Positions 1 to 38,786 of a stretch of DNA of 38,786 bases are shown here, in pieces (within the stretch, counting starts at the first letter, position 1; each line of letters begins with the position of its first letter). Under the pieces are notes generated by a model. The model was not told where the DNA came from. It did no database searches and was given only the letters and a program-made list of their open reading frames with translations. This DNA comes from Candidatus Effluviviaceae Genus V sp. Lineage in GTDB: Bacteria > Joyebacterota > Joyebacteria > Joyebacterales > Joyebacteraceae. The stretch covers positions 1 through 38,786 of the forward strand of contig WJMD01000147.1 in the NCBI GenBank assembly GCA_014728125.1, written 5' to 3'. Position numbers and translations under genes: made by a program.

Positions 1-944
1 CCGGGTCGGGCGCCGACGGTGTCCATCTCGGACGTATCGACGTGCCGATCGACGAGGCACGGGAACTGGTCGGCGACGCCATCGTCGGACTCTCGGCCGC
101 CAGCCCGGAGGAACTCCGGAGGGCGAGTGCATCGGGTGCCGACTACGTCGGCTCGGGGCCGGTGTTCCCCACGGCCACGAAGGAGACAGGCCGGGAGCCG
201 CTCGGGCTCGGAGGAGTCCGGGAGCTCTCCTGCATGAGGGAGCGTCCACCCATCGTCGCCATCGGCGGCATCGGTGTCGGCAGCCTGCGGGAGGTGTTCG
301 CGGCGGGTGCGGAGTTCGCCGCCGTCGTGTCCGCCGTCTGCGCGGCCGACGGACCCCGTGCAGCGCTCGGCGACCTCGTCACTATGATGGCGACGGGCCT
401 CGCGGCCGGCGCCGGGGGTGCGGGCGTTCTCGACGAGCAGGTGAACTACGAGGGGCTCCGGCACTGCCCGCGCTGCGCCGGGGGCTTGAGGGCACGAAGA
501 GTGCGCGACAGCGTTCGGCTGAGGTGCGCGGCGTGCGGATACGTGCTCTACCTCCCCCCCGCGCCGGTCACCTGCACGATCATCGAGCGAGGCGGCGAGG
601 TTCTCCTCGTCAGGCGCCGCTATCCGCCCGGTGAGGGAGCGTGGTGCCTGCCGGCCGGCTTCGTCGAGCCCGGCGAGGATCCGGCCGGAAGCGCGGCCCG
701 CGAGGTTCGGGAGGAGACCGGCCTCGACATCGAGATCACAGGGGTCTTCGATACCTGGGCGTCCCGAGAGGACCCCAGAACGCCGGTCGTCAGCATCGCA
801 TTCACCGGACGGGTGGTCGGCGGCCGCCTCCGGCCGGGCGACGACGCCTCGGAGGCCCGCTACTTCCCGCTGGACAGTCTCCCGGACGACATCGCCTTCC
901 GGACACACAGGGACGCTCTCGCGCGCTATGCGAGGGGGCGCTGA
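1..944 (+). CDS. thiE: Thiamine-phosphate synthase (ThiE) fused to zinc-ribbon NUDIX hydrolase, 5' partial
   Basis: The frame is open to the left edge (first full codon at base 3), so the start lies outside the window and 313 residues are visible. The first part is the C-terminal half of a ThiE TIM barrel, which joins HMP-PP to the thiazole phosphate: GADGVHLG at the edge, GPVFPTATK near base 160 (phosphate-binding family motif) and VAIGGI near 255. After a Gly/Ala-rich linker come a four-cysteine zinc ribbon (CPRC near 466, CAAC near 520) and a NUDIX domain whose box (bases 657-725) fits GX5EX7REUXEEXGU exactly. NUDIX enzymes hydrolyse nucleoside or other diphosphates; cleavage of damaged or surplus HMP-PP or thiamine diphosphate is an inference from the fusion. 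About 70 N-terminal ThiE residues are missing. A GTG at 42 is an internal valine. thiD lies nearby on the other strand. Confidence 0.88.
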   Translation, partial: GSGADGVHLGRIDVPIDEARELVGDAIVGLSAASPEELRRASASGADYVGSGPVFPTATKETGREPLGLGGVRELSCMRERPPIVAIGGIGVGSLREVFAAGAEFAAVVSAVCAADGPRAALGDLVTMMATGLAAGAGGAGVLDEQVNYEGLRHCPRCAGGLRARRVRDSVRLRCAACGYVLYLPPAPVTCTIIERGGEVLLVRRRYPPGEGAWCLPAGFVEPGEDPAGSAAREVREETGLDIEITGVFDTWASREDPRTPVVSIAFTGRVVGGRLRPGDDASEARYFPLDSLPDDIAFRTHRDALARYARGR

Positions 945-961
945 GAGAGAAGGGAGAGAGC

Positions 962-1687
962 ATGGACGAGGCAGCACTGCTCGCCGTCGCAGCCGACGGC
1001 GCCGCCTTCGCCGCCCTCCACCACCTCCTCTTCATCCTCGGCGCCATTTTCCTTTGGCTGCGCCGCGACCTGGGCCGGGCGCCGTCCATCCTCTGCGCGG
1101 CCGCGTTCGCGACCTCGGCGTGGCTGCTCCTCCGCTCGACGGATACCCGGATCATGGGAGTCGCCGCGGTCGTCCTCGCGTCCGTCTGGGTCCTCGAGGC
1201 GGTCCGTCCCCGCTCCGACCTCTCGTTCACCGGCGCGCCGAAGGTCCGCGTCGCAGTCTCGCTCGCGACCTTCATCTACGCTCTCGTCTACCCCGGTTAC
1301 GGGATCGACCTGCCGCTCCTGCTGTTCGCTCCCCTCGGCGTCCTGGTTCCGCCGACGACCCTGGCGGCGCTCTCGGTCCTGAACGTCTCGTCGCCCCGCG
1401 TGCGGCCGTGGGCACACTGGGCTCACGTCGCCGCCGGGCTGATCTTCGGCCTGTGGGGACTCGCGCTCGGCCAGTGGGGCCAGGCCCCGCTCGTCGCCGC
1501 GTCGCTCTACGGAGCGGCCCTTCTTCTGAGAGGGTCGTCGAGAGTCGAGAACGGCTCCGGGCCGGAAGGCAAGGTGAAGGACATCAGAGACAGGATGTAC
1601 TCACGCAAGACGCTGCTGCCCGGACCGAGGAAGTACGGGCGTCGCATCAACGTGGGTCGTCGCAGAAAGACGGGCGGGCGTCGCTAG
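962..1687 (+). CDS. Multi-span membrane protein of unknown function
   Basis: 241 residues from an ATG preceded by AGGGAG at good spacing, 17 bases after the ThiE-NUDIX stop, so probably co-transcribed. Hydrophobic stretches suggest six or seven membrane helices: FAALHHLLFILGAIFLWL, ILCAAAFATSAWLLL, IMGVAAVVLASVWVLEA, VAVSLATFIYALVYPGYG, PLLLFAPLGVLV, and WAHVAAGLIFGLWGLALG followed by VAASLYGAALLL. The PGYG...PPTT region and helix layout weakly recall the DUF6064 family; that is only an impression. The last 45 residues are strongly basic (RKTLLPGPRKYGRR, then GRRRKTGGRR) and probably cytosolic. No catalytic motif is visible. It converges on the next gene with 22 bases between stops. Confidence 0.75.
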   Translation: MDEAALLAVAADGAAFAALHHLLFILGAIFLWLRRDLGRAPSILCAAAFATSAWLLLRSTDTRIMGVAAVVLASVWVLEAVRPRSDLSFTGAPKVRVAVSLATFIYALVYPGYGIDLPLLLFAPLGVLVPPTTLAALSVLNVSSPRVRPWAHWAHVAAGLIFGLWGLALGQWGQAPLVAASLYGAALLLRGSSRVENGSGPEGKVKDIRDRMYSRKTLLPGPRKYGRRINVGRRRKTGGRR

Positions 1688-1709
1688 CGGCAGGTGGTCG
1701 ACGTCGTGC

Positions 1710-2420
1710 TCAGCCTCGGACGAGACACTCGTCGACCGACTTCCTGAAGAGCTCCTTGAACTCGTCGAGACGCTCCTCGTTATAGGAGGTCTCCTCCTCG
1801 AACTCCGGGTCGATAGGGTCCCGGGCGATGAAGTTCTGGATGACGAACTTCCTCGCCCCCTTGATCTGCTCCGCGATGAGCTCGAGGTCGCTGGCCCTGT
1901 GCAGGGCCGGAACGACGGTCGTCCTGAACTCGTAGTCGACCCGTCCCTCCAGCAGGAGATCGACGCAGTCGCGCACGCGCTCGAGGGCCCGCCGGTCGGC
2001 GATACCTGCGCTCCTGGTGTAGGAGTCGAAGTCGAGCGGGGCCTTCACGTCCATGGCTACGTAGTCGACGAGCTCGTCCTCGATCAGACGTTCGAGGTGC
2101 TCGGGGAACGAGCCGTTCGTGTCGATCTTGACGTCGACACCGGCCTCGTGGATCAGGTAGGCCAGCTCACCGATGTCGCCGTGCATCAGCGGCTCGCCGC
2201 CCGTGATGACGACACCGTCCAGGAAGTCGTTGTGCTCGTTGACGTAGTCGAGCACGTCATCCAGGGGGATGGTGGTGAACTCGTCGGGGAAGAGCACCAG
2301 ACCGGAGTTGTGGCAGTAGGGGCATCGGAAGTTGCAGCCGGAGACATACAAGGTGGTCGCGACCATACCGTCCCAGTCCACGAGGGACATCTGATCGAAC
2401 CCCTTGATCGCGAATTTCAC
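1710..2420 (-). CDS. Radical SAM activase of the NrdG2 type (anaerobic ribonucleotide reductase activating protein)
   Basis: 236 residues. The chosen start is GTG at 2420, whose bases overlap the TGA of the upstream gene, with GGAGAGGGGG just before it; an ATG at 2447 lies inside the neighbour and lacks a ribosome site. The N-terminal half carries the radical SAM cluster motif CNFRCPYC and GGEP. The further family signatures DTNGS, VDYVAMDVKAP and EFRTTVVP are those of NrdG2 proteins, which use a 4Fe-4S cluster and S-adenosylmethionine to install a glycyl radical on class III ribonucleotide reductase or a related enzyme. No nrdD or other glycyl-radical enzyme is in the window, so the partner is unknown. 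It is the last gene of a thiD-led, translationally coupled trio. Confidence 0.88.
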   Translation of the reverse strand: MKFAIKGFDQMSLVDWDGMVATTLYVSGCNFRCPYCHNSGLVLFPDEFTTIPLDDVLDYVNEHNDFLDGVVITGGEPLMHGDIGELAYLIHEAGVDVKIDTNGSFPEHLERLIEDELVDYVAMDVKAPLDFDSYTRSAGIADRRALERVRDCVDLLLEGRVDYEFRTTVVPALHRASDLELIAEQIKGARKFVIQNFIARDPIDPEFEEETSYNEERLDEFKELFRKSVDECLVRG

Positions 2421-3352
2421 TGGCGCCCCCTCTCCGGTCTGGAGCAATAGTAACGCTTTTCGTCGTGACGGACAAGCTCTAAGAGCCCGCGGTCGATCAG
2501 ATCACCCACGATCTTGGCCGCCTCGGGTCTCGACACGCCGAGCGCCGACACGATGTCCTCCATCGTGACGGGTCGCCTCGACGCCATCTCCACGAGCGCG
2601 TCGACCGTCTCCCCCGAGGCGCTCTGGGTTCCCAGCCTGGGCCGGGCGATCACCTCCGCTCGAGGACCCAGATGTCCGGCGACACGGTCGAGCTCGCCGG
2701 CCGTCAGCCCCTCGATACCCTCGACGGCAGGGGGCCTCACGACCGTGTTGACGTGGACGACGTCGGGGTCGATCGAGGCGACACTCTCCGCCAGCCTCTC
2801 GACCTCGGAGGGCGCGTCGTTCATCCCTCTGACGAAGACGATCTCGAGCAGGACCTGCCCCGCGAAGGCGGCCGTGAACTCGCGGACGCCCCGTTCTATG
2901 GCGGCGACGTCGAGCGACGGATGAGGCCGGTTGATGCGCTCGAACAGCTGAGGTGTCACGGCGTCGAGCGACGGTGCGACGATGTCGGCGCGCATGAGTG
3001 CGCTGCACACGGCGTCGTCCGTCATGAGGCTCGAGTTCGTCAGGACCGCGACGGGACGGTCGGAGAGCCTCCGGGCCCCGTCTATGAGCTCTCCCAGATG
3101 GTCGTTCAGGGTCGGCTCGCCCGAGCCCGACAGCGTGACCGTGTCGACCCTGACGCCGTCGGCGATCCGCGCCTCGAGATCCCTGAGGATCGCGTCGACG
3201 TCGACCCACTCCTTCCTGCAGACGGTCCGGTCGGTCGTCGGTCCCAGCTCGCAGTAAACGCAGTCCATGGTGCAGACCTTGGCCGGGATGGCGTCGAGCC
3301 CGAGCGAGTATCCCAGACGACGGGACGGCACCGGTCCGAAGACGTGCTTCAT
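2417..3352 (-). CDS. Radical SAM protein (COG0731-like) with C-terminal winged helix
   Basis: 311 residues from an ATG whose ATGA overlaps the thiD stop. N-terminal [20 protein letters not shown] and the cluster motif CTMDCVYC (about residues 27-34) are typical of a small radical SAM family often annotated as Fe-S oxidoreductase; SGSGEPTLN and SLDAVTP are core-barrel motifs. From about residue 245 there is a DNA-binding-like winged helix ([20 protein letters not shown], then [11 protein letters not shown]). The substrate of this family is not established. Coupling to thiD upstream and the NrdG2-like activase downstream suggests a shared anaerobic cofactor or activation role, but that is inference. 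Confidence 0.85.
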
Positions 3353-4179
3353 GCGGGCTCCCTCCCCTCCGAACGACGCGCGGTCCGCCCGGCTCCGGCG
3401 TGGTCGAGCAGCGACCCGCCACCCCCGACGGCGAACGCGCCCCGTATGGCCTCGGTCACGAAGCGCTTGGCGCGACCGACGGCGTCCTCGAGGTCGAACC
3501 CCCTGGCGAGATACGACACCACGGCGGCCGACGCCGTGCACCCGGTGCCGTGGAGGGTGCCCACACCGATCCGCTCCGAAGCGTACCTGACGGCGCCCCG
3601 CTCCGTATGGAGAATGTCGACGGCGGGGCCGTCGCGATGTCCCCCCTTGACGAGAACGTTCCGGGCCCCCGACCCAAGGAGTCGTGCTGCCGCCCTCTCG
3701 ATGTCCTTCTCTGTGACGACGGTCAGTCCCGTGAGGGTTTCGAGCTCCGGGATGTTCGGTGTGACGAGCGTGGCCATCGGGACGATCGTGTCCCGCATGG
3801 TCGCGACCGCGTCCTCCTCAATGAGCAGACTGCCGGAGGTCGCCACCATCACGGGATCGACGACCAGGTTCTCCAGCGCGTGCGAGGCGACGCGCTCGGC
3901 GACCGCCTCCATGACGGCGCTCGACGCCAGCATGCCGGTCTTGGTGGACGCCGGCCTCACGTCCTCCAGGACGGCGTCGATCTGCGACGCGACCATCTCC
4001 GGAGCGAGCGTCGCGCTCATGCGCACGCCGCCGGTGCTCTGCGCCGTCACGGCGGTCAGCGCACTCGTGCCGTGCACGTCGAGCGCGAGCATCGTCTTGA
4101 GGTCGGCCTGGATGCCGGCGCCCCCGCAGGAGTCCGATCCAGCGATCGTCAGGCCGGCGGGTCGGTCGCGGTCTCCCAT
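3349..4179 (-). CDS. thiD: Hydroxymethylpyrimidine/phosphomethylpyrimidine kinase
   Basis: 276 residues, the usual ThiD length. It phosphorylates HMP to HMP-P and then HMP-PP for thiamine synthesis in the cytosol. Seen directly: [20 protein letters not shown] at the N terminus (substrate-binding signature), [22 protein letters not shown] and the anion-hole motif [10 protein letters not shown] with its catalytic cysteine near residue 215. The ATG is preceded by GGGAG at about 9 bases. HMP-PP is the substrate of ThiE, whose gene ends at 944 on the other strand. The promoter at 4306-4334 gives a leader of about 120 bases; no THI-box (TPP riboswitch) core is recognisable in it. Confidence 0.96.
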
Positions 4180-4264
4180 ACCAGAGATCTCCCGGACAGG
4201 GCGATCGCGCCGGGGCGTTTCGGGTTGCCCGGCGCGGCGCGTGGGTGGTAAGCTCTTCAGAATT

Positions 4265-4305
4265 GAGGGTCGTCCCGGGGTCGAGGCGGCCTTGCTCCGA
4301 CCCTC
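4265..4305. repeat. 8-bp inverted repeat at the thiD transcription start
   Basis: GAGGGTCG at 4265-4272 and its exact reverse complement CGACCCTC at 4298-4305, separated by 25 bases. One arm abuts the -10 hexamer of the thiD promoter and overlaps the expected start site. It could be a paired operator or a stem at the 5' end of the thiD leader. Confidence 0.45.
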
Positions 4306-4334
4306 ATTGTAGACCCCAGTCGCGCGGGTGGCAA
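4306..4334 (-). promoter_or_regulatory. Promoter for thiD operon
   Basis: On the minus strand TTGCCA (4334-4329), a 17-base spacer, and TACAAT (4311-4306). This is five of six matches at each box to the housekeeping consensus. The predicted start is near 4299, about 120 bases before the thiD ATG. On the plus strand of the same intergenic region only a weak candidate for the divergent dehydrogenase operon is seen (TTGCCC at 4225, 18 bases, TAAGCT at 4249). Confidence 0.6.
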
Positions 4335-4376
4335 CGGATTCGTCGTTCCCGCGCGCGTTCCGTGCGGAGTCGCTTC

Positions 4377-5876
4377 GTGCGCATCGACCGTCATCCCATT
4401 CTCACATTCGAGCGCGGCCGCGAGATCGAGTTCGAGTTCGACGGCCGCCGTCTTCGCGGTTGCGAGGGAGAGACGATCGCGGCGGCCCTCCACGCGGCCG
4501 GCGTGCGCGTCCTCCGGGAGAGCATCCGGCTCGGGCGTCCGCGCGGCTTCTTCTGCGCCATCGGCCGCTGCTCCTCCTGCCTCATGACGGTGAACGGCGT
4601 GCCGAACGTCATGACCTGCATCACGCCGCTCGAGGAGGGCATGCGGGTCGAGACCCAGAGAACGAAGGGGACCGTTCCGGACGGAGGACACCCGGGCGGC
4701 GACGCCCCGGCCGATGCCGACGGGGTCCCGATCGTGGCGTGGGGCGAGGCTCCGGGCGAGAGCCTTGGAGACGTACCGCTCGCCGTCGTCGGCGGCGGTC
4801 CGGCCGGGCTCTCGGCGGCCATCGCAGCCGGCCGACTGGGGGTGAGGTCGGTCGTGATCGACGAGAACCAGACGGCCGGCGGACAGCTCATCAAGCAGAC
4901 CCACATGTTCTTCGGCTCGCGCGAACATCACGCCCGGGTCCGCGGGGTCGACATCGGTCCGAAGCTCCTTTCGGAGCTCGAGGAACTGCCGGTCGAGCTC
5001 ATGCTGGGCACGACAGCCCTCGGCCTCTACAACGACCTGACGCTTTCGCTGCTCGTCGAGGGAAGGCATCGCCGTCTCTCCCCCGAGACGATCATCGTGG
5101 CGACCGGGGCGTCGGAGAACATGCTCGCCTTTGAGAACAGCGACCTCCCCGGCGTCTACGGTGCGGGCGCGGTCCAGACGCTCATGAACGTCCACGGCGT
5201 CGTACCGGGCGACCGGGTGCTGATGGTCGGCGCCGGCAACATCGGTCTCATCGTCAGCTACCAGCTCCTGCAGGCCGGGGTCGAGGTCGCCGCCGTCATC
5301 GAGGGGATGCCGGAGGTCGGAGGCTACCACGTCCACGCCGCGAAGATCAGGCGGGCCGGAGTCCCCATTCTGACGTCGCACACGATCGTGCGCGCCGAGG
5401 GCGAGACGACGGTGACGGGCGCCAAGGTCGTCGAGGTCGACGAGTCGTGGCGGCCTGTCGACGGTACGGAGCGCAGGCTCGATGTCGACACCATCTGTCT
5501 CGCCGTCGGGCTGACCCCGAACGTTGAGCTCGCGTTCCAGGCCGGAACGAGGGAGGCCCACGTCCGAGAGCTCGGCGGACGCGTCGCCGTTCACGGTCCG
5601 GACCTCGAGACATCGATCCCGGGTCTCTACATCGCTGGCGACGCCTCGGGAATCGAGGAGGCCTCGACCGCGATGCTCGAGGGGCGCCTCGCGGGCCTCG
5701 CCGCTGCGAAGCGTCTCGGTGCGGGCGATCCGGCGAAGATCGACGCGCTCGTCAGCGAGGCGGCCGCGGGCCTTGCTGCGCTCCGCGCCGGTCCTTTCGG
5801 ACGCCAGCCGCGCTACGGCAAGGAACGGATGTTCGCGCTGAAGAACCGGGAAGGAACAGATGAGTCACAGGCGTGA
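4377..5876 (+). CDS. FAD/NAD-binding dehydrogenase subunit with N-terminal [2Fe-2S] ferredoxin domain (PDH-alpha/HcnAB-like)
   Basis: 499 residues from GTG at 4377 with GGAG seven bases upstream; the frame is open further left to 4245 but that stretch has no ribosome site and overlaps the thiD promoter. Residues 1-110 form a plant-type [2Fe-2S] domain with a CX4CX2CX12C pattern (CAIGRCSSC ... C). Then comes a pyridine-nucleotide-disulfide-type flavoprotein: FAD-binding GGGPAG near 138, the second dinucleotide fold VGAGNIGL near 283, and the C-terminal YIAGDASG near 418. No redox CXXC is present. Homologous subunits occur in hydrogen cyanide synthase (HcnA and HcnB as separate proteins) and in the alpha subunit of archaeal dye-linked L-proline dehydrogenase. 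Here the two parts are fused. First gene of a four-gene overlapping operon; it likely passes electrons from the beta subunit to an acceptor. Confidence 0.85.
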   Translation: MRIDRHPILTFERGREIEFEFDGRRLRGCEGETIAAALHAAGVRVLRESIRLGRPRGFFCAIGRCSSCLMTVNGVPNVMTCITPLEEGMRVETQRTKGTVPDGGHPGGDAPADADGVPIVAWGEAPGESLGDVPLAVVGGGPAGLSAAIAAGRLGVRSVVIDENQTAGGQLIKQTHMFFGSREHHARVRGVDIGPKLLSELEELPVELMLGTTALGLYNDLTLSLLVEGRHRRLSPETIIVATGASENMLAFENSDLPGVYGAGAVQTLMNVHGVVPGDRVLMVGAGNIGLIVSYQLLQAGVEVAAVIEGMPEVGGYHVHAAKIRRAGVPILTSHTIVRAEGETTVTGAKVVEVDESWRPVDGTERRLDVDTICLAVGLTPNVELAFQAGTREAHVRELGGRVAVHGPDLETSIPGLYIAGDASGIEEASTAMLEGRLAGLAAAKRLGAGDPAKIDALVSEAAAGLAALRAGPFGRQPRYGKERMFALKNREGTDESQA

Positions 5877-6357
5877 CGGCATCCTCGATGAGAAGAACCT
5901 GCGGGCGGTCCGGCCGTCGGACGAGCGTCTGAAGCAGGGACCGGTCGTGATGGTCGAGTGCGTCGAGCGCATCCCCTGCAATCCGTGCGTCGCGGCCTGC
6001 TCGAAGGGCGCGATCTCGATCGAGGGCGATCTGAACGATTCGCCGGCCGTCGACCACGCGCTGTGCGACGGCTGCGGCATCTGCATCAGTGCGTGTCCGG
6101 GGCTGGCCATCTTCGTGGTCGACATGAGCCGCGAGGGTGAGGACGCCACGGTCATGCTCCCCTACGAGTTCCGCCCGCTTCCGGACAAGGGAGAGACCGT
6201 CACGACGCTCGACCGGGCGGGCGAGGTGATCGGAGAGGCGAAGGTGCTCCGCGTTCTCGACGCGAAGGCGCTCGACCGCACGCCGATCGTGTCCCTCGAG
6301 GTGCCGAAGAGCCAGGCGATGGACGTCCGCCACTTCGTGAGGAGAGAGACGCCATGA
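5860..6357 (+). CDS. 4Fe-4S ferredoxin-like dehydrogenase subunit
   Basis: 165 residues. The ATG lies 17 bases inside the previous gene, with GGGAAGGAA just upstream, so translation is probably coupled. Two clusters can be read: an irregular first set (CX5CX2CX3C, in VECVERIPC...CVAAC) and a canonical second set, CDGCGICISACPG. This resembles the ferredoxin-type subunit (PdhF-like) of the four-subunit archaeal L-proline dehydrogenase. The C-terminal 80 residues (PLPDKGETVTTLDRAGEVIG) look like a small beta domain without cysteines. Its likely role is electron transfer between the flavin subunits. Confidence 0.85.
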   Translation: MSHRRDGILDEKNLRAVRPSDERLKQGPVVMVECVERIPCNPCVAACSKGAISIEGDLNDSPAVDHALCDGCGICISACPGLAIFVVDMSREGEDATVMLPYEFRPLPDKGETVTTLDRAGEVIGEAKVLRVLDAKALDRTPIVSLEVPKSQAMDVRHFVRRETP

Positions 6358-6635
6358 AGGACGACGTCGTCATCTGCCGATGCGAGGACGTGACGTACGG
6401 GCAGATCGTGGAGGCGGTCCGCTCGGGACTGACGACGACCGAGGAGATCAAACGCATTCTGCGATGCGGCATGGGGCCCTGTCAGGGCCGGACATGCACG
6501 CGTCTCATCACGAGGATCATCGCCGAGGAGACGGGGCGAACGATCGAGGAGATCGGCCGGCCGGCCGTGAGACCTCCCGCGCGTCCCATCGAGATCGGCG
6601 TGCTGGCAGGCCGGAGCGATGAGGAGAACCGCTGA
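6354..6635 (+). CDS. BFD-like [2Fe-2S]-binding dehydrogenase subunit
   Basis: 93 residues starting in an ATGA overlap with the ferredoxin gene. ICRCEDV near residue 8 and CGMGPCQG near residue 38 give the CXC...CX4C ligand set of the bacterioferritin-associated-ferredoxin (Fer2_BFD) fold, with a further cysteine in GRTCTR. Small BFD subunits occur in heterotetrameric proline/sarcosine-type dehydrogenases, or fused to their alpha subunits. The last 25 residues are proline-rich and probably flexible. Confidence 0.87.
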   Translation: MKDDVVICRCEDVTYGQIVEAVRSGLTTTEEIKRILRCGMGPCQGRTCTRLITRIIAEETGRTIEEIGRPAVRPPARPIEIGVLAGRSDEENR

Positions 6636-7764
6636 CTGCGTCATCATAGGAGGGGGCGTCGTCGGCTCCTCCCTCGCCTACTACCTCGCGAAGCGCGGCA
6701 TGACGAACTGTGTCGTGCTCGAGGCGAGCTATCTCTCGAGCGGGGCGACCGGCCGCTGCGGCGGGGGCATCCGTCAGCAGTGGAGCACCGAGCCGAACGC
6801 CCGTCTGGCGATCGAGAGCATGGCGCTTTGGAAGGGGCTCGAGGACGAGCTCGACCGCGACATCGAGTTCCTCCAGGGGGGCTATCTGGTCCTCGGCTAT
6901 ACGGACGACGACGTCCGTCAGTTCGAGGCGAACGTCGAACTCCAGCGCGGACTGGGTCTCGACGTCGAGGTCCTGACGCCGACGGAGATACGGGACCGGG
7001 CCGCCCCCGGCCTCGACACGCGCGGCGTGCGACTGGCCACCTACTGCTCGTCGGACGGAAGCGCAAACCCGTTCCTCACCACCCAGGCCTACGCAGATGC
7101 CGCCCGCAGGCTCGGGGTCGAGTTCGAGCTCTTCACCCCGGTCGGCCGCGTGCTCGTCGAGGGCGGGCGTGTCACCGGTGTCGAGACCGAGCGCGGCACC
7201 GTCAGCGCGCCGGTCGTCGTCAACGCGGCGGGCAGCCACTCGCTGCTCCTCGCCAGGACCGCCGGTATCGAACTGCCCATCACCCCCTGGCGCCGGGAGA
7301 TCCTCGTCACTGAGCCGGTCGAGCGCTTCCTCGATCCGATGGTCATCTCGTTCAGCTTCGGCATCTACTTCCGGCAGACCAGGCACGGTGCCGTCATCGG
7401 CGGATTCGCCGACCCCGACGAGCAGCCGGGCTTCAACCAGACCTCGAGCCTCGACTTCCTGACGACCATGAGCCGGAAGCTCGGCCGCCTCATGCCGAGG
7501 CTCGCGTCGGTCAAGATCGTCCGCCAGTGGGCCGGTCTCTACGATGCGACCCCCGACGGACAGCCGATCCTCGGGCACGTGCCCGAGGTCGACGGGTTCA
7601 TCCAGGCCTGTGGTTTCAGCGGGCACGGCTTCATGATCGCCCCAAAGGTCTCATCGCTTCTCGCCCAGCTCATCACGGGCGAGCGTCCCGACCTCGACAT
7701 CGACCGTCTGAACCTCCGCCGCTTCGCCGACGGAGCAACAGCCGGAGAGCGTTCAGTCGTCTGA
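6619..7764 (+). CDS. FAD-dependent amino-acid dehydrogenase, DAO/sarcosine oxidase beta-like subunit
   Basis: 381 residues; the ATG is again 17 bases inside the preceding gene. The N terminus has the FAD-binding CVIIGGGVVGSSLAYYLAKR and ASYLSSGATGRCGGGIRQQW; the C terminus has the DAO-family GQPILGHVPEVDGF and GFSGHGFMIAP. This is the catalytic subunit that oxidises a secondary amine such as L-proline, hydroxyproline, sarcosine or glycine; the exact substrate cannot be read from the sequence. Gene order alpha, 4Fe-4S, BFD, beta matches the pdhAFXB arrangement described for dye-linked L-proline dehydrogenase of Thermococcales, from memory of that literature. Confidence 0.88.
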   Translation: MRRTADCVIIGGGVVGSSLAYYLAKRGMTNCVVLEASYLSSGATGRCGGGIRQQWSTEPNARLAIESMALWKGLEDELDRDIEFLQGGYLVLGYTDDDVRQFEANVELQRGLGLDVEVLTPTEIRDRAAPGLDTRGVRLATYCSSDGSANPFLTTQAYADAARRLGVEFELFTPVGRVLVEGGRVTGVETERGTVSAPVVVNAAGSHSLLLARTAGIELPITPWRREILVTEPVERFLDPMVISFSFGIYFRQTRHGAVIGGFADPDEQPGFNQTSSLDFLTTMSRKLGRLMPRLASVKIVRQWAGLYDATPDGQPILGHVPEVDGFIQACGFSGHGFMIAPKVSSLLAQLITGERPDLDIDRLNLRRFADGATAGERSVV

Positions 7765-7793
7765 CCGGATTCGCCACACGACCGGAGCGTCGC

Positions 7794-8768
7794 ATGGAAA
7801 GCCGACCCATTGTCCAGGTCGACGGTCTCGTGAAGGACTACGGCCGCATCAGGGCCGTCGACAACGTCTCCTTCGCCGTTGGGCGCGGCGAGATCTTCGG
7901 GCTTCTCGGTCCGAACGGCGCAGGAAAAACCACGATCATCTCGATTCTGTCCTGTCTGGTCCCGCCGACCACCGGAACGGCGCACGTGGCCGGCCACGAC
8001 GTGACCCGGGACTCGATCGAGGTCAGGTCGCGCATCGGGGTCGTCCCCCAGGAGATCGCCCTCTACCAGACGCTCTCGGCTCGGGAGAACCTGCTCTTCT
8101 GGGGGCGCATGTACGGGTTGTCCGGTGACGCGCTCTCGCGGAGGGCCGGTGAGCTCATCGATGTCGTCGGCCTCAGCGAAAGGGCCGACACGCGGATCGA
8201 TACGTTCTCGGGAGGGATGAAACGGCGGATCAACATCGCGGTCGGCCTTCTGCACGACCCGGAGGTCCTCTTCCTCGACGAGCCCACCGTGGGCATCGAC
8301 CCGCAGACACGCAGGAGCCTGCTGGACCTCGCCAGGGACCTCAACGACCAGGGACTGACCATCCTCTACACGACGCACTATCTGGAGGAGGCCGAGTTCC
8401 TGTGTGACCGCGTCGGTATCGTCGACGGCGGGAAGCTGATCGCCATCGGGACGCAGCGCGAGCTCGTCGCGCAGATCGGAGCGACCGACACGATCACCGT
8501 CGAGGCCGACGGGATCGATGCCGCGCGCCTGGCAGCGCTCGATGAGCTGCCGGGCGTTCTCGAAACGTCGGTCGATGATCGCGTCGCGAAGATCAACGCC
8601 GAGTCCGGCTCCCGACTCCTGCCGACCCTGGTCGAGCGCCTGACGGAGTCGGGCGTCGCGATCAGGTCGGTCGAGGTCGACGCCCCGAACCTGGAGAGCG
8701 TCTTCCTGCACCTGACCGGCCGATCGCTCGGTGCCGGACAGGAGAGCGAAGGGAAAGGCGCGTCCTGA
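7794..8768 (+). CDS. ABC transporter ATP-binding protein
   Basis: 324 residues from ATG with GGAG eight bases upstream, 29 bases after the dehydrogenase operon. It has Walker A GPNGAGKTT, Q-loop region VVPQEIALY, signature FSGGMKRR, Walker B VLFLDEPT and switch histidine TTHYLEEAE, in that order. The C-terminal 80 residues form the regulatory extension common in DrrA/CcmA-type exporters (ESVFLHLTGR near the end). It energises the two permeases encoded next; ATPase plus two ABC-2 permeases recalls the linearmycin/antibiotic exporters such as LnrLMN. The substrate is unknown. Confidence 0.93.
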   Translation: MESRPIVQVDGLVKDYGRIRAVDNVSFAVGRGEIFGLLGPNGAGKTTIISILSCLVPPTTGTAHVAGHDVTRDSIEVRSRIGVVPQEIALYQTLSARENLLFWGRMYGLSGDALSRRAGELIDVVGLSERADTRIDTFSGGMKRRINIAVGLLHDPEVLFLDEPTVGIDPQTRRSLLDLARDLNDQGLTILYTTHYLEEAEFLCDRVGIVDGGKLIAIGTQRELVAQIGATDTITVEADGIDAARLAALDELPGVLETSVDDRVAKINAESGSRLLPTLVERLTESGVAIRSVEVDAPNLESVFLHLTGRSLGAGQESEGKGAS

Positions 8769-9955
8769 TGAAGGCCCTCACGGTAGCCCTCAAGGACATC
8801 CGGATCCGTGTCAGGGACAGGAACGCGCTGGTGCTGGCCATCCTCCTTCCCATCGTGCTCATCGGCATCATCGGGTTCGCCTTCTCGAGCGACAGCGGCA
8901 TCTCGACGGTCCGGCTCGCCGTCGTCGAACGTGAGGACGGGGATCTGGTCGCCGGGATGGCGGCGGCGCTCCTGTCACGCATCGACATCTTCGAGGCCGA
9001 GGTACTTCCCTCCAACGAGGCAAGGAGCGCGGTCGCGAAGGGCGACCTCTCGGCGGCGGTCGTCCTCCCCGACAGCCTGTTCGAGTCGTTCCGCGACGGT
9101 GAGAACGTCGAGCTTCGCGTTCTCAAGGACCCGGTCAGCATGGTCAAGGCCGGCATCGGCGAAGCGCTGGCCAGGAGAACGGCCACCTACGTCTCGGCCG
9201 GGACGGTACTCGCCAGGTCCGTCTATCAGGCTCTCGACGGCGAACGGCCCCTCTCCGACTCCGAGGAGTTCGAGCTCTGGGGCTACGTCTTCCAGCACAT
9301 GGCCGAGACGTGGGAGGAACAGCCGATCGTCATCGACGACGTCGATCAGACGACGAGAGACATCGACGCTCACGCCTACTTCGCCCCGTCGTTCGCCGTC
9401 GTCTTTCTGCTCTTCACGCTTCTGGGAAGCGCCAAGACAATCCACGAGGAACGAGAGGCGGGAACCTACTGGAGGCTCCTCACCACGCCCCTCACACGTT
9501 CGTCTCTCATCGGTGGGAAGCTCCTCGGTTCGTTCGTCTTCGCCGCCGTCCAGCTTCTGGTACTGGTCGTCCTGACGCGTCTTCTGTTCGGTGTCGACTG
9601 GGGAAGCGACCCGGTTGCCGTGTTCCTCATGGTCCTCGTCACGGCCGCCGGAGCGACCTCGGTCGCGGTCTTCATCGCCTCGGTCGCGAGGACGGGCCGT
9701 CAGACGGATCAGGTCGGCACGACGGTGATCCTCGTCATGTCGCTCGTGGGCGGCAGCATGTGGCCCGTCGAGCAGGCGCCGGAGTTCCTCAGGAGGATCG
9801 CGCGGTTCACGTTCAACTACTGGGCGCAGTCCGGCTTCAGAACGCTCATCTTCCATGACGCCGGGCTCGCCGGGATCTGGCAGGAGATCGTGATCATCCT
9901 GGCCATCTCATCCGTTCTGTTCGGCCTGTCCGTCGGGCTCTTGTCCAGGAGGTGA
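8768..9955 (+). CDS. ABC-2 type permease, first subunit
   Basis: 395 residues; the ATG shares one base with the ATPase stop (TGATG). The architecture is a first helix near residues 18-39, a large extracytoplasmic domain (about 40-205), then five helices grouped toward the C terminus (YFAPSFAVVFLLFTLLGSA, SFVFAAVQLLVLVVLTRLLF, AVFLMVLVTAAGATSVAVFI, TVILVMSLVGGSMWP, IVIILAISSVLFGLSVGLL). The cytosolic coupling segment EREAGTYWRLLTTPL between helices 2 and 3 is typical of the ABC-2 membrane family. It forms the channel with the next gene product. Confidence 0.92.
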   Translation: MKALTVALKDIRIRVRDRNALVLAILLPIVLIGIIGFAFSSDSGISTVRLAVVEREDGDLVAGMAAALLSRIDIFEAEVLPSNEARSAVAKGDLSAAVVLPDSLFESFRDGENVELRVLKDPVSMVKAGIGEALARRTATYVSAGTVLARSVYQALDGERPLSDSEEFELWGYVFQHMAETWEEQPIVIDDVDQTTRDIDAHAYFAPSFAVVFLLFTLLGSAKTIHEEREAGTYWRLLTTPLTRSSLIGGKLLGSFVFAAVQLLVLVVLTRLLFGVDWGSDPVAVFLMVLVTAAGATSVAVFIASVARTGRQTDQVGTTVILVMSLVGGSMWPVEQAPEFLRRIARFTFNYWAQSGFRTLIFHDAGLAGIWQEIVIILAISSVLFGLSVGLLSRR

Positions 9956-9959
9956 CCCG

Positions 9960-11204
9960 GTGCGTCGGATCGCCGGACTCGTGGTCCACAACCTCAGACT
10001 CGTCGCCGCCGACCGGGCCGCCCTCGTGTGGCTGCTTGTCATGCCGGTGGCGTTCACCTTTTTCATGGGTATCGCGTTCCGCGGCGGCGGAGGCGACGAC
10101 GTCTCGCCGGAAGAGGTCACCTATCTGGTGACCGTTCTCAATCTCGACGGCGGCCCCCGGGGCGCCGAGCTCATCGACGCCATCGAGGCCGACGGGTCGA
10201 TCGGCGTCATGCGCGAGGCCCCCGTCGGAGACGGCGACGACATCGAGCGCGTCCGCTCGCTGGTCGCCGACGGTGAGCGCTCGTCGGCGCTCATCGTGCC
10301 GGCCGGCTTCTCCGACTCGCTCGCCTCGGGAAGCACGGCGACGCTCGAGTTCGTGAGGAACCCGGAGAGACTCAATCCTCACAAGACGAGGGAGGCCGTC
10401 GACCGGATCGTCTCGCGGATGAACGTCTCAGAGATGGCCGGCGCCCTGGCCGTCGACGCGAGGGTGGAACTCCGCGGCGATCCCTCCCCGGAGCTTCGAT
10501 CGGCTCTCGCGGAGAGCGCCAGGGCCCATGCCGACCGCTCATGGGACCCCGCGCCGATGACGGTCACTGCGGAGACTCTGGGGCGCGAGGGTCGATCGGA
10601 CGACGTTCCCGCCACGGGGTTCGCTCACTCGAGCCCGGCGATGGCGCTCATGTTCATCCTGCTGAACGGCCTCATGATGTCGACGATGCTCGTCGAGGAG
10701 CGGAGGGAGCGCACGCTCAGACGGCTCTTCACGACGCCGGCCCTGAGGTCGGAGATCATCATCGCCAATCTCCTGTTCCGCATGCTGATCGGTGCGGGTC
10801 AGCTGGTCTTTCTGATCGCTCTCGGCAGGTTCGCCTTCGGTGTCGACTGGGGCGACACGCCGGCGGGCCTCGCACTCGTCGGTGGGACGTTCGTGGCTGC
10901 CGTGGCCGGGCTCTCGGTGCTCATCGGCTCCTGGGCCAGGAACTCGAGACAGGCCGAGAGTCTCTCTCTCCTGCTCGCGCTCTCCATGTGCGCCCTCGGA
11001 GGTCTCTGGTGGCCCCTCGAGATCACACCCCGTGCATACCAGATCGTCGGCCACGTCGTCCCGACGGGCTGGGCCATGGACGCTCTCCACGACATGGTGG
11101 GAAGGGGCTACGGGTTCGCCGACGTGTCGACCGACGCGGCGGTCCTCGCAGGCTTCGCGGCGCTCTTCACGATCGCCGCGGCGCTCTCATTCCGTCCGGA
11201 GTAG
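9960..11204 (+). CDS. ABC-2 type permease, second subunit
   Basis: 414 residues from GTG at 9960. The ribosome site is AGGAGG (9947-9952), seven bases upstream and overlapping the end of the previous gene, so this GTG is probably well translated. The topology is the same as its neighbour: one N-terminal helix (LVWLLVMPVAFTFFMGIAF), a long outer domain (about 45-230), and five C-terminal helices, with VEERRERTLRRLFTTPA as the coupling segment. The two permeases are diverged paralogues and likely form a heterodimer. The stop is five bases from the convergent DUF3160 gene, with no room for a separate terminator. Confidence 0.92.
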   Translation: MRRIAGLVVHNLRLVAADRAALVWLLVMPVAFTFFMGIAFRGGGGDDVSPEEVTYLVTVLNLDGGPRGAELIDAIEADGSIGVMREAPVGDGDDIERVRSLVADGERSSALIVPAGFSDSLASGSTATLEFVRNPERLNPHKTREAVDRIVSRMNVSEMAGALAVDARVELRGDPSPELRSALAESARAHADRSWDPAPMTVTAETLGREGRSDDVPATGFAHSSPAMALMFILLNGLMMSTMLVEERRERTLRRLFTTPALRSEIIIANLLFRMLIGAGQLVFLIALGRFAFGVDWGDTPAGLALVGGTFVAAVAGLSVLIGSWARNSRQAESLSLLLALSMCALGGLWWPLEITPRAYQIVGHVVPTGWAMDALHDMVGRGYGFADVSTDAAVLAGFAALFTIAAALSFRPE

Positions 11205-11209
11205 GCGCG

Positions 11210-13138
11210 CTACTCCCGCAGATAGTCGGAGGTCCACTCGGGCCGCTCCACGCGGCCGTCGAGAATGAGGTCCGTCCAGTCGGACGTCCTCGAGGTGGGC
11301 GGGTCGTTCGGTGACAGCTCGTAGAACGAGAAGACAGCGCCTGCGTAGACGACCGGCTCGCCCCCCTCGATCACGCGGATGTAGACGACGTCGGGCCGTC
11401 CCAGCCCGACACGCAGGTCGGGTCCCTCCGCGCCGGGCGAGTACGGTATCGCTGTGAACGCCGGAAGCTCCCCGGCGCCCCTGGCTCCCGACGGCGCCCC
11501 GCCGGTCAGCATCCTGATCCAGCCGGCGTGGTCACCGAGCCCTCTGCCGGCGCCCTGCATCCCTCCCCCGGCGAGGACCGAGCGCGAAATCCGCTCGAGC
11601 GAGGTCATCAGAACACAGTAATCGGCCAGTCGATCGTCCAGATCGTCGTCAAGAAGGTAGTCCTCCCACAGCCTGTCCCTGATGTGCTGACCGAGGTCCT
11701 TGAGTCTGGAGTAGAGCTCTGGGACGGGCTCTATGAAGGGCGGCTCGACGTCGAGACCCGGCGCCTCGCGGCCCGACAGGGGCATCAGGAGGGCGCCGTC
11801 GGGAACGCGGCGCGTCAGAGCCCAGGCTGCCGCGGACGTGGTCAGGCTCTTCGAGCGCCATCCCGGCTCGGCCATGAAGGGCGGAACCGCAGCCGACGGC
11901 GCCCGCGCGACAGCCGAGACGGCGTAGAGCCAGCTCCAGTACAGGTCGTCCATCCAGTCCGCGTACGACATCGTCTCGACCGAGAGCTCGATCTCCTCGT
12001 AGGCCTGGCGGTAGGTCTCGCTGCCGAAGGCATCGCGGTCCTCGAGGATCTGCCGCGCCCTGTGAGAACCGAGGAGCGCGATAATGTCGACCGTCGAGGG
12101 CTCCCTGCGCTCGGCGCAGAGGCGGTCGAAATACGTGATGTCCGGGTAGTAGGGTCGCGGCAGGAATCTCAGACCGCGAAGCTCGTGCGTCTCGAAGTGC
12201 GGCGGCGCCGTCTCCGACACGCGGGAGACGAACTCCATGAGGAGCGTCTCACCCGCGACGGCCGCGAGTTCGTACTCCTCCCCGTACACCTCCTCGGCCA
12301 TCTCCAGGTAGTCGCCCACCGTCGGATCGCCCGAGTCACCGTGGAAGAACTCGAGGGTCTCGTGCGCCTGCTCCCAGGTCTCATACCAGATGCCGCCCTC
12401 GCCGCTCAGGGCGCGCACGAGCAGGAGCGCCTGCCGCGTCAGCGTGTAGTCCTCGACGCGGCCCTCCGGCAGAGCGAACGCCATCCGGCTGTACCAGGTG
12501 AGGGCGCGATAGAACCCGCGCATCCGATCGCTTGCGTTGTAGTGTCCGACGGGCTCGTACGCCGAGTAGTCCTCGCCCGGGCCGAGCACTCCGTCGAGCG
12601 GCGTCGCTCCCATGATCGGCGACAGCGCCGTGGCGCGCGCCTCCTCGATGAGAGCGAGCTCGCGCTCGACGAGCGATCGCACGAACTCGGACGGGAAGAA
12701 GTCGGGGTCGAGGAGACTCAGTCCGACCGAGAAGTAGGCCAGATTGAGCCGCGCGGCCTCCTTGACGATCGGGTCGGTCGCAAGCAGATACTGCTCCTCG
12801 GTCAGACGCACCATCTCCTCGCTGAGCTCGGTCAGCCGCTCGGCGAGGAACTCCTCTTCGACGGTGCGCTGCACGTCGTCGAACAGACTGTCGGACAGCC
12901 AGAGAACGGAGTCCGCCGTGATGAAGGACGGAAGATCGAGCTCGGTGATTCGCGCGTAGGCCGAGGCGAAGTCATCCATGTCGCCGGCAACGACGACGTA
13001 GCCGCGCGACTCGAGGACCGCCGTCTCCGCCTCGGTAAGACCCGAGACCGGTGCGGCGCCCGTCCTCACCGGCGGGACGAGAACGAGCAGCGGGATGAGC
13101 GAAGCGAGAAACAGGCGCCGGAGCGCGCTCGGGGTCAC
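11210..13138 (-). CDS. DUF3160 family secreted protein
   Basis: 642 residues from GTG at 13138, whose GTGA overlaps the stop of the XRE gene; an ATG at 13171 in the same frame is an alternative. Residues 1-32 form a Sec signal peptide (SALRRLFLASLIPLLVLVPP, then AA-P). The mature part begins with LTEAETAVLESRGYVVV and SFITADSVLWLSDSLFDDV, the characteristic opening of DUF3160 proteins, and continues as an acidic, mostly helical domain with many Tyr/Trp. DUF3160 has no established activity. Coupling to a cupin-type regulator suggests controlled expression of an exported factor; that is inference. Confidence 0.8.
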   Translation of the reverse strand: MTPSALRRLFLASLIPLLVLVPPVRTGAAPVSGLTEAETAVLESRGYVVVAGDMDDFASAYARITELDLPSFITADSVLWLSDSLFDDVQRTVEEEFLAERLTELSEEMVRLTEEQYLLATDPIVKEAARLNLAYFSVGLSLLDPDFFPSEFVRSLVERELALIEEARATALSPIMGATPLDGVLGPGEDYSAYEPVGHYNASDRMRGFYRALTWYSRMAFALPEGRVEDYTLTRQALLLVRALSGEGGIWYETWEQAHETLEFFHGDSGDPTVGDYLEMAEEVYGEEYELAAVAGETLLMEFVSRVSETAPPHFETHELRGLRFLPRPYYPDITYFDRLCAERREPSTVDIIALLGSHRARQILEDRDAFGSETYRQAYEEIELSVETMSYADWMDDLYWSWLYAVSAVARAPSAAVPPFMAEPGWRSKSLTTSAAAWALTRRVPDGALLMPLSGREAPGLDVEPPFIEPVPELYSRLKDLGQHIRDRLWEDYLLDDDLDDRLADYCVLMTSLERISRSVLAGGGMQGAGRGLGDHAGWIRMLTGGAPSGARGAGELPAFTAIPYSPGAEGPDLRVGLGRPDVVYIRVIEGGEPVVYAGAVFSFYELSPNDPPTSRTSDWTDLILDGRVERPEWTSDYLRE

Positions 13139-13704
13139 GGTGAGATGAGTCCCTCGGCTGCCGTGATCCATAGGATGTCCGGTTCCTCCTCCCCGACACG
13201 CTCGATGTGATGAGGCTGGTCCGACTTGAACTGAACGGCGTCGCCGGCGGAGAGATCGTAGGTTTCGGCGTCGACCGTCACACGGACGCGGCCCGAGTTG
13301 ACGAGCAGGATCTCCTCCCCCTCGCGAGGCGGGATGTCCATCCCCTCCTCCGACAGGCTCGAGATGCGGGCCACTCTGAGTCGCCCCGCGGGAATTCCCT
13401 TCGTCAGATAGTCGAAGGCCGCAAGCTCGCGCCCGGACTCGGTCTGTGACTGATGCACGCGCTCGTGCCCCCGTACGATCGAGACGGTCGGGAGACGTTC
13501 CTCTTCAACGAAGAAGGTCGCCGATCTCCCGAGGGCGTGTGCGATCCTCAGGAGCGCGCCGACCGTCGGCGAAGTCCGTCCTCTCTCGATCTCCGAGATG
13601 TGCGTTGGGGACATCCCCGCCGCCTCGGCGACCTGCTTGAGCGTCATCCCCTTCGAGAGCCGCTCCACTTTGACACGCTTGCCCAACTCAGCCTTGTCGA
13701 GCAT
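13135..13704 (-). CDS. XRE-family regulator with C-terminal cupin domain
   Basis: 189 residues from ATG at 13704, with GGAGGGG about eight bases upstream (an in-frame start at 13731 has no ribosome site). Residues 5-65 are a Cro/CI helix-turn-helix (TLKQVAEAAGMSPTHISEIE followed by GRTSPTVGALLRIAHALG). Residues 95-189 are a single cupin (PREGEEILLVNSGRVRVTV, then GDAVQFKSDQPHHIERVG). Such proteins sense a small ligand in the cupin pocket and repress or activate nearby operons. Direct repeats GTCAGGCT in the region just upstream are candidate binding sites. The histidines of the PHHIERVG segment could bind a metal or ligand. Confidence 0.9.
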   Translation of the reverse strand: MLDKAELGKRVKVERLSKGMTLKQVAEAAGMSPTHISEIERGRTSPTVGALLRIAHALGRSATFFVEEERLPTVSIVRGHERVHQSQTESGRELAAFDYLTKGIPAGRLRVARISSLSEEGMDIPPREGEEILLVNSGRVRVTVDAETYDLSAGDAVQFKSDQPHHIERVGEEEPDILWITAAEGLISP

Positions 13705-13771
13705 GATCACCACCCCTCCCGGTCCGCTCACCGCGCTTCCTTCGTCGGATCCGCCGACTCGGGCGGCGAAT

Positions 13772-13812
13772 GTCAGGCTCAGCCCGTCAGGCTTTCAGTG
13801 AAAGATGTCAGG
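13772..13812. promoter_or_regulatory. Direct repeats, candidate XRE operator
   Basis: GTCAGGCT occurs at 13772-13779 and again at 13786-13793 (14-base period), and a shorter GTCAGG lies at 13807-13812, 21 bases on. The repeats sit 70-110 bases upstream of the XRE-cupin start, in the gap before it. No clear promoter hexamers are visible here. Confidence 0.3.
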
Positions 13813-15190
13813 AATATCGGGCCGATTTGACGCGCCGCTTGTTCTTCTCCGCGTACTCCTTTTCCCACGCCTCGTCCGCGATCGCCCGGTAGCTCCTGGC
13901 GTATCCGTCGATCTCCGCCTTGAGATCGGTGATCAGGGTCTCCGCACCCTCGTGGGTCGGGTGCGCGTGGCACTTCGCGACGCAGTCCCGCAGGACCGTC
14001 GGCTCGTCGATGAGCATGCAGGGCGTCAGGTAGTTATCGCGGTACGGCTGACGCCTCCGGATGGCCTTCATGAAATCCGAGTTCAGCGCCTCCCTGATCG
14101 AGCTGTCCCGGATGTTGTCGACCGCGAAGTGGCAGAAGACGCACGGCTCGACGTCTCCGTTGGCGTTGATGTGGACGTACTCGCGCCCCCCAGCGATGCA
14201 CCCCTCGACATAGTAGCCGTCGTTCCAGAAGTCGCCGATGAAGATCGCCTTGGACTCCCGGAGCTCGAGCACCCGCCTTCTGAGCCAGTCGCGCTGCTCC
14301 GGTGTCGGCATCAGCTCGACGTGGGGCTCTCTGCCGATCGGGATGTACTGGAAGTACCACGCGACCATCGCGCCCTTCTCGATGAGAAGGTCGATCATCT
14401 CGTCGCCGGCGATCTCCTCCATGTTCTCCCGCGTCTCAGTGAACGAGGTTCCGAACATCACGCCGGCCTCGCGCAGGTTGTCCATCGCCTGCATGACGCG
14501 GTCGAAGGTACCCTCGCCTCGCCGCGCATCGGTCCTCTCCCTGAAGCCCTCAAGGCTGATCATCGGCGCGACGTTCCCGCACTCCTCGAGCCGGGCCGCG
14601 GTCTTCTCGTCGATCATCGTGCCGTTCGTGTAGAGCTGGAAGTAGACGTCGCTGTGCTCCTGCCAGATATCGAACATGTCCGGACGGCAGAAGATCTCGC
14701 CCCCGCTCATCGTGACGAAATAGGTCCCCATCGACTTGACCTCTGAGATGATCCGGTCGACCTCCTCCGTCGAAAGCCCCTCATGCTGCTCGTACTCTCC
14801 GGCGTAGCAGCCCGGGCACCGGAGGTTGCAGCGCATCGTCGGGCTGATGACGACGAACATGGGCGGTCTGAACCCATGGCTCTTCGGCATCTCGATCTCG
14901 CGCTGGTCGGTGCCGATCAGGAACGCGTTCACGAAGAGGTTCTCGATGAGCTTGTTGCGGCAGTTCGGAGAGAGACGTTCCAGAACCTCCTTTGCCATCA
15001 TGACGGCGGGATGCCCCTGCTCGAACATCTGCCGGAGCAGGCGGATCGTCTCCCTGTCGCGCTCGACTCTCGTCAGCTTCTCTGCGAAGCGGGACGCCCT
15101 GATCAGGTTATCGACCGACATGTGTGGCACGAGGGAGAGGAGGGTCTTCGCCGCCTGAGCCCTCGTGAATGTCCTCAGGTTCGTTCTCAT
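13808..15190 (-). CDS. Radical SAM protein with SPASM-like C-terminal cysteines
   Basis: 460 residues from ATG at 15190, with GGAGG ten bases upstream; the frame extends to 15265 but runs through the promoter. A helical N-terminal region (about 1-95) precedes the radical SAM core: MRCNLRCPGCYAG (CX3CX2C), SGGE, and YTNGTMID. The C-terminal part has GCIAGGREYVHINANGDVEP followed by CVFCH, then CMLIDEP and CVAKCHAH. These are ligands for one or two auxiliary clusters in the SPASM manner. SPASM enzymes often modify peptides or small molecules, but no precursor peptide gene is seen nearby. The substrate is unknown. Confidence 0.87.
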   Translation of the reverse strand: MRTNLRTFTRAQAAKTLLSLVPHMSVDNLIRASRFAEKLTRVERDRETIRLLRQMFEQGHPAVMMAKEVLERLSPNCRNKLIENLFVNAFLIGTDQREIEMPKSHGFRPPMFVVISPTMRCNLRCPGCYAGEYEQHEGLSTEEVDRIISEVKSMGTYFVTMSGGEIFCRPDMFDIWQEHSDVYFQLYTNGTMIDEKTAARLEECGNVAPMISLEGFRERTDARRGEGTFDRVMQAMDNLREAGVMFGTSFTETRENMEEIAGDEMIDLLIEKGAMVAWYFQYIPIGREPHVELMPTPEQRDWLRRRVLELRESKAIFIGDFWNDGYYVEGCIAGGREYVHINANGDVEPCVFCHFAVDNIRDSSIREALNSDFMKAIRRRQPYRDNYLTPCMLIDEPTVLRDCVAKCHAHPTHEGAETLITDLKAEIDGYARSYRAIADEAWEKEYAEKNKRRVKSARYS

Positions 15191-15243
15191 CACCTCATCG
15201 CCTCCGCGGCAGGCTGTGAGAAAGCCCAGGTTCGCGACACTGA

Positions 15244-15272
15244 AGTATACCGCACCCGGCAGCATCTGAGAA
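15244..15272 (-). promoter_or_regulatory. Promoter for radical SAM gene
   Basis: On the minus strand TTCTCA (15272-15267), 17 bases, TATACT (15249-15244). The expected start is near 15237, giving a leader of about 47 bases to the ATG at 15190. Confidence 0.5.
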
Positions 15273-15345
15273 GCGTTGTCTGTCCCTCAAACCGGCCGGA
15301 TGTCAAGTGTTGTCCGCTCGATTGACCGCACGCCGTGCACGGACG

Positions 15346-16497
15346 CTACGACACGGCCGGGTTCAGCGCTCCGGCGAGATCGGACGGTTTCCCGGCGCCT
15401 GCGGCGCGCTCGTAGACGCCGAGTATCCGCCGTGAGACACGTGACCAGTCGTACTGTTCGACCTCGCGCCTCGCGTTCGCGCGAAGCCGGTCGGCGAGCT
15501 CAGTGAAGCGGGCCACCTGGACGATTCCGGCGGCGATGCTCTCAGGAGACTCGCGGGAGACGAGAAGCCCGGTCGCGCCGTGGTGCACAACGTCCCGGTA
15601 GCCAGGGATGTCCGACGCGACAACAGCCGCGCCCGCCGCCATGGCCTCGAGCAGCACGATGCCGAAGCTCTCGCCGCCGGTCGCCGGCGAGCAGTAGACG
15701 TCGGCGGAACGGTAGTGCCTGGGCACGTCGGCGTGCGGCGCGAAGCCGGTGAACTCGACGCGTGACCTCGCGCGCGCCGGAACACGCGACCTGTAGTACC
15801 CGCTCAGCGGTCCGCCTCCGACGACGATCAGCCTGGCCTCGGGGACGTCCTCCAGGATCCGAGGCATCGCAGCCAGAAGATGCTCGAGACCCTTTCGCTG
15901 CTCCAGGCGTCCGACGAAGAGGATCCGGAACTCGCGGGGGTCGCGGTCGAACGGCTCGGCCTCGGCGAACCGGGCGACCTCGACACCGTTCGGCACGATC
16001 TCGTAGCTGCCGCCGAAGAACGGCTCGACGGTGGCGAGCGCCGCACGCGACACGGCGATCCGCTCCGAGAGCCTCTGAGCGTAGGGCTCGAGCCGGCGGC
16101 GGAACACGCGGTATCCCAGCGGGGACTCGTTGCTCGCGTGGAACGTCGCGACGACGGGACACGGCGCCTCGGCGACCGCGGCCAGGGAGAGCATAGGCAG
16201 GAACGGTTCGTGAACATGAACGACGTCGAACCGACGGCGCCTGAAGACGCCCCGCACGCGTCGCCGCATCGCGGGGCCGACCGCGACCGGGCAGAGCGAA
16301 CCGTTCGCCGGAACGAGGACCGCGCGTCCGAGCCTCACGACCTCGACGTCATCGACGTCGCAGCGACCGCCGAACCGCGTCGTCACGACGGTCACGTCGT
16401 GACCGAGCTTTCCGAGTTCGTGGGCGACGTGCCGCACGTGCTCACCCACGCCCCCGCGGTACGGCTGATATGTGGGCGTGACCATGCCGACTCTCAT
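15346..16497 (-). CDS. GT4 glycosyltransferase, PimA-like
   Basis: 383 residues from ATG at 16497, in an ATGA overlap with the acyltransferase gene. It is a GT-B fold retaining enzyme. The N-terminal MRVGMVTPTYQPYRGGVGEH has the acceptor-side glycine loop; VVHVHEPFLPMLSL and VVATFHASNESP resemble the mannosyltransferase PimA. The donor-side domain has ILFVGRLEQRKGLEHLL and the EX7E motif in GGESFGIVLLEAMAAG (about residues 275-284). PimA adds mannose to phosphatidylinositol at the inner face of the membrane. In actinobacteria it is encoded next to the PatA acyltransferase, as here. The lipid acceptor and sugar in this organism are unknown. Confidence 0.88.
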   Translation of the reverse strand: MRVGMVTPTYQPYRGGVGEHVRHVAHELGKLGHDVTVVTTRFGGRCDVDDVEVVRLGRAVLVPANGSLCPVAVGPAMRRRVRGVFRRRRFDVVHVHEPFLPMLSLAAVAEAPCPVVATFHASNESPLGYRVFRRRLEPYAQRLSERIAVSRAALATVEPFFGGSYEIVPNGVEVARFAEAEPFDRDPREFRILFVGRLEQRKGLEHLLAAMPRILEDVPEARLIVVGGGPLSGYYRSRVPARARSRVEFTGFAPHADVPRHYRSADVYCSPATGGESFGIVLLEAMAAGAAVVASDIPGYRDVVHHGATGLLVSRESPESIAAGIVQVARFTELADRLRANARREVEQYDWSRVSRRILGVYERAAGAGKPSDLAGALNPAVS

Positions 16498-18737
16498 GCG
16501 CTGTCCTCTTCCTCCGGCCAGATCGGCTGCAGCATGCACCACTGCGAGGGATACCGTCCGATGTACTTCTCGAAGGCCGCCACGATCGACCGCGTCAGAC
16601 GCTCCATGTCCGCGTCATCGTCGCCGGTCACGTCGAACTCGATCGCGGGTTCAACATAGCATATGAACCGCCCGCCGTCCCGGACGCAGAAGCCCGGTAC
16701 GACAGCGGCCCCGCTCTTGATCGCCCAGTACGCCGGGCCCTTGGGAAAGACGGCGGGACGAGAGAAGAACTCGATCTCGATGCCCTCCCCCCCGATGGTC
16801 CTGTCGGCAACGAAGAACACGGTCTCACCGCGCCGGAGCGCCCGTCCAAGCTTGAGGGGACGGCCGAGCGGGATGACGTTCAGACCGCGCCTGGACCGCA
16901 TCTCCTTCATCTTCTCCTCGGACTCCTCGGTGACGACCGGCTCGACGATGGCCGAGAGCGGCCCCAGGGACTCGACGCCCGCGAGGGCCGTGCCGCCGAC
17001 GTCCCAGCTTCCGAGGTGCGCCGTGGCGAACACGACGCCGCGTCCCCGGTCCACGGCCGCCTGCAGGTGTTCGAGTCCGTCGATCGTCGTTGCGTCGGAC
17101 AGCCGGCGTCCCAGCCTGCCGTTCAGGGCGAAGAAGTCGGCCCAGTAGAGCCCGTGGCTCACGAACATCCGCCGCGCCGTGCGGCGGGCCTCGTCGCTCG
17201 AGGCGTCGACCCCGAGCACCCGGGCGGCGTTCCGTCTGGCCGTCCGCCGCCGGTGCGGCAGCAGCGCATAGCCGACGAGCCCCAGAAAAGACGCGATGGG
17301 ATAGGTGACGCCGCGCGGGAGCTGGGACGCCAGCGCGGACCCGGCCCGCATGAGCGGATAGGCGTTCAGGGCGTTGAACCGCCTCGTGTCGGCGAGCAGC
17401 ACGATCGAGATCGCCGAGTAGGCGAGACACCCGATGCCCGCGCCGACAAGCACCTGTCGCGGGCCCGACGCGTCCGCGATGAGCCCTGAGAGGATGCCCG
17501 CAATCCCGAATGCCGCCTTCGACACCATCTCCCGCATGCCGAACGCCTTGCCGATCGACCCCGCCTTCATGCCCTCCTGGATCATCGTGTCGCACGCGAC
17601 CATCGTCGGCGCGACGACGAACCCCGTTGCGAAGACCAGCCCGCCGAGCATCTGGATCGAGTCAGAGAACGCCATCACGAGAACGGCGGCACCGGCGAAG
17701 AGGAAACTCAGCGAGACGATGGCCCGCCGGGGTACGGTACAGAGATATCGGCCGACGAGGAGCGAGCCGAGGAGCATACCGAGGCCGCCGACCGAATAGA
17801 GCATCCCGAGGTCGGCGGCGCCCATGCCGAACTCGTTCCGAACGAAGACGGGACAGACGATCAGCACGAGACCGGCGAGGAACATGACCGCCGACATCGA
17901 GGCCGTCGAGTAGAGGACCTCCCTCCGCCCCCGCATCTCGTTCAGACCGTCTCTGAGGTCGTCGAGCAGACGTCCGTACGCTGAACGTATGGCATCGACG
18001 TCGACGTCGGTCGCGGGCGCAGGTTCCAGACGCTCCCCTTCCGGGACGTCCCGGGGAGGCGCGGCCGCCCCGCGGCGTCCTCGCCGCGGCCCACGCTCCT
18101 TTCGTGCCCGGCGCTCCGCCGACACCTCGGCGACGCTCCTCAGCGTGAGAAAACCCACCAGTCCGGCCGACAGCGCGTACGTGCCCGCGTCGGTCCAGAA
18201 GCCGACGGCCGCGCCGTAGCGCTCGACCAGGAGACCGCCGCCCCACGGCCCGAGGATCAGCGAGGCCATCATGGCGACGTTCAGGAGGGCGTTCGCGGGC
18301 ATCAGTTTTTCGTCAGTGACGATCTGCGGGATCGCCGCCGTCTTGGCGGAGAGGTAGAAGCGGTTGATCGTGAAGACCAGGAAGACGACGACGTAGACCG
18401 GCGTCATGGTCGTGGCGACGAGCGGTATCGCCGCAACGAGGGCCGCCCGCACGAGGTCCGACCAGATCATCAACGTCTTCCGGTCGTGCCGGTCTGCGTA
18501 GACACCCGCGATCGGACTGAATATCAGCACGGGGACGCTGGCCAGGAGCAGGATCTTGGAGAACTCGAACCCGCGGATCGCCCCGTCGGTTATCGAAAAG
18601 ATGAGCGCCGCCAGGGCCATCAGATTGAGGTGGTCGCCGAGCTGGGAAGAGAGCGAGCTCGTCCACAGGAGCGAGAAGTTCCCGTTCCTGAACACGCTCA
18701 GATAGCCACCGCGCAGTTGGTCGCGTCTTTCGGCCAC
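16494..18737 (-). CDS. MFS transporter fused to LpxL/PatA-type acyltransferase
   Basis: 747 residues from GTG at 18737 with AGGGAGGG just upstream. Residues 10-450 are a 12-helix MFS domain (FRNGNFSLLWTSSLSSQLGD opening; ADRHDRKTLM loop motif between helices 2 and 3), with a long charged, Arg- and Pro-rich loop around 205-270 between its halves. Residues 470-747 are a lipid A/PIM acyltransferase (LABLAT) domain: the HX4D catalytic motif HLGSWD has His at 574 and Asp at 579, followed by NVIPLGRPLKLGRAL, FFVADRTIGGEG and the terminal YPSQWCMLQPIWP. MFS-acyltransferase fusions are known for lysophospholipid recycling (LplT-Aas), but with a PlsC-type rather than LpxL-type enzyme. A flippase coupled to lipid acylation is inferred. 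The reading frame is continuous, so this is a real fusion rather than adjacent genes. Confidence 0.9.
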   Translation of the reverse strand: MAERRDQLRGGYLSVFRNGNFSLLWTSSLSSQLGDHLNLMALAALIFSITDGAIRGFEFSKILLLASVPVLIFSPIAGVYADRHDRKTLMIWSDLVRAALVAAIPLVATTMTPVYVVVFLVFTINRFYLSAKTAAIPQIVTDEKLMPANALLNVAMMASLILGPWGGGLLVERYGAAVGFWTDAGTYALSAGLVGFLTLRSVAEVSAERRARKERGPRRGRRGAAAPPRDVPEGERLEPAPATDVDVDAIRSAYGRLLDDLRDGLNEMRGRREVLYSTASMSAVMFLAGLVLIVCPVFVRNEFGMGAADLGMLYSVGGLGMLLGSLLVGRYLCTVPRRAIVSLSFLFAGAAVLVMAFSDSIQMLGGLVFATGFVVAPTMVACDTMIQEGMKAGSIGKAFGMREMVSKAAFGIAGILSGLIADASGPRQVLVGAGIGCLAYSAISIVLLADTRRFNALNAYPLMRAGSALASQLPRGVTYPIASFLGLVGYALLPHRRRTARRNAARVLGVDASSDEARRTARRMFVSHGLYWADFFALNGRLGRRLSDATTIDGLEHLQAAVDRGRGVVFATAHLGSWDVGGTALAGVESLGPLSAIVEPVVTEESEEKMKEMRSRRGLNVIPLGRPLKLGRALRRGETVFFVADRTIGGEGIEIEFFSRPAVFPKGPAYWAIKSGAAVVPGFCVRDGGRFICYVEPAIEFDVTGDDDADMERLTRSIVAAFEKYIGRYPSQWCMLQPIWPEEEDSA

Positions 18738-18746
18738 TGGCCCTCC

Positions 18747-19052
18747 CTAGACCTCGACCTTTTCGGGCTCTGTCGTCTCGACACCGTCGATCGAGCGCCG
18801 GTCTATGGCCCTGCGAACGGCGTCCAGGAGCCGCCGGGTCTCAAGTCGGTCCCGGCACGACCGCTTCCGGATCCGCTCGATCACCGACTGCAGAACGGTG
18901 ACAGCCGTTATGTCCGCGCCCGTGTCCTTCTGTTCGACCGTCACGTCCTCGCCCGAAAGCACGAGGTCCGACAGATCGACCAGCGTGATCTGACGCCCTC
19001 CGGTCGGGTCGTAGAGACGCCTGTTCGAGTACTTGACGATGTGCCGCCCCAT
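18747..19052 (-). CDS. PhaR-like DNA-binding protein (PHB/PHA accumulation regulator N-domain)
   Basis: 101 residues. The second ATG of an ATGATG pair (19052) is preferred because GGAG is then five bases away; GTG at 19064 is less likely. KYSNRRLYDPTGGRQITLVD and LVLSGEDVTVEQKDTGADIT match the PhaR N-terminal DNA-binding domain, whose consensus is KYPNRRLYDT...YITL.DL. The C-terminal phasin-binding half of PhaR is absent and a basic helix follows instead. No polyhydroxyalkanoate gene is in the window. It lies nine bases before the MFS-acyltransferase gene, so it may regulate this lipid operon. Confidence 0.85.
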   Translation of the reverse strand: MGRHIVKYSNRRLYDPTGGRQITLVDLSDLVLSGEDVTVEQKDTGADITAVTVLQSVIERIRKRSCRDRLETRRLLDAVRRAIDRRSIDGVETTEPEKVEV

Positions 19053-19099
19053 CATCCCTCCCACGCCGCCGTGTCGGGGGTGTTTGTGCGATGCACCAG

Positions 19100-19128
19100 A
19101 TGCTACGTGCGGGAGCGCGAAGCGTCAA
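19100..19128 (-). promoter_or_regulatory. Promoter for the PhaR-like/acyltransferase/GT4 operon
   Basis: On the minus strand TTGACG (19128-19123), 17 bases, TAGCAT (19105-19100). The start is expected near 19093, about 40 bases before the ATG. Confidence 0.6.
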
Positions 19129-19185
19129 GCCGATTCCGGGCGACACGTGGGCGCCGCCCGGCAAACCGGCCTGTCTCGGGCGATG

Positions 19186-21132
<1,947 letters not shown>

Positions 21133-21191
21133 GCAGCCTCCTCGTCCGTGCCTTCCGGTTCGACGGCCCCCGGGTCGACGGCCGGCACCGC

Positions 21192-22208
21192 CTAGTTGAG
21201 CTCAGGGTAGACGGCCTCGACGGACTCGATCAGAGCGGCGGCCCGATCGAGCTCAGGGTCGAGAGCCAGCGCGCGCCTCCACTGACCGTGCGCCTCGAGG
21301 GGCATCCCCGCGCGGTCGAGCGTCATCCCGAGTCGCCAGCGCGCCTCGGCCTCGGTGGCGCCCCTCGGGTCGCCGCCCTCCTCGATGTACCTCCTGAACC
21401 CCTCCGCCGCCGCGTCGAGCTCCGTCCCGGCCAGGAGCCGCGCCTTCGCGAGGGCGTAGACCACTTCGAGATCATCGGGGTCGAGCGCGAGCGCCCGTTC
21501 CCAGACCGGAACCCCCGCGGCGTATCGCTCCTCCTCCATGTAGAACATGCCGAGCAGAGCCCAGCCCTCGGGCGACGTCGAGTCGACGCGGGCCGCCGCG
21601 ACATACTCGCTCTCGGCGCGCTCCGTGTCCTCGCCGACCCACGCCTCGACCGCCCGGGCCAGGTGGCCGTAGTAGGGGTCGAGCGACTCGATCGTGCTGA
21701 TCGTCTCCTGCGCCTTCTCCTCGCCTCCCCCCATGAGGCCGGGGGCCATGAGATAGTACTGGAGCACCGCGAAGTGCGCCTCTACGTTCTCCGGGTCGTA
21801 CTTGACGGCCTCCTCACAGGCGCCCTTGAACTTCCCCGCATAGAAGACGGCCGACATGCCTCCCCGCGCGGCCTTGAGGCCGTATCCGTACGCCAGCGTC
21901 AGATGGTATCCGGAGTTCTCGCGGTCCCGCTTGATGGCCCTTCTGGCGTGTTTGATGACCGCGTCGTGGTCCTCCCGGGCGAGAGCGACGCGCGCCAGTC
22001 CGATCTCCACGCGGCCGTCGTCGACCATCGGCTCGGCCTTCTCGTAGAGACGGACCGCCAGCTGGAGCTCGCCCCGCTCGACGGCGCGCCCGGCGCGCGC
22101 CAGCAGAGAGTCGGCCTCGACAGGGGTTGCGACTGCCGGTGCGGCGTACAGGCAGACCGCGAGCAGCACGAGTGCCGCAGGGCCGCACGGGCGGAGGTGC
22201 TTCGGCAT
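21192..22208 (-). CDS. Secreted tetratricopeptide-repeat protein
   Basis: 338 residues from ATG at 22208, with GAGGGAGGG just upstream; an earlier ATG at 22226 has no ribosome site. A signal peptide (PAALVLLAVCLYAAPAVA) is followed by about seven helical TPR-like units. The clearest are EGWALLGMFYMEEERYAAGV and VWERALALDPDDLEVVYALA, plus QWRRALALDPELDRAAALIE at the end. TPR domains mediate protein contacts; no enzyme domain is present. It probably acts in the periplasm. The partner is unknown. Confidence 0.85.
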   Translation of the reverse strand: MPKHLRPCGPAALVLLAVCLYAAPAVATPVEADSLLARAGRAVERGELQLAVRLYEKAEPMVDDGRVEIGLARVALAREDHDAVIKHARRAIKRDRENSGYHLTLAYGYGLKAARGGMSAVFYAGKFKGACEEAVKYDPENVEAHFAVLQYYLMAPGLMGGGEEKAQETISTIESLDPYYGHLARAVEAWVGEDTERAESEYVAAARVDSTSPEGWALLGMFYMEEERYAAGVPVWERALALDPDDLEVVYALAKARLLAGTELDAAAEGFRRYIEEGGDPRGATEAEARWRLGMTLDRAGMPLEAHGQWRRALALDPELDRAAALIESVEAVYPELN

Positions 22209-22238
22209 GGACCCTCCCTCGCTCATACTGAGACGGCG

Positions 22239-23156
22239 TTACTCGGGGACGATGTCTGGACCGGGGGCCGCTTTCTCGATCTGCCCCCTCGTCGCCAGGT
22301 ACGCGGCCAGCGCGATCAGCCCTGCACCGACGATGCCGACGGGCGCCAGCGTCTCCCCGAGCAGAACGGCCGCCAGCACGATCGCGAACAGGATCTCAAT
22401 GAGCAGGATGACGGACGACACGGTCGCCGAGATGTACCGGAGGCCGGACGTCCAGAGCATGAATGGGATGACCGTGCAGAAGACGGCCGTGTAGAGAATG
22501 GCCCACCACGACGCGTCGAACGACGGGAACGCCCGGGGCGCGAAGATGAGCGCCGCGGGAAGCGCCGTCGCAGCTGTCAGAAGAACCTGCGCGGCCGTCA
22601 GGGCCCGGATGTCGACGCCGGTCCCGTGGACGATCTTCTTGTCCAGCAGGATGAAGAACGTCCAGGCGACGGCCCCGCCGAGGATGATCATGTCACCCGC
22701 GAACTCCGTCGGCGAGGCGATGGTGAACCGGCCGCCCGTCGTCACAAGGAAGACACCGATCATGCCGGCGACGACTGCGACGACCTTCAGCGGGCCGAAG
22801 CGCTCGCGGAACATGAAGCGCGAGCCGACCGCCACGAAGATCGTGCTGAGGTTGACGAAGAGCGCCGCCTTCCCCGCCGTCGTCATCGTCTGCCCCTTGA
22901 ACTGCATGATGAAGCCGACGGCGTTCGAGATCCCGAACAGGATGACGAGGGGGTTCTTGAGGAGCCTGCCGAGCACGCGCAGGCGCCCGGTCACGGCCGC
23001 GTAGGAGACGGCGATGACGGTCGCGGTCGCGAACCGCAGGAAGGCGAACCAGTAAGGGTCGAGCGACTCGAGCCCGATCTTGATGACGACGAACGACGAG
23101 CCCCACAGGAGCCCGGCCAGAACGGTCGTGGCGACGGCCTGCTTCGGATTTCCCAC
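22239..23156 (-). CDS. EamA/DMT superfamily transporter
   Basis: 305 residues from GTG with GGGGAGG upstream. It has ten predicted helices in two EamA repeats (LAGLLWGSSFVVIKIGLESL opening the first; GGAVAWTFFILLDKKIVHG opening the second), ending ETLAPVGIVGAGLIALAAYL. Members export or import amino acids, metabolites or nucleotide sugars; the substrate is not predictable. Its stop is 30 bases before the TPR gene. Confidence 0.92.
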   Translation of the reverse strand: MGNPKQAVATTVLAGLLWGSSFVVIKIGLESLDPYWFAFLRFATATVIAVSYAAVTGRLRVLGRLLKNPLVILFGISNAVGFIMQFKGQTMTTAGKAALFVNLSTIFVAVGSRFMFRERFGPLKVVAVVAGMIGVFLVTTGGRFTIASPTEFAGDMIILGGAVAWTFFILLDKKIVHGTGVDIRALTAAQVLLTAATALPAALIFAPRAFPSFDASWWAILYTAVFCTVIPFMLWTSGLRYISATVSSVILLIEILFAIVLAAVLLGETLAPVGIVGAGLIALAAYLATRGQIEKAAPGPDIVPE

Positions 23157-23184
23157 GAGAGGCCTCCCCGGCGCCGGGCCCTCG

Positions 23185-24390
23185 TCAGACGAGGACGATG
23201 GCCGTGGCGACCGCCAGGATGATCAGACTCGGCACGATGAGCATCCTGTACGAGCGCCCGAAGTCGGCCTTGAAGTACTCGCGCGTCAGCACGTGACAGA
23301 GGTGGACGGGCGAGAGAAGACACCCGACGAACCCGAACGCGAAGGCGAACATGACGAGCTCCATGTCGATCGCGTCGCCCCCCATCAACGGAACCAGAAG
23401 CGGGAACGCGACGCCGATGAACGCCATCGTTACACCGGTGATGAGCCCGATGAGCATCGGGACCGCAGCGATGACGAGGAGCTCGGGCATGTGCATCTCC
23501 ATGAAGAACGGCGGGACGGCGTTCACGATCTCAGCCACCTCGAGGATGTGCTTGTAGGCGGCGACGCCGAGTACGAGGGAGACGATCTGGAACTCGGTCG
23601 CGCGGCGGTAGGCCGCGCCCAGGTCTTTCCACGACATCCTGCCGACGAGTCCGAGCAGGATCGTGGCGACGACGGCCACGTAGATGAGCTCGATGTCGAG
23701 GACGAGGACGCCGACGATGACGAGAGCGAAGGGCCAGACGCCCGAGAGGACGTCGAGGCGCGCCCCGTGGATGTTCTCCCCCGTCACGTTCTTCCCCGCC
23801 GGTACCTTCCGGAGCACGAGCAGGGCGCCGCCGCCGATCGCGGCGAGCGTCAGCGGGTAGTTGACGATGAAGATGTCGGCGATCGTGCGGTCGACGAGCG
23901 TCGCAGTGAAGACGATGGCCGGGTAGAGAGGCCAGATGTACTCCCAGACGTGCCGGAACCAGTAGCTGATGAAGAACCGCTGCTCCGCGGTGGCCGAGTC
24001 CCTGTCGAGCGCGGTCTCGACCATAGGCGCGGTCAGCATGGCACCGCCCGGCATCGGCAGCAGCCCCCCGAACGCCGGGATGACGGCCACGACCACGCGG
24101 TTGTCCCTGATGAGCCGTCGAAGTCCCGAGACGAAGCGGTCGAGGTAACCGAGCCGCCCCGCCAGCGCCCCGAGCGCGATGATCGTGACGATCCGCCCGA
24201 GAAGCTGAAGCGTCTCGAGCTTGATGAAGGACCGTCCGAGTTCGACGGCGACCGTTCCGAACGGCAGGCGGGCAATGAAGGCCATGAGGGTTGCGCCCGC
24301 GAGCATCGTCACGCCGAGGTCGACGCGCAGCCGCACCATGATGACGATGAGGACGATCGATGAGCCCAGTGCGACGATCTCACGTTCCAT
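23185..24390 (-). CDS. DUF401 family integral membrane protein
   Basis: 401 residues from ATG at 24390 with GGAG five bases upstream. About 11-12 helices. The motifs PAFGGLLPMPGGAMLTAPMV and YWFRHVWEYIWPLYP near residues 105-160, and FGFVGCLLSPVHLCHVLTRE near the end, are the DUF401 signatures, related to the arsenite/citrate (ion transporter) superfamily. The transported ion or molecule is unknown. It heads a minus-strand run (DUF401, EamA, TPR, OPT) with gaps of 28-60 bases. No clear promoter is seen upstream. Confidence 0.88.
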   Translation of the reverse strand: MEREIVALGSSIVLIVIMVRLRVDLGVTMLAGATLMAFIARLPFGTVAVELGRSFIKLETLQLLGRIVTIIALGALAGRLGYLDRFVSGLRRLIRDNRVVVAVIPAFGGLLPMPGGAMLTAPMVETALDRDSATAEQRFFISYWFRHVWEYIWPLYPAIVFTATLVDRTIADIFIVNYPLTLAAIGGGALLVLRKVPAGKNVTGENIHGARLDVLSGVWPFALVIVGVLVLDIELIYVAVVATILLGLVGRMSWKDLGAAYRRATEFQIVSLVLGVAAYKHILEVAEIVNAVPPFFMEMHMPELLVIAAVPMLIGLITGVTMAFIGVAFPLLVPLMGGDAIDMELVMFAFAFGFVGCLLSPVHLCHVLTREYFKADFGRSYRMLIVPSLIILAVATAIVLV

Positions 24391-24409
24391 CGCGGCTCCG
24401 GCAAGAGAC

Positions 24410-24468
24410 GGACGTCCCGGCGGTCGTCGCTGCCGACGACGCAAGGCCCGGGCACCGGAGGGACGTCC
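24410..24468. repeat. Two copies of palindrome GGACGTCC
   Basis: The 8-bp palindrome GGACGTCC occurs at 24410-24417 and 24461-24468, 51 bases apart, in the gap upstream of the DUF401 gene. It may be a pair of operator sites. In GC-rich DNA such short palindromes can also arise by chance. Confidence 0.2.
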
Positions 24469-24472
24469 GAGC

Positions 24473-24508
24473 GAGAAAGGGACGCGGCGAGTTCTACCCG
24501 CCGCGTCC
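24473..24508 (-). terminator. Intrinsic terminator after the nitroreductase gene
   Basis: GGACGCGGCG (24480-24489) pairs perfectly with CGCCGCGTCC (24499-24508) around a nine-base loop. On the minus strand the stem is followed by CCCTTTCTC. It lies 39 bases after the nitroreductase stop and separates that unit from DUF401. Confidence 0.6.
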
Positions 24509-24546
24509 GGGATGACCTGGTCGAGCGGCGCGCTGCCGAGCGCCCG

Positions 24547-25362
24547 CTACTCGAGCTCCGAGAGCACGAGATTCGATCGCACCATGTCGTCGCGCCACTT
24601 GTAGAAGCTCTCGGTGTACGTCAGAAGCGATACGTACTGCGCAAGGTTCTGGATGTTCTTCGCCTTGATGTGCTTCTTGACGGTCGCGTCCTCAGGCAGC
24701 GAATCGAGCCACTCCCTGTAGAACTCCTCCTTGCTCTCGAAGAACTCCACGAGCTTCTCGTCGGAGGGCTCGTCGTACTTCTCCTCGTGGACGATCGCCT
24801 CGAGCGGCAGGGACGGCGCGAGCGGCGGCCGCTCCGCCGGGTAGCCCATGATGAGCATCGCCACGGGCAGCACCTGCTTCGGGAGCTTGAAGAAGTCGAG
24901 CGTCGTGTAGGGCTGCCAGACGATCTCCTGAATGTACTGCGAGCCCAGTCCCAGACACTCGGCCGCCAGGAGCGCGTTCTGCGACGCCGTGTAGCATGCC
25001 CGGAGCGCCACCCACAGAACGCCTATGCCGTTGAAGTGCGAGACGCCGCCCTGGAGCTCGGCCCAGCGGTTCAGCCTGTGCGTGTCGACGCAGAAGACCA
25101 GCGAGACCGGCGCCTCCACGATGCACATCCGCCGCCCCTCGCACAGCATCTCGTTGAGCTGCTCCCTGCGCTTTCGGTCCTTGACGACGATGATCGAATA
25201 CGGCTGCGCGCCGCGGTAGCCGCCGGCCAGCGAGCCCCCTGGCCCGGGTGCCCTGAGCGCCGCGTTGAGAACCTGCTTGAGGACGTCGTCAGGGATCTCC
25301 TTGTCCTCGAACCTGAGGATGCTCCTGCGGTCCATGATGACGTCGATACAGCTCTCTTTCAC
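24547..25362 (-). CDS. Nitroreductase family FMN protein
   Basis: 271 residues from GTG in a 4-base overlap with the ECF sigma gene, with AGGAGGG just upstream. It has the FMN-binding nitroreductase opening DVIMDRRSILRFEDKEIPDD, then VLNAALRAPGPGGSL and QPYSIIVVKDR. SQNALLAAECLGLGSQYI and VAMLIMGYPAERPP in the second half are family hallmarks. The C-terminal 75 residues, with many Glu and Lys, extend past the usual fold and may mediate dimer or partner contacts. The enzyme would reduce a nitro, quinone or flavin-like substrate with NAD(P)H. Coupling to a sigma factor gene is unusual. Confidence 0.88.
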   Translation of the reverse strand: MKESCIDVIMDRRSILRFEDKEIPDDVLKQVLNAALRAPGPGGSLAGGYRGAQPYSIIVVKDRKRREQLNEMLCEGRRMCIVEAPVSLVFCVDTHRLNRWAELQGGVSHFNGIGVLWVALRACYTASQNALLAAECLGLGSQYIQEIVWQPYTTLDFFKLPKQVLPVAMLIMGYPAERPPLAPSLPLEAIVHEEKYDEPSDEKLVEFFESKEEFYREWLDSLPEDATVKKHIKAKNIQNLAQYVSLLTYTESFYKWRDDMVRSNLVLSELE

Positions 25363-25973
25363 ACTACCCTCCTGCGTTCGTCCCAGAGTCGCTTCTCCAG
25401 AATCTCCTTGAGCAGAGCGCGGGCCCGGTGGAGATGCGTCTTGAGCGTCCCCATCGGAATGCCCAACGCCCCGGCTACTTCCTTGTAGCTGCGCTCCTCG
25501 ATATAGAAGAGCGTGACGGCGGCCCTGTACTTCGGAGGCAGCTCTCCAACGGCCTCGTGGACCAGTCGACGGAACTCGTCGTCGAGCACGAGCTTCTCGG
25601 GATCCGAACGGGGCCGCTCGTCGAGAGCGCTTGCCTCGATGTGCGGTCCCAGCCCGATGTCGACCTGCCTGCCCCGTCGCTTCCTCTTCTTGATGAAGGT
25701 CAGCGAGCGGTTGACCGCGATCCGGTAGAGCCAGCTCGAGAACTTCGAGTCCCCGCGGAACCGCGGCAGGGCCTTGTACGCCCTGACGAAGGCCTCCTGC
25801 GTCACGTCGGCGGCGTCGGTCTCGTTGCGCACGATCCCGACGACGACCGAGAACACGAGGTCGGCGTACCGCTCCATCAGCACGGCGAAGGCCGACTCGT
25901 CTCCACCGAGTACCTTCTGGATCAGCACGTCATCTGGAGGCCCGGGCGACGGCCCCGCGGCAGAGCCAGCCAT
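25359..25973 (-). CDS. ECF-type RNA polymerase sigma factor
   Basis: About 204 residues. Of the ATGATG pair the second (25973) has the better spacing to GGAG. Region 2 contains ADLVFSVVVGIVRNETDAAD, DVTQEAFVRAYKALPRF and FSSWLYRIAVNRSLTFIKKR; a charged linker (about 105-130) leads to region 4 with LPPKYRAAVTLFYIEERSYK and EVAGALGIPMGTLKTHLHRA. It directs polymerase to a stress or envelope regulon, probably controlled by the zinc-finger anti-sigma factor encoded about 760 bases away on the same strand. The last codons overlap the nitroreductase start. Confidence 0.94.
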   Translation of the reverse strand: MAGSAAGPSPGPPDDVLIQKVLGGDESAFAVLMERYADLVFSVVVGIVRNETDAADVTQEAFVRAYKALPRFRGDSKFSSWLYRIAVNRSLTFIKKRKRRGRQVDIGLGPHIEASALDERPRSDPEKLVLDDEFRRLVHEAVGELPPKYRAAVTLFYIEERSYKEVAGALGIPMGTLKTHLHRARALLKEILEKRLWDERRRVV

Positions 25974-26290
25974 CATCCCTCCGGTCTCGGCGACGGAACC
26001 GGCACACCGGCGGACCGGCGTGCCGCGCGACCGCCTGCCGAGGGCCGGGCACGACCGACAATCGTACCAGAAGCGGACGCGATTCCAAGCGGATTCGGGC
26101 TACGACAATCCGGCGAAAGCGCGGCGGCCGGGCCCATCAAGGCCCTCGCGGCGGCGCGACGAGGTTCCGTTCCGTGAAACACGAGCGGCGGACGGGTGGT
26201 CACATCCTCAGAACGACGGTGGACGTGCGGTTCCGAAGAGCGGCCCGGTGCGCCGTAGCGGCGCGGGGGCCACGAAAGGAGGAAGGAACG
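25974..26290. other. Divergent intergenic region, sigma factor and small membrane protein
   Basis: About 317 bases without a gene. On the minus strand a possible sigma-factor promoter is TTGGAA (26088-26083), 16 bases, TACGAT (26066-26061). No convincing plus-strand promoter for the 26291 gene is seen. CGACAATC occurs twice (26056-26063 and 26103-26110). No RNA gene was recognised. Confidence 0.4.
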
Positions 26291-26737
26291 ATGACTGCTG
26301 CAGCCGTGTTCCTGTTCCCGATGATCATGACCCTGATCTCCCTGGCCGCGACGGTGCTCATCATCATGTTCATCATCCGGGGAGTCACTCACGGACAGTC
26401 GATGAGGAAGCAGGCCTTCGATCAGGCGCTCGCAAAAGGCATCTACGACAGGAGCCTTCTCGCCAGCAAGAGCAAGGGGATCGCGCCGCTCGGATGGGGC
26501 ATCTTCTTCACCGCGTTGGGCATCGCCATGATCATCGGCTTCGCGTCCCTCGGGATCCTCAGCGAAGCCGCAACGGGCGCCCTTATTCCCCTCTTCGTGG
26601 GCGTCGGTCTCATCGTCTACTACAGACTGACGAAGGACGTGCGGGAGTCGGAGCGGAACGGCAAACCGATCGAGATCCCGCCGAGCGGGACCATCACGAA
26701 GATCGATGACGAGGAAAGCGGCCACGGCGGGGTCTAA
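26291..26737 (+). CDS. Small membrane protein, DUF6249-like
   Basis: 148 residues from ATG with AGGAGGAAGG close upstream. One N-terminal helix (FLFPMIMTLISLAATVLIIM, continuing FIIRG) is followed by a short basic cytosolic part and two more helices (PLGWGIFFTALGIAMIIGFA and ALIPLFVGVGLIVYYRL), ending in a charged tail. The layout resembles DUF6249 proteins, often found near ECF sigma/anti-sigma pairs. It lies on the opposite strand between sigma and anti-sigma and its stop overlaps the stop of the anti-sigma gene by four bases. Confidence 0.8.
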   Translation: MTAAAVFLFPMIMTLISLAATVLIIMFIIRGVTHGQSMRKQAFDQALAKGIYDRSLLASKSKGIAPLGWGIFFTALGIAMIIGFASLGILSEAATGALIPLFVGVGLIVYYRLTKDVRESERNGKPIEIPPSGTITKIDDEESGHGGV

Positions 26738-27282
26738 CGCAGCTCGCACGCCAGCTGCCGCGACGTCCTGAGGAGCTGGACGGCCATGAAGGCGGCGCCG
26801 ACGGCCGCGAGTGTCCAGAGAACAGCGAGAGCGCCCGGGCTCTGCAGCATCTGCACGACGAGCCCGGGCGTCTCCACATCCGGGAGCGACGGCTGAGGAA
26901 CGGCATCGAGAACGCTTGCCGCCGCGCCGGAGACCCTCTCTCCGACAGAGGAGCTCCTGGTCGCCCTGATGATCGATGCGACGGTGAACCCGCCGGCCGT
27001 CGCACCCGCGGCCCACAGACCGACACGCTCGAACAGTCGACGACGGGCCTCGCGGCGCCTGATGACGGCCATCGTCGAGGCGACGAACCGGGGCGGCGCG
27101 CTCGCGTAAGCCTCTGACGAGAGCACCCGGTCAATGCTGCGCAGGATCGCGAACTCACGCCGGCAATCAGCACACGAGGCGAGATGAGCGCGGAGCGCCG
27201 CCGCGCGCTGAGCGTCGAGCCTCCCGTCCAGCCCGTCATCGTAGAGCTCGCGGATCTTCTCACACCTCACAGCGCTCTCCAT
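26734..27282 (-). CDS. Anti-sigma factor with zinc-finger (zf-HC2) domain
   Basis: 182 residues from ATG, with AGAAGG about five bases upstream. Residues 1-50 have the HX3CX2C zinc motif HLASCADC plus an upstream cysteine (VRCEKIRELYDDGLDG), typical of ECF anti-sigma factors. Hydrophobic segments lie near residues 90-108 (VGLWAAGATAGGFTVASIIR) and near the C terminus (GALAVLWTLAAVGAAFMAVQ). It probably holds the nearby ECF sigma factor at the membrane. The sigma gene is downstream on the same strand, beyond the oppositely oriented 26291 gene. Confidence 0.88.
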   Translation of the reverse strand: MESAVRCEKIRELYDDGLDGRLDAQRAAALRAHLASCADCRREFAILRSIDRVLSSEAYASAPPRFVASTMAVIRRREARRRLFERVGLWAAGATAGGFTVASIIRATRSSSVGERVSGAAASVLDAVPQPSLPDVETPGLVVQMLQSPGALAVLWTLAAVGAAFMAVQLLRTSRQLACELR

Positions 27283-27382
27283 CCAGACCTTCTGGCCTCT
27301 TCAATGCGACACGGACTCGCTGAATGGGACTCCGCGGGCTGCCGTGGGGTTTCGCCGGCTGTCGAGTCCATGCAGCGGGGAC

Positions 27383-29467
27383 CTACCTGAGCCTGACGGT
27401 CTTGCCGACGACCCGCGTGTTTCCCTGGCGGTCCACGGCGCGGACGGCCACGCGATGCTCTCCTGCGCCCGGATGCGGAACGGAAAGGCTGAAGTACTCC
27501 TCGCGGGAGTCGACAAGCCCGTCATCGGCGTCCGCGGTCGACCACTCTCCGTAATCGACCGCGACGTCGACCGCGATCAACGGCGAGAGTGCGTCCCCGG
27601 CCCGCCCCGTCACGTGCAGCCGGTCGTCCCGCTCCTCGACCGACACCCCGTCGACGACGGGACGCCCGTTGTCGACGAGGAAGGGCTCGCTCACGATCGT
27701 GGCTGTGAGCGGGCGTCCGGGACGGTCCTGCTCATCCGACGCCTCGACGAGGATCGTGTAGTGACCGTCCTGCATCGCTCTCGAGTCCCAGGTATGCGCC
27801 GATCGGGCGACATCGCTCGCCAGCGGCTTCCAGTTCTTCTCGTCGTCGGAGCGGACGCGGACGTCGAACATGAGCCGGTCGCCGTCGGGGTCGTAGGCAC
27901 GCCACTCGACGGTCCGAAGCCCCGTCGCCGGACCTCCGACGCCCCTGCCTTCCCTCGCGGCTTCGAGGTTGTACGTCACCTCGAGCCCGCTGGGGAAGAT
28001 CTGTCTGGCCGCCGTCGCACCGTAGCCTCCTTCACCCTCGGTGATCGCGTCGGCGGGCTCGAAGACGCTGACCGACTCCAGAACTGGTGGTCTGTTGCCT
28101 CCGATGTAGGCCACGAGCACTTCGAAGAGCGACGGCATATCCCCGCCCCGACCGCGCTCGAGGATCGCCCGCCACTGCAGAAAGCGGGCACTGGGACTCG
28201 GCACGGCCCCGGCGTCCTCCCCCTCGACCTCGGTCCAGTCCGACCACGTGCCGTCCGGGGAGGCCGTGTTCCCCGAACGCGTCGACAGCGCGACGCCGGA
28301 GCGGCCCGGCGCCTCGGCGCGCCAGGCGATCTCGCCCCACATCGCCTCGGGACCGGCGTCGAGCACATCGGAACGGTAGACCCCTCGGGCGCCGCCTCCA
28401 TCTCGCGCGATCCAGACGGCCGCCGGGAGGCCGGCGGCGATGAGCGCCTCCTCTCCATTGCCACGGATCGTCAGGACCTCCTCGCTCGGACATCTGGCGA
28501 CCAGCGACGCGCGCCCCGAATCGAGCTCGTGGATGTTCCCACCGGTTCCGGCACCGGCCCAGAGCCCGCCGCCGGCCCCGCGTCCGAGGGAGGTCACCGG
28601 CGCGTCGAGCGACTGCCACATCTCGATCGCGGCCCCACCGTACGGCATGCGGAAGACACCACCTTCTCCGAACGACTGATCGAAGGTCGACTCGTCCCCC
28701 AGCGCTTCCTCGAAGAGGATGCTCGATGCGGAGAACGACACGGCCTCCGGCTCGATCACGATCCCGGTGACCTCGTCGTACCGGGTATCGTACAGAACCG
28801 TCGGATCCTCGCCCGGCGTGACGTCGAGCAGCATCCCTCCCGGCGACGTGCCCGCCAGCACCCGGCCTTCGCCCGCCGCGAGGCTGACGAAGCTCGCCTC
28901 GCGGCTGTCGGCAAGGAGGGTCGTCCGTCCCCTGCCGTCGACTGCGAGGACGCGGGCCGAGTCCCCGGTCGCGACGATGAGCCCGTACTCCTCAGACCAG
29001 GTCATGTCCCAGATGTAGCCCTGACCGGTCTCGCACACGACGCTCGCGCCGTTCTCCCTGTCCACCCTGAGCACCGCGCCGCCCGGCGCTGTGCCGACGT
29101 AGAGGGTGCCGTCGGGAGTGACCACGAGCGCCGGGAGATCGGCGGCCGGCTCCTCGTGGAGGATGTCGATCGAGCCGCCGTCGATGCGGACCAGCCTTCC
29201 GGGACTCCCCGTCGTCACGTAGACGGCGCCCTCAGGACCCCGGGTCGCGGCCCAGGCGTAGTCGGCGGCCGGCAGCCGGATGTCCTCAAGCCGGGGCCCG
29301 GGCAGCAACGCACCGGACGGCAGAAGCGTCACGCCGTCAAACTCGCCTCCCTCGAAGTCGTCGTAGCCCGAGACCTCCCAGAAGGACGGCGGGGACGCGA
29401 GCGTCACGCCTGTGAGGCACGCGAGGAACAGCACCGGGATGATCGTCTGCTGCACCGGACGGAACAT
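27383..29467 (-). CDS. Secreted beta-propeller-like protein with C-terminal beta-sandwich region
   Basis: 694 residues with a signal peptide (QQTIIPVLFLACLTGVTLA). Residues about 60-340 contain repeated blades of the kind VTPDGTLYVGTAPGGAVLRV and GPEGAVYVTTGSPGRLVRID, suggesting an NHL/Kelch-like propeller. The second half has RPPVLESVSVFEPAD, WRAYDPDGDRLMFDVRVRSD and HYTILVEASDEQDRPGRPL, resembling fibronectin- or cadherin-like beta-sandwiches. No catalytic residues are recognised. No C-terminal sorting motif is present, unlike the C25 protein. Such proteins act as scaffolds or surface components. GGGAGAAG lies upstream of the ATG. It is the last gene of the CsgG-led unit. Confidence 0.75.
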   Translation of the reverse strand: MFRPVQQTIIPVLFLACLTGVTLASPPSFWEVSGYDDFEGGEFDGVTLLPSGALLPGPRLEDIRLPAADYAWAATRGPEGAVYVTTGSPGRLVRIDGGSIDILHEEPAADLPALVVTPDGTLYVGTAPGGAVLRVDRENGASVVCETGQGYIWDMTWSEEYGLIVATGDSARVLAVDGRGRTTLLADSREASFVSLAAGEGRVLAGTSPGGMLLDVTPGEDPTVLYDTRYDEVTGIVIEPEAVSFSASSILFEEALGDESTFDQSFGEGGVFRMPYGGAAIEMWQSLDAPVTSLGRGAGGGLWAGAGTGGNIHELDSGRASLVARCPSEEVLTIRGNGEEALIAAGLPAAVWIARDGGGARGVYRSDVLDAGPEAMWGEIAWRAEAPGRSGVALSTRSGNTASPDGTWSDWTEVEGEDAGAVPSPSARFLQWRAILERGRGGDMPSLFEVLVAYIGGNRPPVLESVSVFEPADAITEGEGGYGATAARQIFPSGLEVTYNLEAAREGRGVGGPATGLRTVEWRAYDPDGDRLMFDVRVRSDDEKNWKPLASDVARSAHTWDSRAMQDGHYTILVEASDEQDRPGRPLTATIVSEPFLVDNGRPVVDGVSVEERDDRLHVTGRAGDALSPLIAVDVAVDYGEWSTADADDGLVDSREEYFSLSVPHPGAGEHRVAVRAVDRQGNTRVVGKTVRLR

Positions 29468-29543
29468 GTTCTTCTCCCTCGTATGGTTTCAGACTGCCGC
29501 TCTCGCCGGGGACCGGCCCCGGAGGTACGCACCCCGCTCCGCG

Positions 29544-31370
29544 TCACTCGCCCGACGGCCCGCTCTTCACACGGACGACGAGCTCGTGGAACCCCGTGAC
29601 CTCGCGGTCCATCGACAGCTCGGTCTCGGAGACGACCGACATCTCTGCCGCGTCGGCCGGTCCGCCCGCGCCGCCGCCGCCCATCGCGAGCGCGGCCCGA
29701 CCGGGGACCGGATGGACCTCCCGGCCCGCCAGCGAGAGAGAACGCCGGCCGCTCAGCGCCTGGCCGACCAGCGTGCTTCCGGGTTTCGAGGACTCGACGA
29801 GCTCGACCAGCCGCTCGTAGGTCCGTGGAGCCGCCCCGGCGCCGAGACGCTCGGCGTCCCACTCGTGGTATTCGGATGCTCCACCGACGCGCACGAGAAG
29901 CTCTCCCTCGGACGCCGAGGCCGGCACCGGCAGGCGGAGCTCGCGGGTGACCGGCTCGCCGCGCCACGGCTTGAGGACGACATGCAGGACAACGTCGTCT
30001 CCCGGCTCGACGACCGCGCGCTCCGCCCGAACGCGTTCAATGAGGTACCAGCCCCATCCCTCGGTGAAGTCCGCAGCGATGTCGACCGATCGGATGCTCC
30101 TCTCGGCGAGCCTGCTGTCGCCCAGGACGTTCAGCAGCGTCGCCAGCTCCCCACCCAGCCTGACGGCCGGTTCGCCCGTGTCGAAGACGTCGCGATAGCT
30201 GATGCTCTCCCGATCGGTCTCGATTTGGACGTCGAGGCGGACCGAGGTGCGACCGCTGGTGCGGTAGGTCTCCGAGACCGCGCTGCCGGCGGCGAGCGAA
30301 GCGAAGAGGAACGAATAAGGCCTGACGGCGACGACATCGAGCCCGTAGGCCTCGTCGAAGCCCGGGCCCGAGAGGGCGAGACGAACCGGGATCGTCGGCG
30401 CTGAGGCCCCGAGTTCGCCCGCGATGCCGGTGGCCCCGTCCATCACGACGTTTCCGACGACGTCGCCGGTCTGCGTCAGTCGGAACGAGACCGACCGGAG
30501 CGGGACGACATCGAGAACCGTGGCCGCGACCAGCGGCATCGCCGTCGGTCCCGCGCCGAAGAGCGGATGACCGAACGCCACGAGGGTGTCGCCGTCACGA
30601 TGTGTCACGGTCCCCGTGGCGGACAGCCTGTAGTCCCCGCCGACGAGCTGGACGCCGATGGGGGACCCCGGCACGACCTCGTCGCCGCCCGACGCGGCGC
30701 CGCCCGTCGCGGCGACAGGCGTCAGCCCGAGACGCTCGAGCGAGGGCGTGATCGCGGACCGGAAGCCGGGCGAACCGGGAACCGAGACGGGCACATGGAG
30801 CGCGGTGATGTCGTGTCCCCGGTACGATCCGAGGACGCGCCGGGGCGCCGCGGAACCCCGCGAGGGCATCTCGGCGCGACGGGCCAGCAGCGCGGCACGC
30901 GAGTTCGCCCGCTCCGACTCCGGCAGAAGGTCGAGCGGGGCGAAGGGTTCGACCTCGGCCCGGGAGCCGTCGACCCGCCCGCTCGTGAGCTCGAGCATGT
31001 CGTCGATGGGTGTGACCGCCGCCATCGGCCTCTTCGCAAAAGCCCAGGCCGCTGCGACCGCGCCCACCAGTCTTCCATCCAGGTAGACCGGACTCCCGCT
31101 CATCCCCTGGAAGATCCCGACGTCCTGGATTGCTGGGTCGAGCGCCTCGGCGACGATCAGGTCCCGCCCCGGGGCCGTGGCCTCGACGACGCCGGCGACG
31201 ACCAGGTCGAACGACCGGACGCCGTCGGGCGAGAGCGTCGTATAGCCAATCAGCGTGTCGCCGCGCTCGAGCTCGTGCGCGGGAACGGTCTCCACCGCCC
31301 CCGCCGGCCCGGCGAGAACAAGGAACGCGGCGAGGCTCAGAATCGTGGTTCGTGCGACGAGACGTCCCAT
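29544..31370 (-). CDS. SpoIVB-type S55 peptidase domain protein, secreted
   Basis: 608 residues from ATG with GGAGG close upstream and a signal peptide (ILSLAAFLVLAGPAGA). The S55 domain runs from about residue 30: PGRDLIVAEALDPAI, then the serine motif GMSGSPVY (89-96), GRLVGAV and AVTPIDDMLEL. A histidine-bearing FGHPLFGAG lies near 266, after the serine motif, an order seen in S55-like proteins outside Firmicutes. SpoIVB itself is a self-cleaving PDZ serine peptidase that signals across the sporulation membranes. The C-terminal half (about 300-608) is beta-rich and of unknown role, possibly protein binding. Whether it is active is not shown by the sequence alone. Confidence 0.82.
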   Translation of the reverse strand: MGRLVARTTILSLAAFLVLAGPAGAVETVPAHELERGDTLIGYTTLSPDGVRSFDLVVAGVVEATAPGRDLIVAEALDPAIQDVGIFQGMSGSPVYLDGRLVGAVAAAWAFAKRPMAAVTPIDDMLELTSGRVDGSRAEVEPFAPLDLLPESERANSRAALLARRAEMPSRGSAAPRRVLGSYRGHDITALHVPVSVPGSPGFRSAITPSLERLGLTPVAATGGAASGGDEVVPGSPIGVQLVGGDYRLSATGTVTHRDGDTLVAFGHPLFGAGPTAMPLVAATVLDVVPLRSVSFRLTQTGDVVGNVVMDGATGIAGELGASAPTIPVRLALSGPGFDEAYGLDVVAVRPYSFLFASLAAGSAVSETYRTSGRTSVRLDVQIETDRESISYRDVFDTGEPAVRLGGELATLLNVLGDSRLAERSIRSVDIAADFTEGWGWYLIERVRAERAVVEPGDDVVLHVVLKPWRGEPVTRELRLPVPASASEGELLVRVGGASEYHEWDAERLGAGAAPRTYERLVELVESSKPGSTLVGQALSGRRSLSLAGREVHPVPGRAALAMGGGGAGGPADAAEMSVVSETELSMDREVTGFHELVVRVKSGPSGE

Positions 31371-31433
31371 CGTACCTCCGGGAGGATACCGGCGACCGGT
31401 TTCGAGCGAGTCTGCCCCAGGAGCGCCGGAGTG

Positions 31434-32150
31434 TCAATCGCCGTCGGCCCCGACGCGGCCGGGCTCGTCGCGGAAGCGGAACCAGATCGACGTCTCAATG
31501 ACGACGGCTGTCGGCTTGCCGCCCATCACGACCGGACGGAAGCGCCAGAGCGAAGCCGCCCTGACGGCCTCCATCTCGGCGGCCGCATCGAGCTCCGAAC
31601 GCACCACCCGGACGTCGTCCACGACGCCCGTCGGCGTCACGTGCGTCCGGATGACGACACGCCCCTGAAGTCCCTTCTCGAGCGTCGAGCGAGGATAGAC
31701 GGGCAGGACGAAGTGCTCGAATGCGACGAGGTCGCTGGTCGGCTGCGGTCTGGAGAGATCCAGGAAGAAGACGGGCTCGTCATCGCGTTGCGCATCGGCG
31801 CTCGCCCGCTCGGTCTCCTCTCCCAGCCCCTCGCCGGAGGGGATCTCCCAATCGACGACCTCGATCGGGACCACACGATAGAACTCGCCGCCTGCCGGCC
31901 CCGCCGAGACGGCGCCCTCGCTCTCCTCCGGTCCGGGCTCCCGCTCGACGGAGATCTCCGGCAGGATCCGGGTCGGTCCGGGATATCCGACCTGCCGCAC
32001 GATCGGAAGCGAGGGGGCCGTTCGCTCGATCACGATGAACGCGCAGGCGTGGAGAGCGAGCGACGCGACGACGGCGACCGCCATCCGGCGACGGTAGACA
32101 CGCTCGCGCTCTCTCCGCTCCTGTGTTCTGTAGGGAGCACGCGCAGTCAT
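31434..32150 (-). CDS. TonB-family protein
   Basis: 238 residues from ATG at 32150; the ribosome site is weak. A basic N terminus is followed by one membrane anchor (MAVAVVASLALHACAFIVIE), a short Pro/Glu-rich linker, and a TonB C-terminal domain (about 155-230): YPRSTLEKGLQGRVVIRTHV, then TPTGVVDDVRVVRSE and WRFRPVVMGGKP. TonB passes proton-motive energy to outer-membrane receptors. The linker is much shorter than in classical TonB, and no ExbB/ExbD or receptor genes are nearby. It could instead act in envelope assembly with its neighbours. Confidence 0.87.
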   Translation of the reverse strand: MTARAPYRTQERRERERVYRRRMAVAVVASLALHACAFIVIERTAPSLPIVRQVGYPGPTRILPEISVEREPGPEESEGAVSAGPAGGEFYRVVPIEVVDWEIPSGEGLGEETERASADAQRDDEPVFFLDLSRPQPTSDLVAFEHFVLPVYPRSTLEKGLQGRVVIRTHVTPTGVVDDVRVVRSELDAAAEMEAVRAASLWRFRPVVMGGKPTAVVIETSIWFRFRDEPGRVGADGD

Positions 32151-32212
32151 TGACGGTCCGTTGAGAGGCCGGGCACAGCGACAGAGGGCCTGCAAGGGGA
32201 CGCCGGAGGAAG

Positions 32213-33427
<1,215 letters not shown>

Positions 33428-33469
33428 AGGTGCTCCGATCTCCGCTTCGGGAAGTGCGCCGTGATGATG

Positions 33470-34414
33470 CTACGGCTCGTAGCGCACCATGTCGCCCGCG
33501 GCGAAGCCGCTGCCGTCGACGGCGGTGCAGATCGAGTACTTCTCCTTCACGTCGGTGACCCGCATCGAACCGATGAGCTCCTCCTCTGCGCCGAGCGAGA
33601 TCCCGGTCGCCGGGTCGATGAGCTCCTCCCCCATGCGGTACACATTGAAGACCATGCCGGTCTCGATGCCGGTGTTCGAGCCCGCGTTGAGGTAGATCTT
33701 GGTCGGCGTGTCGGCCTTGACGACGCGTCCCGTCCAGGGCACATCCTCCATCGTCTCGGTGATGCTCTCGACGATGTCGTCGATCGCCTCGCGGGTCGCC
33801 TTCCCCACGAGCGTCTCGTCGAACTTCCCGCTGTGATCGAACGAGAAGTCCTGCGTCGCCACCTTGAGACCGCGCTGGGACTTCTCGGAGTCCGCCGTCT
33901 CGGCCAGGATGATCTCGCCGGTCGTCGTGTCGATCATCCGCACGTCGGCAGCAACCCGGGCCGTCGTCTTCGAGACGCCGAGACCGAACGACCCCGTGAC
34001 GCTCCCGCCGGTGTCCGACTCGAGGTAGCCGAACTCGGACACGGTCCCGTAGACGATCGCAGCGACACCCAGCAGCTTGCCGATCGCGGGCGCCGTCTGC
34101 TCGGTCACGCGTCCGGACTGACCCAGGTCCTGCTCGGCGAGCACGTGGTTGAGCTGCTCCCGCTCGATGACCATGAACTCCTCCGACTGCACGAGGGCCG
34201 TCACGAGCATGTCGGACATCCCGGTGCCGGGGTTCGGTCCCGACCAGCGCCACCGCGAGCGGTCGCTCTTGTCCTCGAACTCGACGACGGCGATCATCTT
34301 CCTCAGTCCCTCCGGACCGTCCTCCTCCGCGTGCGCCGGAGCGACGGCCGTGAGGATGACCGAGACCAACAGGACCACGAGCAACGCGAACAGACTTTCC
34401 CGCGACGGACGCAT
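33470..34414 (-). CDS. CsgG-family secreted protein
   Basis: 314 residues from ATG at 34414 with GGGAGG five bases upstream (an earlier in-frame start at 34495 is weaker). A signal peptide ends in APAHA-EE with no lipobox cysteine, although classical CsgG is a lipoprotein. The CsgG/curli-assembly domain shows AVVEFEDKSD, GMSDMLVTALVQSEEFMVIE, AAIVYGTVSEFGY and AADVRMIDTTTGEI. The C-terminal 90 residues (TKIYLNAGSNTGIETGMVFN) resemble a FlgT-C-like beta barrel. It may form or regulate an outer-membrane or periplasmic assembly. First gene of the five-gene unit. Confidence 0.86.
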   Translation of the reverse strand: MRPSRESLFALLVVLLVSVILTAVAPAHAEEDGPEGLRKMIAVVEFEDKSDRSRWRWSGPNPGTGMSDMLVTALVQSEEFMVIEREQLNHVLAEQDLGQSGRVTEQTAPAIGKLLGVAAIVYGTVSEFGYLESDTGGSVTGSFGLGVSKTTARVAADVRMIDTTTGEIILAETADSEKSQRGLKVATQDFSFDHSGKFDETLVGKATREAIDDIVESITETMEDVPWTGRVVKADTPTKIYLNAGSNTGIETGMVFNVYRMGEELIDPATGISLGAEEELIGSMRVTDVKEKYSICTAVDGSGFAAGDMVRYEP

Positions 34415-34490
34415 GACTGCCTCCCGGTTCATCACCGTGTATCCGACGTGCCGTAGGGCGCCCCGAAACCAATGAAGTGCCGAACGCACC

Positions 34491-34520
34491 TTCATAGCCC
34501 TTCCATATGCCGCGTGTCAA
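34491..34520 (-). promoter_or_regulatory. Promoter for the CsgG-led operon
   Basis: On the minus strand a full-consensus TTGACA (34520-34515), 18 bases, TATGAA (34496-34491). The start is near 34484, about 70 bases before the ATG. Five genes follow with gaps of 42-76 bases. Confidence 0.6.
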
Positions 34521-34628
34521 GGCCCCGGGCGAAGCAACAGCGGGTCGCGGGGTGCATCCAAAGAAGTGCGGAGCATTGCCGCACCCCAGCTGTGAGAGTA
34601 TCGTGTTGCCCGTCCGTTGGAGGCATTC

Positions 34629-34657
34629 TTGACCACGGGCGGAAACTGAGGTAAAAT
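34629..34657 (+). promoter_or_regulatory. Promoter for the C25 peptidase gene
   Basis: TTGACC (34629-34634), 17 bases, TAAAAT (34652-34657). Five of six consensus matches at each box. The start is near 34664, giving a leader of about 45 bases to the ATG. Confidence 0.7.
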
Positions 34658-34708
34658 GTAATGAACACATCCATGTCGTGAAGCGCGACCCGGACGAGGA
34701 GGTCCTCG

Positions 34709-37700
34709 ATGCGCCTGGGCCGACCAGGTATCTTTGTGCTCGTCACCGTGCTCGCTCTGACGACGGCCGTCCAGGCCGCGACGCTGAACGCACGGCTCAC
34801 GTTCTCGGAGTCCGACGTCCGTATCGAAGAACTGGCAGACGGCGATGGTGTTCGCCTCCGCGGCGCCTACGTCAGCGGCGTCGAGGGTGAGCCCGAGCTT
34901 CCTGTGGAGTACGTGCGCTTCGTGCTCCCTCCCGGAACGACGGCCACAGGCGTGCGCACCGACGTTCTTAGCACGGTGGAGCTCGACGGGACCTTCTCCG
35001 TGCGGGCGCGTCAGCCCGAGGTACCCCTCTCCCGTCCCGAGGCCGCAACGCGCGTCGCACGGAACGACCTCGTCTACTCGCTCGAGACGCTCTATCCCGC
35101 ACGGTCCGCCGTCCTCGCCGACGTCGGCTTCATGTCCGGCTCGACGGTTGCGACCGTGGCCGTCCGGCCGGTTCGCTACGTTCCGGCCGAGGGACGGCTT
35201 GTCCTGCACACGGCGATGGAGATCGAGCTCGAGACGACCCGGTCGCGTGCGACCGGCAGGACGCCGCGTTCGCTCACCGAGAGGTCGAGGAACGTGCTGA
35301 CCGATCGCCTTGCGGCGCTCGTCACGAACCCGTCCGACGCCGAAGTCCCGGCCGCCGCCGACCTTCGGTCGCAACCCGTCTCGTATCTCATCATCACCGG
35401 CGGCTCGTACGCCTCCACGTTCCAGGAGCTGGCCGACTGGAAGACCATGAAGGGCGTGCCGGCCGAGGTCGTCACGACGTCTGACATCTACGCGACCTAC
35501 CCCGGTGTCGACAACCAGGAGAAGATCAGGAACTGCATCATCGACTACTACCAGAACGACGGCACGATCTATGTCCTGCTGGCGGGCGACACGAACGTCG
35601 TGCCGACGCGCGTCGCGTGGGCCATGAACTCCGGCGTCGGAGGAGGCCCAGACGAGGACGACCTCCACTGCGACCTCTACTACGCCGACCTGGACGGAAC
35701 GTGGAACGAGGACGGCGACAACAAGTGGGGCGAGAAGGCCGACGACAACGTCGATATGTACGCCGACATCTTCGTGGGAAGGGCCCCGGTGAACACGTCG
35801 ACCGAAGCCTCGCGTTTCGTCGACAAGATCCTGACCTACGAGGGCGCGCCGGGGGGCGACCCTCTCCCGACGGACTATCAGAACGACATGCTCTTCCTGG
35901 CGGAGGTCCTCTGGAGCGAGCCGTGGACCGACCACGCCATCTGCAAGAACATGATCGACGACGACTCGGTGCCGCCCGAGTACGATCCCATCACGAAGCT
36001 CTATCAGACGAGCGGCAACCTCTCGCGCGGGACCGCCATCTCCGCGCTGAACGACGGCTACAGCATCATCAATCACAACGGCCACGCCCACTACAGCGTG
36101 CTGTCGATCGGCTCCTCGGGTCTCTACCGCTCCGATTTCGACAATCTGACGAACGGCGACCGCCAGGGCGTCTTCTATTCGATGGGATGTTGGTCGGCCG
36201 CGCTCGACTACGACTGCATCGCCGAGCACTGGGTGAACTCGCAGGGCGGCGGCGTCGCCTACATCGGCAATTCCCGATACGGCTGGGGTTCGCCCGGCTC
36301 GCCCGGATACGGGACTGGAGACGTCTTCGACCGGGAGTTCTTCTACCAGCTCTTCAATGAGGGACACGACATCATCGGTGTGACGCACACGCTCCACAAG
36401 GACGCGTTCGTCAGCGAGGCCCAGAGCGACAAGTACACGCGCTACACGCTGTACGAGCTCAATCTGCTCGGCGACCCGGAGATGCGCATCTGGACGGCGC
36501 CCCCCGCGACGGCCGTCGCGGGACACGCCGACGAGCTGCCGCTCGGACCGCATCCCTTCGTCGTGACGGTCTCGTCGAACGGCAGGCCGGTGCCGGGCGC
36601 GTCGGTCCTCCTCTCGAACGACGAGGTCTACGAGCTCGCGGTGACCGACGCTTACGGCGTCGCCGAGCTCACGCCGGCCCCGGCGAGCACCGGCACAGCC
36701 GACCTCGTCATCACGGGTCAGGGCATGCTCCCGTACTCCTCGACGGTGAACATTACGTCGGGGCCGCCGGACACGGAGGCGCCCGGCGGGATCGAGACAC
36801 TGACGCTCGCCGACCCGTTCGACCTCGGCAGCACGATCGAGGTCGACTGGACCGGCTACGTCGGACCGAGCGACCTGTCGCACTTCAGGATCTACCGTGA
36901 GACGGCTCCGTTCACCGACGTCGCGGGTCTCACGCCGCTCGTCTCCGGCGTCATCGACCCCTCCGCGAGAACGTGGTCCGATGCCGAGGCGGAGAACGGA
37001 CAGGTCTACTACTACGCCGTGACGGCGGTCGATCACCGCGACAACGAGAGTCCCATCGACGAGAGCGCCGGACCGATCGCGGCCACAGTCAACGCCCGCA
37101 TTCTGCTGTGGGACGCCGACGACGGAGACCTTGTGTTCGACGGAAACGGGGACGACTACGGGCCGTCCGACGGAACGGAGGTTCCCTGGATCGACGCCCT
37201 CGACGCGATCGGCGAGCTCTACACGTACTCGACATCGCTCCCGGCCGACCTCTCCCCGTACGACCTCATCATCTACCTCGGGGGCGTCATCAACTTCGGA
37301 GAGCCCGGAGCGAACGTGAAGATGACCGCGGACGAGGTCTCGGCGCTCACCGCGTTCATCGACGGCGGCGGAAGCGTCTACATCGAGGAGCCGAACTTCG
37401 GAGGAACCTACTACGCGAACGGCACGGCTGAGGAGATCGCGCTCTGGGAGAGATTCCACGCGACCTACACCATGGGCAACGGCAAGGCGACGGGCAACGT
37501 GTCGTCCCTTTCGGGAGACACCGGTACGCCGACGGAGGGCATGGCGTTCGCGTACGACTACCAGAACTGGCCAGATCAGTTCGTGGCGGAGGTCGATGCC
37601 GACGGCACGACCAGTTCCGCCCGGCTCTGGTCGGACGGCGGCGGGCTTCCGCGCGGCGCCGTCTACGAGGACCCGGCCACGGGGTCCCGGCGCTACATGG

Positions 37701-38107
37701 TGCCGGTGGTCCTCGGCGGGCTGGGCGACGCGGCTCATCCGTCGACGCGGCTCGAGTACGTCACGAGGATCCTCGACGAGGGCGGACTCATCGGAACGAC
37801 CGGCGTCCCGGGCGCGGGTGCGTTCGTCCGGAACCGTCTCGAGCAGAACGCTCCGAATCCCTTCAACCCCGTGACGACCGTCCGGTTCACCGTGGCGCGC
37901 GAGGGGTCCGACGTCTCGCTCGCGGTCTACGATGTCGCGGGCAGGGTCATCCGTGTGCTGGCCGAGGGGCCGCACGCGGCGGGCGAGCACGCGGCCCGCT
38001 GGGACGGCAGGGACGCAGCCGGCAGACAGTGCGCCTCGGGCGTCTACTTCTACCGGCTGTCGGTCGACGAATGGACCGATTCGCGGCGAATGGTGCTTCT
38101 GAAGTAG
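34709..38107 (+). CDS. Secreted C25 (gingipain-like) cysteine peptidase with C-terminal sorting domain
   Basis: 1132 residues from ATG with GAGGAGG six bases upstream. A signal peptide (FVLVTVLALTTAVQA) precedes a C25-type propeptide (to about 225) and the peptidase domain. SYLIITGGSYASTFQELADW opens the domain near 228; catalytic-type His459 lies in NHNGHAH and Cys494 in YSMGCWSA. Downstream are an Ig-like domain (about 600-690), a fibronectin-III-like domain (690-795), an 800-1040 domain with YDLIIYLGGV and FIDGGGSVYIEEP, and a terminal domain with NAPNPFNPVTTVRF, WDGRDAAGRQCASGVYFYRL and MVLLK. The last is the type IX/Por sorting-type domain. It is presumably exported and cleaved at the surface. 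The secretion machinery is not in the window. Confidence 0.93.
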   Translation: MRLGRPGIFVLVTVLALTTAVQAATLNARLTFSESDVRIEELADGDGVRLRGAYVSGVEGEPELPVEYVRFVLPPGTTATGVRTDVLSTVELDGTFSVRARQPEVPLSRPEAATRVARNDLVYSLETLYPARSAVLADVGFMSGSTVATVAVRPVRYVPAEGRLVLHTAMEIELETTRSRATGRTPRSLTERSRNVLTDRLAALVTNPSDAEVPAAADLRSQPVSYLIITGGSYASTFQELADWKTMKGVPAEVVTTSDIYATYPGVDNQEKIRNCIIDYYQNDGTIYVLLAGDTNVVPTRVAWAMNSGVGGGPDEDDLHCDLYYADLDGTWNEDGDNKWGEKADDNVDMYADIFVGRAPVNTSTEASRFVDKILTYEGAPGGDPLPTDYQNDMLFLAEVLWSEPWTDHAICKNMIDDDSVPPEYDPITKLYQTSGNLSRGTAISALNDGYSIINHNGHAHYSVLSIGSSGLYRSDFDNLTNGDRQGVFYSMGCWSAALDYDCIAEHWVNSQGGGVAYIGNSRYGWGSPGSPGYGTGDVFDREFFYQLFNEGHDIIGVTHTLHKDAFVSEAQSDKYTRYTLYELNLLGDPEMRIWTAPPATAVAGHADELPLGPHPFVVTVSSNGRPVPGASVLLSNDEVYELAVTDAYGVAELTPAPASTGTADLVITGQGMLPYSSTVNITSGPPDTEAPGGIETLTLADPFDLGSTIEVDWTGYVGPSDLSHFRIYRETAPFTDVAGLTPLVSGVIDPSARTWSDAEAENGQVYYYAVTAVDHRDNESPIDESAGPIAATVNARILLWDADDGDLVFDGNGDDYGPSDGTEVPWIDALDAIGELYTYSTSLPADLSPYDLIIYLGGVINFGEPGANVKMTADEVSALTAFIDGGGSVYIEEPNFGGTYYANGTAEEIALWERFHATYTMGNGKATGNVSSLSGDTGTPTEGMAFAYDYQNWPDQFVAEVDADGTTSSARLWSDGGGLPRGAVYEDPATGSRRYMVPVVLGGLGDAAHPSTRLEYVTRILDEGGLIGTTGVPGAGAFVRNRLEQNAPNPFNPVTTVRFTVAREGSDVSLAVYDVAGRVIRVLAEGPHAAGEHAARWDGRDAAGRQCASGVYFYRLSVDEWTDSRRMVLLK

Positions 38108-38120
38108 CTCGACGCAGGAT

Positions 38121-38158
38121 GGCGCGCGGGCCGGCATCCTCCGGCTCCGCGCCCTTCC
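38121..38158 (+). terminator. Terminator after the C25 peptidase gene
   Basis: GC-rich stem of about 12 pairs with one bulge and one G-U pair (38121-38134 with 38141-38154) around the loop CATCCT, followed by TTCC. It lies 13 bases after the stop. The T tract is short. Confidence 0.55.
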
Positions 38159-38161
38159 ATC

Positions 38162-38190
38162 TTGACGTTCGAAGCACCTTATGCTACAAT
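38162..38190 (+). promoter_or_regulatory. Near-consensus promoter for leader/small RNA and second C25 gene
   Basis: TTGACG (38162-38167), exactly 17 bases, TACAAT (38185-38190), each five of six to consensus. The predicted start is near 38197, 270 bases before the next ATG, so a long leader is expected. Confidence 0.72.
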
Positions 38191-38196
38191 ACGGGC

Positions 38197-38417
38197 GAAT
38201 CTCAGAAGCGAGAGCATCCCACACGAGAGCATCAGGCGGCCGAGGAGTCACGCGACCCCACACTGCTACGACGCAACCGGCATGACACAATCGTAAGCGG
38301 TCACTGAGGGAGCGGGGCGGCTGTCCCGGACTCCGGGAGTCGTCCTGTCCGAAGCGCACCGGTCGCCGTGGGAAGCAGCGGGGGATCGAGGCGTACAGGC
38401 CGCCCGGTCCCCTTTTT
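38197..38417 (+). ncRNA. Structured leader or small RNA, about 220 bases
   Basis: It lies between the promoter at 38162-38190 and an intrinsic terminator ending in five T at 38413-38417, all before the next coding region. It contains a direct repeat CGAGAGCATC (38209-38218 and 38224-38233) and a small hairpin GACTC/GAGTC (38329-38341). GGGCGGC at 38315-38321 is perfectly complementary to GCCGCCC at 38399-38405, which overlaps the terminator. It could be a transcription attenuator, a riboswitch-like leader or a free small RNA. No known RNA family was recognised. The 5' end is predicted only. Confidence 0.45.
38381..38417 (+). terminator. Intrinsic terminator inside the leader
   Basis: GGGGATCG (38381-38388) pairs with CGGTCCCC (38405-38412), one G-U pair included, with an inner GGC/GCC stem, followed directly by TTTTT (38413-38417). 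It is 49 bases upstream of the next ATG, so read-through or antitermination is required for that gene unless another promoter exists. Confidence 0.65.
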
Positions 38418-38466
38418 CGTTGCCCGGACGCGCGGGCGCACCGACATCTCAGGGAGGACTTCAACG

Positions 38467-38786
38467 ATGGCAACGACGCGGTTCAGGTCGATTCTGGTCC
38501 TGTGTCTTCTGGCTGTCTCGGCCGTCTCAGCGACGGCGGCGGCTCCCTCCATCGAGCTCGTCTACAGTGAGTCGGCAGTCGAGCTCAGAGTCGAGGGGAG
38601 CTACGAACGCCCGCTGATCGACGGCTGCCGCGTGATCGCCCCAGCGGGGGCGCCGGCTGTGCCGGCGCGGGTACTGACGTTCGTCATTCCCGACGGGATG
38701 CGCGTCGCCGACGTGGTGGTGCGTACGGGCGGCGAGGTCGCGCTTCCGGGACGTCACCGTGTGCTGCCGGTGCAGGCTGAGGTGCC
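38467..38786 (+). CDS. Second C25-type secreted protein, N-terminal part, 3' partial
   Basis: The frame runs open to the right edge: 106 residues from ATG at 38467, with GGAGG eight bases upstream. A signal peptide (SILVLCLLAVSAVSATAAA) is followed by IELVYSESAVELRVEGSYER and AVPARVLTFVIPDGMRVADV. Compare the propeptide of the upstream C25 protein: LTFSESDVRIEE, then ELPVEYVRFVLPPGTTATGV. The parallel spacing of hydrophobic, Ser and Pro residues marks a paralogous gingipain-type propeptide. The peptidase domain is outside the window, so its class is inferred. It is preceded by a long leader with a terminator. Confidence 0.75.
   Translation, partial: MATTRFRSILVLCLLAVSAVSATAAAPSIELVYSESAVELRVEGSYERPLIDGCRVIAPAGAPAVPARVLTFVIPDGMRVADVVVRTGGEVALPGRHRVLPVQAEV

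Follow-up and report, generated by a model that had tools for sequence, protein, structure and literature searches.

What does a membrane carrier do in one polypeptide with an acyltransferase, and what is made where the gene for this protein overlaps that of a glycosyltransferase? The question is raised by a DNA stretch of 38,786 nucleotides from Candidatus Effluviviaceae Genus V sp., analysed here as a whole and referred to as the window, which is one entire contig of a 2.52-Mb genome that is 97.6% complete.

Architecture and distribution of the fusion gene

On the minus strand of the window, a gene for a 747-residue protein (16494..18737) joins an MFS domain of 12 helices (residues 19-447; 17397..18683) to a PatA/LpxL-type acyltransferase domain (residues 465-740; 16518..17345). 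Its TGA shares four nucleotides (ATGA, 16494-16497) with the ATG of a gene on the same strand for a PimA-like GT4 glycosyltransferase of 383 residues (15346..16497), an overlap of stop and start that points to translational coupling. The first-pass annotation had read this same continuous frame, with His574 and Asp579 as the HX4D motif of the acyltransferase (17001..17018) and with the overlap between fusion stop and GT4 start, and had named structure prediction and homologue searches as checks; Pfam and AlphaFold2 now bear out the reading, and these searches return a 12-helix MFS and a PatA-like acyl half.

The open reading frame starts with GTG, preceded by a purine-rich GGGAGGG site, and Pfam finds Lip_A_acyltrans at residues 465-740 (7.4e-42), preceded by MFS_1 (1.4e-30). 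The AlphaFold2 model (mean pLDDT 75.6, pTM 0.60) comprises 12 long helices (residues 19-447), interrupted by a disordered loop (216-250), and then an alpha/beta acyltransferase (460-742). A motif-A-like loop, GVYADRHDRK (residues 78-87), lies between helices 2 and 3. Since the motif-A loop at this place is cytoplasmic in MFS proteins, a carrier of 12 helices is predicted to leave the fused acyltransferase domain in the cytoplasm, where PatA works. Two flanking genes vary in their presence: directly upstream (18747-19064, minus strand), a short PhaR-like PHB_acc_N protein is encoded that is absent here in some relatives, and downstream of the GT4 gene (13808-15265, minus strand) lies a gene for a radical SAM/SPASM protein, with NirJ/AhbC-like scores below cut-offs, that is missing from the corresponding place in several relatives.

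Named matches identify the host as a member of Candidatus Effluviviacota, a seep-sediment phylum that has its root in common with Latescibacterota and Eisenbacteria, which makes the earlier description of the genome as 'FCB-type' imprecise. LpxC is found in 13/13 good genomes, and the host is therefore an LPS diderm. Of 20 Effluviviacota genomes examined, 16 carry the fusion at full length in one frame, with conserved synteny and 50-59% identity, and two have it broken at contig ends (G006, G014), all eight genera of the phylum being covered; in the two where it was not found the genomes are incomplete (57% and 73%). It is thus kept in all close relatives complete enough to tell. Chance or an assembly error, the latter having been named by the first-pass annotation as a case that would speak against it, is ruled out as the origin of the fusion by the single open frame in 16 genomes and the preserved synteny. 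The GT4 gene follows in 17 of the 18 fusion-carrying genomes. The locus L070 (G008:C89), from a genome that is 99% complete, keeps the fusion, and the GT4 is gone both downstream and elsewhere.

No such fusion was found outside Effluviviacota among the genomes sampled. Neither a search of 386 genomes with the MFS nor a closer look at six long open frames with an acyltransferase gave an MFS-acyltransferase fusion elsewhere, and a contig scan, which used exact peptide patterns and reaches close relatives only, returned this clade plus one weak MFS match. Two of the six long frames are fusions of other kinds, from two other genomes, namely a GT2-acyltransferase of 676 residues (L230) and a tandem acyltransferase of 666 residues (L234); the others are chance open frames.

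Relationships of the acyltransferase and the glycosyltransferase

The acyltransferase half (ACYLTRANSFERASE) has M. smegmatis PatA as its top PDB match (2.5e-31, compared with 8e-10 for LpxM). When the whole fusion model is submitted to Foldseek, PatA again ranks first (TM 0.86 by target), above LpxM, and the top acyltransferase model in NCBIfam is that of the PIM acyltransferase (NF005919), at 147.6 bits, below the curated cut-off of 209. With M. smegmatis PatA as query, the fusion is the top match in 18/18 carrying genomes, above the further LpxL-type paralogues, of which most Effluviviacota genomes have two. Sequence comparison, fold and the reciprocal best hit thus agree in placing the acyl half nearest to the PatA of mycobacteria. 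In PatA, catalysis involves His126 with Glu200 and residue roles have been assigned (PMC4792965); across 13 fusions, the equivalents of Tyr83, His126, Trp130, Asp131, Glu149 and Arg164 are invariant and that of Glu200 is Glu or Asp; His574 and Asp579 show no variation in the 13 homologues. In the acyltransferase tree, the fused domains group with PatA and with enzymes of inositol-lipid operons (87/85), apart from the LpxL-type paralogues. The late acyltransferases of lipid A, LpxL and LpxM, share the Pfam family and the mechanism of HX4D plus Glu/Asp, but they match the fusion less well than PatA by sequence and fold and are present as separate paralogues in the same genomes. The identity of the domain as a lipid A acyltransferase was rejected on sequence, fold and tree, PatA being nearer in each.

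The top solved relative of the GT4 is PimA (250 bits, 40% identity), followed by PimB' with 68 bits; with PimA leading by 180 bits, the GT4 is indeed PimA-like, as had been proposed, and not an unrelated capsule enzyme. When PimA is used as the query, this GT4 scores 199-247 bits and other GT4s at most 75 bits (11-24 matches per genome in total); the same query detects no PimA-like GT4 in G008 and G011 and a copy split between contigs in G019. In the tree, the GT4 and PimA share a clade (99/99) from which eight GT4 paralogues encoded by this genome are excluded; the deep branches within the clade lack resolution. PimA residues His118, Gly16, Arg196, Lys202, Glu274 and Glu282, which serve catalysis and pyrophosphate binding, are invariant in 17 Effluviviacota GT4s. 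PimA Asp253 contacts the guanine of GDP-mannose (PMC9883506); this residue is not kept in the Effluviviacota GT4s, which have His, Gly, Ala, Ser, Asn or Arg instead and are also devoid of PimA Tyr9, Tyr62, Arg68, Thr119 and Lys256. All six positions, including Asp253, are kept in the actinobacterium-like control G263. Having lost these six marker positions, the Effluviviacota enzyme is therefore best named 'PimA-like' and not PimA. Two suppositions that came with the comparison to phosphatidylinositol mannosides (PIMs) consequently find no support: mannose as the sugar, given the loss of Asp253 and Lys256, and phosphatidylinositol itself as the acceptor, given the changed N-domain positions of PimA and a genome, G008, that is without the GT4. 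ManC is encoded in 13/13 good genomes, so that GDP-mannose would probably be available to the host.

Inositol lipid genes and unfused counterparts in other phyla

The first-pass annotation had suggested that the genome be searched for a phosphatidylinositol synthase, and in 13/13 family genomes scanned a gene for inositol-1-phosphate synthase (MIPS) is indeed adjoined by that of a PIP-synthase-like CDP-alcohol transferase, at a locus separate from that of the fusion. The MIPS is of the actinobacterial type (TIGR03450), and in this genome scores 528.6 bits, below the cut-off of 638. For the adjoining transferase, the best PDB match is PIP synthase (4e-23, compared with 0.004 for PgsA). The residues by which mycobacterial PIP synthase (PIPS) binds inositol phosphate have been described (PMC4634129, PMC6506517); the CDP-AP Asp motif, Arg94, Ser132, Arg137, Arg155 and Arg195 are invariant in 12 genomes, the exceptions being Lys135, which is usually Arg, and one change of Pro153 to Ser. 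Scores against curated models are below cut-off, with 122 bits for NF045883 (cut-off 170) and 151.8 bits for the archaetidylinositol-phosphate synthase NF040950 (cut-off 180). The MIPS-linked PIP synthase is the sole CDP-alcohol phosphatidyltransferase found in G000 (G000:C97; L051:9488-10096) and in G001 (G001:C1; 100% complete), and most of their relatives have two to five such enzymes. Judged by this enzyme family, an inositol phospholipid may be a main phospholipid of these two organisms.

Querying 290 genomes with the GT4 yielded 19 outside Effluviviacota in which a PimA-like gene scores strongly, with at least 150 bits. An acyltransferase gene adjoins it or lies in the same run in 12 of the 19, and the fetched stretch includes PIPS in five and MIPS in three, counts that reflect recurrence and not frequency, since the outside genomes were chosen partly for having the GT4. 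Three of these loci also have an MFS, which is in each case the genome's top match to the MFS of the fusion. In G120, the genes are arranged as GT4-MFS-acyltransferase with junctions TAGTG and ATGA, so that MFS and acyltransferase follow each other in the order of the fusion itself with one stop codon intervening; in G153, overlapping genes run acyltransferase-GT4-MFS; and in G213, PIPS directly precedes the MFS, with the GT4-acyltransferase pair ∼6 kb away. When the MFS search was widened, two more loci emerged: acyltransferase-GT4-MFS in G344 and, in G329, an MFS-acyltransferase pair followed by a protein that, on visual inspection, looks like a GT28 glycolipid synthase. GT4-acyltransferase pairs near PIPS are found in G083, G268, G131, G213 and G263.

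In the IQ-TREE phylogeny, 13 fused and five linked MFS form a clade (97/92) together with one unlinked MFS (G303), and 22 other MFS fall outside. The 28 further MFS loci that were checked for context are mostly unlinked, and linkage is therefore a property of one clade and not of MFS proteins generally. The proposed link between acylation and putative flipping is independently supported by the operons elsewhere in which MFS, acyltransferase and GT4 occur unfused. At L193:3011-6314, an MFS-acyltransferase pair overlapping by 17 nt precedes a protein like the GT28 synthases of MGDG/UgtP type, which suggests that the module may also serve other glycolipids. Outside Effluviviacota, the operons L142, L150 and L152 combine MIPS, PIPS and a PimA-like GT4 with two PatA/LpxL-type acyltransferases, and the second of these acyltransferases is a candidate for inositol acylation in PIMs.

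A possible pathway, its rivals and its implications

Taken together, we consider there to be an even chance that, in this LPS-bearing diderm, the fusion and the GT4 complete a PIM-like glycolipid of the membrane on the cytoplasmic side and then export it. As judged from sequence and key residues, MIPS, encoded elsewhere in the genome, would provide inositol phosphate, which PIP synthase would join to CDP-diacylglycerol. By homology, the PimA-like GT4 would then place a hexose on the lipid headgroup at the cytoplasmic leaflet, and the acyltransferase domain of the fusion, the relevant residues of which are present, would acylate the sugar by a charge relay of the PatA His126/Glu200 type. The fused MFS would finally take over the acylated product and flip it to the periplasmic leaflet, so that only acylated lipid leaves; this step we infer from the fusion, its topology, the recurrent operon linkage and the precedent of LplT-Aas discussed below. 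The present system shares with the actinobacterial PIM pathway (pgsA1 PIPS-patA-pimA) the order in which an acyltransferase of the PatA kind immediately precedes a GT4 of the PimA kind, the presence of PIPS and an actinobacterial-type INO1 in the genome, and the catalytic residues. However, the PatA-like domain is here fused behind a 12-helix MFS, PIPS lies elsewhere beside MIPS, the host is an LPS-bearing diderm, and PimA Asp253 and several N-domain positions are changed. Several observations count against the proposed pathway: (i) the GT4 lacks the six residues of actinobacterial PimA (Tyr9, Tyr62, Arg68, Thr119, Asp253 and Lys256), (ii) the scores for PIM acyltransferase, PIPS and INO1 are all below curated cut-offs, (iii) the genes for MIPS and PIPS lie away from that of the fusion, and G008 has the fusion without the GT4, (iv) the G303 MFS belongs to the clade without acyltransferase, GT4 or PIPS as neighbours, and (v) the MFS half resembles many efflux carriers by fold. 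Foldseek gives generic MFS matches only for this half (VMAT, NorA), and no substrate can therefore be read from the fold.

The main rival, which strikes us as rather improbable, reverses the direction of transport. LplT, an MFS protein, delivers lysolipid by inward flipping to Aas, an acyltransferase with which it is complexed and in some bacteria fused (PMC11416262); of the systems known to work, LplT-Aas comes closest to an MFS flippase for lipids that has a cytoplasmic acyltransferase as its partner. Likewise, the fused MFS might import glycolipid in its lyso- or deacylated form from the periplasmic leaflet for repair, the fused domain re-acylating it in the cytoplasm. The MFS half gives a weak match (75 bits) to the model for LplT-Aas fusions, NF006386, and its invariant Asp35 aligns with Asp30, which is essential in LplT, but most MFS of the wider set also have Asp at this position, which deprives the match of specificity, and the LplT model itself gives only 27 bits, far below its cut-off of 297. 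In contrast to Aas, the acyltransferase is of PatA/LpxL type and not of PlsC type, and Pfam finds no acyl-ACP synthetase domain after it or elsewhere in the fusion. The coupling to a glycosyltransferase, and to PIPS elsewhere, points to synthesis, and the direction of flipping is probably opposite to that of LplT.

It is also conceivable, if unlikely, that the pair makes an acylated glycolipid devoid of inositol, using another phospholipid or diacylglycerol and a sugar other than mannose, while MIPS and PIPS serve something else. The loss of the guanine contact and of N-domain positions of PimA would accord with this, as would the separate MIPS/PIPS locus and the apparent GT28-type synthase in G329 in place of a GT4; yet MIPS and PIPS occur in all family genomes scanned, GT4-acyltransferase pairs lie near PIPS in the five genomes named above, and the acyltransferase groups in the tree with PatA and the enzymes of PIPS-linked operons. 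An LpxL/LpxM-type lipid A enzyme joined to an unrelated efflux MFS is disfavoured as highly improbable: the Pfam name Lip_A_acyltrans and the LpxC genes fit it, but the best matches are to PatA, two further LpxL-type paralogues, placed elsewhere in the tree, are present in most genomes, and both the GT4 coupling and the MFS clade would be left unexplained. Least probable of all, and likewise disfavoured, is an accidental gene fusion with functionally unlinked halves; that the fusion is known from one phylum only would agree with it, but 18 genomes have retained the fusion, with 50-59% identity, and four other families have equivalents that are coupled without being fused.

Two wider proposals we advance jointly and tentatively, as somewhat doubtful: that the MFS half represents, as its prototype, a flippase family dedicated to acylated glycosyl-phosphatidylinositols, with members that are joined to the acyltransferase in this phylum and encoded in operons with it in others, and that PIM-like lipids exist in LPS diderms outside Actinobacteria. 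As of 2025, the mycobacterial flippase for acylated PIMs was still called uncharacterized (PMC12041525). Inositol lipids in bacteria had been regarded as mostly confined to Actinobacteria and spirochaetes until their description in Bacteroidetes (PMC9246714). The paper on the phylum Effluviviacota makes no mention of inositol lipids (PMC11323493), and nothing relevant was found in the literature on PIMs outside Actinobacteria. The parts belong to known families; as far as the literature examined shows, what is new is the way in which they are joined, the host in which they occur, and the support that operons give for placing an MFS in this pathway. A transporter joined to a PatA-like enzyme, together with its coupled but unfused versions, thus provides a testable candidate family for the long-missing PIM flippase, and suggests that PIM-like lipids may be older or more mobile than has been assumed and may be able to coexist with LPS.
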